Source: Clostridium sp. AM30-24
Lineage (GTDB): Bacteria; Bacillota; Clostridia; Lachnospirales; Lachnospiraceae
Length of the DNA stretch: 64,000 bases
Direction of reading: 5' to 3'
Assembly: GCF_003480435.1 (NCBI RefSeq)
Contig: NZ_QUJB01000003.1
Location: 62,001-126,000, forward strand
Part shown: positions 1 to 64,000 of the stretch, one piece after another
How positions within the stretch are numbered: position 1 is the first letter of the stretch
Layout: every line of letters begins with the position of its first letter
Made by a program: the position numbers and the translations under genes
Notes under the pieces: model-generated
Seen by the model: only the letters and a program-made list of their open reading frames with translations
Database searches by the model: none
What the model was told of the DNA's origin: nothing

Positions 1-89
1 ACCCGGTTGGGTGGATCGTGTGCGCGGTTATCTCCTACTTTTACTATAAGAAAAGCAGATGGGAAGAGCAGGTGGAGAAAGAAGCATAA
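1..89 (+). CDS. C-terminal end of a MATE-like multidrug exporter (partial)
   Basis: Only the last 28 codons are inside the window, in frame 3, ending at TAA 87-89. The peptide begins with a hydrophobic stretch (PVGWIVCAVISYFYY) followed by a short charged tail (KKSRWEEQVEKEA). A final membrane segment followed by a Lys/Trp/Glu tail is typical of MATE-family Na+/drug antiporters. The identification rests on this short tail alone, so another polytopic transporter is possible. A terminator-like hairpin follows directly. Confidence 0.5.
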   Translation, partial: PVGWIVCAVISYFYYKKSRWEEQVEKEA

Positions 90-103
90 AATGAATAAAG
101 ATG

Positions 104-158
104 TCCGCTGCCTGGTTCAACATGAACGGAATGTCATGGAAAACGGCAGCGGATTTTT
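104..158 (+). terminator. Intrinsic terminator after the MATE-like gene
   Basis: A 9-bp stem, TCCGCTGCC (104-112) with GGCAGCGGA (145-153), is followed by TTTTT. The 32-nt loop can form a smaller inner hairpin. Confidence 0.7.
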
Positions 159-171
159 GATTTTGTGTTCG

Positions 172-200
172 TTGCGCTGATGGGAGATATGTGTTATACT
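172..200 (+). promoter_or_regulatory. Sigma-A promoter for the DUF554 gene
   Basis: TTGCGC (172-177), a 17-bp spacer and TATACT (195-200) with a TG one base upstream of the -10 (extended -10). It lies about 120 nt upstream of the DUF554 start. Confidence 0.55.
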
Positions 201-319
201 TAACTGCGTATGTCGTTTTATATGAATACGATATGGTGTTATATCAGGCGGATTTGATGTGACATGACACTGACAAGAGAAAAGAGGCAGGCAGTCGGAC
301 TGACAGAACGCGGCTGCGC

Positions 320-1051
320 ATGACAGAAATGTTTGGACTTGGAACGATCATAAACGTCGTTGCGATCATCGTTGGCGGCGTGATGGGATTATTATTTGGA
401 AAGAAGCTCACGGAGCGGTACCAGAGCAATCTGATGATGGCATCGGCGCTCTGTGTGCTGTTTATCGGGGTATCGGGATGCATGGAGCAGATGTTAAAGC
501 TCACGGAGAGTGGGCTTTCCTCCTCGGGATCCATGATGATGATCGTCTGCTTTGCGGTGGGCGCGCTCATCGGCGAGTGGATCGATCTCGATACGAAGAT
601 GGAGCAGTTCGGCGAGTGGTTAAAGGAAAAGACGAAGAGCGAGGGAGATAATTCCTTCGTGGACGCGTTTGTGACAGCATCCCTGACGGTCTGTATCGGA
701 GCTATGGCAGTTGTAGGTTCCATCAAGGACGGAATTTACGGGGATTACTCGATCTTAGCCGCAAAGGCAGTTCTGGACATGATCATCGTCGCGATCATGA
801 CGGCATCCATGGGAAAGGGATGTATCTTTTCGGCGATCCCGGTGGGAATGTTCCAGGGAGTGATGACACTGCTGGCGAAGCTCATTGAGCCGTTTCTCAC
901 GGATGAGGGACTGGCGGACATGTCCTTAACAGGATCCATTTTAATTTTCTGCGTTGGTGTAAATCTGATCTGGGGAAAGAAGGTCAAGGTGGCAAACCTG
1001 CTTCCGGCGATCTTTCTCGCGGCGGTGTGGCCGTATTTTCCCTGGGCTTAA
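320..1051 (+). CDS. DUF554 family integral membrane protein
   Basis: A 243-aa protein made almost entirely of hydrophobic segments separated by short loops. The glycine-rich start (GLGTIINVVAIIVGGVMGLLF) and the later YSILAAKAVLDMIIVAIMTA region match the DUF554 (YdfK/YqgA-like) family, whose biochemical role is not established. The length is normal for the family. It stands alone, with a terminator before it, its own promoter and an ABC-F gene 136 bp downstream. The family call is firm; no substrate can be inferred. Confidence 0.85.
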   Translation: MTEMFGLGTIINVVAIIVGGVMGLLFGKKLTERYQSNLMMASALCVLFIGVSGCMEQMLKLTESGLSSSGSMMMIVCFAVGALIGEWIDLDTKMEQFGEWLKEKTKSEGDNSFVDAFVTASLTVCIGAMAVVGSIKDGIYGDYSILAAKAVLDMIIVAIMTASMGKGCIFSAIPVGMFQGVMTLLAKLIEPFLTDEGLADMSLTGSILIFCVGVNLIWGKKVKVANLLPAIFLAAVWPYFPWA

Positions 1052-1071
1052 ATAAAAAAGTAAATGCCGGT

Positions 1072-1090
1072 AAATACAGAGTCTGTATTT
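1072..1090 (+). other. Short perfect inverted repeat after the DUF554 gene
   Basis: AAATACAGA, one base, then TCTGTATTT: as RNA, a small hairpin of about 7 bp. It is 20 bp after the stop codon but no T-run follows, so it may be a weak terminator or an mRNA 3'-end stabiliser. Confidence 0.35.
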
Positions 1091-1187
1091 GCGGTTGAAA
1101 GATAAAAGAGTAGTTGTAAAAATAACTGCGGTGTACAAAAAGTATGCGGCTGTGAAGCTGTTACAGTGATAGAAACAGGAGGATTTT

Positions 1188-3167
1188 ATGATATTATCCT
1201 GCAGCAATATCTGCAAATCATTCGGAAGCGACGATATTATCAAGAACGCTTCCTTTCATATTGAAGACCATGAAAAGGCGGCGATCGTAGGCATCAACGG
1301 CGCGGGAAAATCGACGCTTTTAAAAATAATCGTAGGTGAACTGCAGCCTGATTCCGGTGAGGTGGTGCTGGGAAGCGGAAAGACGTTGGGCTACCTGGCA
1401 CAGAACCAGGATCTTTTAAGCCACAGGACCATTTACGAGGAGATGCTTGACGCAAAAAAATCTGTCATCGCCATGGAAAATCGTCTGAGGGATCTGGAAA
1501 ATTCCATGAAGACGGCATCCGGGGAAGAGCTGGAGACCATGATGAATCAGTACAGCCGTTTAAGCCATGAGTTTGAACTCATTAACGGCTATGCCTGGAA
1601 GAGTGAGATTGTAGGTGTCTTAAAGGGGCTTGGATTTACGGAGGAGGAGTTCTCCAAGCAGATCTCCACGCTTTCTGGCGGACAAAAGACACGAGTTTCT
1701 CTGGGCAAGCTTCTTCTCACAAACCCGGATATCATTCTTCTCGATGAGCCGACGAACCATCTTGATATGTCATCCATCGCATGGCTGGAGACTTATCTCT
1801 TAAACTACCGCGGTGCCGTTCTCATCGTTGCCCATGACCGGTATTTTCTTGATAAGATCGTATCGAAGGTCATCGAGCTGGATAATGGGCATGCTGTGGT
1901 CTACTCCGGAAATTATACGGCCTACAGCGAAAAGAGAGCGCAGATGCGCGCGATCCAGATGAAGGCGTACTTAAACCAGCAGCAGGAGATCAAGCACCAG
2001 GAAGCGGTCATCGAAAAGTTAAAATCCTTCAACCGGGAAAAGTCCATTAAGAGAGCGGAGAGCCGGGAAAAGATGTTAGATAAGATCGAAGTCCTTGAGA
2101 AGCCGACGGAGGTCAATGACGCCATGGATATCCGCCTGGAGCCGAATATCTTAAGCGGAAACGATGTGCTGACAGTAAACGGTCTGGCGAAGTCCTTTGG
2201 TTCCCAGACATTATTTACAGACCTGAATTTCGATGTAAAGCGCGGGGAACGGGTCGCTATTATCGGTGACAACGGAACGGGAAAGACCACGATATTAAAG
2301 ATCATCAACGGTCTTGTGGAGCCGGATGACGGTGAGATCATTCTTGGTTCCAGAGTCCACATCGGATATTATGATCAGGATCATCAGGTCCTTCATATGG
2401 AGAAGACGTTGTTTGAGGAGATCTCCGACGCCTACCCGGGAATGTCCAACACCCAGATCAGAAGTACGTTAGCAGCATTCCTCTTCACCGGTGACGATGT
2501 GTTTAAGCGGATCGGGGATCTGAGCGGCGGTGAGAGAGGACGTGTTTCCCTCGCGAAACTTATGCTTTCGGAGGCGAACTTTCTGATCCTCGATGAGCCG
2601 ACGAACCACCTGGATATCACTTCGAAGGAGATTCTGGAGAATGCCTTAAGCCATTACGGCGGTACGGTGCTCTACGTCTCCCATGACCGTTATTTTATCA
2701 ACAAGACCGCAACGAGGATCCTGGATCTCACCGGAAAGCGGATGATGAATTATATCGGTAACTACGATTATTATCTGGAAAAACATGAGGCCATGATGAA
2801 TGCCCATTTCGGGACCGAGAATGTGGAGCCTACCGGCGGAATCGTCGGATTCGGCGCATCAAAGACGGGAACGTCGGCTGAAACTTCCGGAAAAGCGGCG
2901 GAGAGCAGCGCGGACGCAGGCGGAAAGCTTGACTGGAAAGCCCAGAAGGAAGAGCAGGCCCGCCAGAGAAAACGTCAGAATGACTTGAAAAAGGTCGAGG
3001 ACGAGATCCACAGACTTGAGACGAGAGACGGTGAGATCGACGGACTCCTCTGCGACGAGAGTGTTTTCTCCGATGTGGCGAAGCTCATGGAGTTAAATAA
3101 AGAAAAAGAGGAGATCGCAGGGAAACTTGAGACTCTGTATGAAAAGTGGGAGGAGCTGGCTGAATAA
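1188..3167 (+). CDS. ABC-F family ATPase (YdiF/Uup-like, duplicated ABC domains)
   Basis: A 659-aa soluble protein with two ABC ATPase domains and no membrane segments, the ABC-F layout. These proteins act on ribosomes in translation quality control or antibiotic protection. Domain 1 has Walker A GINGAGKST (about 35-43), signature LSGGQ and Walker B LLDEPTNHLD. A charged interdomain linker follows at about 235-300. Domain 2 has Walker A GDNGTGKTT, signature LSGGE and LILDEPTNHLD. The C-terminal 100 residues are charged and probably coiled-coil, as in Uup/YdiF. An AGGAGG-type RBS lies 6-8 nt upstream of the ATG. Which ABC-F subgroup it belongs to cannot be settled by eye. Confidence 0.9.
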   Translation: MILSCSNICKSFGSDDIIKNASFHIEDHEKAAIVGINGAGKSTLLKIIVGELQPDSGEVVLGSGKTLGYLAQNQDLLSHRTIYEEMLDAKKSVIAMENRLRDLENSMKTASGEELETMMNQYSRLSHEFELINGYAWKSEIVGVLKGLGFTEEEFSKQISTLSGGQKTRVSLGKLLLTNPDIILLDEPTNHLDMSSIAWLETYLLNYRGAVLIVAHDRYFLDKIVSKVIELDNGHAVVYSGNYTAYSEKRAQMRAIQMKAYLNQQQEIKHQEAVIEKLKSFNREKSIKRAESREKMLDKIEVLEKPTEVNDAMDIRLEPNILSGNDVLTVNGLAKSFGSQTLFTDLNFDVKRGERVAIIGDNGTGKTTILKIINGLVEPDDGEIILGSRVHIGYYDQDHQVLHMEKTLFEEISDAYPGMSNTQIRSTLAAFLFTGDDVFKRIGDLSGGERGRVSLAKLMLSEANFLILDEPTNHLDITSKEILENALSHYGGTVLYVSHDRYFINKTATRILDLTGKRMMNYIGNYDYYLEKHEAMMNAHFGTENVEPTGGIVGFGASKTGTSAETSGKAAESSADAGGKLDWKAQKEEQARQRKRQNDLKKVEDEIHRLETRDGEIDGLLCDESVFSDVAKLMELNKEKEEIAGKLETLYEKWEELAE

Positions 3168-3268
3168 GCAGCAATCATTAATATCCGCTGAGTCTCAGGT
3201 CCGTTGCTGCCTGCGCAGGGTGTGAACAGCAGCAAACCTGTTGAACAGATATAGATATACTCAAAAGA

Positions 3269-3319
3269 AAAATGTTCCGTCCGGTCGGGGAGATCATGGG
3301 CGGGACATTTTCTTTTTTA
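3269..3319 (+). terminator. Intrinsic terminator after the ABC-F gene
   Basis: A 14-bp stem (3269-3282 with 3298-3311, two G-U pairs) is followed by CTTTTTT. It separates the ABC-F gene from the rex promoter. Confidence 0.85.
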
Positions 3320-3358
3320 TGGGATAGGGCAGTTCCAGCCCCAATTCGCCTAAATTCT

Positions 3359-3398
3359 TTGACAAGGATTTGACAAATAATATAGATATGAGTATAAT
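3359..3398 (+). promoter_or_regulatory. Overlapping sigma-A promoters for rex
   Basis: A perfect consensus promoter: TTGACA 3370-3375, 17-bp spacer, TATAAT 3393-3398. A second TTGACA at 3359-3364 lies 16 bp before TATAGA (3381-3386), giving a possible overlapping start about 11 bp upstream. No canonical Rex palindrome is visible here, so autoregulation is not evident. Confidence 0.85.
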
Positions 3399-3443
3399 AG
3401 ATTCCATCGTTATATGAAAGTTTTGAGAAGGTGAAACCAGAAA

Positions 3444-4136
3444 ATGACAGACGAAAGACAGATTTCAAAGGCGGTTATTTCCAGACTTCCGCGCTATTAC
3501 AGATATCTGGGTGAGCTGATGGAGGAGGGGATCGAAAGGATTTCTTCCAATGAGCTGAGCGCCAGAATGAAGGTGACGGCGTCCCAGATCCGTCAGGATC
3601 TTAACAATTTCGGCGGCTTCGGCCAGCAGGGATACGGATATAATGTTAAGTATCTCTATACGGAGATCGCAAGGATTTTAGGAATCGACAGACAGCACAA
3701 CCTCATTATCATCGGAGCCGGAAACCTTGGACAGGCCATCGCCAATTACACAAATTTTGAGAAGCGCGGATTTATAATCAAGGGAATGTTCGATACCAAT
3801 CCGCGGCTGATCGGTCTCGTGGTCCGTGGTGTGGAAATCCGCGGGATCGATGACCTTGAACAGTTTATTATCGATAACGAGGTGCAGATCGCAGCCCTCA
3901 CGATCCCGAAGTCCAAGGCTCCGGAGATCGCAGAGCGCCTGGTAAAGGCCGGAATCAAGGCGATCTGGAACTTTGCCCATACCGACCTAAATGTTCCGGA
4001 TGATGTGGTCGTTGAGAATGTCCACCTCTCCGAGAGCCTGATGCGACTTTCCTATCGTGTCTGCAGCATGCAGGATGAGCGGGAGCGGAAAGCAAAGGAA
4101 AAAGCAGAACAGACGGGAACCAATGAGACATGTTGA
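3444..4136 (+). CDS. rex: Redox-sensing transcriptional repressor Rex
   Basis: A 230-aa protein with an N-terminal winged helix (about 1-80, including ISKAVISRLPRYYRYL and the recognition-helix region TASQIRQDL) and a C-terminal Rossmann fold with GAGNLG at 91-96 that binds NADH/NAD+. Rex represses fermentation and respiration genes and is released when NADH rises. The length is typical. The last codons overlap the acpS start (ATGTTGA), so the two genes are translationally coupled. It heads the rex-acpS-nnr-alr-mazF run. Confidence 0.96.
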   Translation: MTDERQISKAVISRLPRYYRYLGELMEEGIERISSNELSARMKVTASQIRQDLNNFGGFGQQGYGYNVKYLYTEIARILGIDRQHNLIIIGAGNLGQAIANYTNFEKRGFIIKGMFDTNPRLIGLVVRGVEIRGIDDLEQFIIDNEVQIAALTIPKSKAPEIAERLVKAGIKAIWNFAHTDLNVPDDVVVENVHLSESLMRLSYRVCSMQDERERKAKEKAEQTGTNETC

Positions 4137-4498
4137 TTGGAGTTGGCTGTGATTTGATCGAAATTGAACGCGTAAAAAAAGCCTGTGATAAAGAGGCTTT
4201 TTTGTCGCGTATTTATACCGAGCGTGAGCGCCGGCAGGCAAAGGGAGATCCCCGGGTCCTTGCCGGCACTTTTGCCGTTAAAGAAGCAGTGGCGAAGGTG
4301 TTTGGAACGGGATTCCGGGAGTTTATGCCGATTCATGTGGAGGTCTTAAGAGATCCTCTTGGAAAGCCCTATGTGGAGCTTCATGAGGGAGCCGCAAAAA
4401 TAGCCGAAGATCTCGGGATCACAAAGATCGAAGTGTCGATCTCAGACACGAAGGACCATGCGATGGCGTTTGCCGTCGGAGAGGGGGATGCCGGATGA
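4130..4498 (+). CDS. acpS: Holo-[acyl-carrier-protein] synthase
   Basis: A 122-aa enzyme that transfers 4'-phosphopantetheine from CoA to a serine of apo-ACP, activating fatty-acid synthesis. The family motif GVGCDLIEIER (4-14, metal-binding Asp8) and the second motif FAVKEAVAK (Glu52) are both intact. The length matches bacterial AcpS. The start overlaps the rex stop by 7 nt and the end overlaps the nnr start by 4 nt (ATGA), showing a tight operon. Confidence 0.96.
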   Translation: MLIGVGCDLIEIERVKKACDKEAFLSRIYTERERRQAKGDPRVLAGTFAVKEAVAKVFGTGFREFMPIHVEVLRDPLGKPYVELHEGAAKIAEDLGITKIEVSISDTKDHAMAFAVGEGDAG

Positions 4499-6078
4499 AA
4501 GCAGTTCTCAATGGAAAAGAAATGAAAGAGTTCGATGCAAGGTCCATCAAAGGGTATGGGATTCCATCCTTAGTCCTGATGGAACGGGCGGCGATGGCAG
4601 TTGCAGAGAAAGCAGAGGAGATACTGGAAAAAGAAGAGGCAGGGACCGTCTGGTCCGTCTGCGGCTTTGGAAATAACGGGGCGGATGGGGTTGCCGCCGC
4701 CAGAATGCTGTTTTTAAAGGGGTACGATGTGAAGATCGTTTTCCCGCAGCGGGACGGAAAAGGAAGCGAGGAACTGGAAGCCCAGCTAAATGTCGTAAAA
4801 CGACTGGGAATCTCGGTGATGACGGCCGAAGATCTGCCGGACCTGGTGGAAAAGAAGATCCCGGCGCAGTCGTTTAGAAAGGCCGGGGAGAGAAAAAGAA
4901 GCTGCCGGGGCGTGATTCTGGACGCAATCTTCGGGATCGGTCTTTCGAGAAATGTGGAGGGTGCATACCGGAAGCTGATCCGGTGGATCAATGGACAGGA
5001 AGACATGAAAGTCATTGCTGTCGATGTCCCGTCGGGCATCAGCTCCGATAACGGAAGCGTGATGGGAGATGCAGTCCGCGCGGATGTGACGGTCACGTTC
5101 GGAGAAAAGAAGCTTGGACAGGTGCTGTTTCCGGGGCGGGAGCTCTGCGGACATCTTCTCGTAAAAGACGTGGGCTTTGTGCCGGAGAGCAGCGCAGAAC
5201 GGGAAAAACATGTCCAGATGCTGGATCGGGAAGATCTTTTGAGGATCCCGGCCCGCATGGCTGACTCTAATAAGGGAACATACGGAAAGGTTCTTGTGAT
5301 GGCCGGAGCGAAGAACATGGCGGGGGCTTCCCTGCTTTCCGCCAGAGCGGCATACCGGATGGGAGCCGGCCTCGTAAAGGTCTTTACCCCGGAGGAGAAC
5401 CGGCTGATCGTACAGGAAAAGCTTCCAGAGGCCATTTTAGCTACCTACGACACGAAGGAGGCCGAGAAAGACCCGGAAAACTTTGCGCGAAAGATCGCGA
5501 GGGAGACGGAATGGGCGGATGTGATCGTTCTGGGACCCGGGATCGGGATGGAAGATTATGCCAGATGCATGGTGGAAAATGTCCTGAAGGACGCCTATGT
5601 TCCGATCATTCTTGACGCGGATGCCCTGAATCTTGCGGCGGAATACCGGGAACTGACAGGTTATTTTACGGAGAATATTATTGTGACGCCGCATATGAAG
5701 GAGATGTCGCGGCTTACAGGAATTCAGATTGAAGAAATGAAGGAGAATCCGGTCCGCACTGCCAGAGAGTTCGCGGATCAGTACGGCGTAGTATGCGTCT
5801 TAAAGGACGCAGCGACGGTGATCGCCGGAAGAGATGGTAAGACATTCGTGAACGGAAGCGGGACTCCGGCTATGGCCAAAGGCGGTTCCGGTGATGTGCT
5901 TACGGGCGTGATCGCCGGGCTCGTAGCGCTGGGACTGGAGGAGAGTGACGCGGCGGCCCTTGGCGTTTATGTACACGGTCTCGCCGGTGAGGCCGCTGAG
6001 AAACACTTTGGAGTCCACGGAGTGTTAGCAGGAGAGATCGCAGATTGCCTTTCGGAGGTATACAGAGATGGAATTTGA
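4495..6078 (+). CDS. nnr: Bifunctional NAD(P)HX epimerase / ADP-dependent NAD(P)HX dehydratase
   Basis: A 527-aa fusion. The N-terminal half (about 1-220) is a YjeF_N epimerase with the CGFGNNGADG motif. The C-terminal half (about 235-515) is a ribokinase-like dehydratase with VLGPGIG, ILDADALN and the MAKGGSGDVLTG nucleotide motif. Together they repair hydrated NADH/NADPH. The fusion is common in bacteria. It overlaps acpS by 4 nt and alr by 11 nt. A 338-codon opposite-strand frame over this gene is treated as a shadow. Confidence 0.95.
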   Translation: MKAVLNGKEMKEFDARSIKGYGIPSLVLMERAAMAVAEKAEEILEKEEAGTVWSVCGFGNNGADGVAAARMLFLKGYDVKIVFPQRDGKGSEELEAQLNVVKRLGISVMTAEDLPDLVEKKIPAQSFRKAGERKRSCRGVILDAIFGIGLSRNVEGAYRKLIRWINGQEDMKVIAVDVPSGISSDNGSVMGDAVRADVTVTFGEKKLGQVLFPGRELCGHLLVKDVGFVPESSAEREKHVQMLDREDLLRIPARMADSNKGTYGKVLVMAGAKNMAGASLLSARAAYRMGAGLVKVFTPEENRLIVQEKLPEAILATYDTKEAEKDPENFARKIARETEWADVIVLGPGIGMEDYARCMVENVLKDAYVPIILDADALNLAAEYRELTGYFTENIIVTPHMKEMSRLTGIQIEEMKENPVRTAREFADQYGVVCVLKDAATVIAGRDGKTFVNGSGTPAMAKGGSGDVLTGVIAGLVALGLEESDAAALGVYVHGLAGEAAEKHFGVHGVLAGEIADCLSEVYRDGI

Positions 6079-7243
6079 CAGAATCTACGCAGAGGTTGAT
6101 CTCGGGCGTATTGAAGAAAATATGGAGGCCATGAAGGAGCATCTTCGTCCGGGAACGAAGATGTACGGCGTGGTAAAGACGGATGCATACGGACATGGGG
6201 CAGTTCCGGTGGCGAGGACCATCGACCGTTTTGTCTGTGGGTACGCGGTGGCAACGGTGGATGAGGGGCTTAAGCTCAGGAGACATGGAATCGAAAAAGA
6301 GATCCTGTGTCTTGGTCCGGTTTCAGCCGGCCGCTATCAGGAATGTCTTGAAAACGACATCAGTCTGCCTATGTTTGAATACCGGAGAGCAAAAGAATTA
6401 TCAGATGCCGCTGTGGCAGAGGGAAAGACCGCGAAGATCCATATCGCGGTGGATACGGGAATGAGCCGTATCGGACTTTTCCCGGATGAGGGATCCGTGG
6501 AGATCGTAAAGGAGATCGCAGAGCTTCCGGCTCTCAGGATCGCCGGTATGTTTACCCACTTCGCACGGGCAGACGAAGCAGATAAGACGAATGCAGGGGA
6601 GCAGTACAGACGGTTTCGCGAGTTCTGCGATGATGTGAAGGCAGCCGGTGTGGCTGTCCCGGTCTGTCACTGTTCTAACAGCGCCGGAATCGTAGAACTC
6701 CCGGATTTTAACATGGACGCGGTCCGCGCGGGAATCACGATCTACGGCATGTATCCGTCGGATGAGGTAAAACAGGATATCATTTCTCTGAAACCGGCGA
6801 TGGCGTTAAAGAGCTTTATCACTTACATCAAGGAGATCGGACCAGGAACGGAGGTCAGCTACGGCGGAACCTTTAAGGCGGAGAAGACGATGCGGATCGC
6901 TACGGTCTCTGCAGGTTACGGGGATGGCTATCCGAGGAATCTCTCCGGAAAAGGAGAAGTGCTGATCCATGGAAAACGGGCAAAGATCTTAGGACGGATC
7001 TGTATGGACCAGTTTATAGTGGACCTTACGGGGATCCCGGAGGCCAAAGAGGGAGATTCTGTGACTCTTGTGGGCAGAGACGGGAATCAGGAGATCACTA
7101 TGGAGGAGCTTGCAGAGATTTCCGGCGGATTCCATTACGAGATCCCATGCCTGATAGGAAAACGTGTGCCGCGGCGGTACGTGAAGAATGGAAAAGAAGT
7201 GGGCGGCATGATGTGCAGGGATGAGGAGTACGAAGGCTTCTGA
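6068..7243 (+). CDS. alr: Alanine racemase
   Basis: A 391-aa PLP enzyme interconverting L- and D-alanine for peptidoglycan. The PLP lysine is in VVKTDAYGHG (Lys37). The second catalytic base tyrosine lies in EVSYGGTF (about 267), and ICMDQFIVD is the conserved dimer/active-site segment. The start overlaps the end of nnr, consistent with coupled translation. The acpS-alr-mazF order resembles Bacillus subtilis acpS-ydcC-alr-ndoAI-ndoA, but ydcC and the antitoxin gene are absent and nnr lies between. Confidence 0.96.
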   Translation: MEFDRIYAEVDLGRIEENMEAMKEHLRPGTKMYGVVKTDAYGHGAVPVARTIDRFVCGYAVATVDEGLKLRRHGIEKEILCLGPVSAGRYQECLENDISLPMFEYRRAKELSDAAVAEGKTAKIHIAVDTGMSRIGLFPDEGSVEIVKEIAELPALRIAGMFTHFARADEADKTNAGEQYRRFREFCDDVKAAGVAVPVCHCSNSAGIVELPDFNMDAVRAGITIYGMYPSDEVKQDIISLKPAMALKSFITYIKEIGPGTEVSYGGTFKAEKTMRIATVSAGYGDGYPRNLSGKGEVLIHGKRAKILGRICMDQFIVDLTGIPEAKEGDSVTLVGRDGNQEITMEELAEISGGFHYEIPCLIGKRVPRRYVKNGKEVGGMMCRDEEYEGF

Positions 7244-7419
7244 CGGTCATGCTCGAAAACCGGTACGTCTGAATAAAATATCATAAGTGGGAAATACTCT
7301 GGACTATAAGAAGCACGCGTTGCAGGCTTCTTGAGGGAGCGCGGCAGCCGCCGGGGACAGGTGCAGGCACAGCCCCGGATCTGCTGACCGCATAGAAATT
7401 CAGGCGGAGTGTGGGACTT

Positions 7420-7770
7420 GTGATTATCAGACGGGGCGATATTTATTATGCGGATCTGAGACCGGTAGTCGGTTCGGAGCAGGGAGGTGTGCGGCCCGTG
7501 CTCGTGATCCAGAACGATGTGGGGAATAAGCACAGCCCCACGGTGATCTGCGCGGCGATCACATCGAGGATGAATAAGGCGAAGCTTCCGACCCATGTGG
7601 AACTTTCCGCCAGAGACTGTGACATGGTGAAGGACTCTGTGATCCTTTTAGAACAGCTCCGGACCATCGACAAGCAGAGGCTCAGGGAAAAGATCTGCCA
7701 TATCGACGGGGAGCTGTTAGGCCGGGTGGACGAGGCGCTGAAGGTCAGCTTGGAACTTGGAGGCTATTAG
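7420..7770 (+). CDS. MazF/PemK-family endoribonuclease toxin (EndoA-like), no antitoxin gene
   Basis: A toxin of about 116 aa starting [20 protein letters not shown], the highly conserved opening of the EndoA/MazF fold. RPVLVIQND and AAITSR are the following core strands. Family members cut mRNA at short specific sequences. Two GTG starts are possible, 7411 and 7420; AGGCGGAG at 7402-7409 is spaced correctly only for 7420. In Bacillus the antitoxin ndoAI sits directly upstream. Here the 167 bp between alr and this gene holds no credible antitoxin frame, so it is either an orphan housekeeping RNase or is controlled from elsewhere. Confidence 0.9.
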
Positions 7771-7822
7771 GAAAATGCCTGTGAAAGGGGCGGAACCTGT
7801 TACATAATCGCGGGTGTATTCC

Positions 7823-7851
7823 TTGACGGGGCATGGATTTAATGCTATAGT
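7823..7851 (+). promoter_or_regulatory. Sigma-A promoter for the CBS/CorC gene
   Basis: TTGACG (7823-7828), 17-bp spacer, TATAGT (7846-7851). It lies about 95 bp before the preferred start at 7947. Confidence 0.7.
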
Positions 7852-7946
7852 GGAAAAATACGTAAATACTATGAAACAATTCAGCCGTGGATCTGGAAAC
7901 GGCTGGATGCAGTACTGAAAATGATAAAGGAGTGTATGTAATTCTC

Positions 7947-9293
7947 ATGGACGATGGCAATTCGTGGATAGGAATTGTTTTATTTGCCGCATCGGTGATC
8001 CTGTTTGCGGTGATGTACGGATTTGGTGCGGCGGTTCAGGCGCTGAACACCAGCGCGCTGGAGGATGAGCGCGACGAGGGGAATAAGAGTGCGGAAAAGC
8101 TTCTGAAGATCCAGGAGGATCCGTATCTCTTTATCCGCACGAACCAGCTGGCGACGAGTATCCTGACACTGGCAATGGGTGCCTCTTCCCTGCTGTTTGT
8201 GGTACGAAATCTGACGGCGCTGCTCGGAGTGCGCACGAAGCTGCCGCATCTGGCAGCCGTTGGAATTTCATATGTCGCGGGACTTGTGGGAATCGCATTC
8301 CTGCTCACGGGACTGGGGATCGTGATCCCGAAGCGCATCGCTGCGAAAAGTCCGATCCGGTTCTGTTATAAGGTGCTTCCACTGGTGGAGCTTGTGGCAA
8401 AATTCCTCTTTCCGTTCGCGTGGCTGATGGATCAGTTCGCCTATATTTCCCTGAAGGCGGTGGGCATCAATATCCGCGAAAAAGATGACAATGTGACCGA
8501 GGAAGACATCATGTACATGGTCAATGAAGGTCATGAGCAGGGGGTCTTAGAGGCCAGTGAGGCGGAGATGATCACGAATATCTTCGAGTTCGATGATAAA
8601 GTGGCGGCGGATATCATGACGCACCGCACGGCTGTCCTTGCGTTGGACGGGGAGATCACGCTTAAGGAAGCACTGGATTTCGTTGTGAAGGAAGCAAATT
8701 ACTCGAGATTCCCGGTTTACGAGGAAGATATCGATAATATCATCGGTATTCTCCACATGCGGGACATGCTTCATTATACAGACTCGAAAGAACATTTAAA
8801 TACGCCGATCAAAAAGATCAAGGGTCTGCTCAGAAGTCCCCACTTTATTCCGGAGACGAAGAATATCAACGCACTCTTTAAGGAGATGCAGTCCCAGAAG
8901 ATCCATATCGAGCTGGTCGTGGATGAGTATGGACAGCTTGCAGGTATCGTCACGATGGAGGATATCTTAGAGGAGATCGTCGGAAATATTCTGGACGAGT
9001 ATGATAAGGAAGAGCCGGATATCGTTTCCAGAAAGAATGGTACATATGAGCTTACCGGTCTCACACTCTTAGATGATGTGGAGGAGACTCTTGGGGTGGA
9101 ATTTGATAAGGAAGATAAGGATAACTTTGACACGTTGAACGGTTTCATGGTGTCCAGGCTTGGACATATCCCGAAAGCGGGAGAGAAGGGGAGTGTCCGG
9201 ATCGGGGACTATCTGTTAAAGATCATGAAAGTGGAGAACAAAGTGATCCAGACGGTTCTTGCGATTCCGTTACCGAAAGAAGAGAAGAAATAG
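7947..9293 (+). CDS. CNNM/HlyC-CorC family membrane protein with CBS pair
   Basis: About 448 aa. The N-terminal third is a DUF21/CNNM membrane domain with three or four hydrophobic segments (for example IGIVLFAASVILFAVMYGFG and VGIAFLLTGLGIVIP). Two CBS domains follow (about 195-325, with DIMTHRTAVLALDG and LVVDEYGQLAGIVTMEDILE), then a CorC_HlyC domain at the C-terminus. Homologues are linked to Mg2+/Co2+ efflux; the older name hemolysin is not a demonstrated function. The frame opens at a GTG at 7887, but ATG 7947 begins the recognisable protein. AAAGGAG at 7926-7932 is about 14 nt upstream, a little far, so GTG 7932 cannot be excluded. Confidence 0.9.
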   Translation: MDDGNSWIGIVLFAASVILFAVMYGFGAAVQALNTSALEDERDEGNKSAEKLLKIQEDPYLFIRTNQLATSILTLAMGASSLLFVVRNLTALLGVRTKLPHLAAVGISYVAGLVGIAFLLTGLGIVIPKRIAAKSPIRFCYKVLPLVELVAKFLFPFAWLMDQFAYISLKAVGINIREKDDNVTEEDIMYMVNEGHEQGVLEASEAEMITNIFEFDDKVAADIMTHRTAVLALDGEITLKEALDFVVKEANYSRFPVYEEDIDNIIGILHMRDMLHYTDSKEHLNTPIKKIKGLLRSPHFIPETKNINALFKEMQSQKIHIELVVDEYGQLAGIVTMEDILEEIVGNILDEYDKEEPDIVSRKNGTYELTGLTLLDDVEETLGVEFDKEDKDNFDTLNGFMVSRLGHIPKAGEKGSVRIGDYLLKIMKVENKVIQTVLAIPLPKEEKK

Positions 9294-9303
9294 AAAGAAA
9301 AAT

Positions 9304-9360
9304 AAAAAACGGATACTTTGCACTCCGGCATTCCTGCCGGAAGCGAAAGTATCCGTTTTT
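9304..9360. terminator. Bidirectional intrinsic terminator between convergent genes
   Basis: A long stem, AAAACGGATACTTT with AAAGTATCCGTTTT, with a smaller CCGGCA/TGCCGG hairpin in the loop. A-rich and T-rich flanks would end transcription from both the CorC gene and xpt. Confidence 0.9.
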
Positions 9361-9363
9361 ACA

Positions 9364-9948
9364 TTAGTCCTGTTCGCGGAATTTTACGGTGCCGGCAGCC
9401 GGGTCCATGGATTCAACGATCGCTAAGGACTCTAAGTGGTAGCCCAGATTTCTGATGACCTGTCCGCCGATCTGGAATCCTTTTTCTACTGCAATGCCGA
9501 TTCCCTCAACTGTAGCGCCCGCCTCATGGACAATGGAGATCAGTCCCTGAAGGGCATAACCGTTCGCAAGGAAGTCATCGATAATTAAAACATGGTCATC
9601 CGGGGAAAGGAATTTCTTGGAAACGATGACCTGATTTTTACATTTATGGGTGAAAGATTCTACCTCAGCAACATACATTTCGCCGTCAAGGTTTACGCTC
9701 TGGGATTTCTTAGCGAAAACGACCGGCACATGGAAATGCATTGCCGCGATACAGGCGATACCGATGCCGGATGCCTCGATGGTCAGGATCTTGTTGATAT
9801 TTTCATTTGCAAAACGGCGCTTGAACTCTGCGCCCATCTCGTCAAAAAGTTCGATATCCATCTGATGGTTTAAAAAGCTGTCAACCTTTAATACGTTTCC
9901 CTCTTTTACCACACCGTCTTTCGCAATGCGTTCTTCTAAAAAGTTCAT
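9364..9948 (-). CDS. xpt: Xanthine phosphoribosyltransferase
   Basis: A 194-aa purine-salvage enzyme converting xanthine and PRPP to XMP. It starts [30 protein letters not shown], as Xpt does, and contains the PRPP-binding segment [11 protein letters not shown] (about 122-132) and IEASGIGIA. The length equals the Bacillus enzyme. An RBS (GGAGGA) is just upstream of the start. No purine riboswitch is seen in the short upstream region, unlike Bacillus xpt, and no pbuX permease follows. Confidence 0.95.
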
Positions 9949-9997
9949 GTTCTATCCTCCGTCAAATTCCTCTTTGGGTGTATCTGTATTGTAACCA

Positions 9998-10026
9998 ATT
10001 ATAGCAATATTGGGGGGAGATTACAA
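9998..10026 (-). promoter_or_regulatory. Sigma-A promoter for xpt
   Basis: On the minus strand: TTGTAA (10021-10026), 17-bp spacer, TATAAT (9998-10003). The roughly 45-nt leader is too short for a purine riboswitch. Confidence 0.7.
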
Positions 10027-10107
10027 GATAAAAACACATCTTGCAGACGGGTATGGGAAGTGGTAAGATGGAACAACTATGATTTTACGAAGAGGTACGG
10101 AGAATAT

Positions 10108-11964
10108 ATGAATAAATATGAGGTATTAAAACAGTATTTCGGCTATGACACCTTCCGGGACGGGCAGGAGAAGATGATCGATGCGATCACGTCCGGACGA
10201 GATGCTTTAGGAATCATGCCCACGGGAGCGGGAAAGTCCCTCTGCTACCAGATCCCGGCTCTGATGGCAGGAGAAAAGGGGGGAATTACGCTGGTGATCT
10301 CTCCGTTGATCTCTCTGATGAAAGATCAGGTCAGCGCACTGAATCAGGCGGGAGTCCACGCAGCTTATTTAAACAGTTCCCTGACACCGGGACAGTATTA
10401 TAAGGCACTGGGCTACGCGAGGGAGGGCCGATATCCGATCATCTACGTCGCGCCGGAGCGTCTTTTGACACCGGAATTTCTCGATTTCGCCGTCCACGCA
10501 AAGATCGCTATGGTGGCGGTGGACGAGGCCCACTGTGTCTCCCAGTGGGGACAGGATTTTCGACCGGGATACTTAAAAATAGAAGAATTCCTGCGGACGC
10601 TTCCGAACCGTCCTGTGGTCAGCGCCTTCACGGCAACCGCAACGTCAGAGGTCCGGGACGATATCATTGATCTCTTGAAACTGCAGGATCCCCTGGTGGC
10701 GACGACGGGCTTTGACCGCCCGAATCTCTATTTCGAGGTTCAGAGCCCGAAGGACAAATACGCGGCGGTAAAATCATACATCGAGGAGCACGCCGGGCAG
10801 TGCGGGATCATTTACTGTCTGACGAGGAAGCTCGTGGAGGAGGTAACGGAAAAGCTCATAAAGGATGGATTTTCCGTGACGAGATACCATGCGGGACTTT
10901 CCGACAATGAGAGAAAGCAGAATCAGGATGATTTTATCTTCGACCGGGCGCAGATCATGGTGGCGACTAACGCCTTTGGAATGGGGATCGACAAATCCAA
11001 TGTCCGCTTCGTGATCCACTACAATATGCCGAAAAACATGGAGAGCTATTATCAGGAAGCCGGCCGCGCGGGGCGTGACGGGGAACCTGCAGACTGCCTG
11101 CTGCTCTACGGCAGCCGCGATGTGGTGACAAATCAGATGTTTATCGACAACAACCGGGATAATGAGGAGCTTGACGATGTGACGAGAGCGATCGTTGCGG
11201 AGAGAGACCGGGAACGTTTGAAAAAGATGACGTTCTACTGCTTTACGAATGACTGTCTGAGAGAATATATCCTGCGTTATTTCGGAGAGTATGGAAGTGG
11301 ATACTGCGGCAACTGCTCGAATTGTAAGACGCAGTTTGAGGAGACGGACGTGACGGAGATCGCGAAGTCCATAGTGGGCTGTGTCGCAGAGTGCCGGGGG
11401 CGGTACGGAACCACGGTGATCCTGGATACTGTCCATGGGGCGGCAACGGCAAAGATCCGGAATTATCATATGGATGAGAATTCTCATTATGGGGAACTGG
11501 CGAAGGTTCCGGCATACCGGCTGCGTCAGGTCTTAAACTTCCTCCAGATCAAAGAATATCTTGTGGTGACCTCCGATGAGTATGCCATTGTGAAGCTTGG
11601 AAAGAACGCGGTGGCGCTGTTAAACGGCGGAGACAGCCAGAAAGTTACGATGAAACTTCCGAAAGAGCAGGAGAGAGTAAAGACCGGAAAGATTTCCGGC
11701 GCAAAGAAGAAGCCGACAGCCGGAAGTGAAAACTTCACGGAGAAAGAGACAACACTATTTGACCGTTTAAAAGAACTCCGCAGAGAGATCGCAAAAGAGG
11801 AAAAAGTACCGCCCTACATCGTATTCTCCGACAAGACGCTGGTACATATGTGCCTTATAAAACCGAAAAATAAGGAGGAAATGCTGAAGGTTTCAGGCGT
11901 TGGTGAGTATAAGTTTGAGAAGTACGGGGAGAGGTTCCTGAATAAAATCAGGAAATCGACTTGA
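10108..11964 (+). CDS. recQ: ATP-dependent DNA helicase RecQ
   Basis: About 618 aa. The helicase core has Walker A PTGAGKS, a DEAH box in VAVDEAHCVSQWGQDFRPGY, and motif VI in YYQEAGRAGRDG. Next come the RecQ zinc-binding region with CGNCSNC, a winged-helix domain, and a C-terminal HRDC-like domain (about 540-615). It unwinds DNA during recombination and repair. The frame is open from 10060, but ATG 10108 has GTACGGAG upstream and begins the conserved MNKYEVLKQYFGY segment. It is followed by a promoter that overlaps its stop codon. Confidence 0.94.
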   Translation: MNKYEVLKQYFGYDTFRDGQEKMIDAITSGRDALGIMPTGAGKSLCYQIPALMAGEKGGITLVISPLISLMKDQVSALNQAGVHAAYLNSSLTPGQYYKALGYAREGRYPIIYVAPERLLTPEFLDFAVHAKIAMVAVDEAHCVSQWGQDFRPGYLKIEEFLRTLPNRPVVSAFTATATSEVRDDIIDLLKLQDPLVATTGFDRPNLYFEVQSPKDKYAAVKSYIEEHAGQCGIIYCLTRKLVEEVTEKLIKDGFSVTRYHAGLSDNERKQNQDDFIFDRAQIMVATNAFGMGIDKSNVRFVIHYNMPKNMESYYQEAGRAGRDGEPADCLLLYGSRDVVTNQMFIDNNRDNEELDDVTRAIVAERDRERLKKMTFYCFTNDCLREYILRYFGEYGSGYCGNCSNCKTQFEETDVTEIAKSIVGCVAECRGRYGTTVILDTVHGAATAKIRNYHMDENSHYGELAKVPAYRLRQVLNFLQIKEYLVVTSDEYAIVKLGKNAVALLNGGDSQKVTMKLPKEQERVKTGKISGAKKKPTAGSENFTEKETTLFDRLKELRREIAKEEKVPPYIVFSDKTLVHMCLIKPKNKEEMLKVSGVGEYKFEKYGERFLNKIRKST

Positions 11965-11989
11965 CGAATCCCGGAAACAGGTGTATGAT
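11961..11989 (+). promoter_or_regulatory. Sigma-A promoter of the ABC importer operon
   Basis: TTGACG (11961-11966), 17-bp spacer, TATGAT (11984-11989). The -35 overlaps the recQ stop codon. The roughly 110-nt leader contains a hairpin (TGCGTTA/TAACGCA near 12010-12028) and an imperfect GGAGGCCCT/AGGACCTC stem (about 12046-12074), so leader control is possible. No T-box or known riboswitch is recognised. Confidence 0.7.
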
Positions 11990-12107
11990 AATGACAGTTT
12001 TACTTACGTGCGTTAAAGCGTAACGCAACAACGTATTTAAGAATGGGAGGCCCTGTATGAAGGGAAGGACCTCATAAAAAAGAAAAATCTGAGGGGAGAT
12101 CGATATT

Positions 12108-13157
12108 ATGAAAAAAGTAACAGCACTTGCAATGGCAGCCGTTGTTGCGGCTTCTGCACTGACCGGTTGTGGATCCAGCTCCACAGCAGAGACAACAGCA
12201 GCAGCCACAGAGACAAAGACCGAGGCGAAGACAGAAGCTGCGGCAGCAGATTCCACGGAGGCGGCAAAAGAGGACGGCAAGATTTACAACGTAGGTATCT
12301 GCCAGTTAGTCCAGCATCCGGCTCTTGATGCGGCGACAGAGGGCTTTGAGGCTGCATTAAAAGATAAACTCGGTGATAATGTAAAATTTGATCTTCAGAA
12401 CGCATCCGGTGATTCCGCAACATGTGCGACGATCATCAACCAGTTCGTTTCCAACGATGTAGATCTGATCCTTGCAAACGCGACTGCAGCTCTTCAGGCC
12501 GCAGCGGCAGGAACCAGCGAGATCCCGATCCTCGGAACCTCCATCACAGATTACGCGACTGCTCTTGATATTGATAACTGGACCGGTACGACAGGACTTA
12601 ACATTTCCGGAACCTCCGATCTCGCTCCGCTTGACCAGCAGGCAGCGATGCTCAACGAGCTGTTCCCGGACGCAAAGAATGTCGGCTTATTATACTGCTC
12701 CGCAGAGCCAAACTCCAAATATCAGGCAACAACCGTAAAAGGATATCTGGAGGATCTTGGATATACCTGTAAGGAATACACCTTCGCAGACTCCAACGAT
12801 ATCGCTTCCGTAACAACAACAGCAGCAGGAGAGAACGATGTTCTCTATGTTCCGACCGATAATACGGCTGCTTCCAATGCAGAGATCATAAACAATATCT
12901 GCCTGCCGGCAAAGGTTCCGGTAATCGCAGGTGAAGAGGGAATCTGCTCCGGATGCGGCGTTGCAACTCTTTCCATCGATTACTACGACATCGGATACAA
13001 GGCCGGTGAGATGGGCGCAGAGATCCTGATGGACGGCAAGGACGTAAAGGAAATGCCGATCGAATTTGCGCCGGAGGTAACAAAGAAATACAATAAGGCA
13101 AACTGCGAGGCACTTGGAATCACGGTTCCGGATGACTACGTTGCGATCGAAGAATAA
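12108..13157 (+). CDS. ABC importer substrate-binding lipoprotein (COG2984/TrpX-like)
   Basis: A 349-aa secreted lipoprotein: signal peptide with lipobox ALTGC (Cys21), then an Ala/Thr/Glu-rich linker (about 22-55), then a type I periplasmic-binding fold (NVGICQLVQHPALDAATEGF onward). COG2984 proteins work with a COG4120 permease and a COG1101 ATPase, which follow here. Some relatives import tryptophan, but the ligand cannot be read from sequence. An intergenic terminator after the gene would favour excess binding protein over permease. Confidence 0.88.
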   Translation: MKKVTALAMAAVVAASALTGCGSSSTAETTAAATETKTEAKTEAAAADSTEAAKEDGKIYNVGICQLVQHPALDAATEGFEAALKDKLGDNVKFDLQNASGDSATCATIINQFVSNDVDLILANATAALQAAAAGTSEIPILGTSITDYATALDIDNWTGTTGLNISGTSDLAPLDQQAAMLNELFPDAKNVGLLYCSAEPNSKYQATTVKGYLEDLGYTCKEYTFADSNDIASVTTTAAGENDVLYVPTDNTAASNAEIINNICLPAKVPVIAGEEGICSGCGVATLSIDYYDIGYKAGEMGAEILMDGKDVKEMPIEFAPEVTKKYNKANCEALGITVPDDYVAIEE

Positions 13158-13181
13158 TAACGACTTGAAATTATGAGACAT

Positions 13182-13225
13182 CAGGGTGGCAAACAGCAAA
13201 AACTTTTGTCACCCTGTTTGTTATC
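13182..13225 (+). terminator. Attenuating terminator between binding protein and permease
   Basis: A 12-bp stem, CAGGGTGGCAAA with TTTGTCACCCTG (one G-U pair), is followed by TTTGTTAT. The T-run is interrupted, so read-through into the permease is expected. Confidence 0.65.
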
Positions 13226-13248
13226 ATCAGCCATAGGAGGAAAGAAAC

Positions 13249-14178
13249 GTGAATTTTGTAACATTGTTTAATGCATTGCCGGGTGCCTGTGCACAGGGAC
13301 TCATCTGGGGCATCATGGCAATCGGCGTTTATATTACATACAAGATCCTCGATCTTGCAGACCTTACTGTGGATGGAACCATGTGTACGGGTGGTGCTGT
13401 CTGCATTATTTTCATGTTAAACGGGCATTCCGTAGGGGTATCCCTGTTTGCAGCGTTTATCGCGGGAATGATCGCGGGTCTGGTGACCGGAATCTTTCAC
13501 ACGGCGATGGGAATCCCGGCGATCCTCGCGGGGATCCTGACTCAGCTTGGTCTCTATTCCATCAACCTCCGAATTATGGGAGGTAAGGCAAATCAGGCCA
13601 TCAGTGTGGATAAGTATGATCTTTTGGTGTCTCTCCGTTATGTAAAGGGAGTCGCTTTTTATAAGAACACGATCTTTGTGGCGGCGCTGATCATTGTGAT
13701 CCTGATCGCGGTCCTCTACTGGTTCTTCGGAACGGAGATCGGATGCTCCATCCGTGCCACAGGTTCCAATCAGAACATGTCACGTGCCCAGGGCATCAAT
13801 ACCGATTTCACAAAGATCTTAGGTCTTATGATCTCCAACGGAATCGTTGCCTTTGCGAGCGGCTTATATGCCCAGTATCAGGGCTTTGCAGATGTCAACG
13901 CAGGCCGCGGTGCCATCGTGATCGGTCTTGCGGCCGTTATCATCGGTGAGGTTGTTTTCGGAAAGATCAGCCAGAACTTCGGTTTCAAGCTGTTCTCCGT
14001 TGCTTTCGGCGCGATCATTTACTATCTGGTACTTCAGGTCGTACTCTGGATGGGATTAAATTCCAACGATTTAAAACTCCTGTCAGCTCTTGTCGTTGCG
14101 GTATTCCTTGCGATCCCGTACATGAAAGGCAAATATTTCTCTAAACCGGTAAAAAGAGGAGGTGCACCTCGTGCTTGA
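13249..14178 (+). CDS. ABC importer permease (COG4120 family)
   Basis: A 309-aa polytopic membrane protein with about eight hydrophobic segments, starting at GTG 13249 behind an AGGAGG RBS. The N-terminus (ALPGACAQGLIWGIMAIGVYITYKIL) and the conserved SIRATGSNQNMSRAQGI loop match the branched-chain-permease-like family paired with COG2984 binding proteins. It forms the channel of the importer and overlaps the ATPase gene by 8 nt if the GTG at 14171 is used. Confidence 0.9.
   Translation: MNFVTLFNALPGACAQGLIWGIMAIGVYITYKILDLADLTVDGTMCTGGAVCIIFMLNGHSVGVSLFAAFIAGMIAGLVTGIFHTAMGIPAILAGILTQLGLYSINLRIMGGKANQAISVDKYDLLVSLRYVKGVAFYKNTIFVAALIIVILIAVLYWFFGTEIGCSIRATGSNQNMSRAQGINTDFTKILGLMISNGIVAFASGLYAQYQGFADVNAGRGAIVIGLAAVIIGEVVFGKISQNFGFKLFSVAFGAIIYYLVLQVVLWMGLNSNDLKLLSALVVAVFLAIPYMKGKYFSKPVKRGGAPRA
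14159..14170 (+). promoter_or_regulatory. Shine-Dalgarno sequence inside a 12-bp palindrome
   Basis: GAGGTGCACCTC is a perfect palindrome ending at the base before GTG 14171. It contains most of the AGGAGG ribosome-binding site (14157-14162). If folded, or paired between transcripts, it would hide the site, which suits coupled translation with the permease whose stop lies at 14176-14178. Confidence 0.45.
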
Positions 14179-14965
14179 TCTTCACAGTATTTATAAAACC
14201 TTCAACGCGGGAACCGTCAATGAAAAGACTGCGTTAAACGGATTAAATCTTCATTTAAACGAAGGCGATTTTGTCACCGTCATCGGTGGAAACGGAGCCG
14301 GAAAATCTACCATGTTAAATGCGGTCGCAGGAACGTGGTTTGTGGACGAAGGAAAAATCACCATCGATGATATCGACGTGACAAAGCTCCCGGAGCACAA
14401 GCGTGCGAAGTATCTCGGACGTGTATTCCAGGATCCGATGACAGGAACGGCTGCCACCATGCAGATCGAGGAGAACATGGCATTAGCAGCAAGAAGAGGA
14501 ATGACACGTTCTCTGAAGGCCGGAATCACCGCAAAAGAGCGTGAGTTCTACAGGGAGCAGTTAAAGATCTTAGGCCTTGGTCTTGAGGACCGCCTCACAT
14601 CAAAAGTCGGACTTCTCTCCGGCGGACAGAGACAGGCGCTGACCCTTCTCATGGCAACCTTAAAGAAGCCGAGACTTCTCCTTTTAGACGAGCACACGGC
14701 AGCCCTCGACCCGAAGACGGCAGCGAAGGTTCTTGAGACAACCGACAAGATCGTAAACAGTGAGCATTTGACAACACTCATGATCACTCACAACATGCGC
14801 GATGCGATCGCCCACGGGAACCGTCTGATCATGATGAACGCAGGCCACGTGATCTATGATGTGGCCGGAGAGGAGAAGAAACACCTGACAGTTCAGGATC
14901 TTCTCGCAAAGTTTGAGGAAGCTGCAGGCGGCGAACTTGCGAACGACCGTATGATCCTGTCATAG
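14171..14965 (+). CDS. ABC importer ATP-binding protein (COG1101 family)
   Basis: About 264 aa with Walker A GGNGAGKST, signature LSGGQRQA and Walker B LLLLDEHTAALD, energising the preceding importer. GTG 14162 is also in frame, but 14171 is 8 nt after AGGAGG and is preferred. The ATPase carries DEHTAALD where many ABC proteins have DEPTAALD, a common feature of this subfamily. It completes the binding protein-permease-ATPase operon. Confidence 0.92.
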   Translation: MLDLHSIYKTFNAGTVNEKTALNGLNLHLNEGDFVTVIGGNGAGKSTMLNAVAGTWFVDEGKITIDDIDVTKLPEHKRAKYLGRVFQDPMTGTAATMQIEENMALAARRGMTRSLKAGITAKEREFYREQLKILGLGLEDRLTSKVGLLSGGQRQALTLLMATLKKPRLLLLDEHTAALDPKTAAKVLETTDKIVNSEHLTTLMITHNMRDAIAHGNRLIMMNAGHVIYDVAGEEKKHLTVQDLLAKFEEAAGGELANDRMILS

Positions 14966-15003
14966 AAATTCATATATAAATAGAAGAAACAGGTCGAAAA
15001 GTA

Positions 15004-15057
15004 AAAAAACGGCAGCGGATATCTGTAAGCAGATTACAGAGCTTGTTGTCGTTTTTT
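15004..15057 (+). terminator. Intrinsic terminator of the ABC importer operon
   Basis: AAAACGGCAGC (15006-15016) pairs with GTTGTCGTTTT (two G-U pairs), then TTTTTT. The structured repeat copy 1 begins at the next base. Confidence 0.8.
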
Positions 15058-15190
15058 GTGTAATAGGAAATTCCGAGGAATTTCCTATTACACAAAAGGC
15101 ACTCACGTGCCAATGATGCGCACTCGCGCGAAGCTGTAGATTGTCGCAAGCGACCGCGCGAGGCGCGAGAATGTGCCAAGGCACATTCTT
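15058..15190 (+). repeat. Structured intergenic repeat, copy 1 (full-length)
   Basis: Four hairpins in series. A (15058-15093): an inverted repeat with core AGGAAATTCC/GGAATTTCCT and outer GTGTAAT/ATTACAC. B (15098-15111): GGCAC/GTGCC. C (15118-15166): outer GCGC and CTCGCGCG paired with CGCGCGAG and GCGC, a 12-nt bulge, and inner GTCGC-AA-GCGAC. D (15169-15188): GAATGTGCC-AA-GGCACATTC followed by T-rich DNA. It has no coding potential and lies between the ABC operon terminator and the ybaK leader. Confidence 0.9.
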
Positions 15191-15306
15191 TATTATTGCT
15201 TTTTTGTGTATCCCGTTGTATAAATGAGGTGCAGCAAAAAGGATTAAATACCGGACTGCGGGCGGATGCGGCGCAGGGAAAAAGCTGTGTTCAGGAGGAA
15301 ATATTT

Positions 15307-15807
15307 ATGAGCAGATCTGCAAAAAATGATAAAACAAAGACAAATGTGATGCGGCTTTTAGATGCCGCGAAAATCCCTTACGAAGCGAAGGAGTACCCGG
15401 TGGATGAGAACGATCTCTCCGGAAGCCATGCGGCGGACATGCTGGGTGTGGATCATGGAAGCGTGTTTAAGACCCTTGTACTGAAGGGAGAACGCACCGG
15501 ATTTCTCGTCTGCTGTATTCCTGTGGACGGTGAAGTAGATTTAAAAAAGGCGGCGAAAGCGGCGGGAGATAAGAAGGTGGAGATGCTTCCGATGAAGGAT
15601 CTTTTAGCCACAACGGGGTACATTCGCGGCGGCTGTTCTCCTATCGGAATGAAGAAAAGGTTCCCGACTTTTATTGATGAGGCGGCGTTAAAATATGAAA
15701 CGATCGCTGTCAGCGCGGGTCAGAGGGGATTTCAGGTACTGCTTTCCCCGCAGGCTCTCGCAGACTATGTGGGAGCAAAACTGCTGGATTTGCAGCAAAA
15801 TGGTTAA
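15307..15807 (+). CDS. ybaK: YbaK/EbsC family Cys-tRNA(Pro) deacylase
   Basis: A 166-aa editing enzyme that hydrolyses Cys-tRNA(Pro) mischarged by ProRS. It contains the family segments LGVDHGSVFKTLVLKGE, RGGCSPIGMKKRFPTFIDE (conserved Gly/Lys) and AGQRGFQVLLSP. An upstream in-frame ATG (15196) would add 37 unrelated residues; ATG 15307 follows AGGAGGAAAT with good spacing and starts the domain. It is a single gene downstream of repeat copy 1. Confidence 0.92.
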   Translation: MSRSAKNDKTKTNVMRLLDAAKIPYEAKEYPVDENDLSGSHAADMLGVDHGSVFKTLVLKGERTGFLVCCIPVDGEVDLKKAAKAAGDKKVEMLPMKDLLATTGYIRGGCSPIGMKKRFPTFIDEAALKYETIAVSAGQRGFQVLLSPQALADYVGAKLLDLQQNG

Positions 15808-15949
15808 CATAAATGAAAAAATTATCGGAAACCACATGAAAGTGGGGGATCAATATTTAACAAAATCGTAATATTTGCAATATTTTATACTTGCCAATAC
15901 CAACAAAAATTCGGGTTTTACGCGAAGAATATTTGGAAAAGATATTAAA

Positions 15950-15996
15950 AAAATGTAACAAACTTTAAAAAACGGGCTGTAAAATGTAACAAAGTT
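15950..15996 (+). promoter_or_regulatory. Two direct repeats upstream of the SleB-like gene
   Basis: AAAATGTAACAAA occurs at 15950-15962 and again at 15981-15993, each followed by C/G and TT. The offset is 31 bp, about three helical turns, and the second ends 16 bp before the -35 box. This could be an operator for an unknown regulator. The rest of 15808-16008 is AT-rich with no frame worth calling. Confidence 0.45.
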
Positions 15997-16008
15997 GGCC
16001 ATGGCTTA

Positions 16009-16038
16009 TTGACATTTGCCCTCTCGTTCTCCTATAAT
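16009..16038 (+). promoter_or_regulatory. Sigma-A promoter for the SleB-like hydrolase
   Basis: TTGACA (16009-16014), 18-bp spacer, TATAAT (16033-16038). Confidence 0.8.
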
Positions 16039-16108
16039 CACAGACACCGACCGAAAAACGGACGGAATGAACAACCGGCGACAGGACGGAGAAAGAGGGT
16101 ATTCAAAA

Positions 16109-17014
16109 ATGAATCCATGGAACTCATTTCTTCAGACAGTCTTTCAGTTTGTGAAATCACTCTTCACCGGTGTGACAAAGAAGATGCACCGGAATGCGGC
16201 AATTCTCACGATGGGCGCAACATTGATTGCAGTGATTCCATTTACAGCGGTGGACTTTCAGGGCGGAGGCAAAAATGCGATCGTAGCGTTTGCAGAGACG
16301 CAGGGAGGTTCGGATGAAGACAGTCTGGAGGAGACAGAAGATACTGCTCTTCCGGAAACAGACGGAAATGTTTTAGAGGATGAGACGACGGCGGATGAGA
16401 CATCATCGTCGGCGGAAAACGAAGCAGATATCGAAACTGAAACAGAAACTGAAACAGAAACTGAAACAGAAACAGAAACAGAAACTCAAACAGAAACTGA
16501 AAATACAGAGATGAATGATGCGAAAGAGGAAAACGGAATTTCCGAAGTTGAACCGGAGACGGGTTCCGGGGAGACCGGGGTGCAGGCTGCGGCTGAGACT
16601 GCGATGGAGCAGGAGGAACCTGTGCGCGAGGTATTTACCGGTTACTCAGAAAGCGATTACAATGTGCTTCTTCGGATCGTTCAGGCGGAAGCCGGAAACT
16701 GCGACATCGAAGGACGTGTCATGGTGGCCAATGTGATCTTAAATCGTGTGGAGAGCGGATCTTTCCCAAATACGATCACGAAGGTCGTTTACCAGAAGCG
16801 TCAGTTCTCACCAGTATCCAACGGATCCATTAAAAGATGCAAGGTCACAACGGAGACCGTGGAAGCGGTGGAACGTGCACTTGCGGGCGAGGACCTGACG
16901 GACGGAGCCCTGTATTTCATGAACCGGCGTGCTTCTTCGAAAAAGAACGCAAACTGGTTTGACAGACATCTGGAATTCCTGTTTAAACATGGAAATCATG
17001 AATTTTTCCGGTAA
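16109..17014 (+). CDS. SleB-like cell wall hydrolase (Hydrolase_2)
   Basis: A 301-aa secreted or membrane-anchored protein. An uncleaved-type hydrophobic segment lies at about 30-55 (AAILTMGATLIAVIPFTAV). A very acidic linker follows, with a run of Glu-Thr dipeptides at about 108-130, encoded by GAAACT/GAAACA hexamers. The C-terminal 120 residues are a Hydrolase_2 (SleB) domain: LLRIVQAEAGN carries the catalytic Glu, followed by GRVMVANVILNRV and QFSPVSNG. SleB enzymes cleave peptidoglycan, often spore cortex. A role in growing cells is equally possible. ATG 16109 is chosen because the promoter overlaps the upstream ATG at 16016. Confidence 0.88.
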   Translation: MNPWNSFLQTVFQFVKSLFTGVTKKMHRNAAILTMGATLIAVIPFTAVDFQGGGKNAIVAFAETQGGSDEDSLEETEDTALPETDGNVLEDETTADETSSSAENEADIETETETETETETETETETQTETENTEMNDAKEENGISEVEPETGSGETGVQAAAETAMEQEEPVREVFTGYSESDYNVLLRIVQAEAGNCDIEGRVMVANVILNRVESGSFPNTITKVVYQKRQFSPVSNGSIKRCKVTTETVEAVERALAGEDLTDGALYFMNRRASSKKNANWFDRHLEFLFKHGNHEFFR

Positions 17015-17055
17015 ACTCCGGGTCAGATAAAAGGATTAGGATAAAAGGATAAGAG

Positions 17056-17111
17056 AAAACGGCATGTGCCGGGACTGTGAGAAAGCTGGTTCCGGTATGT
17101 GCCGTTTTTTC
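17056..17111 (+). terminator. Intrinsic terminator after the SleB-like gene
   Basis: AAAACGGCA pairs with TGCCGTTTT, with an inner CCGG/CCGG pairing, and is followed by a T-run. Confidence 0.85.
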
Positions 17112-17137
17112 AGTCTTTTTCAAGTGGTGGAAACTGA

Positions 17138-17166
17138 TTGACATTTGGATTTGCTCATGGGATAAT
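17138..17166 (+). promoter_or_regulatory. Sigma-A promoter for the HAD phosphatase
   Basis: TTGACA (17138-17143), 17-bp spacer, GATAAT (17161-17166), about 40 bp before the start codon. Confidence 0.8.
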
Positions 17167-17207
17167 AAACCACATGAATTTTGAAAATACGTGAAAGAGG
17201 AATTGTG

Positions 17208-17870
17208 ATGAAGTTAAAAAGAGTTTTTTTTGACCTTGACGGCACGCTGACAGATTCTATGCCGGGAATCACAAAGGGTGTTCAGTACGCGTTAAAGCAC
17301 TATGGCATCCGGGTGGATGATCTCTCAGCGCTAAAACCGTTTGTGGGGCCTCCTCTCTCGGACAGTTTTCAGAAATATTATAATTTTTCCGAGAAGGACG
17401 CGGATGATGCGGTCTATGTGTTCCGGGAATATTATGACGTGAAGGGCTGGAAGGACAATGCGCCTTTTGACGGTGTGAAGGAGATGCTGGAATCCTTAAG
17501 GGATGCTGGTCTTGAACTTTATGTGGCGACATCGAAGCCGGAAGAAACTGCAAAGAGAGTTCTGGAATATTTCCATATGACGGAGTATTTCAAATTTATC
17601 GGAGGTGCGTCGCTGGATGAAAAACGTGTGAATAAGGATGCGGTGATCCGGTATGTGCTGGCGGAAAACGGGATCAGTGAGGCGGAAAGATCATCAGTGA
17701 TCATGGTAGGAGACCGGGAGCACGATGTGAATGGTGCAAAAAAGACAGGACTTTCCGTGATCGGTGTCCTTTACGGATACGGAAGCAGGGAGGAGCTTTG
17801 GAGTGCCGGGGCAGACTACCTGTGTGAGACACCGGAGGAGACGGCGAAACTCATAAAGAGCCTGATGTAA
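17208..17870 (+). CDS. HAD family phosphatase (phosphoglycolate phosphatase-like)
   Basis: A 220-aa HAD hydrolase with motif I DLDGTLTD (nucleophile Asp9, acid/base Asp11), motif II in VATSKPE and motif III/IV in VGDREHDVNGA. A helical cap sits between motifs I and II (about 15-85), as in Gph/PpaX enzymes. The substrate is uncertain: phosphoglycolate, pyrophosphate or a nucleotide are all possible in this subfamily. ATG 17208 has AAAGAGG 8 nt upstream; the in-frame ATG 27 nt earlier lacks an RBS. Confidence 0.88.
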   Translation: MKLKRVFFDLDGTLTDSMPGITKGVQYALKHYGIRVDDLSALKPFVGPPLSDSFQKYYNFSEKDADDAVYVFREYYDVKGWKDNAPFDGVKEMLESLRDAGLELYVATSKPEETAKRVLEYFHMTEYFKFIGGASLDEKRVNKDAVIRYVLAENGISEAERSSVIMVGDREHDVNGAKKTGLSVIGVLYGYGSREELWSAGADYLCETPEETAKLIKSLM

Positions 17871-17924
17871 AAAAGAAAGAGCTCCGCCTTACCGTAAAAA
17901 CTGTCCGGTACCAGGAAATGGAAC

Positions 17925-17953
17925 TTGAAAAATGATCGATGATGCGCTATAAT
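17925..17953 (+). promoter_or_regulatory. Sigma-A promoter of the probable 6S RNA
   Basis: TTGAAA (17925-17930), 17-bp spacer, TATAAT (17948-17953). No protein-coding frame begins downstream before the terminator at 18164. Confidence 0.75.
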
Positions 17954-17959
17954 AGTGTT

Positions 17960-18190
17960 CAGTTAAAGGGTTAGTGATTCCTGGGATGTTCGACACTCCT
18001 GTCTATTTTGAACCTACATTTTGACATACGGGATTCCTATATTCTTGAACGGATGTCAGGCCTCCAAAGAGTGGAAGGCAGATGTTTAAGTGCGGATGCC
18101 CACCTAGCACTGCTAGGCGTCAATTATTCAGGAAACGGCATTTTGGGATTGCGAAAGATAAAAAAGCAGCGAGAGATCGCTGCTTCTTTT
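17960..18190 (+). ncRNA. ssrS: Probable 6S RNA
   Basis: A promoter-to-terminator unit of about 230 nt without a convincing frame. Near the 5' end CCTGGGATGTTCG resembles the conserved 6S opening (CTGAGATGTTCG in E. coli). TTCCTG (17978-17983) can pair with CAGGAA (18129-18134) to close the molecule. A CCTAGC-ACT-GCTAGG hairpin (18103-18117) lies on the 3' strand, as in the central bubble of Gram-positive 6S RNAs. 6S RNA mimics an open promoter and binds sigma-A RNA polymerase. The assignment is by eye. An 89-codon frame across it (18008-18277) has no RBS and is rejected. Confidence 0.65.
18164..18190 (+). terminator. Intrinsic terminator of the 6S-like RNA
   Basis: AAGCAGCGA and TCGCTGCTT form a 9-bp stem followed by CTTTT. 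Confidence 0.85.
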
Positions 18191-18323
18191 CATGTAGCAG
18201 GAAATTATAGGAAAGACCGCCTGCGAGGATTTCCAAACGACGGTTTTGGAATGCGGGGAATGTTCAGATTCTGTTAATACTCTTTTCTAAATGATCGAAG
18301 TATGATATTATGGGTGCAAACAG

Positions 18324-18358
18324 GCTTCGCCACCCGTGGCAGGGGTGAGAGAAGCGGC
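18324..18358 (+). other. Hairpin in the leader of the AI-2E permease gene
   Basis: GCTTC and CCACCC pair with GGGGTG and GAAGC, forming an interrupted stem that ends about 20 nt before the start codon. The start of the transcript is unclear; a TATGAT at about 18301-18306 is a possible -10. No known riboswitch is recognised. The rest of 18191-18378 shows nothing else. Confidence 0.4.
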
Positions 18359-18378
18359 TGCAAAGGAGAAATTTTTTT

Positions 18379-19698
18379 ATGAAAAATGAACGGTTTGAGC
18401 GATACATTTACATGGGCGTGACGGCGATCCTGGTACTGATCGCAGCGGTGTTCGTCGTGTTTCTGTTTCTGGAGCGGGCGGCAGTGTTCGCCTTTCTGGG
18501 AAAGATCCGGTTCGTTCTGGCCCCTGTGATCTATGGCGCGGTTCTTGCATTTTTAATGTCCCCGGTGTATAACCGGTGTTACACGATGGTGGTGTACGTG
18601 GAGGATAATGGCAAGGGAAAAGAGGACGGGGAAAAGAAGAGAAGGTCAAAGAAACGCTTCAAGAATGAAGGCTTTGGTGCCTTCCTTGGAAAAACAGTTG
18701 GAACGGTCGTAAGTCTTGCGTTCCTGATCGCGGTGATCGTCAGTCTTTCCAGCATGATCATTCCGCAGCTCTATTCCAGCATCGTGGGCATTATCAACAT
18801 GATGCCGGTATATTTCCAGAACGTATATGACTGGCTGACAGATTTCTTTGTGAACAATCCGCCGGTAGAGCAGGCGATCTTAAATATTTACGAGCAGTCT
18901 GCCCAGTATTTCCAGAGCTGGATGGAGACAGACCTGATGTCAAATCTCTCCAATTTCCAGAACTTCCAGAATATTGAGAAGATCCTTGGAGGTGTGTCCA
19001 GCGGAGTCATGAACGTGATCACGCTGACAAAAAACATGCTGATCGGATTGATCGTCATGATCTATCTGTTAAATATCAAGGAATCTCTTTCGGCGCAGGG
19101 GAAGAAGTTTATCTATTCCGTTCTTCCGCTGAAATCGGCCAATATCGTTGTGGCTGAATTTCAGTTTATTAAAAAGGCGTTTTCCGGCTTTATTATCGGA
19201 AAACTGATCGATTCCCTGATCATCGGAATCCTCTGCTTTATCCTGATGCATCTGTTCAAGCTGCCGTATGAGCTGCTGATCAGCGTGATCATCGGAGTAA
19301 CAAATGTGATTCCGTTCTTCGGACCGTTTATCGGTGCAATTCCGTGCGCGATCCTCGTATTTTTGATCAGTCCGAAGCAGTGTCTGTATTTTATTGGCCT
19401 GATTCTTGTACTTCAGCAGTTCGATGGAAATATCTTAGGACCGAAGATCCTTGGAAATTCCACAGGTGTTTCGAGCTTTGGCGTCCTGTTTTCGATCCTG
19501 CTGTTCGGAGGATTGTATGGGTTTGTGGGAATGATCATCGCGGTTCCGCTGATGGCGGTCATTATCCACATTTATAATCAGATTCAGGACCATTTTCTGG
19601 CAAAGAAAAATCTGAGCAGTAAAGAAGAAGATTATGTGAATCTGGATCGGATCGACGAGCAGAGCGGCAAATATGAAAAACATAAGGATGTACAATAG
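18379..19698 (+). CDS. AI-2E family transporter (PF01594 permease)
   Basis: A 439-aa membrane protein: two N-terminal membrane segments, a basic cytoplasmic loop (about 75-95, rich in Lys/Arg), a further segment, a soluble region, then a cluster of C-terminal segments. The conserved ISVIIGVTNVIPFFGPFIGAIP motif identifies the AI-2E/PerM family. Members include autoinducer-2 exporters and Na+/H+ antiporters, so the name does not prove quorum-sensing function. An AAAGGAG RBS lies 10 nt upstream. The SpoIID-like gene starts 23 bp downstream and is probably co-transcribed. Confidence 0.93.
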   Translation: MKNERFERYIYMGVTAILVLIAAVFVVFLFLERAAVFAFLGKIRFVLAPVIYGAVLAFLMSPVYNRCYTMVVYVEDNGKGKEDGEKKRRSKKRFKNEGFGAFLGKTVGTVVSLAFLIAVIVSLSSMIIPQLYSSIVGIINMMPVYFQNVYDWLTDFFVNNPPVEQAILNIYEQSAQYFQSWMETDLMSNLSNFQNFQNIEKILGGVSSGVMNVITLTKNMLIGLIVMIYLLNIKESLSAQGKKFIYSVLPLKSANIVVAEFQFIKKAFSGFIIGKLIDSLIIGILCFILMHLFKLPYELLISVIIGVTNVIPFFGPFIGAIPCAILVFLISPKQCLYFIGLILVLQQFDGNILGPKILGNSTGVSSFGVLFSILLFGGLYGFVGMIIAVPLMAVIIHIYNQIQDHFLAKKNLSSKEEDYVNLDRIDEQSGKYEKHKDVQ

Positions 19699-19721
19699 CT
19701 GTTCTGATCGGGAAAGGAACT

Positions 19722-22022
19722 ATGAACGAGAGAAGGAAACTGATAAACTGGGTTGCGGGCGTCACAACTTTTATTGTGGCGCTGCTGATCGTGATCGTAC
19801 TTCTGGATACAAAGCAGGACGGAGTCTCCCTGGCAGCAGCGTCCCGGACTGTGGCACTGACTCTGGAATCGGGAAACAGTATTCTTGAAAACGCGCCGGA
19901 GACCTCCAACTTTTCGGAAGAGTTCTCGGATCAGTGGTATGTGAAGTATATGGACTATCTGTATGGTCAGGGTTATCTTGACAGCAGCATAGTTCGGGCG
20001 GACGAAAAGAGTGCCACGTCCGCAGTTACATATGCGGTCCTTGCGGGCTGGGCGAAGAAGGCATCGGAAGAAGGAAACGGGGAGACGGATGCGCTCCTTT
20101 CCTACACAGATGCCGGTGACAAGGCGAAGAAGGCGGTATCCAGTGAGAATTTCTGGAAGTTTTACGACGCATTCCGGGCAGCCGTGGATCCAGACGGAGA
20201 TGTGGCCGAGGTGGAGACAGACCTCTACGGCACACCGGACAATGTGGACGGCGCTCCGGCCTGGACGGCCTACACGAGGGACGGGAGTTTTCAATTTGAG
20301 GGGCTTTACCTCGACGGATATATCGACCGGAAGATCCGTTTTCTGGCGAGAGATGATGAGATCCTGAAAGTTGAGGGAATGGTCTCAGATGAGATCGTCT
20401 ATGAGAATGCGTGGATCTCGGGATTTTCCGGGAAGACGGTAACTGTATTTATCGGAAACATCCAGAGAGAATTTCCGGTAAAGGGAGTCTTGAAGGATGA
20501 GAGTGAGATCTCCGGCCAGATCGGGGATCTGTATTTAAAGAGCGGGAATCCGAAGCGTCTTGTGTTAAAGAAAGAGAAGATCACAGGAACGGTCCTCGCG
20601 GTCCGCGATACGGAGATTGAGATCGACGGCTACGGCAGTGTGCCGTTGGCGGATCAGTTTAAGATCTACCGCACTTACGGTGTTCTGAGGGAACAGCAGA
20701 AGAAGGATATTCTCGTCGGCTACCATATGCAGGAATTTGTGGTTGCAGACGGAAAGATCTGCGCAGCCCTCACAACGGAAAAACCGGATATTGACGCGAT
20801 CCGCGTGCTGCTTATGACAAATGGATTTAAGTCCCTGTTTCACAGTGAGATCACGCTGTCCTGCGATTCCATGGCAGTCTTAGAGTATGGAGATGAGAAG
20901 GACGCAAAGACGGAATCCATTGCGGCAGGGGAGACAGTGACGATAAAACCCGGGGATTCCAGACTTGCGGACGGACGTCTCACATTCCGTTCTGCCAATG
21001 AGGGCGGAATGATCACCGTGCACAGTTTGAGCCGTGCTCAGGGAACTCCTGTTTATCCGGGACATATGGAGATTACGGAGGAGAATGACGGTCTGCTTCT
21101 CTTAAATGAGGTGGATCTGGAGGAATATTTAAAACGCGTAACACCGAGTGAGATGCCGCCGACTTACGAACTGGAGGCATTAAAGGCTCAGGCGATTTGT
21201 GCGAGAACTTACGCATGGCACCAGATTCAGGGAAACTCTTACTCTACCTACGGTGCCCATGTGGATGACAGCACAAATTTTCAGGTTTACAACAATACGC
21301 TGACTTATGATTCTACGGATGCCGCAGTGAATGAGACATTCGGACAGCTTCTGGAATACAACGGGGATCCGATCGAGGCATTCTATTATTCCACATCCGA
21401 CGGACATGGAACCGACGGAAGCGTGTGGGGAGCGGATGCGTCCGGTACGCCGTACCTCAGAGCTGTCACGATCAACGATAAGGCGAAAAAGATGGATCTG
21501 ACATCTAATGAGGCGTTTGAGAATTTTATCAAGGATGAAAATACGGATGCCTATGACTCTGATTTCCCGATGTTTCGTTGGAACACGAAGACCACAAGCA
21601 CGATCCTGGACGAAAAGATCGGTGGAGTCGGCAGAATCACGGGACTGACGATCACCTCAAGAGGAGCCGGTGGATACGCAAAGACCCTGAAAGTCGTTGG
21701 AACGGAAGGCTCCAAGACATTTTCGGGACAGAGCCGGATCCGCAGCATTCTCGGAAATGCGTCGCTTGTATACAACAGAAAGGACGGATCCACATCCACG
21801 GGATGGGATACGCTTCCAAGTGGTTTCATCTATATCGAAAATAATGGAACAGATGAAAATCAGGTGACGACCTTCACGATTTATGGAGGCGGTTTCGGAC
21901 ATGGTGTCGGTATGAGCCAGAACGGTGCTCAGGGCATGGCGAAGCAGGGAAAGACCTGTCAGGAGATTTTGAAGTTTTTCTATGATGGGTGCGGGCTGAT
22001 GGATATCAGTGAAGTGAATTGA
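19722..22022 (+). CDS. SpoIID/LytB domain cell-wall protein
   Basis: A 766-aa protein with an N-terminal membrane anchor (about 9-30, LINWVAGVTTFIVALLIVIV), a long region of unknown fold (30-450), and a C-terminal SpoIID/LytB domain. The domain carries LLNEVDLEEYLKRVTPSEMP, the ALKAQAICARTYA segment and the closing GFGHGVGMSQNGAQGMAKQG. SpoIID enzymes are lytic transglycosylases acting on denuded glycan strands during engulfment. The long extra region makes this a large paralogue rather than SpoIID itself. It follows the AI-2E gene and ends at a strong terminator. Confidence 0.88.
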   Translation: MNERRKLINWVAGVTTFIVALLIVIVLLDTKQDGVSLAAASRTVALTLESGNSILENAPETSNFSEEFSDQWYVKYMDYLYGQGYLDSSIVRADEKSATSAVTYAVLAGWAKKASEEGNGETDALLSYTDAGDKAKKAVSSENFWKFYDAFRAAVDPDGDVAEVETDLYGTPDNVDGAPAWTAYTRDGSFQFEGLYLDGYIDRKIRFLARDDEILKVEGMVSDEIVYENAWISGFSGKTVTVFIGNIQREFPVKGVLKDESEISGQIGDLYLKSGNPKRLVLKKEKITGTVLAVRDTEIEIDGYGSVPLADQFKIYRTYGVLREQQKKDILVGYHMQEFVVADGKICAALTTEKPDIDAIRVLLMTNGFKSLFHSEITLSCDSMAVLEYGDEKDAKTESIAAGETVTIKPGDSRLADGRLTFRSANEGGMITVHSLSRAQGTPVYPGHMEITEENDGLLLLNEVDLEEYLKRVTPSEMPPTYELEALKAQAICARTYAWHQIQGNSYSTYGAHVDDSTNFQVYNNTLTYDSTDAAVNETFGQLLEYNGDPIEAFYYSTSDGHGTDGSVWGADASGTPYLRAVTINDKAKKMDLTSNEAFENFIKDENTDAYDSDFPMFRWNTKTTSTILDEKIGGVGRITGLTITSRGAGGYAKTLKVVGTEGSKTFSGQSRIRSILGNASLVYNRKDGSTSTGWDTLPSGFIYIENNGTDENQVTTFTIYGGGFGHGVGMSQNGAQGMAKQGKTCQEILKFFYDGCGLMDISEVN

Positions 22023-22032
22023 GAAACAGGAA

Positions 22033-22071
22033 AAGGACCAGAAAGGCAGAAGTGCAGCCTTCCTGGTCCTT
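22033..22071. terminator. Intrinsic terminator after the SpoIID-like gene
   Basis: AAGGACCAG pairs with CTGGTCCTT with an inner GGC/GCC, giving a long stem. The T-run is poor. Structured repeat copy 2 begins within 3 nt. Confidence 0.7.
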
Positions 22072-22073
22072 GT

Positions 22074-22156
22074 CAATGATGCGCACTCGCGCGAAGATGT
22101 AGACTGTCACAAGCGACCGCGCGAGGCGCGAGAATGTGCCATGGCACATTCTTTTT
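22074..22156 (+). repeat. Structured intergenic repeat, copy 2 (hairpins C and D only)
   Basis: It matches copy 1 from ATGATGCGCACTCGCGCG through the terminal GAATGTGCC/GGCACATTC hairpin but lacks hairpins A and B. The inner stem reads GTCAC-AA-GCGAC, one mismatch against GTCGC in the other copies. It sits between the convergent SpoIID-like and pfk genes, so its last hairpin with TTTTTT could also serve as a terminator. Confidence 0.88.
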
Positions 22157-23370
22157 TACTTTCTGTACAGATATTTCGGTACACCGTTTTCCATCACACG
22201 CGTTGGCTCGCCCTGAATCAGCGGGAGAGCGTAGGCTAAGAAGTCATCGGTGATGTCGTTTCCGGAAGCGCTGATCCATTCCTTCGGAAATTTCTTCTCC
22301 TGATTACAGATGAGGCTCACATCCTCCGTAGAGCAGTGCATCGTGTAGGGAACATTGGAGTCACGCTTGAAGGCGATCATTTTCTTTGTCTCCCCGGCGA
22401 GAGCTGCCTTCACGCCCGCGGCACCTGCCATAGCGGATTCTTCGATATCCGTCTCAGATACCATCATGCCGCTGCAGCGCTGGTTGACGTTTAACTCGAT
22501 GGAGCGGACTTTTACGCCGAACTTATCGCGGACAAAGCTCTCTAAGATCTCACCGCATCCGGTGAGCATCTTGTGACCGAAGGAGTCAAGCTTTGCGGCA
22601 TCAGAGTACTCACAGATAAAGGTTCCGCCCTCATCGGCGATTCCCTCGGAGACGCAGACAACGAGGTTCGGGGACTTTTTGAAAGCCGCGTCGAGATCCT
22701 TGTAGAACTGTTCTAAAGAGAATGGTGTTTCCGGAAGGTAGATCAGGCATGGGTTGTCGCCCTCATATTTTCTTGCAAGCTTTGAGGCCGCTGTGAGCCA
22801 TCCGGCATGGCGTCCCATGATCTCGACGATGGTGACAGATCTCTGCTGATAGACAGAGGCATCAAGAACGATCTCGCGGACAGTGGAAGCAACATATTTT
22901 GCAGCGCTTCCGAATCCGGGGGTGTGGTCAGTGAGGACAAGGTCGTTATCGATCGTTTTTGGAATCCCGATGAATTTCACATCGCTTCCGATTTTTTCCG
23001 CGTAGCGGGAGAGCTTGTCCACGGTATCCATGGAGTCATTTCCGCCCACGTAGAGAAAGTAACCGATGTTCATCTCGCGGAAGTTGTCAAAGATCGCCGG
23101 ATAAACTTCGCTTTCTAAATCAGCCGGGAGTTTATAACGGCAGGAGCCGAGATAAGCGGCCGGAGTGAGTTTTAGGAGTTCCAGTTCTTCTTCAGAAAGA
23201 TCCGTGGAGAGGTCCATCACATGGTCCGCGAGGAAGCCTTCGATCCCGTTGATCATTCCAAGAACATGTCCGTCTGTGCCGGATTCCCGGAATGCTTTTA
23301 CTGCGCCGTAAAGACTCGCGTTGATAACGGCGGTCGGTCCGCCGGACTGTCCGATTACAAGATTTTTCAT
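22156..23370 (-). CDS. 6-phosphofructokinase with pyrophosphate-type active-site residues
   Basis: A 404-aa glycolytic kinase converting fructose 6-phosphate to fructose 1,6-bisphosphate. It has the N-terminal IGQSGGPTAVIN loop, YVGGNDSMDT and GIPKTIDNDL. Classical ATP enzymes have GGDGS and PGTIDND. An Asp after GGN and a Lys in PKTIDND are the pair associated with pyrophosphate-dependent enzymes, so PPi use is inferred, not shown. The frame extends 13 codons upstream, but ATG at 23370 follows GGAGA and starts the conserved MKNLVIGQSGG. Confidence 0.88.
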   Translation of the reverse strand: MKNLVIGQSGGPTAVINASLYGAVKAFRESGTDGHVLGMINGIEGFLADHVMDLSTDLSEEELELLKLTPAAYLGSCRYKLPADLESEVYPAIFDNFREMNIGYFLYVGGNDSMDTVDKLSRYAEKIGSDVKFIGIPKTIDNDLVLTDHTPGFGSAAKYVASTVREIVLDASVYQQRSVTIVEIMGRHAGWLTAASKLARKYEGDNPCLIYLPETPFSLEQFYKDLDAAFKKSPNLVVCVSEGIADEGGTFICEYSDAAKLDSFGHKMLTGCGEILESFVRDKFGVKVRSIELNVNQRCSGMMVSETDIEESAMAGAAGVKAALAGETKKMIAFKRDSNVPYTMHCSTEDVSLICNQEKKFPKEWISASGNDITDDFLAYALPLIQGEPTRVMENGVPKYLYRK

Positions 23371-23493
23371 AAGATTCTCCAATCTGAATAGATTTACGCC
23401 GGCTGTCATGAAACTTCATGGCAGGTACCGCCGCAGTTTATTATTCCGCCGGAGTCTTCCGAACGGAAAAAACCAAAAATTTTGCACACAGAT

Positions 23494-23522
23494 ATTATAA
23501 AAAAAGGAAAAAGGAAAATCAA
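23494..23522 (-). promoter_or_regulatory. Possible sigma-A promoter for the phosphofructokinase gene
   Basis: On the minus strand: TTGATT (23517-23522), 17-bp spacer, TATAAT (23494-23499), giving a leader of about 120 nt. Confidence 0.5.
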
Positions 23523-23621
23523 TCATCTTTTTTTATCCAAGGGCCATGTATAAAAATAAAAAAACAGGCAATCCTATGATCAGTACCAAAGAAAAAGATT
23601 AATACTTATCCTCCCCTTTTT

Positions 23622-23669
23622 AATACCCTGTTCGCTGACCTTATAGAGGCGGCGGGTGGGGTATTTTTT
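23622..23669 (+). terminator. Intrinsic-terminator-like hairpin of unclear ownership
   Basis: AATACCC (23622-23628) pairs with GGGTATT (23659-23665), extended by seven further pairs including G-U, and is followed by TTTT. No plus-strand gene lies immediately upstream (the pfk gene runs away from it), so it may end an unrecognised transcript. The rest of 23523-23621 is AT-rich and unassigned. Repeat copy 3 follows directly. Confidence 0.6.
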
Positions 23670-23670
23670 G

Positions 23671-23742
23671 TGTACTCGCGCGAAGATGTAGATTGTCGCA
23701 AGCGACCGCGCGAGGCGCAGGAATGCGCCAAGGTACATTCTT
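23671..23742 (+). repeat. Structured intergenic repeat, copy 3 (truncated, diverged)
   Basis: It retains ACTCGCGCGAAG, the 12-nt bulge, GTCGC-AA-GCGAC and CGCGCGAGGCGC, but the outer GCGC on the left is replaced by GT. Hairpin D is degraded (GAATGCGCC/GGTACATTC). It lacks A and B. It lies upstream of the oleate hydratase promoter. Confidence 0.85.
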
Positions 23743-23758
23743 ATTTACAAGGAAAGGC

Positions 23759-23787
23759 TTGACAAAGCCTGCGGAAAGGATTACTAT
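23759..23787 (+). promoter_or_regulatory. Sigma-A promoter for the oleate hydratase gene
   Basis: TTGACA (23759-23764), 17-bp spacer, TACTAT (23782-23787). Confidence 0.6.
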
Positions 23788-23864
23788 CAGAAATAGCAAT
23801 ATGGTTATTAAAACTACATGATATAGAAAAAAGAAACAAAATAAATAGGAAAGGAAACTGAAAA

Positions 23865-25835
23865 ATGAGCAAAAAAGGATGGAAAGCCGGAGCAGTGATA
23901 GCGGCGGGTGCCGGAATTACAGCAGTACTTGCAGCAAAGAAACGTGGAAAGCAGGAAAAGGATCAGACGAAAAAAACTTCCCATGGGAACAGATCCGATT
24001 ACCGCAACACAGAGCTCGGAAAGCATGATAAGAACAGCAAGGGAATCTACTATACAAACGGAAATTATGAGGCATTTGCCCGCCCGGAAAAACCGGCCGG
24101 GATCGATGAGAAATCTGCATATCTTGTAGGAAGCGGTCTTGCGTCTCTGGCAGCAGCGTGCTTTCTTGTCCGTGACGCCCAGATGCCGGGAAAGAATATC
24201 CATATTTTAGAGGCTATGGATATAGCCGGCGGTGCCTGTGACGGAATCGATGATCCGACAAGAGGATATGTGATGCGCGGCGGCCGTGAGATGGAGGATC
24301 ATTTTGAGTGCCTATGGGATCTCTTCCACAGTATCCCGTCTCTGGAGGTTCCGGGTGCGTCCGTTCTCGATGAGTATTACTGGTTAAACAAGCATGATCC
24401 AAACTATTCCCTCTGCCGTGCCACAGAGCATCGCGGTGAGGATGCCCACACGGACGGGAAGTTCGGTTTGAGCCAGAAAGGCAGCATGGAGATCATGAAG
24501 CTGTTCTTTACAAGGGATGAGGACCTCTACGACAAGAGTATCGAGGATATCTTTGACGATGAGGTATTTGGCTCTGAGTTCTGGCTCTACTGGAGAACTA
24601 TGTTCGCCTTTGAAAACTGGCACAGCGCACTGGAGATGAAACGGTATTTCCAGCGATTCATCCATCATATCGGCGGACTTCCGGATTTTTCTGCCCTGAA
24701 ATTCACACGCTATAACCAGTACGAATCCCTGATCCTTCCGATGCAGAAATATCTGGAGGCAGCGGGAGTAGAATTTAAGTTCGGCACGGAGGTCACAAAT
24801 GTCCGTTTCGAGATCAAAGACGGTAAGAAGACGGCCCGCGCCATTGAGTGCTGCACGAAGAACGGGGACACGGAGATTCCATTGACAGAAAAGGATCTTG
24901 TGTTCATCACAAACGGAAGCTGTACGGAGGGAACGATCTACGGTGACCAGAACCATGCACCGGTGGACGATGCGGAAGTGAGAAGCAGCGGGTGCTGGAG
25001 CCTCTGGAAAAAAATTGCGGCGCAGGATCCGTCCTTCGGTCATCCGGAGAAGTTCTGCTCTGATATTGAAAAGACAAACTGGGAGTCCGCGACGGTGACC
25101 ACAGCAAATGAGGAGATCATCGATCAGATCAAAAAGATCTGCAAGCGTGATCCAAGAACCGGAAAAGTCGTCACCGGCGGTATCGTGAGCTGCCGCGATT
25201 CCAGATGGCTCTTAAGCTGGACCATCAACCGTCAGGGACAGTTCAAGAATCAGAAAAAAGAGGAGATCTGCGTGTGGGTATACAGCCTGTTCACAGATGT
25301 CCCGGGTGACTATGTGAAGAAGCCGATGAAGGAGTGTACCGGTAAGGAGATCACTGCTGAGTGGCTTTATCATCTCGGAATCCCGGTGGAGGACATCGAG
25401 AGACTGTCAGGAGAAGAGTGCAACTGCACACCGACCATGATGCCGTATATCACCGCATTCTTTATGCCGAGGTCTGCCGGAGACCGCCCGGATGTGATTC
25501 CGGACGGTTCTGTAAATGCCGCTTTCCTTGGACAGTTTGCGGAGACTCCGAGAGATACGATCTTCACTACAGAGTATTCTGTCCGTACCGCCATGGAAGC
25601 AGTATACGGACTCTGTGGAGTGGACCGCGGTGTGCCGGAGGTATGGGGCAGTGTCTATGATGTGAGAGAGCTCTTAGACAGCACGGTGAAGCTCATGGAC
25701 GGAAAGTCCCCGCTTGAGATGAAGCTTCCGATGCCGTTTGAGATGTTGAAAAAGCCGCTGCTCAGAAAGATCGATAAGACGATCGTTGGAAAACTTCTGC
25801 GTGATCACGACGTTTTGAAAGATTGGATGCTGTAG
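23865..25835 (+). CDS. ohyA: Oleate hydratase (FAD-dependent, MCRA family)
   Basis: A 656-aa member of the 67-kDa myosin-cross-reactive-antigen family. These enzymes add water to cis-9 double bonds of unsaturated fatty acids, giving 10-hydroxy acids and detoxifying host fatty acids. The FAD-binding start AYLVGSGLASLAAACFL (about 85-101) and the signature GGREMEDHFECLWDLF (catalytic Glu) are intact. The N-terminus has an additional hydrophobic, Ala/Gly-rich stretch (about 6-25), which could anchor the enzyme to the membrane. It has its own promoter and terminator and therefore stands alone. Confidence 0.93.
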   Translation: MSKKGWKAGAVIAAGAGITAVLAAKKRGKQEKDQTKKTSHGNRSDYRNTELGKHDKNSKGIYYTNGNYEAFARPEKPAGIDEKSAYLVGSGLASLAAACFLVRDAQMPGKNIHILEAMDIAGGACDGIDDPTRGYVMRGGREMEDHFECLWDLFHSIPSLEVPGASVLDEYYWLNKHDPNYSLCRATEHRGEDAHTDGKFGLSQKGSMEIMKLFFTRDEDLYDKSIEDIFDDEVFGSEFWLYWRTMFAFENWHSALEMKRYFQRFIHHIGGLPDFSALKFTRYNQYESLILPMQKYLEAAGVEFKFGTEVTNVRFEIKDGKKTARAIECCTKNGDTEIPLTEKDLVFITNGSCTEGTIYGDQNHAPVDDAEVRSSGCWSLWKKIAAQDPSFGHPEKFCSDIEKTNWESATVTTANEEIIDQIKKICKRDPRTGKVVTGGIVSCRDSRWLLSWTINRQGQFKNQKKEEICVWVYSLFTDVPGDYVKKPMKECTGKEITAEWLYHLGIPVEDIERLSGEECNCTPTMMPYITAFFMPRSAGDRPDVIPDGSVNAAFLGQFAETPRDTIFTTEYSVRTAMEAVYGLCGVDRGVPEVWGSVYDVRELLDSTVKLMDGKSPLEMKLPMPFEMLKKPLLRKIDKTIVGKLLRDHDVLKDWML

Positions 25836-25877
25836 AGGCGCGGCGCGCAGATAAAATAGATATATGAGAATATAATG

Positions 25878-25918
25878 AAAATGCCGGAAATGGGGAACTG
25901 CCTGTTTCCGGCATTTTT
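25878..25918. terminator. Intrinsic terminator after the oleate hydratase gene
   Basis: AAAATGCCGGAAA pairs perfectly with TTTCCGGCATTTT, followed by a T. The symmetrical A/T flanks allow either direction. Confidence 0.88.
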
Positions 25919-26171
25919 ATGCCCAAATATGCCGAAATTTTTGCGAACAGGGGAGATCCGCTGTACGTTCTGTTTTTTCCGCTTTGTTTTAAGAATTCGT
26001 AAGGGAAAAGAAATGGATTCCCCGAAGCATCTGCGGTAAGATAAGGTTATAAAAAGAAATAGTCCTGATACAGGAAAATTCCGGCTGCAAAGGGAAACAG
26101 AACGTGAATGCCGCATGTATGCGGTAAATAAAATCGAACGGTTATAAAAATTGATAAAGGAAGGGAAAAGT

Positions 26172-27809
26172 ATGAGAAAATATGGATTATATCTTCTGAT
26201 CGCAGTGAGTCTCATGACCAGCTGCCAGAAAAAAGATACAGTGACGGTGGATACAGCGGCGGAGACGACACAGGAGAGCAGTGAGACTGGATCCACAGCG
26301 GAACGTGAGCCGGAGAGTACGGTGGAGAGCATGTCGGGCACTGATCAGAACAGGAATATGGACGCGGATGCCCAGACGGACCGCTTCGCCCTGATCCCTA
26401 TCGCAGTAAGCGGGGAATATGACGGGGAATGGGATGACACAGACCAGACTCCGATCATCACATCGCGCTGCGACAAGGTCTATGTACAGGGGGACGGATA
26501 TGACGCGCTGAAGCAGTCGCTCATTTCCCTGAATAAAAACCTGGTCAGCCAGAATAAAGAGGAGTATGCCTCCTATAAAAAAGAAGCTGAGGATATGCGG
26601 AACAATTACCCGGATATGAAGCAGTCATATGTCTTCAATTATGAATTTAATCCGGTCCGCTTCGACCATACGGTCGTCAGTATGTACTGGCTGAAATATT
26701 ATGATCTGGGAGGCGCGCATCCAAGCTCTGTGACGGAATACCACAATTTCGATACGCAGACGGGAAAAGAGCTGGAACTTTGCGATGTAGTAAAAGATCT
26801 TCCGGGATTCCGGAAATATGTGAAGGAGGAGCTTTCTGACCAGAAGGCGGAGAAAGGATTATTCGAAGATTATGAAACAACCGTGGACAGTCTGTTTGCG
26901 GGGACAGATGGATATGGGCTGCTGGAATGGTGCATCACGAAAACAGGTGTGCGCATTCATTTTGACCAGTATGTTATCGCCTCATATGCGGCAGGAGCTG
27001 TTGAAGTGGAGGTTCCGTTCGCCGGAAATGAAACGATGTTCCGGACAGACTATATAGGGAAAAATTCAGAAGGCTGGGCGAAAAAGACCAGTCCCTGGGA
27101 GACTGTGACGTATGAGAAGGGGGAAACCGATACGTCGGTGAGCTATCATTTTGATGATGCTGCGGACGGGTATGGCACGAGAAATATTACGATCGAGCGG
27201 GAACAGGGCGGGAAGAAGGAAGAATTCACGATGGAACTCTATGGACAGCCTCAGGACGGCTGGATCGTCATGACGGATGACGGCCACCCATATCTCTACA
27301 CGGAGATCCAGAGCGAGAATGACTGGAGGACCATGGAAGTCTTTGACCTGAAGGGCGAAAAGATCCGTCATGTGGGTACATCGAATGACAGTCCTCATGG
27401 CGCCCTGTTAAATGATCCGGATGAGTTTTACCTTACCCGCAGGGTAGATGCTCTGGGTACATATGACGCTTACCGGAAATTCCATGTGGGTGAGAGCGGG
27501 ATGCCGGTGGCAGAGAATGAGGTGTATACAAAAGTCAATATCTGCGACTCGAAGGAGGAAGAGACGGCTCTGGTATCCACGAGGGAGCTTCCGGTGACGG
27601 TCTTTGACGGGAACGGGAAAGAAGAAAAGCTTCCGGCCGGAACAAAGTATTATGTCCGGGCGACAGATCTGGAAAACTTTGTGGACATGGAGCTCTCCGA
27701 TGGACGCAGATGCCGTCTGGCAGTGAAAAAGTCGGATAAAGGCTGGGGATTCGAGATCGACGGGGTGTATGAAGAGGATTGTTTTGAATTTATCCCGTAT
27801 GCTGGATAA
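26172..27809 (+). CDS. Lipoprotein with DUF3298/RsiV-like domain
   Basis: A 545-aa exported lipoprotein: signal peptide with lipobox LMTSC (Cys18), a Ser/Thr/Glu-rich linker to about residue 60, then a region with MYWLKYYDLGGAHPSS and FDTQTGKELELCDVV, which resembles DUF4163/DUF3298 domains of PdaC and RsiV. The C-terminal 250 residues are not recognised. RsiV-type domains bind lysozyme or peptidoglycan in some proteins. No sigma factor gene is adjacent, so an anti-sigma role is not supported. ATG 26172 is preferred over 26151 because of AAAGGAAGGG just upstream. The gap 25919-26171 holds nothing else. Confidence 0.75.
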   Translation: MRKYGLYLLIAVSLMTSCQKKDTVTVDTAAETTQESSETGSTAEREPESTVESMSGTDQNRNMDADAQTDRFALIPIAVSGEYDGEWDDTDQTPIITSRCDKVYVQGDGYDALKQSLISLNKNLVSQNKEEYASYKKEAEDMRNNYPDMKQSYVFNYEFNPVRFDHTVVSMYWLKYYDLGGAHPSSVTEYHNFDTQTGKELELCDVVKDLPGFRKYVKEELSDQKAEKGLFEDYETTVDSLFAGTDGYGLLEWCITKTGVRIHFDQYVIASYAAGAVEVEVPFAGNETMFRTDYIGKNSEGWAKKTSPWETVTYEKGETDTSVSYHFDDAADGYGTRNITIEREQGGKKEEFTMELYGQPQDGWIVMTDDGHPYLYTEIQSENDWRTMEVFDLKGEKIRHVGTSNDSPHGALLNDPDEFYLTRRVDALGTYDAYRKFHVGESGMPVAENEVYTKVNICDSKEEETALVSTRELPVTVFDGNGKEEKLPAGTKYYVRATDLENFVDMELSDGRRCRLAVKKSDKGWGFEIDGVYEEDCFEFIPYAG

Positions 27810-27924
27810 AAAGAATGTGTCATGGTGAATTTCCACACCGAACGCGCTCACCTGCTGTGATCTGCATCTTTTCGCGAACACGCATTCAGGAATGGGCGGA
27901 ATCCGGGAAAAACGTCGAAATGCA

Positions 27925-27952
27925 TTGACAAAACATATCCTCATGTTAAAAT
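27925..27952 (+). promoter_or_regulatory. Sigma-A promoter for the aldolase gene
   Basis: TTGACA (27925-27930), 16-bp spacer, TAAAAT (27947-27952). The region 27810-27924 contains no other feature. Confidence 0.75.
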
Positions 27953-28026
27953 GGACTTATATGACGATTTGTAGCTGTGAAAATACCAGGCAGTTACGAT
28001 TATTTGAAATACAGGAGGGGGAACCA

Positions 28027-28680
28027 ATGAAATTTTTCATTGATACAGCCAATGTGGATGAAATCCGCAAAGCAAATGACATGGGAGTGATCTGCGGAGT
28101 TACAACAAATCCGTCCCTGATCGCAAAAGAAGGAAAAGATTATGTTGAGACTTTAAAAGAGATCGCTTCTATCGTAGACGGACCGATCAGCGGTGAGGTA
28201 AAGGCAACAACAACAGACGCGGAGGGAATGATCGCGGAGGGCCGCGAGATCGCGAAGATCCATCCGAATATGGTCGTTAAGATCCCGATGACCATCGAAG
28301 GATTAAAGGCAACAAAAGTTCTTGCATCAGAAGGAATCAAGGTAAATGTGACTCTGATCTTCTCTGCAAATCAGGCACTTCTCGCAGCGAGAGCCGGTGC
28401 AGCTTACGTATCTCCGTTCTTAGGACGTCTCGATGATATCTCCCAGCCGGGTATCGATCTCATCGACACAGTTGCGGAAATCTTTGCTCTCCATGATATT
28501 GAGACAGAGATCATTGCGGCAAGTGTACGCCACACAATGCATGTGACAGAGTGCGCACTTGCAGGTGCTGATATTGCGACAGTTCCGTATAAGGTGATCG
28601 AGCAGATGACACATCACCCGTTAACAGATCAGGGAATTGAAAAATTCCGCAAAGACTATGAAGCAGTTTTCGGTAAATAA
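28027..28680 (+). CDS. fsa: Fructose-6-phosphate aldolase / small transaldolase (TalC-MipB type)
   Basis: A 217-aa TIM-barrel protein of the short transaldolase class. It starts [14 protein letters not shown], contains [13 protein letters not shown], and has the Schiff-base lysine in NMVVKIPMT at residue 85, the same position as in E. coli FSA. It may act as a transaldolase in the non-oxidative pentose phosphate pathway or as an aldolase; the sequence alone does not decide. An AGGAGG-like RBS is 6-8 nt upstream. The frame extends 45 codons further up without support. Confidence 0.92.
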
Positions 28681-28694
28681 GGAAAATTCATGAG

Positions 28695-28718
28695 GACGCC
28701 TTAGGGCGTCTTTTTTTT
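28695..28718 (+). terminator. Intrinsic terminator after the aldolase gene
   Basis: GACGCC-TTAG-GGCGTC stem followed by eight T residues. Confidence 0.92.
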
Positions 28719-28786
28719 GCGCGCTTTTTCATGGTAAAGAGGTAGTGGACAGAATAAAATATGGAAAGAGAAAGGTAAAACAAAAA

Positions 28787-29686
28787 ATGGAAACATCAGC
28801 AAAACAAAACAGGGTAGCATCTGCTATCCTTCAGACCGCGATCATCCTGTTAGGCCTAACGGTCTACGCCGCGGGAGTTGTCCTCTTCATCCTCCCGTTA
28901 GATATGATCGCAGCGGGAACCACAGGACTGGGCCTTTTCGCACAGCATTTTTTCGCGATTCCGCTCTCCGGCTTCGTGGCAGCCTTCAATATCGTCATGT
29001 TCGGCATAGGATGGGTGGAACTCGGAAAAAAGTTCGCGGCGACTACCCTGATCGCGACCTTCTATTATCCGTTTATCCTGAACCGTTTAAGCGTGCTCGT
29101 GGGGGATTTTATATTCACAAAAGACCCGATGCTCTGCGCGATCTTCGCGGGGATCATGATCGGTTTCTCATTGGGGATCGTGATCCGTTCCGGCGCGTCC
29201 ACCGGTGGCATGGACATTCCGCCGCTTGTCCTGCAGAAACGCTTTAAGATCCCGGTATCCGTGTCCATGTATGCGTTCGATGTGACGATCCTCTTATCCC
29301 AGCTCCTTTTCCGTGACCGGGAGAAAATCCTCTACGGAATCATCATGGTCATGATCTACACCATGATCCTGGACAAGATGCTCGTGATGGGGAAAAAGCA
29401 GGTTCAGGCGAAGATCATCAGCGAGAAATATGAGGAGATCAACCTTGCGGTTCAGGAACAGCTTGACCGTGGGACGACCTTGTTTCAGGTGGAGGGCGGA
29501 CACCTTAGAAAGCCGTCCATGGCTGTTGTCACCGTTGTTTCCGGCAGGGAACTTCAGAAATTAAACCGCATCGTCATGGATATCGACGGTGAGGCATTCA
29601 TGGTAGTCCATCAGGTCGGAGAAGTCCGCGGCCGTGGCTTTACAGAGATGAAACGCCACCTGGAAGCGGCTGGTTTAAAAAATTAA
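28787..29686 (+). CDS. YitT family membrane protein (DUF161 + DUF2179)
   Basis: About 299 aa with five or six membrane segments in the first 200 residues and a soluble C-terminal DUF2179 domain (about 215-290, with GTTLFQVEGGH and GRGFTEMKRHLE). The segment RSGASTGGMDIPPLVLQ is conserved in the family. The function is not established; YitT proteins are frequent in Firmicutes. ATG 28787 is chosen over 28745 since the first hydrophobic segment begins soon after it. Confidence 0.88.
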   Translation: METSAKQNRVASAILQTAIILLGLTVYAAGVVLFILPLDMIAAGTTGLGLFAQHFFAIPLSGFVAAFNIVMFGIGWVELGKKFAATTLIATFYYPFILNRLSVLVGDFIFTKDPMLCAIFAGIMIGFSLGIVIRSGASTGGMDIPPLVLQKRFKIPVSVSMYAFDVTILLSQLLFRDREKILYGIIMVMIYTMILDKMLVMGKKQVQAKIISEKYEEINLAVQEQLDRGTTLFQVEGGHLRKPSMAVVTVVSGRELQKLNRIVMDIDGEAFMVVHQVGEVRGRGFTEMKRHLEAAGLKN

Positions 29687-29776
29687 GCTGTGTACGAGGA
29701 CTACGTTAGAAAAAAAGTTTCTTAATTTTTTCTGTCGAAAAAGCATAAAAATACTGCTAAGCAGGGGAAAAACTCC

Positions 29777-29805
29777 TTGAATTTTACGTCAAATCCGTTT
29801 ATCAT
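29777..29805 (+). promoter_or_regulatory. Sigma-A promoter of the decarboxylase/transcarboxylase operon
   Basis: TTGAAT (29777-29782), 17-bp spacer, TATCAT (29800-29805). Related motifs ATTTTACGTCAAAT (29781-29794) and ATTTTCGTCAATTT (29825-29838) flank the -10 and may be operator sites. Confidence 0.65.
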
Positions 29806-29861
29806 TAGAATAGGCAGAAATTTGATTTTCGTCAATTTAAGGAAAAATGGAGGACAGCAAA

Positions 29862-31292
29862 ATGACAAAAACGTCGGCAATCAACAGAATTCATGATTTG
29901 CTTGATGACAACAGCTTTGTTGAGGTTGGTGCTTATATTACTGCCAGAAGCACTGATTACAACATGCAGTCTCAGGAAACTCCTGCAGATGGTGTTGTTA
30001 CCGGTTATGGTACAATCAATGGCGCTCTCGTTTATGTGTACAGCCAGGATGCATCCGTAATGGGCGGATCCATCGGCGAAATGCACGCAAAGAAGATCGA
30101 GAAGCTCTATCATATGGCCATGAAAATGGGTGCGCCTATTATCGGGCTTGTTGACTGTGCAGGATTCAGACTTCAGGAAAACATGGATGCTCTGGACGGC
30201 TTCGGCAAACTTTATGTATGCCAGGCAATGGCATCCGGTGTGATCCCGCAGATTCAGGCTGTGTTTGGCAATTGCGGCGGCGGAATGGCAGTTGCATCTG
30301 AAATGGCTGATTTTACATTTATGGAGGAGAACGCAAAATTATTTGTGAACGCTCCGTTTGTAATCGCTGAGAACGATGCTGACAATTCCAGCGCTGAATA
30401 TCAGGCAAAAGAGACAGGAAATGTATGCGCAACTGGTTCCGAGAAAGATATTATGACCGAGATCAGAAACCTTGTTTCCATCCTCCCGGCTAACAACGAG
30501 GACGATATGTCTTACAGTGAATGTGAAGATGACTTAAACAGAATCTGCACAGATATTGAAAATTGCGCAGGCGATACATCCATCGCACTGTCTATGATCT
30601 CCGACGATGGCTTCTATATGGAAATGAAGAAGGACTATGCACCGGAGATGGTAACGGCATTTATCCGTTTAAACGGAGCTACCATCGGTTGTGTTGCAAA
30701 CCGCAGCGAAGTTTATACAGACGGCGAGAAGACTGCTTCCTATGACGCAGCCCTTACCGCGACAGGATGTGAGAAGGCAGCAGCGTTTGTTAATTTCTGC
30801 AACGCTTTCGAGATCCCGGTACTTACACTCGTCAATGTAGATGGCTACAAGAACTGCAAATGCAACGAGAAGAAGATCGCGAAAGCGGCTGCACGCCTGA
30901 CTTACGCGTTCGCTAACGCAGATGTTCCGAAGGTAACTGTCGTTGTCGGCAAGGCAAACGGAACAGCAGGTCTTACCATGAACAGCAAGTCCATCGGTTC
31001 TGACATTGTATACGCATGGAAGAACGCGAAGATCGGAGTTATGGAAGCAGCACCGGCTGTGAAGATCATGTATGCTGACGAGATCGCGAAGGCTGACAAT
31101 GCGGCAGCCCTGATCAATGAGAAGACAGCACAGTATAATGAGATGCAGGCAAGCGCTCTCGCGGCAGCAAAGAGAGGATATGCAGATGATATCATCGAGG
31201 CTTCCGAGACAAGACAGCGTGTAGCCGCTGCATTTGAGATGCTGTTCACAAAAAGAGAGGATCGTCCGTCCAAAAAGCACGGAACGATCTAA
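29862..31292 (+). CDS. MmdA-like carboxyltransferase subunit (acyl-CoA carboxylase beta type)
   Basis: A 476-aa crotonase-fold carboxyltransferase related to MmdA, the 12S transcarboxylase subunit and PccB. These enzymes exchange a carboxyl group between biotin and an acyl-CoA. The N-terminal half has MGGSIGEMHAKKIEKLYHMA and the oxyanion-loop segment FGNCGGGMAVASEMADF. The C-terminal half has KANGTAGLTMNSK followed by GSDIVYAWKNAKIGVMEA. At 476 aa it is somewhat shorter than typical MmdA (about 510). ATG 29862 follows GGAGGA; ATG 29847 overlaps that RBS. It is the first of five genes. Confidence 0.85.
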   Translation: MTKTSAINRIHDLLDDNSFVEVGAYITARSTDYNMQSQETPADGVVTGYGTINGALVYVYSQDASVMGGSIGEMHAKKIEKLYHMAMKMGAPIIGLVDCAGFRLQENMDALDGFGKLYVCQAMASGVIPQIQAVFGNCGGGMAVASEMADFTFMEENAKLFVNAPFVIAENDADNSSAEYQAKETGNVCATGSEKDIMTEIRNLVSILPANNEDDMSYSECEDDLNRICTDIENCAGDTSIALSMISDDGFYMEMKKDYAPEMVTAFIRLNGATIGCVANRSEVYTDGEKTASYDAALTATGCEKAAAFVNFCNAFEIPVLTLVNVDGYKNCKCNEKKIAKAAARLTYAFANADVPKVTVVVGKANGTAGLTMNSKSIGSDIVYAWKNAKIGVMEAAPAVKIMYADEIAKADNAAALINEKTAQYNEMQASALAAAKRGYADDIIEASETRQRVAAAFEMLFTKREDRPSKKHGTI

Positions 31293-31309
31293 TATGAGGT
31301 GGCTGAAAT

Positions 31310-32104
31310 ATGAAACAGAGAATTAGAAGAATCTGGCTTGCACTCTGCATGGCAGTTTGTCTCTTCGCGCTTGCAGGATGCTCTGCAGCCGCTGACACCG
31401 CTGAAACAATCGATCCGCAGATCGAAATGGCGATGCAGTCCGGCTCCCAGCAGTACCTGGATCTGTTCAACCAGATGGATGATGCTTCCATCGAACAGGC
31501 CCTTGCAACAAGCGTAAAGAACAAAGATACTGTTATGGAGAATGCGTTAAAATCCTGGGATTCCATTAAGGATGACCTTGGCGCGTTCGTTTCCAGCGAG
31601 ACAGCAGTCGTTACAAAAGGTGATGACGGCTATATCGCAAGAATGAACACCGTTTACGAGAAGAGAGCGATGGAATTCACTCTGATCGCGGACGAAGATC
31701 TCAGCAAAGTTGAGACAATTTCCTTCTCCCCGGTTTACACAACAGGCGAGAAGATGGCGAAAGCCGGAATGAATACCTTAATGGGTATGGGCGTTGTTTT
31801 CGTAGTCCTGATCTTCATCAGCTGGCTGATCAGCATGTTCAAATACATCAGCGTATTTGAGGCAAAGATGAAAGCGAAGAAGAATGCGGCAGCGGCAGCA
31901 CCTGTGGCAGCACCAGCAGCACCGGCCCCTGCAGCAGCACCGGCTCCGACAGCAGCTCCGGCTGAGGAGGAGAACCTTACCGATGATACAGAACTCGTTT
32001 CCGTAATCACAGCAGCAATCGCAGCTTACGAGGGAAAAGAGACTGTTGACAACGGACTTGTAGTCCGCTCCATCAAACGTGTTTCTAACAGAAACTGGAA
32101 TTAA
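31310..32104 (+). CDS. OadG-like gamma subunit with lipoprotein-type N-terminal domain
   Basis: 264 aa. A signal peptide with lipobox ALAGC (Cys24) is followed by an extracytoplasmic domain of about 120 residues. A membrane segment comes next (about 160-180, GMGVVFVVLIFISWLISMF), then an Ala/Pro-rich linker (about 197-222) and a short C-terminal tail. Classical OadG is about 80 aa, with one membrane helix and an Ala/Pro linker, and anchors the pump complex. The exported N-terminal half is extra. The gene lies 17 bp after the MmdA-like gene. Confidence 0.8.
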   Translation: MKQRIRRIWLALCMAVCLFALAGCSAAADTAETIDPQIEMAMQSGSQQYLDLFNQMDDASIEQALATSVKNKDTVMENALKSWDSIKDDLGAFVSSETAVVTKGDDGYIARMNTVYEKRAMEFTLIADEDLSKVETISFSPVYTTGEKMAKAGMNTLMGMGVVFVVLIFISWLISMFKYISVFEAKMKAKKNAAAAAPVAAPAAPAPAAAPAPTAAPAEEENLTDDTELVSVITAAIAAYEGKETVDNGLVVRSIKRVSNRNWN

Positions 32105-32125
32105 TATTATCAGGAGGAAATCACA

Positions 32126-32521
32126 ATGAAAAATTATACAATCACAGTAAACGGTAATGTATATGAAGTAACAGTAGAAGAGGGCTTCACAGGCGCAGCT
32201 TCCGCACCGAAGGCAGCAGCACCGGCTCCGAAGGCAGCACCGGCAGCAGCACCGAAGGCAGCTCCGGCACCGGCAGCAGCTCCGGCAGCTCCGGCTGGCG
32301 CAGCAGGCGCAGTAGCAGTTACAGCTCCGATGCCGGGTAAGATCCTTGGCGTTAAGGCATCTGCAGGTCAGGCTGTTAAGAGAGGTCAGGTTCTCCTGAT
32401 CCTTGAAGCTATGAAGATGGAGAACGAGATCGTTGCTCCGCAGGACGGCACTGTTGCAACAATCAACGTTGCTGTTGGTGATTCCGTAGAGCCGGGTGCT
32501 ACACTCGCTACATTAAACTAA
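32126..32521 (+). CDS. Biotin carboxyl carrier protein
   Basis: 131 aa with a short N-terminal strand region, an Ala/Pro/Lys linker (about 27-60) and a biotinyl domain with the EAMKMEN motif (biotin on Lys97). It would shuttle CO2 between the carboxyltransferases and the OadB pump, like GcdC/MmdC or the 1.3S transcarboxylase subunit. It is the only biotin domain in the cluster, so both carboxyltransferases presumably share it. Confidence 0.95.
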   Translation: MKNYTITVNGNVYEVTVEEGFTGAASAPKAAAPAPKAAPAAAPKAAPAPAAAPAAPAGAAGAVAVTAPMPGKILGVKASAGQAVKRGQVLLILEAMKMENEIVAPQDGTVATINVAVGDSVEPGATLATLN

Positions 32522-32559
32522 TTTTCTGCTGACTGCAGATTCCACATGGAGGGATTAAC

Positions 32560-33708
32560 ATGGAATACATTCAAAATACACTTTTGAATCTTCTTCAGCA
32601 GACAGCATTCCTGAATTTAAGCGTAGGAAACCTGATCATGATCTTAGTTGCGTGTATCTTCCTTTACCTTGCGATCGGAAAAGGATTTGAGCCGCTTCTT
32701 CTTGTACCGATTTCCTTTGGTATGCTGCTTGTAAATATCTACCCGGATATTATGCTGAGCATTGAAGATTCTTCTAACGGAGTTGGAGGACTTCTTCACT
32801 ACTTCTATTTACTGGATGAGTGGAGTATTCTTCCGTCCCTGATCTTCATGGGTGTAGGCGCGATGACAGACTTCGGTCCGCTGATCGCTAACCCGAAGAG
32901 CTTCCTTTTAGGCGCTGCCGCACAGTTCGGTATCTACGCCGCTTACTTTATGGCTATTTTCATGGGCTTCAACGACAAGGCAGCCGCAGCGATCTCCATC
33001 ATCGGTGGTGCTGATGGCCCAACATCCATCTTCCTTGCAGGTAAGCTTGGACAGACTGAGTTCATGGGACCGATCGCCGTAGCAGCTTACTCCTACATGG
33101 CCCTCGTTCCGATCATTCAGCCGCCGATCATGAAACTCTTAACAACGGAAGAAGAGAGAAAGATCAAGATGGAACAGCTTCGTCCGGTATCCAAACTTGA
33201 GAAGATCCTCTTCCCGGTTATCGTTACGATCGTAGTTTGTATGATCCTTCCGACAACAGCTCCGCTCGTTGGTATGCTTATGGTTGGTAACCTCTTCCGC
33301 GAGTCTGGCGTTGTTAAACAGTTACAGGAGACAGCTTCCAACGCTCTTATGTACATCGTTGTAATCGTTCTCGGTCTTTCCGTTGGCGCTACAACAAGTG
33401 CTGAGAGATTCTTAAAAGTTACAACTATCAAGATCGTTATCCTTGGACTTATCGCGTTCGCGTTCGGTACAGCAGCCGGCGTTATCTTTGGTAAGCTCAT
33501 GTGCAAGGTAACTGGTGGTAAGGTTAATCCGTTAATCGGTTCTGCCGGAGTATCCGCAGTTCCGATGGCAGCCCGTGTATCCCAGAAGGTTGGTTCTGAG
33601 GCAGATCCGACAAACTTCCTTCTTATGCACGCAATGGGACCGAACGTAGCCGGCGTTATCGGTACAGCAGTTGCTGCAGGTACCTTCATGGCTATCTTCG
33701 GAGTTTAA
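32560..33708 (+). CDS. oadB: Sodium-pumping decarboxylase beta subunit (OadB/MmdB/GcdB family)
   Basis: A 382-aa polytopic membrane protein with about nine hydrophobic segments. The central motif [15 protein letters not shown] (about 146-160) carries the Asp (about 152) that is essential for carboxybiotin decarboxylation coupled to Na+ export in Klebsiella Oad[18 protein letters not shown] and [17 protein letters not shown] are also conserved. It converts decarboxylation energy to a Na+ gradient. Confidence 0.95.
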
Positions 33709-33774
33709 TTGGAACCGAAACTTTTAATATAGGGAGGTCTGCCCGGGCAGATCTCCCGGTAGGAGGATAATAAA

Positions 33775-35187
33775 ATGGCAGAAGTTCAGAAAAAGCCGGT
33801 TAAGATCGTTGAGACCGTTCTTCGTGATGCGCATCAGTCTCTCCTTGCAACAAGAATGACGACTGATCAGATGCTTCCGATCGTTGACAAAATGGATAAA
33901 GTTGGCTACTACGCAGTAGAATGCTGGGGCGGCGCTACTTTTGATGCCTGCCTGCGTTTCCTGAAGGAAGATCCGTGGGAGAGACTCAGAAAACTGAGAG
34001 CTGGATTCAAGAACACGAAGCTTCAGATGCTGTTCCGTGGTCAGAATATCCTTGGATACAATCATTATGCAGATGATGTGGTTGAGTACTTTGTACAGAA
34101 ATCCATCGCAAATGGTATTGATATTATCCGTATTTTTGACTGCCTGAATGATATCAGAAACCTTGAGACTGCCGTTAAGGCAACAAAAAAGGAAGGCGGA
34201 CATGCCCAGATCGCCCTTTGCTATACATTAGGCGATGCGTATACACTTGATTACTGGAAGAATATCGCTTCCGAGATCGAGAGCATGGGCGCTGATTCCC
34301 TCTGCATCAAGGATATGGCAGGTCTGTTAACTCCGTATGCGGCTACTGAGCTTGTTACGGCATTAAAACAGGGTACAAAGCTGCCGATCGACCTGCACAC
34401 GCACTATACCTCCGGTGTTGCTTCCATGACATATTTAAAGGCTGTGGAAGCAGGCTGCGATATCATTGACTGCGCAATGTCTCCGCTGGCTCTCGGTACA
34501 TCCCAGCCGGCAACTGAAGTTATGGTTGAGACATTCCGCGGCACCAAGTATGATACTAGCTATGACCAGAATCTGCTTGCAGAGATCACCGATTACTTCA
34601 CACCGATCCGTGAGGAAGCTTTAAAGAGCGGCCTTCTGAACCCGAAGGTTCTCGGTGTAAACATCAAGACGCTCCAGTATCAGGTACCGGGCGGAATGCT
34701 TTCCAACCTTGTTTCCCAGTTAAAGGAAGCTGGCCAGGAAGACAAGTACCGCGCAGTGCTTGAGGAGATCCCGAGAGTAAGAAAAGACTTCGGTGAGCCG
34801 CCGCTTGTAACTCCGTCCTCCCAGATCGTTGGTACACAGGCTGTATTGAACGTTCTTGCCGGCGAGAGATATAAGATGGTTCCGAAGGAGTCCAAGAAGA
34901 TCATGATGGGCGAATTTGGTAAGACGGTAAAACCGTTCAACAAAGAAGTCCAGAAGAAGATCATCGGCGATGCAACTCCGATCACCTGTCGTCCAGCAGA
35001 TCTGATCGAGCCGCAGCTGCCGAAATTCGAGAAGGAATGCGCACAGTGGAAGCAGCAGGATGAGGATGTATTATCCTATGCTCTGTTCCCGGCTGTAGCA
35101 AAAGACTTCTTCGAGTACCGTGAAGCCCAGCAGACAAAGGTTGACCGCAAGGTTGCTGATAAGGAAAGCAAGGCTTATCCGGTATAA
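33775..35187 (+). CDS. Oxaloacetate decarboxylase alpha / 5S-type carboxyltransferase without biotin domain
   Basis: A 470-aa DRE-TIM carboxyltransferase. The motif TVLRDAHQSLLATRM (about 13-27), the lysine in LCIKDMAG that is carbamylated in the family, and the metal ligands in DLHTHYTSGVASM are intact. It would transfer the carboxyl group of oxaloacetate (or accept it from carboxybiotin to pyruvate). It stops after the conserved carboxylase domain and lacks the C-terminal biotinyl domain of OadA, matching the separate carrier gene in the operon. It is the last gene before a strong terminator. Confidence 0.93.
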   Translation: MAEVQKKPVKIVETVLRDAHQSLLATRMTTDQMLPIVDKMDKVGYYAVECWGGATFDACLRFLKEDPWERLRKLRAGFKNTKLQMLFRGQNILGYNHYADDVVEYFVQKSIANGIDIIRIFDCLNDIRNLETAVKATKKEGGHAQIALCYTLGDAYTLDYWKNIASEIESMGADSLCIKDMAGLLTPYAATELVTALKQGTKLPIDLHTHYTSGVASMTYLKAVEAGCDIIDCAMSPLALGTSQPATEVMVETFRGTKYDTSYDQNLLAEITDYFTPIREEALKSGLLNPKVLGVNIKTLQYQVPGGMLSNLVSQLKEAGQEDKYRAVLEEIPRVRKDFGEPPLVTPSSQIVGTQAVLNVLAGERYKMVPKESKKIMMGEFGKTVKPFNKEVQKKIIGDATPITCRPADLIEPQLPKFEKECAQWKQQDEDVLSYALFPAVAKDFFEYREAQQTKVDRKVADKESKAYPV

Positions 35188-35228
35188 TTTTGCAGTAAAT
35201 CTAAATATCAATTGACGAAAAAATGAAG

Positions 35229-35262
35229 TCCGGCATTTCCGTGAGGAGGTGCCGGATTTTTT
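35229..35262 (+). terminator. Intrinsic terminator of the decarboxylase operon
   Basis: TCCGGCA and TGCCGGA form the stem, followed by TTTTTT. The next 8 nt, ATGCGCAC, match the start of hairpin C in the structured repeat, but nothing more does. Confidence 0.9.
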
Positions 35263-35336
35263 ATGCGCACTTTTTTAATTTTTCATTAAGAAAATGCGGC
35301 AATATTTGGAATTTGTGTGAAGTTTCCCATACGCAG

Positions 35337-35366
35337 TTGACAGGAAAGTCCATTTGTCTTTATAAT
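35337..35366 (+). promoter_or_regulatory. Sigma-A promoter for the glucosaminidase gene
   Basis: TTGACA (35337-35342), 18-bp spacer, TATAAT (35361-35366). Confidence 0.82.
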
Positions 35367-35427
35367 GGGTATGATGTCGGTTTTCTGCTAAAATTTCATA
35401 AAACCGGCAGTGGGAGAAAAAAATAAC

Positions 35428-37623
35428 ATGACAAAAAGACAAAAAAGAATTCTGGCACTGATGTTCGGCGCAGTTCTTTTAGGTGACTGTGCAGGCCGCG
35501 CCGGAACAATGATATCCGGACTTTCAAGTGCCTATGCGGCAACGGGTTCGGCGACAGTAAATGCCACGACCCTGAACGTGAGAAGTACGCCGGGGACAAC
35601 GGGGGCTATCGTAAAAAAACTTGCATATGGGGCAGCGGTTACGGTTGTCTCCGAGACTGCGGGATCAGATGGAAAGATCTGGTATAAAATCAAATTTTCT
35701 TCCGGTTCCGGGACACAGGAAGGTTATGTCCGTTCAGATTTTATTAAATTCCCGGTATCCTACAGCTACGATTCTAATTTTGAAAGCTATTTGAGCAGTC
35801 AGGGATTTCCGGAAAGCTATAAGGCATCCCTGCGCACACTCCACACGGAACATCCGACCTGGGTCTTTCAGGCACAGAAGACCGGACTTAACTGGAGTGA
35901 TGTGATGGAAGCTGAAGGAGCGGTTGGAACAAATCTGGTATCTAAGGCCAGCATTTCATCCTGGAAGTCCACGGATTACGGTGCCTATGACTGGAATTCA
36001 GGTAACTGGACCGGTTTTGATGGTGCATCCTGGGTGGCTGCATCAAAGGATATCGTTGCCTATTATATGGATCCGCGTAATTTCTTAAATGATACCTATG
36101 TGTTCCAGTTCCTGCATCACGCTTATGACAGCAACGCCCAGACGAGAGAGGGACTGACAAGCCTGATCACGGGAACATTTCTGGAAAAGACACCGGATGA
36201 GACAACGTCGGCCCAGAGTGTTCAGGAGACATCGGGAGCTGGAAACACAGGAACCGTGAATCATAACACGGGCACAGAAACATCCGGCAACCTTCAACAG
36301 GGTGAAAACTACGGACCGGGAATGAATTCTGGTACATCGAATGGAAGTCCTTCGGGAAACGTCACCGGTAGTTCCGGAAACGGAAGTCAGGGTGTGAGCC
36401 TCGAGGGACCGGGATCCGCAGTGAGTTCCACGATCAGCCAGAGAAAAATGTATACAACGGCACTTCCTGAGGTGGAGTATGGTCCGGGAATGGACGCGTC
36501 CGCGATCACTGACGATAACACCGGAGCATCCAACACATCACCGGTACCGACGGGACAGACATATGTGGATATTATTATGAAGGCAGCGTCCCAGACAGGT
36601 GTCAATCCGTATGTTCTCGGCGCGATGATCCTTCAGGAACAGGGGACTGGAAAATCAGGAAGTATTTCCGGAAAGACCGCCGGTTATGAAGGCTTCTATA
36701 ACTTTTTTAATATCGGCGCTTTTGCGTCGGGATCCATGTCCGCGGTCACAAGAGGTCTCTGGTATGCATCCCAGTCGGGAAGCTACGGAAGACCGTGGAA
36801 TTCCATTGAGAAATCCATCATCGGCGGCGCGACCTACTACGGAGAGAATTTCCTGAAAAACGGACAGGATACTTTCTATTTAAAGAAGTTTAACGTGCAG
36901 GGAAGTACCCCCTACAAACACCAGTATATGACAAATGTGGAGGGTGCGGCCGGAGAGGGCGCAAAGTTGGCGAGAGCTTACACGGACGAGATGAAGAAAC
37001 AGGCCCTCGTGTTTAAGATCCCGGTGTTCAATAACATGCCGGAGGCCGCATGCGCGAAGCCGACTGTAACAGGAAGCCCGAACAACAAACTGTCAGGAAT
37101 CACGATCGAGGGATATTCCCTGACACCGACCTTTAATAAGGATACAGAGAAATATGATCTCGTTGTGGATTCTTCTGTTTCTTCCGTCAATATCCGTGCC
37201 ACAGCGATCGATGCCAAAGCATCTGTCAGCGGAGCGGGAACCATAAACCTTGGAGGCGGAACGACGATCGTAAAGATTGTGGTGAAAGCTGAAAACGGCG
37301 ATATACGTACCTATCAGGTTTCCATCGCGAAAGGAAATGGGAATGGAAGTACCACGGTAGTCTCACCGTCAACGGGAAGTTCTGCCGGATCGACGGGCAG
37401 CGGATCGACCGTGGGACCAGGTGGGGCGACCGGTACGTCAAACAGCGGAAGCAGTTTCAGTACCACCGGTCCCGGATCGCAGAATTCTTATCCGGAGGGC
37501 GCATCGGGGTCTGGAAAGCTTGTGACGTCATCGACAGGAATGAGCGGAAATTCCTCTGATACAGGCTCCGGCTCTTATCCGGAGGGGGCATCCGGCAGCG
37601 GAAAACTTGTGACAGGTAACTGA
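35428..37623 (+). CDS. Secreted N-acetylglucosaminidase with SH3 and cadherin-like domains
   Basis: A 731-aa exported protein. A signal peptide ends near AYA (about 35). An SH3b domain follows (about 40-110, ATTLNVRSTPGTTGAIV to EGYVRSDFIKF), then a conserved extracellular segment and a Gly/Ser/Asn linker (about 260-345). A glucosaminidase-like domain comes next (about 380-530, TGVNPYVLGAMILQEQGTGKSG and GFYNFFNIGAF), then a cadherin-like beta-sandwich (about 555-635). The Ser/Gly tail carries two copies of SYPEGASGSGKLVT. It probably cleaves peptidoglycan during growth or separation. No sortase motif is seen. Confidence 0.82.
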   Translation: MTKRQKRILALMFGAVLLGDCAGRAGTMISGLSSAYAATGSATVNATTLNVRSTPGTTGAIVKKLAYGAAVTVVSETAGSDGKIWYKIKFSSGSGTQEGYVRSDFIKFPVSYSYDSNFESYLSSQGFPESYKASLRTLHTEHPTWVFQAQKTGLNWSDVMEAEGAVGTNLVSKASISSWKSTDYGAYDWNSGNWTGFDGASWVAASKDIVAYYMDPRNFLNDTYVFQFLHHAYDSNAQTREGLTSLITGTFLEKTPDETTSAQSVQETSGAGNTGTVNHNTGTETSGNLQQGENYGPGMNSGTSNGSPSGNVTGSSGNGSQGVSLEGPGSAVSSTISQRKMYTTALPEVEYGPGMDASAITDDNTGASNTSPVPTGQTYVDIIMKAASQTGVNPYVLGAMILQEQGTGKSGSISGKTAGYEGFYNFFNIGAFASGSMSAVTRGLWYASQSGSYGRPWNSIEKSIIGGATYYGENFLKNGQDTFYLKKFNVQGSTPYKHQYMTNVEGAAGEGAKLARAYTDEMKKQALVFKIPVFNNMPEAACAKPTVTGSPNNKLSGITIEGYSLTPTFNKDTEKYDLVVDSSVSSVNIRATAIDAKASVSGAGTINLGGGTTIVKIVVKAENGDIRTYQVSIAKGNGNGSTTVVSPSTGSSAGSTGSGSTVGPGGATGTSNSGSSFSTTGPGSQNSYPEGASGSGKLVTSSTGMSGNSSDTGSGSYPEGASGSGKLVTGN

Positions 37624-37761
37624 TCCGGAATGTGTTTTGCGCGGCGGTGAAGGGATTGAACAGTTACGTTTCTGGATAGACTATGCTTAGAAGTCCGGAC
37701 AGAACTTTTGGAAACAGATCAGGTTCTGTCTGGAAAATACTGGAATAGGAGATAAAGAAAT

Positions 37762-39603
37762 ATGAATAAATACATGAAAAAACTGGCGGCGGGACTTTTG
37801 GCGTTCGCGCTGATGGTCATGCTGCTGCCGGCCGGTTCTCTGGTTTCGTTCGCGGCCAGCGGAAAACTCTCGTTTTCCGACCCGACCGCATCCGTAGGAG
37901 ATCAGGTATCCGTGACAATGAAGATCGCCGCGGACGCAGCTCTTGGTTCCTCAGATGTGATGCTTCAGTACGACGCGGATGCTCTTGAGTTCGTCAGTGG
38001 AACGAACTCAAACGGTGGTGCCGGATCGGTTCGCGTCATCGGTTCCGCGGAAGCTGCAGACCAGAAGACATTCAGCTTCACATTAAAGTTTAAGGCATTA
38101 AAGGCAGGAACCACCTCCATCACGGTAAAATCCCAGGAGGTTTATGATGCCGATTCAAAGGCTGTCACGCTGGATCATGTTGGAAGCTCTTCTGTGAAAG
38201 TTAATGCTGCGGACACTTCCTCTAAAGACGCATCCTTAGCGTCTCTCACGATATCACCGGGTACCTTAAAACCGGCCTTCTCCGCAGATGTAACAGAGTA
38301 TACAGCGGCTGTTTCCAGTGATGTGACATCTGTTACGGTCAGTGCACCGGCAAAGGATGGCGGCGCGAAAGTTGCTGTCAGCGGAAACGATGAGTTGCAG
38401 GATGGAGAGAACACGATCACCTGTACCGTGACGGCAGAGGATGGTGTGACCACAAAGACCTACACCATCGTTGTCACAAAGTCTGATGACGCAGCCGCTT
38501 CCGATGGGGAGACAGGTGCTGATTCCGCAGAGACAAACGCGGGAGTTGTCGGACAGGACGGCAACTGGACGGTTGCGGATACCTTTGATGACTCGGAGCT
38601 TCCATCCGGCTTTACGGCCACGGAGATCGAGTACGAGGGAAAAACAGTAAAGGCAGCCACAGATGACTCCGGAATTACGTTACTTTACATGACTGATGAT
38701 TCCGGCAACGGAGATTTCTTTGTTTACAACAGTGAGACAGGAACCTTATCTGCCTATGTTGTCGTGAAGATGGCAGAAAAGACGGTTGTAGTTCTTCCGC
38801 CGGAGTGCATCCCGGAGGAAACGAAACTTCCGGATGGCTTTGCCGAGTGTACGATCGATATCGGAAACCACACGGTTCACGGATGGATCTGGAAAGACAA
38901 CGGAGATTCCGCACCGGAATATTGCATCGTTTACGGCCGCAATGAGAACGGTGAGGAGGGATTCTACCGCTACGATCAGAAAGAGATGACACTTCAGCGT
39001 TACTTCCAGGATCCGGACGCAGCGGATGCCCGCAGCAAATACTTAAAGGTTGCTGAGGATTACAACAGTCTGTTAAAGGACTATGAGATCCGCGGATTCT
39101 TTGTGATCGGACTCTTTGGTCTCAGCATTGTTCTTGTGATCATTATCATCGTTCTTCTACTTAGAAAACCGAAGACGCCGAAGAATCCGGTACGGGGCGG
39201 TTACGATGATTATGATGATTATGAGTCCGGACGGAAAAACAGCAAATCTGAGCTGAAAAAGGTACAGAAGTCCGGAAAGACAGGGAAAGCGCCGGAGAGA
39301 AGACTGATGTCCGGAACAACTGCCCAGCGGGAAGAAGTTTTCGATGATGAAGAGGAAGCACTGCCTCGCAGAAGACCGGCTGCCGCAGAAAGACAGGAAT
39401 CGTTGAAAACAGAACCTGTTTCCGAGAGAACGGACGTCCCGGAGAGACCGGAAAGACCGATGAAACAGAACGTGGAGGATATGGAAAAGGATCTTTCAAA
39501 GAATCTGGCAATGGAAGCTGCGAAAGCAGCTCCGAAGGCAGCTCCGGCCGCGAAAACGGAGAAGGAAGACGATGATCTGGAGTTTATTGATCTGGATCTG
39601 TAA
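37762..39603 (+). CDS. Cohesin-domain surface protein with C-terminal membrane anchor
   Basis: 613 aa. A signal peptide (ending near FAA, about 32) is followed by a cohesin-like domain (about 35-150, KLSFSDPTASVGDQVSVTMK to SSVKVN), then a cadherin-like beta-sandwich (about 155-240). A Thr/Asp-rich region follows, then one membrane helix (about 450-470, IGLFGLSIVLVIIIIVLLL) and a charged, probably cytoplasmic tail of about 140 residues. Cohesins bind dockerins in cellulosome-type assemblies, but no dockerin is encoded in this window. It shares the cadherin-like domain type with the preceding glucosaminidase. The 138-bp gap between the two genes shows no terminator, so co-transcription is possible. 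Confidence 0.78.
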   Translation: MNKYMKKLAAGLLAFALMVMLLPAGSLVSFAASGKLSFSDPTASVGDQVSVTMKIAADAALGSSDVMLQYDADALEFVSGTNSNGGAGSVRVIGSAEAADQKTFSFTLKFKALKAGTTSITVKSQEVYDADSKAVTLDHVGSSSVKVNAADTSSKDASLASLTISPGTLKPAFSADVTEYTAAVSSDVTSVTVSAPAKDGGAKVAVSGNDELQDGENTITCTVTAEDGVTTKTYTIVVTKSDDAAASDGETGADSAETNAGVVGQDGNWTVADTFDDSELPSGFTATEIEYEGKTVKAATDDSGITLLYMTDDSGNGDFFVYNSETGTLSAYVVVKMAEKTVVVLPPECIPEETKLPDGFAECTIDIGNHTVHGWIWKDNGDSAPEYCIVYGRNENGEEGFYRYDQKEMTLQRYFQDPDAADARSKYLKVAEDYNSLLKDYEIRGFFVIGLFGLSIVLVIIIIVLLLRKPKTPKNPVRGGYDDYDDYESGRKNSKSELKKVQKSGKTGKAPERRLMSGTTAQREEVFDDEEEALPRRRPAAAERQESLKTEPVSERTDVPERPERPMKQNVEDMEKDLSKNLAMEAAKAAPKAAPAAKTEKEDDDLEFIDLDL

Positions 39604-39660
39604 ATAATAGCATGAAAAAAGTGCCGTTATATAGTTCTTTCTGAATTTCGAAAATTAGTA

Positions 39661-39692
39661 AAAAAGCAGGTATGGAAATATCTGCTTTTTTA
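39661..39692 (+). terminator. Intrinsic terminator, left border of the restriction island
   Basis: AAAAGCAG with CTGCTTTT stem followed by TT. A possible -10 (TATAAT, 39709-39714) for the next gene follows without a clear -35. Confidence 0.8.
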
Positions 39693-39855
39693 CTGGTTAG
39701 TCAATGAATATAATTGTTTAGAAAAGAACGTGGACTTAGCTAAAAATGTTTTGTTTTACTGGGAGATGCGGACAGAAGATTGTAAAAACCGCTCACGGAT
39801 TTACTGTTACCATTGTTAATTGATGATTCAGAGACATAAAATTGGAGAAGGTAAA

Positions 39856-40446
39856 ATGAATTACACATTAAAAAATGAACGTATTGAGGCTTATAATCAA
39901 AGTGATAAATATGTGTTTCCCAAGTACACTTCCCAGCTAATTAACTGGGCCAATCAAAATGCGCAGGGAACCCGTCCTCGTGTCGTAGGTCAGATGTCGG
40001 AACTATTTCCTGAATTTATGAACTGTGCCAAAAGAATATCCATCGAATACTGGAAGGAGTTTTATCTTAAGCAGTATCCTTTTGCTTTTGAAGAGGCTAC
40101 CGATAAGATCTACGCACAAATTGAGAACCTCCGTGAAGCAATTAAGCTGATTGACCGTGACATGGTAGAGCGCTGGGTCGAGGATCTTATCATCAACAAA
40201 ACCTTTAATGGCCTTTACTTTCAAAAAGCGATTCTTGCATCATTGGCTGAACTCAAAGGAGCTTCTTACAGACTGGCTAATTCTGATGAGGAAGCGAAAG
40301 GAATTGACGGCTTTGTAGGATCAATTCCGTATTCTGTTAAACCTGACACCTACAAAACCATGGGGCGTCTTTCAGAGACAATTGATGTGAAGATGATTTA
40401 TTACACCAAAACAAAGGCTGGTCTGAAAATCGAAGTAGAGGATTGA
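39856..40446 (+). CDS. MjaI-family type II restriction endonuclease (predicted)
   Basis: A 196-aa protein resembling MjaI-type endonucleases, whose founding member cuts CTAG. The segment YTSQLINWANQNAQGTRPRVVGQMSEL is conserved as I recall it. GIDGFVGSIPYSVKPDTYK, with an Asp and a downstream Lys, could be a PD-(D/E)XK-type active site. The gene is AT-richer than its neighbours and paired with a convergent DNA methylase and an HTH protein, as expected of a mobile restriction system. ATG 39856 follows GGAGAAGGT. Confidence 0.72.
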   Translation: MNYTLKNERIEAYNQSDKYVFPKYTSQLINWANQNAQGTRPRVVGQMSELFPEFMNCAKRISIEYWKEFYLKQYPFAFEEATDKIYAQIENLREAIKLIDRDMVERWVEDLIINKTFNGLYFQKAILASLAELKGASYRLANSDEEAKGIDGFVGSIPYSVKPDTYKTMGRLSETIDVKMIYYTKTKAGLKIEVED

Positions 40447-40693
40447 CTGTTATTATAACAATGTCAAATCCTGTGAAGAAATTGATGAGCCTTTCCGTTT
40501 GCATTATCAATATATGTCCATCTATATGGGCAGTGCAAAAAGCTCCTAAGAGAAAGGGCATAAAACTTTCCACCGTGATTTTGGTGGGAAAGTGTTTATT
40601 ATTGAACCAGTAAACGGGTCTGTCTCGGAACGCATCGAAAGACAGATTAAAGATGAAGCTAAGCTTTTATCACAACTTCCTAAACGAGTATAA
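40445..40693 (+). pseudogene. Decayed 3' gene fragment inside the restriction island
   Basis: One reading frame of 82 codons contains a single internal stop (TAA near 40553). Before it the frame reads YYNNVKSCEEIDEPFRLHYQ and a short tail; after it, HKTFHRDFGGKVFIIEPVNG then SVSERIERQIKDEAKLLSQL. Both halves look protein-like and end at a proper stop. There is no start or RBS. I do not recognise the family. It probably is the tail of a lost gene, truncated when the endonuclease gene arrived. Confidence 0.55.
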
Positions 40694-40701
40694 ACATAGT
40701 T

Positions 40702-40741
40702 AAAGCAGTGGGTATCGTCTCCGTTACTCACTGCTTTTCTT
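40702..40741. terminator. Terminator between the convergent endonuclease side and methylase gene
   Basis: AAAGCAGTG pairs with CACTGCTTT, followed on the plus strand by TCTTTT. It abuts the methylase stop codon. Confidence 0.75.
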
Positions 40742-41815
40742 TTACAATGCTAAACTCATTTGCTCTGACCGCTGTATTGGTTTGTATTTTTCGTAATGGC
40801 ATTCATAGCCGGACTCTGTTCTTTCAATACTTTTCAGCTGTTCAATTTCAATCGCTGTTTCCTGTCTGGTTTTCACATTAAAGCCATGTGGACCATTTTC
40901 GTAGCATTTGGCTTTTTTGTCATCCGGCAAAGCAGCAATGAACTCCAAATGACGCTGTATTCGATTGTCAATAATCGTATTAGCAGCTTCAGTAGTGATC
41001 CCCATGTTCTCGATTGCAAGGTTTACAATTTCAGGATCAATATCTACACCGATGCTATTTCGGTTTGAAATCATGCATGCGACATTTGTTGTTCCCAATC
41101 CTGCGAATGGATCAAGGACAGTATCTCCTTCTGCTGAATACATATTGATTAGACGGTAAGGTATTTCAAACGGGAATGATGCGTTGCGATCTCGAGACGC
41201 CTTTGTCTTTGCCATAAACTGAGAGGTTCCCTTGATCTCCCATAAATCTGAGAACCATACATTTCGCTCTTCCCAAAAAAACGCACTTTTCTGTCGTAAA
41301 TCTTTCCCGGTTCCCTTAAATACACGTTTCCCGCCTTTTCTAAAGATCAAGACATATTCATGTTCATATGTTACATAGGCTCCGGCTGGGTACATTCCTG
41401 ATCCCATAAACTTGTTGGGGGCATTTGATTGTTTCCGCCAATGCACATCAGGAAGAACGCTATACCCCATCGCCAGAAAATGATTGATAATCTTAGTGTG
41501 ATTTGAGTATAACTGAAATTCTCCATTTATTGTTCTTGTTGCATCTCCAATGTTAATGCAAACAAATCCGTTATCGTCGAGTACTCTGTTGCATTCTTTC
41601 CAAACCGCGTTTAACAAATCATGCATTTTGTTAAAAGCAGCCATTCCGTCTCCGTTGGCTAAATCTACACCGATCTCTGGGTTCTGCTCGGAGAACATCT
41701 TATCCCACATTTCGACCATAGGGTATGGTGGTGAAGTGACCACCAAATTGACACTTTTATCAGAGAGCGTTGATAAATTGCTGCTATTAGCAGCGATCAT
41801 AGTATGATTCGTCAT
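40742..41815 (-). CDS. Site-specific DNA methyltransferase, N4-cytosine type (class beta)
   Basis: A 357-aa methylase with catalytic motif TSPPYP at 27-32 and the SAM-binding motif DPFAGLGTTNVA in the C-terminal half, the beta-class order. A Ser in S-P-P-Y favours N4-cytosine methylation, which fits a CTAG-type partner to the MjaI-like endonuclease. The target itself is inferred from that pairing. It starts 1 bp after the stop of the HTH gene, so the two form one transcript. AT-rich codon use differs from the flanking genes. Confidence 0.88.
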   Translation of the reverse strand: MTNHTMIAANSSNLSTLSDKSVNLVVTSPPYPMVEMWDKMFSEQNPEIGVDLANGDGMAAFNKMHDLLNAVWKECNRVLDDNGFVCINIGDATRTINGEFQLYSNHTKIINHFLAMGYSVLPDVHWRKQSNAPNKFMGSGMYPAGAYVTYEHEYVLIFRKGGKRVFKGTGKDLRQKSAFFWEERNVWFSDLWEIKGTSQFMAKTKASRDRNASFPFEIPYRLINMYSAEGDTVLDPFAGLGTTNVACMISNRNSIGVDIDPEIVNLAIENMGITTEAANTIIDNRIQRHLEFIAALPDDKKAKCYENGPHGFNVKTRQETAIEIEQLKSIERTESGYECHYEKYKPIQRSEQMSLAL

Positions 41816-41816
41816 G

Positions 41817-42029
41817 TCATTCTATCCTTTCGCCATTTTCCATTTCAAAAAAGCTACGATACTGTACGCCAAGCGCTGCGCATATCAATTCTATTTCCTC
41901 ATCAGTAACAGTATTTCGCTTGAGCTTCGCATTTAGATTCTGCGAACTTTCATTTATCATTCGGGCTAAAGCCGCAATGCTTATATTCTTTCGAACACAT
42001 AGCACTTTGATTTGTTCTGATCTATTCAT
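41817..42029 (-). CDS. Small XRE-type HTH regulator of the restriction system
   Basis: A 70-aa helix-turn-helix protein (SIAALARMINESSQNLNAKL is the HTH core, about 17-36). It is the size of controller (C) proteins that delay endonuclease expression after entry of a type II system. Here it precedes the methylase rather than the endonuclease, so it may instead autoregulate the methylase operon. The stop codon is 1 bp from the methylase start. Confidence 0.78.
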   Translation of the reverse strand: MNRSEQIKVLCVRKNISIAALARMINESSQNLNAKLKRNTVTDEEIELICAALGVQYRSFFEMENGERIE

Positions 42030-42050
42030 AGTATCACCTCACGAATGGAT

Positions 42051-42080
42051 ATTATAAAACAATCAGTTGACAAATGCAAC
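42051..42080 (-). promoter_or_regulatory. Possible promoter/operator of the HTH-methylase operon
   Basis: Minus-strand TATAAT at 42051-42056. A weak -35 overlaps the inverted repeat GTTG-N7-CAAC (42066-42080), which could bind the HTH protein. The gap 42081-42249 contains only a 57-codon GTG-started frame without RBS. Confidence 0.4.
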
Positions 42081-42249
42081 ATTATTATTGTCATTCAAGG
42101 AAGTATAAGATGAAATGGGGCTGTGATTGAAAAGAACATTGATCAAATCAAAAGATTCGATTTTAGAAGTGGATTAGCCAATCTGGAGAAAAATGCAAAC
42201 GGGCTTTTCTGCCTGAAAGTCAAGACTTTTCTCCTCCTGAATTATTATA

Positions 42250-42284
42250 AAGCAGGCTGGTATTTATTAAATACCAGCCTGCTT
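42250..42284. terminator. Perfect 35-nt palindromic hairpin, right border of the island
   Basis: The arm starting AAGCAGGCTGGTATTTA at 42250 is perfectly repeated in inverse after a single central T. No long T-run follows on either strand, but the stem is strong and lies between the island and the pfkB-type gene. Confidence 0.65.
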
Positions 42285-42369
42285 CATTTGTCATGATACT
42301 AGGGTCAAAAGCTTTTGCCCCCAACATCTTGTCATATCCAAAGTACAGAAAGAACTGCAGATAAAGTTA

Positions 42370-43392
42370 TCACCGGTTCATCTCACTGACAGGTCCTGTG
42401 GAGTGGTGCTCACGGATGATACGGTCGATCTCCTTAAAGTCAGAGGACGGAAGATCGCCCGGTACGGTATTCTTGACACTGGATGTAGCGTTACCGAACT
42501 GCATGGCCTTTTCCGGATCGCCGTATTTTAAGAGACCGAAGAGAACTCCTGCGACGTATGCATCGCCGGAACCGATCCGGTCGATTACATCGATATCGTT
42601 GTATGGTTCTTCTGTGTAATATTTATCGGTGCGGGCATCGTAGACGATGGAAGTAAAGTTGTGTTTTCGCGGGCTGATGACGGTACGCTGGGTAGTAGCC
42701 ACGATCTTTACACCGTAATCGGTGGCATAGCTCTTCATGATATCTGTCAGATCGCCGGTCTTTTTGAACATGCGGCGGCTTGTCTCCTCAGAGACGAAGA
42801 GTACGTCGACCAGCGGAAGAATCTCCTCGATGGTCTTTCGCGCCTCCTCTTCACTCCAGAGGTTTGCGCGGTAGTTCACATCAAAGGAAATAATGGCTCC
42901 GGCAGCCTTGAAACGGCGGATCAGCTCCACAGCGACGTTCTGCATATTCTGACAGAGTGCCAGGGAGATTCCGCTTGTATGGAACATTTTTGCGGAATGA
43001 TAAATATCTTCCGGGATCTCGCTCATCTTGATCCTTGTGACAGATGCCTGATGGCGGTCATAGACGATCGTAGGTTTTCTTGGAGCGGCGCCCATCTCAT
43101 AATAGTAGAGTCCAAGTCTCGCGTCCGGTGTATCATCATAGACCAGATAGTCATCGGACACTCCGACAAAACGGATCCGGTTCTTGATAAAGGTTCCGAG
43201 TTCATTCTGTGGCAGCTTGGAAACGATACCGGTACGGAGTCCTAAAAGGGCAACGCCGGAAGCAACATTGAGTTCTGCTCCACCGGCACGTTTTTCAAAG
43301 ATATCGCCATCGACGATGCGGGCATGACGCGGTGGTGAGAGACGCAGCATGATCTCGCCAAATGTAATCAGATCGAAAGAATTTTTGTCCAT
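42370..43392 (-). CDS. PfkB-family sugar kinase, probably 2-keto-3-deoxygluconate kinase
   Basis: 340 aa with the ribokinase fold. The N-terminal ITFGEIMLRLSPP and the AGGAELNVASGVALLG segment bind the sugar, and the C-terminal DRIGSGDAYVAGVLFGLL carries the catalytic Asp and anion hole. The start resembles KdgK rather than fructokinase. No KDPG aldolase or uronate gene is adjacent, so the substrate stays tentative. GGAGGAA lies 6 nt upstream. Confidence 0.82.
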   Translation of the reverse strand: MDKNSFDLITFGEIMLRLSPPRHARIVDGDIFEKRAGGAELNVASGVALLGLRTGIVSKLPQNELGTFIKNRIRFVGVSDDYLVYDDTPDARLGLYYYEMGAAPRKPTIVYDRHQASVTRIKMSEIPEDIYHSAKMFHTSGISLALCQNMQNVAVELIRRFKAAGAIISFDVNYRANLWSEEEARKTIEEILPLVDVLFVSEETSRRMFKKTGDLTDIMKSYATDYGVKIVATTQRTVISPRKHNFTSIVYDARTDKYYTEEPYNDIDVIDRIGSGDAYVAGVLFGLLKYGDPEKAMQFGNATSSVKNTVPGDLPSSDFKEIDRIIREHHSTGPVSEMNR

Positions 43393-43447
43393 ATCATTTC
43401 CTCCGGATTATATATATTTTGTGAAAAATTTAGCAGGCTATATTCAC

Positions 43448-43476
43448 AGTATAATCCCGGAATAGAAATTCGTCAA
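43448..43476 (-). promoter_or_regulatory. Sigma-A promoter of the PfkB-type gene
   Basis: Minus-strand TTGACG (43471-43476), 17-bp spacer, TATACT (43448-43453). The -35 is one arm of a dyad, CGTCAAA (43471-43477) and TTTGACG (43493-43499), that may be an operator. Confidence 0.7.
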
Positions 43477-43608
43477 AGGATTTTCAGTAATTTTTGACGA
43501 TGATTTTCGAAAGAAACTGAAAGAACAGACAGGAATGTGAAAACAGGAGGAGATCATGGCTGAACAGTAACAATTCCGGGAACTTGTGAAATTTCCCCCT
43601 TTAATTCT

Positions 43609-43638
43609 TTGGAAAAATGTGCTAATATTAAGTATTAT
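43609..43638 (+). promoter_or_regulatory. Possible promoter of glnS
   Basis: TTGGAA (43609-43614), 18-bp spacer, TATTAT (43633-43638). No T-box was recognised in the roughly 100-nt leader. Confidence 0.5.
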
Positions 43639-43742
43639 ATATATAACAGTTCGATATCTGACTACCGGTCAAAGACGGCGGAAATAAAAATAGAAGAAAG
43701 ATGTACGGGCATGTTATTGAAAAACGAAATGGAGGAATTGAT

Positions 43743-45431
43743 ATGGCTGAGAATATGACACCGGCTGAGGAAACAAAAGAAGTAGTTTCCAAAAACTTTA
43801 TCGAGCAGGAAATTGATAAAGATCTTGCGGAAGGAGTATATGACCATGTCCAGACCCGGTTTCCACCGGAGCCAAACGGCTACCTTCATATCGGACATGC
43901 AAAATCGATCATCTTAAACTCCGGCCTTGCGAAAGAGTACGGCGGAAAATTTAATCTTCGTTTTGATGATACAAACCCAACGAAGGAGAAAACAGAGTTC
44001 GTACATTCCATCACGGAGGATGTAAAGTGGCTCGGCGCAGATTTTGAGGACAGACTGTTTTTTGCGTCTGACTACTTCGATACGATGTATGAATGTGCTG
44101 TAAAGTTAATTAAAAAGGGAAAAGCCTTCGTCTGCGACCTCTCCGCTGATCAGATCAGGGAATACCGCGGTGATTTCACGACGCCTGGTAAGAACAGCCC
44201 GTACCGTGACCGCTCCATCGAGGAGAACCTTCAGTTATTTGAGAATATGAAGAACGGTATGTACAAGGACGGAGAGAAGGTTCTCCGCGCGAAGATCGAT
44301 ATGGCATCTCCGAATATCAACATGCGTGATCCGGTTATCTACCGTGTTGCCCATATGACGCACCACAATACCGGAGACAAGTGGTGCATCTATCCGATGT
44401 ACGATTTTGCACATCCGATCGAGGATGCGGTTGAGCACATTACCCATTCGATCTGTACTCTTGAGTTCGAGGATCACAGACCGCTCTACGACTGGGTCGT
44501 AAGAGAGTGCGAGTTCGAAAACCCGCCGCGTCAGATCGAGTTTGCGAAGATGTACCTCACAAACGTGGTAACCGGTAAGAGATACATTAAGAAACTTGTT
44601 GAGGACGGAATCGTAGACGGATGGGATGATCCGCGTCTTGTTACGATCGCGGCCCTCAGAAGAAGAGGATATACACCGGAAGCGTTGAGAATGTTCGTTG
44701 AGCTCGTTGGAGTTTCCAAGGCGAACAGCTCCGTGGATTACGCGATGCTGGAGTACTGCATCCGTGAGGACCTGAAGTTAAAACGTCCGAGAATGATGGC
44801 TGTCCTCGATCCGGTAAAACTGATCATCGATAACTATCCGGAAGGACAGACCGAGATGTTAAGCATCCCGAATAACCTTGAGAATCCGGAGATGGGAGAG
44901 CGTGAGGTTCCGTTCTCAAGAGAACTCTATATCGAACGTGAGGACTTCATGGAGAATCCGCCGAAGAAGTATTTCCGCCTCTTCCCGGGCAACGAAGTCC
45001 GTCTCATGGGCGCATACTTCGTGACATGCACAGGCTTCGAGAAGGACGAGAACGGAAATGTGACAGAGATCCACTGCACATACGATCCGGAGACAAAGAG
45101 CGGTTCCGGCTTTACCGGCAGAAAGGTAAAAGGAACGATCCACTGGGTATCTGCTCCGACAGCCGGAAAAGTAGAGTGCCGTCTCTACGAGAATATCGTT
45201 GACGAGGAAAAAGGCAAGCTGAACGAGGATGGAACTCTGAACTTAAATCCGAACTCCAAGACGATCACGACTGCGTATGTGGAGCCGAAGCTTATGGCAG
45301 CTAAGCCATACGACAGCTTCCAGTTCATGAGAAATGGTTACTACTGTGTAGACTGCAAGGACAGCAAAGAGGGACAGCCGGTATACAACCGTATCGTTTC
45401 CTTAAAGAGCTCCTTCAAGCTTCCGAAATAA
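43743..45431 (+). CDS. glnS: Glutaminyl-tRNA synthetase
   Basis: A 562-aa class I synthetase that charges tRNA-Gln. The HIGH motif is in [13 protein letters not shown]. The specificity/anticodon regions [10 protein letters not shown] and [12 protein letters not shown] are typical of GlnRS rather than GluRS. The KMSKS-equivalent loop reads [11 protein letters not shown] where E. coli has VMSKRKL. ATG 43743 follows GGAGGA; an upstream in-frame ATG (43701) lacks an RBS. The MocR regulator gene starts 7 bp after the stop, so they are probably co-transcribed. Confidence 0.95.
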
Positions 45432-45437
45432 AGATTT

Positions 45438-46883
45438 ATGGAATTGATCGTACCTTTAAATGTACAGGGGGATCGCCCACTGTATGAACAGATCTATCAG
45501 TATATTAAAGATGAGATCCGAAGAGGCAATATCAGACCGGAAAAGCAGCTCCCTTCATCCAGGGAACTTGCGAAGAGCCTGAAGGTCAGCCGGAGCACGA
45601 CACAACTCGCTTATGAGCAGTTGGTGTCCGAGGGCTATCTTGAGGCAGTCCCGAGAAAAGGTTATTTTGCGGCGTCACTGGACGGAATTTTTCCGCCGGT
45701 GGCGCGGTCTGCTGCCACAGTACGGTCGGATCAGAAAATAAAGCTGTCTGCGGGGACGGAACAGGAGAATGCCCGCAGGCAGCTTTTTCGTGATGAATTT
45801 GAAGTGGATTTTTCACCGCGCGGAATTGATCTTGAAGGATTTCCGTATGCGACCTGGAGAAAGATCAGCCGGTCTGTCTTAAAGGAGGAGGACCGGGAAC
45901 TGTTTTTAAAGGGAGAGCCTCAGGGCGACCTGATCCTCAGGGAGGCGATCCGGGATTATCTTCATGCGGCACGCGGTGTGAATTGTGATGCGTCCCAGAT
46001 CATCATCGGTGCCGGAAATGAATATCTCCTGATGCTGTTATCCCAGCTGATTGGAAGAGATGCGGTGATCGCCATGGAGAATCCAACCTACCGCCAGGCA
46101 TACCGGGTGTTATCCGGTGTGGGTCATAAGGTCATGCCGGTTGGAATCGACAAAAATGGATTCTGCGTGAAGGAGCTTAATGGACAGGATGTGCAGGCGG
46201 CCTATGTGATGCCATCGCACCAGTTTCCGACTGGAATCGTCATGCCGGTGAGAAGAAGACAGGAACTTCTTTCCTGGGCAGGGGAAGAGCCTGGACGCTA
46301 TCTGATCGAGGATGATTACGACAGTGAATTCCGATACAAGGGAAAACCGATTCCTGCACTTCAGGGAATGGATCAGAATGGACGGGTGATCTATATGGGT
46401 ACCTTCTCGAAGGCGATTGCGCCGGCGATCCGTGTGGGATATATGGTGCTTCCGGAATCGCTGCTTTCGATGTATCTGGAGAAAGGAAGATTTTATTCCT
46501 CCACCGTGTCACGGGTGGACCAGCGGATCCTGGCGAATTTTATATCCGGTGGATATTTTGAACGCCATCTGAACCGGATGCGTGAGATTTATAAGGGAAA
46601 GCATGATGTGCTGTTGGGTGAACTGAAGCCGTTGGAAAAACGGTTCGAGATAACGGGAGAATTCGCAGGACTTCATGTGCTTTTGAAGGATAAAAAGAAA
46701 GAAACGGAACAGTCCCTGCTTGAAAAAGCGGCAAAGAACAGAGTCCGGGTCTACGAACTTTCCGGATTCTATATGGAAGAAGCGCAGGCGAAGGAGACGA
46801 GTACAATCGTTCTCGGATATGCGGGACTTACGGAGGAGAAGATCCGAAAAGGTGTTGAGCTTTTACGGGAGGCATTTGATTAG
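45438..46883 (+). CDS. MocR/PdxR-type GntR regulator with aminotransferase domain
   Basis: 481 aa: an N-terminal GntR winged helix (about 10-75, PLYEQIYQYIKDEIRRG and LPSSRELAKSLKVSRST) fused to a fold-type I aminotransferase domain (about 110-480). The PLP lysine lies in YMGTFSKAIAPAIRVGYM, and EDDYDSEFRY is conserved. PdxR-like members activate pyridoxal phosphate synthesis; others control GABA or taurine use. No pdxST genes are in the window, so the target is unknown. Confidence 0.92.
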   Translation: MELIVPLNVQGDRPLYEQIYQYIKDEIRRGNIRPEKQLPSSRELAKSLKVSRSTTQLAYEQLVSEGYLEAVPRKGYFAASLDGIFPPVARSAATVRSDQKIKLSAGTEQENARRQLFRDEFEVDFSPRGIDLEGFPYATWRKISRSVLKEEDRELFLKGEPQGDLILREAIRDYLHAARGVNCDASQIIIGAGNEYLLMLLSQLIGRDAVIAMENPTYRQAYRVLSGVGHKVMPVGIDKNGFCVKELNGQDVQAAYVMPSHQFPTGIVMPVRRRQELLSWAGEEPGRYLIEDDYDSEFRYKGKPIPALQGMDQNGRVIYMGTFSKAIAPAIRVGYMVLPESLLSMYLEKGRFYSSTVSRVDQRILANFISGGYFERHLNRMREIYKGKHDVLLGELKPLEKRFEITGEFAGLHVLLKDKKKETEQSLLEKAAKNRVRVYELSGFYMEEAQAKETSTIVLGYAGLTEEKIRKGVELLREAFD

Positions 46884-46933
46884 AAGATCATAAGAATGGA
46901 TAAAAGATACATTCGTTTTTATGGAGTGATCAG

Positions 46934-46967
46934 AAAAAAGGGATATGCATCCGAAAATGCATATCCC
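46934..46967 (-). terminator. Intrinsic terminator after the iclR-type gene
   Basis: GGGATATGCAT (46940-46950) and ATGCATATCCC (46957-46967) form the stem. The minus strand continues with a T-run, so it terminates the minus-strand operon. Confidence 0.85.
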
Positions 46968-46981
46968 AATGAATTGCTGTT

Positions 46982-47749
46982 TTACTGGAACACATCATGC
47001 TTCTCATAGCCGAGGTCGGAGGAGAGGGCAGATGCATAAAACTGGACAAGATCCCTCTGGGTCGCAAGAAACTCCGGAGTATCGATCCGGATCTCCGGGG
47101 CGATGATCCCGATGGAACCGGCAAGCTCGCCTTCAGAGTTGAAGACTGGTGCACCGATCCCTACTGCGTCATTGACGTATTCTCCACGGGTAATGGCATA
47201 GCCCTCCTGACGGATCTTTTTTAATTCCCCGCGAAGATCGTCCGGGCGGACATGCGGGAAAGCCTGATCATGGATAATGATGGTTTTAAAATATTCGTCG
47301 ATAAAAGTCGGAGTCTGCCATGCAAGGAGTACCTTACGGATCGCTCCGCAGTGCATATACATCTCATAGCCAAATTCCTCGACTACTTTTAAGTGGCTTG
47401 GTCCATCGACTTTTTCAATCACAAGTCCTTTATTCCCCACCGGGATCACGAGATAGGCATCCTCTTTTGTCTGTTTCGCAAGCTGCGTCAGAATACTGTG
47501 GGCAGCATCCTGAAGACGAATCCCTCGGGCTGCGGCTTTTCCTAACGGGATCAACGCGGGACCGAGACGGTAGGTGTGGGATCTGTCATCGCGGATCACA
47601 TATTTTTTCTCACAGAATGTCTGAAGGATCCGGTGTACCGTACTGGGAGGCAGATCCATTGCTTCTGCCAGTTCCGCGATTGAGAAATTGCGGTTTTTTT
47701 CTTTCAGGACTTCCAATAGCTCCATGGAGCGGAGAAGACTTTGTATCAT
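46982..47749 (-). CDS. IclR family transcriptional regulator
   Basis: A 255-aa regulator: an N-terminal winged helix (about 1-65, FSIAELAEAMDLPPSTVHRIL) and a C-terminal IclR effector domain (about 80-245). Family members usually respond to small carbon metabolites. No catabolic operon adjoins it. Its start overlaps the stop of the upstream acidic membrane-protein gene by 3 nt, so the two are coupled. The proposed name of the effector cannot be given. Confidence 0.92.
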   Translation of the reverse strand: MIQSLLRSMELLEVLKEKNRNFSIAELAEAMDLPPSTVHRILQTFCEKKYVIRDDRSHTYRLGPALIPLGKAAARGIRLQDAAHSILTQLAKQTKEDAYLVIPVGNKGLVIEKVDGPSHLKVVEEFGYEMYMHCGAIRKVLLAWQTPTFIDEYFKTIIIHDQAFPHVRPDDLRGELKKIRQEGYAITRGEYVNDAVGIGAPVFNSEGELAGSIGIIAPEIRIDTPEFLATQRDLVQFYASALSSDLGYEKHDVFQ

Positions 47750-48153
47750 TCGGTTTTTCCTTCCTCCGTATCGTCCTCAACTATAACGGAGGATTTTTTT
47801 TCTTCCGGTACATTTTCCTTAACTGCGTCATCATTTTCCTCCGCAGCTTCGCAGGATTCTTTTTCTTCCGGACATTCTGCCTCTTTGGAATCTTCGGTCT
47901 CTTCTTTTACGGAATCAACTGCAGCGTTCGCGTCTTTTCCGGGATTGATCGTAATATAAGTTCTCTCCGGAGCATTTTCTGTTTTTTCTTCTTTTTCCTC
48001 AGAAGGAGTCTCTTCATCCTCATATTCGTGAAAATCCTGATCCAGCTCATCATTGAAGGATTTTAATTTCAGATAGTAGGAGATACCGGCTGCAACTGCG
48101 CCGCCGAGCATCGCACCAAATGCGATAAGAAGGCCTGATTTCTTTTTTGACAT
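47746..48153 (-). CDS. Small acidic membrane-anchored protein of unknown function
   Basis: 135 aa with one N-terminal hydrophobic segment (about 8-27, LLIAFGAMLGGAVAAGISYYL) and a long, Glu/Asp/Lys-rich tail, probably disordered or coiled-coil. I do not recognise a family beyond general resemblance to small anchored proteins common in Lachnospiraceae. It is upstream of, and overlaps, the IclR-type regulator gene. AAAGGAGAA is a good RBS. The gap 48154-48363 to the divergent groESL operon is AT-rich. Confidence 0.65.
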   Translation of the reverse strand: MSKKKSGLLIAFGAMLGGAVAAGISYYLKLKSFNDELDQDFHEYEDEETPSEEKEEKTENAPERTYITINPGKDANAAVDSVKEETEDSKEAECPEEKESCEAAEENDDAVKENVPEEKKSSVIVEDDTEEGKTE

Positions 48154-48363
48154 GGTTCATTCTCCTTTCCGCTGCATTTCCGCGAATCCCAGAATTTCGG
48201 GATCACGTCTGCAGCCGCCAGTCTGCTATCTATAATCATAATCGAATTCATGGGAAAAAGAAAGAGATAATTATGAAAAAAAATTTAAAAATATATAAAA
48301 TGCACAGGAAAATAGCCGGGTTTTAGCCTGAAAATCGGAATTCACAAATTTTTCATAAAATAA

Positions 48364-48390
48364 TTAGCACTCGTGACTTGACAGTGCTAA
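48364..48390 (+). promoter_or_regulatory. CIRCE element (HrcA operator) of groESL
   Basis: TTAGCACTC (48364-48372), a 9-nt spacer and CAGTGCTAA (48382-48390), one mismatch from the consensus GAGTGCTAA. HrcA bound here would block the promoter, whose -35 lies within the element. Confidence 0.92.
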
Positions 48391-48406
48391 CAACATGTGC
48401 TATAAC
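48378..48406 (+). promoter_or_regulatory. Sigma-A promoter of groESL
   Basis: TTGACA (48378-48383), 17-bp spacer, TATAAC (48401-48406). The -35 overlaps the CIRCE element. The leader of about 125 nt contains an AGGTC/GACCT hairpin near 48420-48439. Confidence 0.85.
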
Positions 48407-48536
48407 ATGATTTGTGACGAGAGGTCAGGGAAAAGACCTGAGTCAGATAGAATAAGATAAATAAGAAAAGAAGAATTGCGGCTTGAATAGAACAGACAGC
48501 CACAAGAGCTTGTAAAATGACAAGGAGGAGTCAGTA

Positions 48537-50566
<2,030 letters not shown>

Positions 50567-50606
50567 TCCGTCTCCGAAACTGCAAAATTTCAGGAAAATT
50601 AATAAA

Positions 50607-50644
50607 GCCATCGGCGGTTCTGCGAGCCGTCGGTGGCCATTTTC
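50607..50644 (+). terminator. Intrinsic terminator of groESL
   Basis: GCCATCGGCGG (50607-50617) pairs with CCGTCGGTGGC (50627-50637) via G-U pairs, followed by CATTTT. Repeat copy 4 overlaps the T-run. Confidence 0.78.
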
Positions 50645-50777
50645 ATGTAACAGGAAATTCCTCGGAATTTCCTGTTACATGAAAATGGCACTAACGTGCC
50701 AAAGATGCGCACTCGCGCGAAGATGCAGATTGTCGCAAGCGACCGCGCGAGGCGCGAGAATGTGCCAAGGCACATTC
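50639..50777 (+). repeat. Structured intergenic repeat, copy 4 (full-length)
   Basis: It has all four hairpins. A (50639-50686) has the core CAGGAAATTCC/GGAATTTCCTG and outer CATGTAA/TTACATG. B (50687-50700) is GGCAC/GTGCC. C (50707-50755) matches copy 1 except in the bulge (AGATGCAGATT). D (50758-50777) is GAATGTGCC-AA-GGCACATTC followed by TTTTT. A further hairpin, TATGACAGG/CCTGTCATA (50784-50808), follows and reuses AGGAAATTCC. It lies between groEL and the convergent CYTH gene. Confidence 0.9.
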
Positions 50778-50823
50778 TTTTTGTATGACAGGAAATTCCC
50801 TGTCATATAAAAATACGAACAGT

Positions 50824-51276
50824 TCAGGGCATTTTTGAGAGCCTGCTGTTCTGGAATTCCCCGGACCAGGTTACATCCCGGTCGAACCAGGAGAGAGGCG
50901 GAAATGCTCTGGCATCCTCCTCGCTGGAAAACTCGATCTCCGCAAGCATGAGACCGGCGAATTTTCCCTCGAAGACATCGAATTCCACAGTGAGATCCTC
51001 ACGGCCCGGAACCGGGATCAGGTAGCGCTTTTTTGTGAGAATATTTCCGTCAGCTTTTGTGAGAAGATGGGCGTAGGCTTCTTTTGTCAGTGGGAGATTA
51101 TATTCCTCTCTGGCGAGAAGTCCTTTGGATTTGTAGGTGAGGTAGCAGGTATCGTCCTCTTTACGTACCCGGACTACCGGCTCTGTGCAGAGGTAGGCCT
51201 GTTCGATCTCATGACAGGGGAAAAACTCGTAGTTTTCAGGCGGGGTCGTGACAAGAAATTTACGTTCGATTTCCAT
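50824..51276 (-). CDS. CYTH domain protein (triphosphatase/adenylate-cyclase-like fold)
   Basis: 150 aa with the family-defining MEIERKFLV at the N-terminus, then VVRVRKEDDTCYLTYKSKG, KKRYLIP and FDVFEGKFAGLMLAEIEF, giving the charged tunnel that binds triphosphates with metal ions. Bacterial relatives hydrolyse inorganic or thiamine triphosphate. The longer frame to 51573 is ignored because AAAGGA lies just before ATG at 51276 and the domain starts there. Confidence 0.9.
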   Translation of the reverse strand: MEIERKFLVTTPPENYEFFPCHEIEQAYLCTEPVVRVRKEDDTCYLTYKSKGLLAREEYNLPLTKEAYAHLLTKADGNILTKKRYLIPVPGREDLTVEFDVFEGKFAGLMLAEIEFSSEEDARAFPPLSWFDRDVTWSGEFQNSRLSKMP

Positions 51277-51607
51277 AATTATTTCCTTTCTGGAGCCTGT
51301 ATATGGGTGGAATTTTCTGAACTGAAAATTCTGTACAATACAGTGGTGATAGTGGATTTGGCCGATTTGGAATGCGAAGTATCGGCAGAATCGGTTGTTG
51401 TCTGCGCAAGGCAGGAACAGTGATATATTGTAATAAATCATACCATATTGCAAGGAAAAAGTAAGGTCTTTTATTCGCAAATATGGTACAATCATTGTAA
51501 GAAAAGTTGCTGTTTGTGAATGAAAAATCCCGGAATGGCAACAGGAAAGGAAAAATATCTGGCAACTGGTCATACTTTGATGATGAAAACAGAAGGAGGA
51601 ACAGCGT

Positions 51608-52951
51608 ATGTGGACAAGGGCAGAATTAAAAGACAGAGCGAAAATGTGTCTGAGCCGTTATTACTGGGCGGCGTTTCTTGTGAGCCTGATCTTTGCGATC
51701 CTCAGCGGATTCGGCGGCTCGAATGCGAATACCCAGAGAAATACAGGTTATCTGGAGCAGAACGAATCAGTAAACGGTCAGACCGATCAGAGCAGTCTCA
51801 TCCTTGGAGAACTGGGAGGAGATGGAAGTCTTAGCGGAAATACCCGGGGCGGCCTTGCCAGCGGGATCGAGCTTGTCCCGGGACTTGGTGATGTCTACGG
51901 ACCGGGAGCCGGAAATGCCGGATCTATGGTTGCGAGCAACCTGTTTTATCGGCTTTTTGCGGGGGCTGTGGTCGTTATTGTGACCATTTCCGTCGTGATC
52001 GGAATTTTTGTACAGCCATTGTTTGAGATCGGACGAAACAGATTTTATATGGAGAGCCGCGTGACGGGACAGTCGGCGGGCATTGGAAAACTTTTCTGGG
52101 GATTTTCCAACGGATATTTAAAGCTTGTGGGGACCCAGTTCCTTCGCTCCCTGATCACAGAGGGCATCGTGTTCCTGTGCATGGCACCGGGATTACTGAC
52201 ACTTGCATTTAACAGGTTCCTGTCTGACTGGGTGGGAAGCGCTGTTCTGATGGCCTGTGGTGCCGCGGTGGGAGCCTGCTTTTCCATCTACTTCCAGTAC
52301 TGCTATCTGATGGTGCCGTATATTCTTGCCGAGAATCCGGATATGAAGGCGAGAGAAGCTTTAAGACTCTCAAAAGAGATGATGGACGGACAGAAGTGGA
52401 ATGCGTTCGTTCTCGGTCTTTCCTTCATAGGATGGCAGCTCCTCGGAACGTTGCTCTGCGGTATCGGTACCTTCTTTGTTCAGCCGTATGTTGACGCGAC
52501 CTTCGCGGAACTCTACGCAGTTCTCCGCGGACCGTATTCCGGGCGTCTGAATGGATTCGGCGGGGAACCGTTTGTACAGAATAACGCCCACTACGGCGGT
52601 CAGTATGTGGAGCCGGACAGTGTGAGAGATGTTGGCGGCAATGGAAATTACAGTGGCGGTTACGGTACCTGCGGAAACGAAAATATGAACAATGGGTATG
52701 ATTCGAATTGTGGAACCGGTTATGCTTATGGACAGAACCGGAACAGCGCTCCGGATAACTGGAACGATGTTCCGCAGGAGACATACCGGTACAACGGTCC
52801 GGAGCAGACAGTTCAGACTCCAAATCCGGAACAGACTGCAGCAAAAGACCGCGGAACGGATGTGAAGAGGTCAGAAGGTGGACCCGGACGCGGATATTAC
52901 CTGAATGGAAAGTTCTATCCGTATACGGATGATGAGAAAAGTGAGGAGTAA
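51608..52951 (+). CDS. DUF975 family membrane protein
   Basis: 447 aa. It starts MWTRAELKDRAKMCLSRYYW, the usual DUF975 opening, then has a first membrane segment, a Gly/Ser/Asn-rich insert (about 40-110), and about five more segments (for example LFAGAVVVIVTISVVIGIFV). ALRLSKEMMDGQKWNAFVL is the conserved loop. The final 130 residues are Gly/Asn/Tyr/Gln-rich and end GYYLNGKFYPYTDDEKSEE. The function is unknown. An AGGAGGA RBS lies 7 nt upstream. The DJ-1-like gene follows at 52 bp. Confidence 0.82.
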   Translation: MWTRAELKDRAKMCLSRYYWAAFLVSLIFAILSGFGGSNANTQRNTGYLEQNESVNGQTDQSSLILGELGGDGSLSGNTRGGLASGIELVPGLGDVYGPGAGNAGSMVASNLFYRLFAGAVVVIVTISVVIGIFVQPLFEIGRNRFYMESRVTGQSAGIGKLFWGFSNGYLKLVGTQFLRSLITEGIVFLCMAPGLLTLAFNRFLSDWVGSAVLMACGAAVGACFSIYFQYCYLMVPYILAENPDMKAREALRLSKEMMDGQKWNAFVLGLSFIGWQLLGTLLCGIGTFFVQPYVDATFAELYAVLRGPYSGRLNGFGGEPFVQNNAHYGGQYVEPDSVRDVGGNGNYSGGYGTCGNENMNNGYDSNCGTGYAYGQNRNSAPDNWNDVPQETYRYNGPEQTVQTPNPEQTAAKDRGTDVKRSEGGPGRGYYLNGKFYPYTDDEKSEE

Positions 52952-53003
52952 GCTTCCGAGAATTTTCGGCGGCAGATCAGCAAAGAAAGGTGAGAAATTT
53001 CAA

Positions 53004-53552
53004 ATGGCAAAAGTATACGCGTTTGTTGCAGACGGAATGGAAGAGGTAGAGTGCCTGGCTGTGTGCGACTGTTTGAGAAGAGCGAAGGTGGATGTGAAGC
53101 TTGTATCCATCATGGGAAGAAAGATGGTGACAGGCTCCCATGGATTTAAGATCGAGGCGGACTGCCTGTTCGAGGAGATCACGGACGATGCTGACGTATT
53201 GTTCCTTCCGGGCGGACTTGCCGGAACGAACAATCTGAAGGCACATGAGGGACTTGCAGGGATGTTAAAAGCCCATGCAGCAGCAGGAAAACGTCTGGCT
53301 GCGATCTGCGCAGCACCGAGTATCTTAGGAGAGCTTGGTCTCGTGAAAGGCCACCGCGCTACATGCTATCCGGGCTTTGAAACCAAGATGGAGGGCGCGG
53401 ACTGCAGAGGCGACGGCGTCATCACAGACCGCCTGATCAGCACCGGACGCGGTATGGGCTGGGCAATCGACCTTGGTTTAGAGCTTATCAAACTCTTGGT
53501 CAGCGAAGAAGAGGCTGAAAGAATCAAGACAGCGATCCAATACATAAAATAG
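53004..53552 (+). CDS. DJ-1/PfpI family protein (YajL-like)
   Basis: 182 aa with the DJ-1 fold: VYAFVADGMEEVECLAVCD, LFLPGGLAGTNNL, and the nucleophile Cys in AAICAAPSILGELGL (about 106). Proposed roles include glyoxalase, chaperone or deglycase activity; the exact one is unresolved for this family. ATG 53004 follows AAAGGTGAG; the frame is open 33 codons upstream, overlapping the DUF975 gene, without homology. Confidence 0.9.
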   Translation: MAKVYAFVADGMEEVECLAVCDCLRRAKVDVKLVSIMGRKMVTGSHGFKIEADCLFEEITDDADVLFLPGGLAGTNNLKAHEGLAGMLKAHAAAGKRLAAICAAPSILGELGLVKGHRATCYPGFETKMEGADCRGDGVITDRLISTGRGMGWAIDLGLELIKLLVSEEEAERIKTAIQYIK

Positions 53553-53593
53553 CCGCGTATTTGTGTAGATACAGGTATTCATCAGAAAGCTTT

Positions 53594-53625
53594 GGAATGC
53601 CCGGTGCACCAGGGCATTCCTTTTT
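53594..53625 (+). terminator. Intrinsic terminator after the DJ-1-like gene
   Basis: GGAATGCCC-N9-GGGCATTCC stem followed by TTTTT. Confidence 0.93.
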
Positions 53626-53762
53626 GGCGCGGCACGCCGCTGAAAGAATGTCAGGAACGGCAGATATGGCAGTCTGCGCCTGGAAAAAATCAAGAAAACC
53701 GTAAAACCCCTGTGTTTTTCTGGATTTTTTACAATTTAGGTCTGGTCTTTTCAAACGTCTTA

Positions 53763-53771
53763 TGTTATAAT
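53763..53771 (+). promoter_or_regulatory. Extended -10 promoter of tig
   Basis: TGTTATAAT (TG at 53763-53764, TATAAT at 53766-53771) without a recognisable -35. The leader of about 165 nt can form a GTAAC/GTTAC hairpin (about 53857-53880). The remaining 53626-53762 shows nothing clear. Confidence 0.55.
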
Positions 53772-53944
53772 TTCAAGCGGTGCTATGTGCGCGTGACGGA
53801 GAAGTGATGCCTGAGGGCGGATTTTTCGCTGAGCGGCGGTCATAATGCCGAAACGTGTAACGCCAAAAAGCGGCAGTTACGAGATTATACGGGCGGGAAA
53901 TTTCTATTCCCCGCTATCGATATATTTAAGGAGGAACTCATAAA

Positions 53945-55234
53945 ATGAGCGTACAGGTGGAGAATTTAGAGAAGAATACGGCAAAACTTACAATCGAAGT
54001 GCCGGCAGAAAAGTTTGAGGAGGCTGTACAGCACTCCTATAATAAGAATAAGGGTAAATTCAATATCCCGGGCTTCAGAAAAGGAAAAGCTCCGTTCAAC
54101 ATGATCAAGAAAATGTACGGCGTTGGCGTATTCTACGAGGATGCTGTTGATGAAGTGATCGACACAAGCTATCCGGACGCTGCAAAAGAGAGCGGTCTTG
54201 AGATCGTTTCCCGTCCGTCTATTTCCATTGAGGAGATCGAGGAAGGCAAAGCTTTCGTTTACACAGCAGTTGTAGCTGTTAAGCCGGAAGTTACTCTTGG
54301 CGAGTACAAGGGCGTAGAAGTCCAGAAGACAAAATCTGAGGTTACAGAGGAAGATATCGAGACAGAGATCAAGCGCGCAAGAGAGAAAAACTCCCGCCTT
54401 ATCACTGTTGAGGACAGAGGTATCGAGGATGGAGATCAGGTAACGATCGATTTCGACGGTTCCGTAGACGGAAAGAGATTTGAGGGCGGCAAGGCTGAGG
54501 ACTATCCGCTTACGATCGGTTCCCACACATTTATCGATAACTTCGAGGAGCAGTTAATCGGTAAGACAACTGGTGAAGAGTGCGAAGTAAACGTAACATT
54601 CCCGGCTGAGTACCATGTAGAAGAGTTAAAGAACAAACCGGCTGTATTCAAAGTAAAAGTAAAAGAGATCCAGAGAAAAGAACTTCCGGAAGCTAACGAT
54701 GATTTCGCAAGTGAGGTATCTGATTTCGATACAATGGAAGAGTACAAGAAAGACCTTACAGAGAAGTTACAGGCTGAGAAGATTGAAGCAGCTAAGACAG
54801 CAGACGAGGACAAGGTCGTTGCTAAGGTGATCGAGAACGCAACAATGGAGATTCCGGATCAGATGGTTGAGGAGCAGGTAAACGGTATGGTTAACGACTA
54901 TGCGCGCAGACTTGAGAGCCAGGGAATTTCCTTCAAGCAGTACGTTGAGATCACAGGCATGACAGCTGAGAAGATCGGCGAGCAGATGAAGCCGCAGGCG
55001 ATCAAGAGAATCCAGACAAGACTCGTTCTTGAGGCAGTTGTAAAGGCTGAGAACATCCAGGCTGACGACGCAGCAGTTGAAGAGCAGTTCGACAAGATGG
55101 CTGAGGACTTCAAGATGGATAAAGAACAGATCAAGGGTATGTTCGGCGAAGAGCAGATGGCACAGTTAAAGGAAGATCTTGCAGTTCAGAAAGCAATCGA
55201 CTTCCTTGTAGCTGAGGCTAAGTTCGTTGACTAA
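53945..55234 (+). CDS. tig: Trigger factor (ribosome-associated chaperone and prolyl isomerase)
   Basis: 429 aa. The N-terminal ribosome-binding domain contains FNIPGFRKGKAPFNMI (the GFRxGKxP ribosome-docking signature, about 40-55). The FKBP-type PPIase domain lies at about 155-245 (DGDQVTIDFDGSVDGKRFEGG, SHTFIDNFEEQLIG), and the helical C-terminal domain follows. It meets nascent chains at the ribosome exit. It precedes clpP and clpX, the usual order. AAGGAGGAAC lies 7-8 nt upstream. Confidence 0.97.
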   Translation: MSVQVENLEKNTAKLTIEVPAEKFEEAVQHSYNKNKGKFNIPGFRKGKAPFNMIKKMYGVGVFYEDAVDEVIDTSYPDAAKESGLEIVSRPSISIEEIEEGKAFVYTAVVAVKPEVTLGEYKGVEVQKTKSEVTEEDIETEIKRAREKNSRLITVEDRGIEDGDQVTIDFDGSVDGKRFEGGKAEDYPLTIGSHTFIDNFEEQLIGKTTGEECEVNVTFPAEYHVEELKNKPAVFKVKVKEIQRKELPEANDDFASEVSDFDTMEEYKKDLTEKLQAEKIEAAKTADEDKVVAKVIENATMEIPDQMVEEQVNGMVNDYARRLESQGISFKQYVEITGMTAEKIGEQMKPQAIKRIQTRLVLEAVVKAENIQADDAAVEEQFDKMAEDFKMDKEQIKGMFGEEQMAQLKEDLAVQKAIDFLVAEAKFVD

Positions 55235-55317
55235 GTAAAGCAACATACTTTACGACTAATCTGCACGGAAAACATGGTGGGGAATGGTCTAACAGAGGAC
55301 CAGAAACCACATACAGA

Positions 55318-55352
55318 GGGGGTTGCTGCGGAGAGTTTTTCTGCGGCAATCC
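55318..55352 (+). other. Stem-loop in the tig-clpP intergenic region
   Basis: GGGGTTGCTGC pairs with GCGGCAATCCC (two G-U pairs). No T-run follows, so it is more likely an RNA-processing or stability element than a terminator. The remainder of the 269-bp gap shows no CtsR box. Confidence 0.4.
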
Positions 55353-55503
55353 CTAATCGGTTATACAGGGATAGTTCCAAAATATGTGGAAAAAGGTGGA
55401 TTTCTGCCGGACCGGTCCCAGACACAGGTGGCAGGTTCACCTGAAAATGCATAAAAAGGAATACTCTGGTAACGGATATAAAAGAAAAGATGGAGGAAAA
55501 AAT

Positions 55504-56085
55504 ATGAGCTTAGTACCTTACGTGCTTGAATCTACAAGCAGAGGAGAGCGTTCCTACGATATCTATTCCAGATTATTAAAAGACCGTATCATTTTCCTCG
55601 GGGAGGAAGTAAACGATGTGACAGCAAGCCTTGTTGTTGCACAGCTTCTTTTCCTGGAATCCGAGGATCCGAATAAGGATATCAACCTTTATATCAACAG
55701 CCCGGGCGGTTCCGTAACGGCCGGTATGGCGATCTATGATACGATGAACTATATTAAATGCGACGTATGCACGACCTGCATCGGTATGGCTGCAAGCATG
55801 GGAGCATTCCTTCTCTCCAGCGGTGCGAAGGGCAAACGTTTTGCGCTTCCGAACGCTGAGGTCATGATCCATCAGCCGTCCGGTGGAGCCCAGGGACAGG
55901 CGACCGAGATCAAGATCGTTGCAGAGCAGATCTTAAAGACAAAAGAGAAGCTCAACAAGATCCTGGCTGCAAACACTGGACAGCCGCTCGACGTGATTGC
56001 CCGCGACACAGAGAGAGATAACTATATGACAGCGGAAGAGGCTGCCGCATACGGTCTGATCGACCGCGTGATCTCCGGCCACTAA
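55504..56085 (+). CDS. clpP: ATP-dependent Clp protease proteolytic subunit ClpP
   Basis: 193 aa, the family size. The catalytic serine is Ser98 in GMAASMGAF and the histidine is His123 in MIHQPSGG, with an Asp in ARDTERDN completing the triad. It assembles into the 14-subunit chamber used with ClpX. The longer frame to 55384 is rejected since GATGGAGGAAA directly precedes ATG 55504 and the mature motif LVPYVLES starts there. Confidence 0.97.
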
Positions 56086-56168
56086 GATTAAAGACCGGGA
56101 GGCGCGAAGGCAGAACCTGATGCCGGAGCGCTTTGAGACATAAAGAAAGAATGAATTGAGGTGCGAAC

Positions 56169-57470
56169 ATGCCAGTAAGACCTGAGGAAAAGATCAGATG
56201 TTCCTTCTGCGGAAAGAATCAGGATCAGGTAAGAAAAATGATAGCCGGCTCCAACGGCGTCTATATCTGTGATGAGTGTATCGAACTCTGCAGTGAGATC
56301 CTTGAGGAAGAACTCGGAAACGAGGAGGAGGAGAGACCGGATTTCTCCGGAATCAACCTCTTAAAACCGAAGGAGATCAAAGAATTTCTGGACGACTATG
56401 TGATCGGACAGGATGAGGCGAAGAAAGTTCTTTCCGTGGCTGTTTATAATCATTATAAGAGAATCACATCGAAGAAGGAAAGTGATGTTGATCTTCAGAA
56501 GAGCAACATCCTGATGCTCGGTCCGACCGGCTCCGGCAAGACTTATCTTGCGCAGACACTTGCGAAGCTTTTAGGTGTTCCGTTTGCAATCGCAGATGCA
56601 ACGACGCTGACTGAGGCCGGTTATGTCGGCGAGGACGTGGAGAACATCCTCTTAAAATTGATCCAGGCAGCAGATAATGATGTGAGCCGTGCGGAGTACG
56701 GTATTATTTACATCGATGAGATCGATAAGATCACAAAAAAATCCGAGAATGTGTCCATTACCCGTGATGTTTCCGGCGAGGGCGTCCAGCAGGCGCTGTT
56801 AAAGATCCTGGAAGGTACTGTTGCAAGCGTTCCGCCTCAGGGCGGCAGAAAGCATCCGCAGCAGGAGCTGATCCAGATCGATACGACGAACATCCTGTTC
56901 ATCTGCGGCGGTGCTTTCGATGGCCTTGAGAGAATTATCGAGTCCAGACTGGAGACAAGTTCCATCGGTTTCGGCGCGAAGATCGTGGATAAGAAAAATA
57001 CGGATATCAGCAAGCTGTTAAAGCAGGCGATGCCGCAGGATCTTACGAAATTCGGCCTGATCCCGGAGTTTGTGGGAAGAGTTCCGGTTATGGTATCCTT
57101 AGACCTTCTGGATGAGGATGCCCTTGTGCGGATCCTCACAGAGCCGAAGAATGCCCTCGTAAAGCAGTACCAGAAGTTATTCGAGCTGGATGATGTGAAG
57201 CTGGAGTTCACTCCGGATGCCGTCCATGAGATCGCCCATATGGCGGTTGAGAGAAAGACAGGCGCCAGAGGACTCCGCGCGATCATGGAATCCGTCATGA
57301 TGGATACGATGTACGAGGTTCCGTCTGATTCCAACGTGGGAATCTGCACCGTGACGAAGGACGCGGTGGACGGAAAGGAAAAGCCGGAAGTCGTTTACCG
57401 CGACGTGACGGTGCCGAAAAAAGCATTGGCCGGAAGATCCAGAAAAGAGAGTAACGGGGAGATCGCGTAA
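56169..57470 (+). CDS. clpX: ATP-dependent Clp protease ATPase subunit ClpX
   Basis: 433 aa. The N-terminal zinc-binding domain has [11 protein letters not shown] and CDECIELC (about 11-40). The AAA+ core has Walker A GPTGSGKT (about 119-126), Walker B YIDEIDK, the GYVGEDVE pore loop region and the RKTGARGLR sensor 2. It unfolds substrates into ClpP. It follows clpP by 83 bp and precedes lon. Confidence 0.97.
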
Positions 57471-57532
57471 CGGACGGCATTCCCGTATGAGAAAAATTGT
57501 ACCTGCAGGACCCGTATCCCGCAGATAAGAGG

Positions 57533-57568
57533 GGCTGCTGCGCACAGAAATGTCACGGCAGCCTTTTT
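57533..57568 (+). terminator. Terminator between clpX and lon
   Basis: GGCTGC and GCAGCC stem followed by TTTTT. A TTGACA at 57595-57600 could begin a lon promoter, but no -10 is visible at the correct distance. Confidence 0.75.
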
Positions 57569-57643
57569 ACACAACAGAAATTTGCCCGTAACTGTTGACA
57601 GGCATCGGAAAGAGGCCGGGCAGTTGCGTTCATAGGAGAAATA

Positions 57644-59956
57644 ATGGAAGATAAGAAAATTACGATGCCGGCGGTGGCACTCCGCGGACTCACGATCCTT
57701 CCGGGAATGGTACAGCATTTCGACATCAGCCGGGAAAAATCGATCCGCGCCATTGAGACAGCCATGATGGGAAACCAGAAGGTATATCTCGTGACCCAGC
57801 GTCATCCGGAGCAGGAAACACCTGCGGTCGCGGATCTGTACCAGATGGGAACGATCTCCCAGATCAAACAGCTCGTGAAAATGCCGGGCGGTGTCATCCG
57901 TGTGATGGTGGAAGGCGAAAAGAGAGCGGCGCTTCTCACTCTGTTTGAGGAGGGACCGTATCTGGAAGCTGAGGTCGAGGAAGCGCCGATGCAGGAAGAA
58001 CAGCTTACCGACACTGTGAAGGAAGCCATGAGCCGGATCGTTAAGGAAAAATTAGAGGAATTCGGAAACGCGAATCCGAAGGCTGTGAAAGATTTTATCG
58101 GAAGTCTTCTTGTGATCACGGATCTGGAGCAGCTTCTGACCCAGACAGCAAATGAATTTCCGTGGGATTTTGCTGTGAAGCAGGAGATGCTGGAGTGTGA
58201 TTACTGGAGCCATCTGTATGACCGGATCGTGTACTACCTGATGCGGGAACTCGAGATCCTTATGATTAAGCGGGATTATCAGGGAAAAGTGAAGGAGCAC
58301 ATCGATAAGAACCAGAGGGATTATATTTTAAGGGAAGAATTAAAAGTGATCCGTGAGGAACTGGGAGATGACAGCGGGACGGAAGATGCCGATGGATATA
58401 TGGAACAGCTGGAAAAGCTGAACGCGGACAAGGAAACGAAGGAAAAGATCAAAAAAGAAATTCAGCGTTTCAAGGGCATGCCGGGAGGAAGTCAGGAGGC
58501 GAATGTTCTCCGCACTTATATAGAAACGGTGCTGGAGATGCCGTGGAAGAAGGTCTCAAGGGATAATCAGGATATCATTCACGCGAAAGAGATCCTTGAG
58601 GAGGACCATTATGGTCTGGAGAAGGTTAAGGACCGTGTACTGGAATTCCTTGCGGTCCGTGCTCTCACAAAGAAAGGCACAAGCCCGATCCTCTGCCTTG
58701 TGGGACCGCCCGGAACAGGTAAGACCTCCATCGCGAGATCGGTTGCCCGCGCCCTCGGAAAGAAGTATGTCCGGATCAGCCTTGGCGGCATTCACGACGA
58801 GGCGGAGATCCGCGGACACAGAAAGACATACGTGGGAGCGATGCCGGGCCGTATCGCCGATGCAATGCGTCAGGCAGGCGTGGCAAACCCGTTAATGCTT
58901 TTAGATGAGATCGATAAGGTCTCTGCCGACTATCGGGGAGATGTCTCCTCAGCACTTTTGGAGGTCCTTGATGGGGAGCAGAACGTGAAGTTCCGCGACC
59001 ACTATCTGGAGATCCCGCTGGATCTCTCAGGCGTTCTCTTTATCGCGACAGCAAATGATGCGTCGACGATCCCGAGACCGCTCCTTGACCGTATGGAGGT
59101 TATCGAGGTATCCAGCTATACAGAGAACGAGAAGTTCCATATCGCAAAGAAGTATCTCATTCCGAAACAGTTAGAGAGAAACGGCCTTACGGAGGAGATG
59201 CTTTCCTTCAGCGATAAGGCATTGGAGAAGATCATCCACAACTATACGAGAGAGGCCGGTGTGAGAAATCTGGAGCGCCGGATCGGTGAGATCTGCAGAA
59301 AAGCAGCGAGGGAGTTTCTGGAAAAGAAGAAAAAAACTGTGCATATCACAGAGGGAAATCTTCAGAAGTATCTCGGAAAAGAGAAGATCACCTTCGAGAA
59401 TGCCAATGAGGAGGACGAGGTCGGAATCGTAAGAGGTCTTGCGTGGACAAGCGTCGGCGGCGACACACTTCAGATCGAAGTGAATGTGATGCCGGGTGAT
59501 GGAAAGCTTCAGATGACAGGACAGATGGGTGATGTCATGAAAGAATCCGCGCAGATCGCGCTGACTTACGTTCGTTCCGTGGCAGACCGGTACGGTGTGG
59601 AGAGCAGGTATTTTAAGGAACATGACCTGCATTTACATATCCCGGAGGGTGCCGTGCCGAAAGATGGTCCGTCTGCGGGCATTACGATGGCAACAGCCAT
59701 GCTCTCCGCGGTGACCGGAAAGAAGGTTTGCGCAAGCGTTGCCATGACCGGTGAGATCACATTGAGAGGCCGGGTACTGCCGATCGGCGGATTAAAGGAA
59801 AAGACATTGGCAGCAAGAATGGCACATATGAAGAAGGTTCTCGTGCCGGATAAAAACCGTCCGGATATGGCAGAGATCTCGAAGGAGATCACGAAAGGCA
59901 TGGAGATCGTGTTTGTGAAGACTATGGATGACGTAGTACGCGAAGCGTTCGTGTAA
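57644..59956 (+). CDS. lon: ATP-dependent protease Lon (LonA)
   Basis: 770 aa. The N-terminal LON substrate domain is at about 5-200. The AAA+ module has Walker A GPPGTGKTS (about 348-356) and Walker B LMLLDEIDK. The C-terminal protease has catalytic Ser in PKDGPSAGITMATAM (about 674) and Lys in PIGGLKEKTLAA. It degrades misfolded and regulatory proteins. It lies in the tig-clpP-clpX-lon-engB order common in Firmicutes. Confidence 0.97.
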   Translation: MEDKKITMPAVALRGLTILPGMVQHFDISREKSIRAIETAMMGNQKVYLVTQRHPEQETPAVADLYQMGTISQIKQLVKMPGGVIRVMVEGEKRAALLTLFEEGPYLEAEVEEAPMQEEQLTDTVKEAMSRIVKEKLEEFGNANPKAVKDFIGSLLVITDLEQLLTQTANEFPWDFAVKQEMLECDYWSHLYDRIVYYLMRELEILMIKRDYQGKVKEHIDKNQRDYILREELKVIREELGDDSGTEDADGYMEQLEKLNADKETKEKIKKEIQRFKGMPGGSQEANVLRTYIETVLEMPWKKVSRDNQDIIHAKEILEEDHYGLEKVKDRVLEFLAVRALTKKGTSPILCLVGPPGTGKTSIARSVARALGKKYVRISLGGIHDEAEIRGHRKTYVGAMPGRIADAMRQAGVANPLMLLDEIDKVSADYRGDVSSALLEVLDGEQNVKFRDHYLEIPLDLSGVLFIATANDASTIPRPLLDRMEVIEVSSYTENEKFHIAKKYLIPKQLERNGLTEEMLSFSDKALEKIIHNYTREAGVRNLERRIGEICRKAAREFLEKKKKTVHITEGNLQKYLGKEKITFENANEEDEVGIVRGLAWTSVGGDTLQIEVNVMPGDGKLQMTGQMGDVMKESAQIALTYVRSVADRYGVESRYFKEHDLHLHIPEGAVPKDGPSAGITMATAMLSAVTGKKVCASVAMTGEITLRGRVLPIGGLKEKTLAARMAHMKKVLVPDKNRPDMAEISKEITKGMEIVFVKTMDDVVREAFV

Positions 59957-60185
59957 TGCCAGGATACAAAGGTTGGCGGCTTTCTGACTGGCCTTGCCTG
60001 TTGGAGAGCTGTTGACTCTGGTATGTAAAAACAAGGGTAACGGTTCTGAGGGTCTGCGCATGTGCTGCGCCGACTGTAAGAAAGCATATTTTGGCAGGCA
60101 GAAATCCCAGCGACAAAGTCATTCTGAAATGGATTTTTGCGTGTGACAAGGAAAGTGCTGAAGTGTTACATACAAGGAGAAATAT

Positions 60186-60866
60186 ATGGTAATCAGAAAT
60201 GTGGAACTTGAGACCGTCTGCGGTGTGACGAGCACGCTGCCGGAGAACACGCTGCCGGAGTTCGCCTTCGCGGGAAAATCAAACGTGGGAAAATCTTCCC
60301 TGATCAACGCGCTCATGAACCGGAAAGCGTTGGCGAGAACGTCCTCCCAGCCGGGAAAGACCCAGACGATCAACTTTTATAATATCAACGGAGATCTCTA
60401 CTATGTGGATCTCCCCGGCTACGGTTACGCGAAGGTCCCGCAGTCTGAGAAGGTAAAATGGGGCAGGATGATCGAGAATTATCTCCACAAATCCCAGATG
60501 TTAAAGTGCGTTTTCCTTCTTGTGGACATCCGCCACGAGCCGTCCGCCAACGACAAGACCATGTACGACTGGGTCGTTTATAACGGATTCCGTCCAGTCA
60601 TCATTGCCACAAAGCTCGACAAGATCAAGCGCAGCCAGATCCAGAAGCAGGTAAAACTCATCCGCACCGGTCTCGGCATGGAAAAACAGGATATCCTGAT
60701 CCCGTTCTCCGCCGAGACAAAACAGGGCCGGGAGGACATCTGGAATCTTATTGACAAGATGGCAGCAGGAGAAGATCTTCTGACCGCCGAGGAGGAGATC
60801 CAGGCGGAGAAAGCTGCGGAGTGGGCGGCGAAGAAGGCGGCGAAAGAGGCGCAGCAGAACCTTTAA
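60186..60866 (+). CDS. engB: Ribosome-biogenesis GTPase EngB (YsxC/YihA)
   Basis: 226 aa with P-loop GKSNVGKSSL (about 32-41), DLPGYGYAKV (G3), ATKLDK (G4) and FSAETKQG (G5). It is needed for 50S subunit assembly. The C-terminal 30 residues are an Ala/Lys/Glu-rich extension beyond the core domain. The lon-ysxC adjacency is conserved. The upstream 229-bp gap (59957-60185) holds no other gene. Confidence 0.95.
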   Translation: MVIRNVELETVCGVTSTLPENTLPEFAFAGKSNVGKSSLINALMNRKALARTSSQPGKTQTINFYNINGDLYYVDLPGYGYAKVPQSEKVKWGRMIENYLHKSQMLKCVFLLVDIRHEPSANDKTMYDWVVYNGFRPVIIATKLDKIKRSQIQKQVKLIRTGLGMEKQDILIPFSAETKQGREDIWNLIDKMAAGEDLLTAEEEIQAEKAAEWAAKKAAKEAQQNL

Positions 60867-60882
60867 ATTTTAGAAGTACTGA

Positions 60883-60928
60883 AAAACGGCATCCGCCGCA
60901 GAAATTTCCCTGCGGCAGGTGCCGTTTT
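60883..60928. terminator. Bidirectional terminator between engB and the DUF4364 gene
   Basis: AAAACGGCA and TGCCGTTTT form the outer stem and CCGCAG/CTGCGG the inner stem, between convergent genes. Confidence 0.88.
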
Positions 60929-60977
60929 CGCGTACAATTCAGAAAATTTGCCGGAGGCAGACTTCAAAACGCATATC

Positions 60978-61499
60978 TTAACCTTTCATCAAGGTCTTCA
61001 TCACATAAGCGTAGATATCCTGACTCCGCTCCTTCCAGTGGCTGGCCATAGTCTCAGCCTGATCCTTGTCGGGGACGGAGAGGTCGAAGCCGATGAGGAC
61101 AGATTTGCCTTCCCGGACTTCACAGTGGACGATATAGTCCTGATTTGTGGATTTATAGAAATCGGAGATGACGCCGACCTCGTTTCTTAAGCGGAATTTG
61201 TTCTCCTTTAAGTAGCTGTCGATATCCTCGATGATTGCCGGGGAGATGTTGTTTCCGAAGAAGGAGAGAGTGTCATCGCCCTCTTTGGTGATCTCATAGC
61301 GGGAGGAGTTGTGGGTGGATTCCATCCGGATCAGCCCCGCTTCTTTCAGTTCGTTTAACGCCTGCTGGAGCGTAAAGTATGTCGTATATTCGTGATCCAG
61401 AAAGAAATCCGTGAGCTGGGAGTTTGTCAGTGGAAAATTGACGTGGTCCAGCATGTAGAGGATCATTAATTTGTAGAGCGTGATCGGATCAGATAACAT
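60978..61499 (-). CDS. DUF4364 family protein
   Basis: 173 aa, matching the DUF4364 family found in Clostridia. The N-terminal half (ITLYKLMILYMLDHVNFPLT to LTNSQLTDFFLDHEYT) resembles a winged-helix domain, followed by a beta-strand region. A DNA-binding or regulatory role is likely but untested. ATG at 61499 is preferred: AAAGGAG is spaced about 9 nt before it and falls inside the longer alternative. Confidence 0.85.
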   Translation of the reverse strand: MLSDPITLYKLMILYMLDHVNFPLTNSQLTDFFLDHEYTTYFTLQQALNELKEAGLIRMESTHNSSRYEITKEGDDTLSFFGNNISPAIIEDIDSYLKENKFRLRNEVGVISDFYKSTNQDYIVHCEVREGKSVLIGFDLSVPDKDQAETMASHWKERSQDIYAYVMKTLMKG

Positions 61500-61887
61500 A
61501 TGCAGGGGCTCCTTTGGCAAAAAATCGTTGGTAACGGTGAAAAATACAGTTACACGGAATCCAGTGATCAGGCGGAACCGGTCTTACAGGCAGAAGACGG
61601 GAAGCTCCTTTTAATCACTGCGAATACATCTATTTTACAGGTTTCCACAGCGGTATTCAAGCCTTTTTTCCTCTATCGTATGAAAAAGGTCGAAATTTGT
61701 AGTGAATTTGATCAGGAAATGTGCTATGATGATACCACGTAATAAATCAGCAGGTCTGAGCATATGCCTGCGATGACCATAAGAAAGTTCAGACCGGCAG
61801 CTGGTTCTGACGATGCGGAATCGGAAGCGTTGGCGGAACCTGCAGCCTTCGTACATAATCGGATTATAAATATAAGGTGAAAAATAT

Positions 61888-64000
61888 ATGAGAGAACGGA
61901 TCATGCGCCTTTCCAGAGGAATCGTGGACGCGGAGATGCCGAAGCTGTTTCTGGATCCTGTGAAGATTGAGGAAACTCTGGGGAGCGATACGGTTTATAA
62001 AAGAGAGCTATACTTAGCAAGTGAGAACAATTTATATATCAAAGGCCTTGCCTACTCAAGCCACAGCCGCGTGAAGATCTTAAAGAACGCATTCGGGGGC
62101 TTAAGAAACCATATTGTCTACGAAGTCGACACCTCCTGGTGCGAGAACGGAGACCTGATCAAGGGAAACTTCACGCTTGTAACAAACAGCGGAGAACTGG
62201 AGGTTCCTTTTCTTTTTCGTGTGGAAATGATCGAGTCTGTCCGTGTCCTGTCCACATTAAAGTCTATGGATGATTTTGTGGAGCTGGCGAAAAAGGATAT
62301 GGAACTGGCGCTGCGCCTCATGGAGTACCGGGATTTTACGGAAGCGCCGCTTTTTAAGGATCTGCGGATCCGCACGATCTATGAAGGATTAAGGGGACAC
62401 GGAAACCGCCAGAATGCCCTGGAGGAATTCTTTCTGGCGACGGGAGTGAAGGAACCCATCGAGCTGACCTTATCTACGGCAAAGAAGGTCTATGACAAGC
62501 CGAAGGATATCGTGAATGACAAGGTCGTCCTGCGGAAAAATACCTGGGGTTATCTCTATATGGAAGTCCGCGCTGACGGCGATTTCATCGAGATCCCGAA
62601 GAAGGTCATCACTCAGGCGGATTTCGAAGAGGACCGTCTGGATCTGCGATTCAGGATCCACCCGGAGAGGATGCACAAGGGAAAGAATCTCGGCGCGATC
62701 CGCCTTCTTACCGTCCACGGTGACACCGTGATCCGGATCGAGGCTATGGGAGAGGAGCCGGATAGAAAGCGCGCTGAGGGCGAGATCAGCAAAGCCGGTG
62801 TCTGCCGGTACATGAAACTCCGTGAGGCCTACGAGAGCGGTCTCTACGAGAAAAAAGCTGTCCTCGGAAAGATCCAGAACGAGCTGGATGCCATTCGCGG
62901 CGCAAACGGCGGTTCTGTGATCCTGTCCCTCCTGCAGGCGGAGACTTATCTGGACGCGGAGAGACCGGATCAGGCGGCTTTATGTCTGGACGATGCGTGG
63001 GAGACTGTTTCTGCCCTCAGAGACCGGATCGGAACACTCTACTGTTATTACCAGTACCTGCAGTACCGCCTGGAACCGGACGAGGAGAAGAAGGACGCTG
63101 TGGTCCGCCTGTTCAGGAAAAAACTGGAGGATGTCAATGGCCGGTTCTACCTGCAGCTTTTGCAGTTAAAGATGCTGCCGGAGATGTACGAGGAGGAGGA
63201 AGCCCTCGCAGAGAGCTTTAAGATGCAGTATAAGAATGGCTGCCGCAGCCCGTTCCTTTATATTGAGACGGTGCGTCTCTTCGGGAAGAATCCGGAACTC
63301 TTAAAGACGATGGATGCCTTTGAGATCCATGCCCTCTACTACGGAGTCATGAATGGCCTCGTGGGGCAGGAGCTGGCGGAGCGGATCTGCGCGCTGGCGC
63401 CGGGAGCGAAGTTCTTCCACCGCCTGTATTACCGCCTGCTTGCAAAGCTCTGCGAGAAATACCCGACGAAGGACATGTTGACGGCGGTGTGCTGTCTGTT
63501 AATTAAGGGAAATGTCCGCGGAAAAGAGAGCTTCTCCTGGTATGAGAAGGGAATCAATGAGGAGATCAGCCTCACGAGGATCTACGAATATTTCCTCTAC
63601 GCTCTGCCGGATGATTATGAGAAGATGATGCCGCGTCAGGTACTGCTGTACTTCTCCTATGAGTGCGCCCATCTGGACCAGAAGAGCCGTGCAGCCCTCT
63701 ATGCCAATGTGGCGGCCTATATTCCGCAGGACGATCCGCTCTATAAAAAGTACGAGCGGGAGATGGAAAAGTTTGCCATGGAGCAGCTGTTCGAGTCCCG
63801 GATCAACAGGAGACTTGCGGTGATCTACAAACATATCATCTACCGCGATATGATCGATAATCAGGTGGCCCGGGTGCTGCCCGGTATCTTAAAGGCAAAC
63901 CGGATCCAGGTGAAGGATGCGGCGATGAAGTATGTGATCGTTTCCAACGAGATCCTGACCGGTGAGGATGCCTACCCGCTGCAGAATCAGACCGCCTATG
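61888..64000 (+). CDS. DUF5717 family large protein (5' part, runs off the window)
   Basis: An open frame from ATG 61888 (AAGGTG upstream) to the window end gives at least 704 residues with no stop. It starts MRERIMRLSRGIVDAEMPKL and is followed by a beta-rich section (to about 240), then a helical, repeat-like region with many Tyr/Leu residues (DQAALCLDDAWETV, ALYANVAAYIPQDDPLYKKY), perhaps TPR-like. The opening resembles the DUF5717 family of Lachnospiraceae, whose role is unknown. The rest of the gene lies outside the window. The gap 61521-61887 shows no clear gene. Confidence 0.78.
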   Translation, partial: MRERIMRLSRGIVDAEMPKLFLDPVKIEETLGSDTVYKRELYLASENNLYIKGLAYSSHSRVKILKNAFGGLRNHIVYEVDTSWCENGDLIKGNFTLVTNSGELEVPFLFRVEMIESVRVLSTLKSMDDFVELAKKDMELALRLMEYRDFTEAPLFKDLRIRTIYEGLRGHGNRQNALEEFFLATGVKEPIELTLSTAKKVYDKPKDIVNDKVVLRKNTWGYLYMEVRADGDFIEIPKKVITQADFEEDRLDLRFRIHPERMHKGKNLGAIRLLTVHGDTVIRIEAMGEEPDRKRAEGEISKAGVCRYMKLREAYESGLYEKKAVLGKIQNELDAIRGANGGSVILSLLQAETYLDAERPDQAALCLDDAWETVSALRDRIGTLYCYYQYLQYRLEPDEEKKDAVVRLFRKKLEDVNGRFYLQLLQLKMLPEMYEEEEALAESFKMQYKNGCRSPFLYIETVRLFGKNPELLKTMDAFEIHALYYGVMNGLVGQELAERICALAPGAKFFHRLYYRLLAKLCEKYPTKDMLTAVCCLLIKGNVRGKESFSWYEKGINEEISLTRIYEYFLYALPDDYEKMMPRQVLLYFSYECAHLDQKSRAALYANVAAYIPQDDPLYKKYEREMEKFAMEQLFESRINRRLAVIYKHIIYRDMIDNQVARVLPGILKANRIQVKDAAMKYVIVSNEILTGEDAYPLQNQTAY

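Follow-up and report, generated by a model that had tools for sequence, protein, structure and literature searches.

A family of short multi-hairpin repeats in gut Lachnospiraceae, a probable non-autonomous mobile DNA element

The repeat in the 64-kb window

The window, the whole 64-kb stretch of DNA that was analysed, contains a repeat family of four direct copies, all on the plus strand and all with ordinary genes as neighbours. A repeat search has located the reference copy (copy 1) at 15094-15191 and the other three at 22057-22154, 23646-23743 and 50683-50780, with 73-95% identity to copy 1 over 98 nt, confirming the four same-orientation copies with a near-identical core that had been described in the original prediction. 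Taking repeat search, fold and model together, the complete element of copy 1 extends over 15053..15191, and its neighbours are called as ABC-transporter and tRNA-editing domain genes. A terminator-like hairpin with its T-run (15009..15057, plus strand, from sequence and gene call) is found 3' of the ABC-transporter gene, and copy 1, as read by eye, starts at this T-run (15052-15057). The other complete element, copy 4 (50640..50780; sequence, fold, model and gene calls), is placed between convergent GroEL (cpn60) and CYTH-domain genes. According to sequence, model and gene calls, copies 2 and 3 are 5'-truncated. Copy 2 (22078..22157), between convergent SpoIID-domain and PFK genes, consists of H3 and H4 only and begins directly after the upstream gene's terminator-like hairpin, and copy 3 (23670..23742), between divergent PFK and MCRA genes, has a decayed H4.

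Complete copies (1 and 4) are composed of four hairpins in the order H1, H2, H3 and H4, given here with the plus-strand coordinates of copy 1. H1 (15054..15097, from the fold) is a palindrome of 20-21 bp in which the foot pairs the T-run with an A-run, and H2 (15098..15111, fold; GGCAC/GTGCC) is a hairpin of 5-6 bp. H3 (15118..15166, from sequence and pair counts) is a GC-rich stem, GCGC-A-CTCGCGCG, with a one-sided 12-nt bulge (15131-15142) and an inner GTCGC-AA-GCGAC hairpin, and H4 (15167..15190, fold) is a 10-bp hairpin with T's after it. The four-hairpin structure that had been proposed holds for copies 1 and 4, which fold far better than shuffles (z of -12.7 and -11.9), and fails for copies 2 (z -2.7) and 3 (z -2.2, with 7 of 200 shuffles folding equally well), both of which are devoid of H1-H2. 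The core motifs previously described (CTCGCGCG, the 12-nt bulge, GTCGC-AA-GCGAC and CGCGCGAG) are present with single-base changes among copies, such as GTCAC in place of GTCGC in copy 2, and the stem is 4 bp longer than had been stated. A GTAG motif is located 5' of the hairpin in copies 1-3, with GCAG in copy 4; it was found in 12 of the 42 aligned copies, and G-N-A in at least 90%.

Two partial forms were also observed on the plus strand of the window. An H1-like palindrome without H2-H4 (50785..50806, sequence) is located behind the T-run of the H4 of copy 4, and a 6S RNA gene (17975-18153; Rfam RF00013, 71 bits) is followed by half of H1 (TTTTCATGTAGCAGGAAATT, 18187..18206, sequence) with no element, perhaps the remnant of a lost copy.

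At gathering score this 6S RNA was the only Rfam match in the window and no copy of the repeat matched, in agreement with the earlier remark that it was not recognised as a named REP, MITE, riboswitch or ncRNA family. Around copy 1 only 11 sub-threshold Rfam matches were obtained, of which 9 were to microRNA models, over the H1 palindrome. As no name for the family was found in the open-licence literature, it is apparently unnamed.

Distribution of the family and its insertion sites

A covariance model (R1) was built from 42 copies that include those of the window, which therefore scores by construction. The search of relatives with such a model, proposed with the original prediction, has produced 48, 30, 26, 11, 54 and 21 matches in six genomes at E <= 0.01, that is, 11-54 in each, and another genome (G016) has 108 at E <= 1e-4. 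At E <= 1e-5 the repeat was detected in 17 of 61 genomes (Clostridium fessum and 60 relatives) and in 18 of 61 in a largely overlapping set (G006 and 60 relatives). In a survey of 250 genomes of the C. fessum family, the Lachnospiraceae, 75 carried at least one copy at E <= 1e-6 with strict filters and 175 showed none, copy counts and non-carrier calls being lower bounds because 17 candidates per genome were scored. Further copies beyond the window, whose absence would have counted against the original prediction, are thus present in the family. The exact H4 pattern was found at no fewer than 120 loci of the genome collection, and the 120 loci listed include Lachnospiraceae, Clostridiales and Eubacteriales bacteria, C. 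fessum, Coprococcus comes, Brotaphodocola, Oliverpabstia, Anaerocolumna and Dorea. This is a large family of short repeats with up to four hairpins in many gut Lachnospiraceae.

A blastn search also returned 27 gut records carrying the repeat at E <= 0.01 (MT835487.1, MT835472.1 and 25 others), all named 'Bacteriophage sp.', which may be bacterial contigs. A phage origin was discarded, with 0 matches in the viral contig collection for two exact patterns of the repeat and none in the plasmid collection for an exact pattern. The repeat is short, GC-rich and palindromic, as chance similarities or assembly artefacts can be, but near-identical copies occur with different flanks in many independent assemblies, which refutes this explanation and leaves it a negligible probability.

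The 178 model matches in the loci examined correspond to 171 distinct sites. With genes called by a custom scorer, 35 of these sites had no call, 9 were inside a called frame and 127 had genes on both sides. Among the latter, 75 were between co-oriented genes, 37 between convergent genes, 8 had both genes opposed to the element and 7 were between divergent genes, the upstream gene being co-oriented with the element in 112. The presence of H1 was tested in 148 distinct sites, leaving out 11 of genome G024 and 12 near contig ends; it was recognised in 104, and none was found by the test in 44. A run of at least four T marks the beginning of 89 of the 104 copies with H1, and in 77 of these 89 a hairpin with a folding energy of -8 kcal/mol or lower directly precedes the run, versus 518 of 1780 shuffles (simple permutations). 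At the right end CTTT[TG]TT[AC]T is conserved, with random sequence beyond (148 rows). Both ends of these T-run types are rich in T; the longest word common to the two flanks averages 5.14, slightly more than with swapped flanks (4.87, sd 0.14), so that a T-rich target duplication is possible. Read by eye, one copy of C. comes is placed behind the terminator of a gene whose homologue in the window has the terminator and no copy. Tandem copies were found in G068 and other genomes, the second one starting behind the H4 of the first. The link with terminators is not universal, since the copies of G024 have no 3' T-run, and for only 6 of 20 of them do the preceding 42 nt contain a hairpin of -8 kcal/mol.

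The orientation of the copies bears on a host DNA signal, such as a site for replication polarity, uptake, recombination or nucleoid organisation. In single-contig genomes, assuming that contigs start at the origin, the strand of the element follows the replichore: G012 has 18 copies on the plus strand and then 8 on the minus strand (26 of the 27 matches listed), and among the copies listed 7/7 in G274, 7/7 in G234, 5/5 in G145 and 4/5 in G128 fit. The GC skew of the element strand was positive in 59/60 and 19/20 loci. However, neighbouring genes are biased too (49/56 and 35/44 on the element strand), the copies of G016 point both ways within a single contig, two copies of G181 go against the pattern, and most genomes show no copy. 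Replication polarity was rejected as the cause, gene-strand bias accounting for much of it, and a host signal of this kind is considered very improbable.

Conservation of the fold

The letters of the hairpins differ among types (CTCGCGCG/CGCGCGAG, CTGCGGCG/CGCCGCAG, GGATTCGG/CCGAATCC and others) and the pairing is kept. In 51 distinct rows 93.6% of the cells pair, compared with 72.1% in shuffles, and changes on both sides are seen in 25 of 26 pairs (17.1 in shuffles). RNAalifold applied to alignment A1 missed most of H3, and the structure was set by hand and verified by pair counts; alignments A2 and A3 were fitted to the model. At the five variable positions of H1, 316 of 330 cells pair with their own partner, versus 51% with swapped arms.

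G-U pairs and A-C mismatches, whose counts are not independent between related copies, were both rare and nearly equal in number (16/18 and 39/35), also when only co-oriented copies were considered (28 G-U, 24 A-C) and at the variable positions of H1 (8 GT, 6 AC). In the stems of 42 tRNAs from the same loci, used as control, 38 G-U were found versus 3 A-C. This difference indicates conservation of the fold on both strands, that is, in DNA, and the structures are read as hairpins or cruciforms of DNA in which both strands matter alike. Of the functions suggested in the original prediction, a DNA-structure signal is borne out to the extent that pairing is preserved in DNA, and an RNA processing site is not supported, G-U being no commoner than A-C mismatches and most copies lying behind a hairpin and T-run.

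A structured RNA, namely a 3'-UTR element, back-up terminator or mRNA-stability hairpin under transcript selection, would agree with the position of most copies just behind co-oriented genes, with the resemblance of H4 and its T's to a terminator, and with the strong covariation and the folding of complete copies far beyond shuffles. Selection on a transcript is nevertheless opposed by the G-U and A-C counts when compared with those of tRNA, by the G024 copies without T-run and by the 175 of 250 family genomes that show none at E <= 1e-6 with strict filters, so that a structured RNA is regarded as unlikely. The repeat looks more like a mobile DNA parasite than like a regulatory RNA.

The fold is also modular. 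Short forms without H3, found at five loci (L012, L037, L045, L089 and L128), could have arisen by deletion between the GCGAG repeats on either side of H3. At seven other loci (L018, L024, L047, L080, L097, L106 and L117) a further module (CGCTCCGCTTCGG...GAGCGCCACTGGCGCTC...) replaces or extends H3, and L125 has an insert similar to it. A second element nested in H3 was considered and rejected; as both arms are complementary in L080 and L097, the insert is read as an extended module. Mosaic copies were observed in G012, L267 and L268; in these two subfamilies meet at AATG[AC]CGTT, one providing the 5' part and the other the 3' part.

Signs of movement and comparison with known systems

In genome G024 a unit of 124-192 nt with fixed ends was found in 40 places (the query and 39 others). 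Of the 39 further places, 36 match the query copy at 94-97% and about 10 are complete; many are at contig ends, where a single copy may in some cases be counted at both of its ends, making the true number smaller. The left flanks read TTTAA in 18 of 20 copies and GTTAA in 2 of 20, after 3 of 23 rows were dropped by eye (two reverse palindrome readings and one internal repeat), and the right ends read CTTGAC in 18 of 20 and CTTGAA in 2 of 20, with no common letters beyond on either side. The first 10 copies read had the CTTGAC end and ten different flanks. Each end is constant and unlike the other, so neither is a target duplication; no terminal inverted repeats (by eye) and no target duplication were found in this genome. 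It is in G024 only that near-identical copies, sharp ends and absence of target duplication were observed together. Six of its contigs (C2, C38, C44, C45, C101 and C154) begin inside the repeat, the assembly being broken by it, and an autonomous partner could be hidden at these broken ends.

Other genomes were compared as well. Seven copies of C. fessum show 90-92% identity to copy 1 of the window over 140-147 nt including H1, whereas the single gene stretch of C. fessum found to match the window among the loci examined shows 77%, the repeats thus being more alike than the genes. In G026, whose sequence comes closest to the window's flanking genes (71%), 0 copies were detected. At a G006 locus the element is placed behind a terminator common to five genus-mates, all five without H2-H4. 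After the T-run, G072, G073, G071 and G069 have half an H1 with ATAGGAA, which looks like the decay of an old insertion and not a virgin site and resembles the half H1 behind the 6S RNA of the window; G068 keeps less. No clean empty site was found in the genus of G006 (8 genomes, the intergenic stretch being read in five of the seven genus-mates).

The explanation considered probable is that the repeat is a small, modular, non-autonomous mobile DNA element of Lachnospiraceae, moved in trans and usually landing on terminator T-runs; a non-autonomous mobile element is also the best supported of the three functions initially suggested. The enzyme, supplied in trans, would recognise the element of about 75-190 nt by its folded DNA hairpins and move it, possibly as single-stranded DNA, to the T-run of an intrinsic terminator, usually in the direction of the gene, where it would do little damage. 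Its H4 with T's, terminator-like, could then act as landing site for the next copy, giving tandem copies. Transposition is presumed here, as are a single-stranded-DNA (HUH-type) mechanism and termination of transcription by H4.

A bolder form of this explanation, thought rather doubtful, is that the DNA is recognised by its multi-hairpin shape and not by its sequence, and that it hunts intrinsic terminators and carries its own, so that each insertion would spare the gene and rebuild the landing site. With recognition free of sequence the hairpins could be rewritten and the architecture retained, as is seen between the G024, G068 and window types.

In its most concrete form, and not as an alternative, the mobile-element explanation would make the repeat a non-autonomous partner of IS200/IS605 (HUH Y1) elements specifically, PATE- or REP-like and moved as single-stranded DNA, which is held as possible though tentative. 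It is favoured by the G024 copies, with a fixed left pentanucleotide, a different fixed right end and no duplication, as described for IS200/IS605 in PMC7290912. Read by eye, three IS200-type Y1 elements of relatives (L182, L188 and L189) sit directly behind terminator T-runs; L182 and L188 end in a hairpin and TCTTGAC or TCCTGAC, L189 ends otherwise. In all three elements the transposase gene is followed by a long non-coding stretch with several hairpins. Against such a partner, the sequences of H1 and H4 differ, and the Y1 transposase (PF01797) was present in 47 of 75 carriers versus 89 of 175 non-carriers (p = 0.097), an association stronger in the first 61 genomes (14/17 carriers, 21/44 others) than in the 250-genome set. 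It was missing (E <= 1e-6) from 28 of the 75 carriers and from 10 of the 21 genomes with at least 8 matches, including the single-contig G274, and G024, so that Y1 as a requirement is not supported. Nor is a TnpB/omega-RNA partner, TnpB (PF07282) being present in 2 of 8 carriers. R1 gave a single match across 29 Y1/TnpB loci, beside the insertion sequence and not as its end, and no autonomous element with the ends of the repeat was detected. As both proteins are missing from many carriers, some other enzyme may be responsible, or the enzyme may have been lost after bursts.

The repeat occurs in about three of every ten genomes sampled from a major family of gut bacteria, and it offers a natural system for the spread of gene-less short hairpin DNA and for terminators as insertion safe harbours. 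It is also a warning, since covariation alone would class it as a structured RNA and the test of G-U against A-C indicates DNA.

Several known systems share part of these features. According to PMC3049150, SPRITE of Streptococcus pneumoniae is a short terminator-like repeat of 30 copies, enriched behind convergent genes, with one 18-bp duplex, a T-rich (U-rich) tract and AAAA/TTTT ends; its ends are T/A, a duplication could not be established and its mobiliser was not known. The present repeat is likewise short, terminator-like and placed behind genes without an established duplication, but it is set apart, by description, by its up to four hairpins, unpaired bulge and TTTAA/TTGAC ends in one genome. 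BOX of S. pneumoniae and S. suis, as presented in the same article (PMC3049150), is similarly a small interspersed repeat built of modules, stem-loops that can be exchanged; it has terminal inverted repeats and target duplications, neither of which was seen in the G024 copies, a distinction that is also one of description. REP/BIME sequences with TnpAREP are high-copy palindromes recognised as single-stranded DNA (PMC8266576); they share the short unpaired motif 5' of the hairpin, but here GTAG occurs in 12 of 42 copies only, no Y1 was found in 28 of 75 carriers and the element is longer. PATE of IS200/IS605 is described in PMC7290912 as an ends-only hairpin element with no inverted repeats and no duplication, and IS200/IS605 inserts 3' of a fixed tetra- or pentanucleotide. 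The G024 copies resemble it in the absence of inverted repeats and duplication and in a fixed pentanucleotide at the left end (TTTAA/GTTAA, 20/20), which may belong to the target or to the element, other types having a T-run in this place; they differ in that no autonomous element with the same ends was found among the 29 Y1/TnpB loci. Judged by eye, L182, L188 and L189 are like the repeat in landing behind terminators, with a T-run that can pair with a left-end A-run, and the first two in the hairpin and TTGAC-like right end; unlike it they carry a Y1 gene, and R1 finds no match within them. A MITE of a DDE element is distinguished by terminal inverted repeats and target duplication, not found in G024, the T-run types giving 5.14 versus 4.87. 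For human microbiomes PMC8040213 reports 250 palindromic candidates, of which 230 are predicted to be terminator stem-loops, and the family might be among these 250. No known system among SPRITE, BOX, REP and PATE fits all features, and the family is of the same REP/BOX/SPRITE/PATE-like kind.
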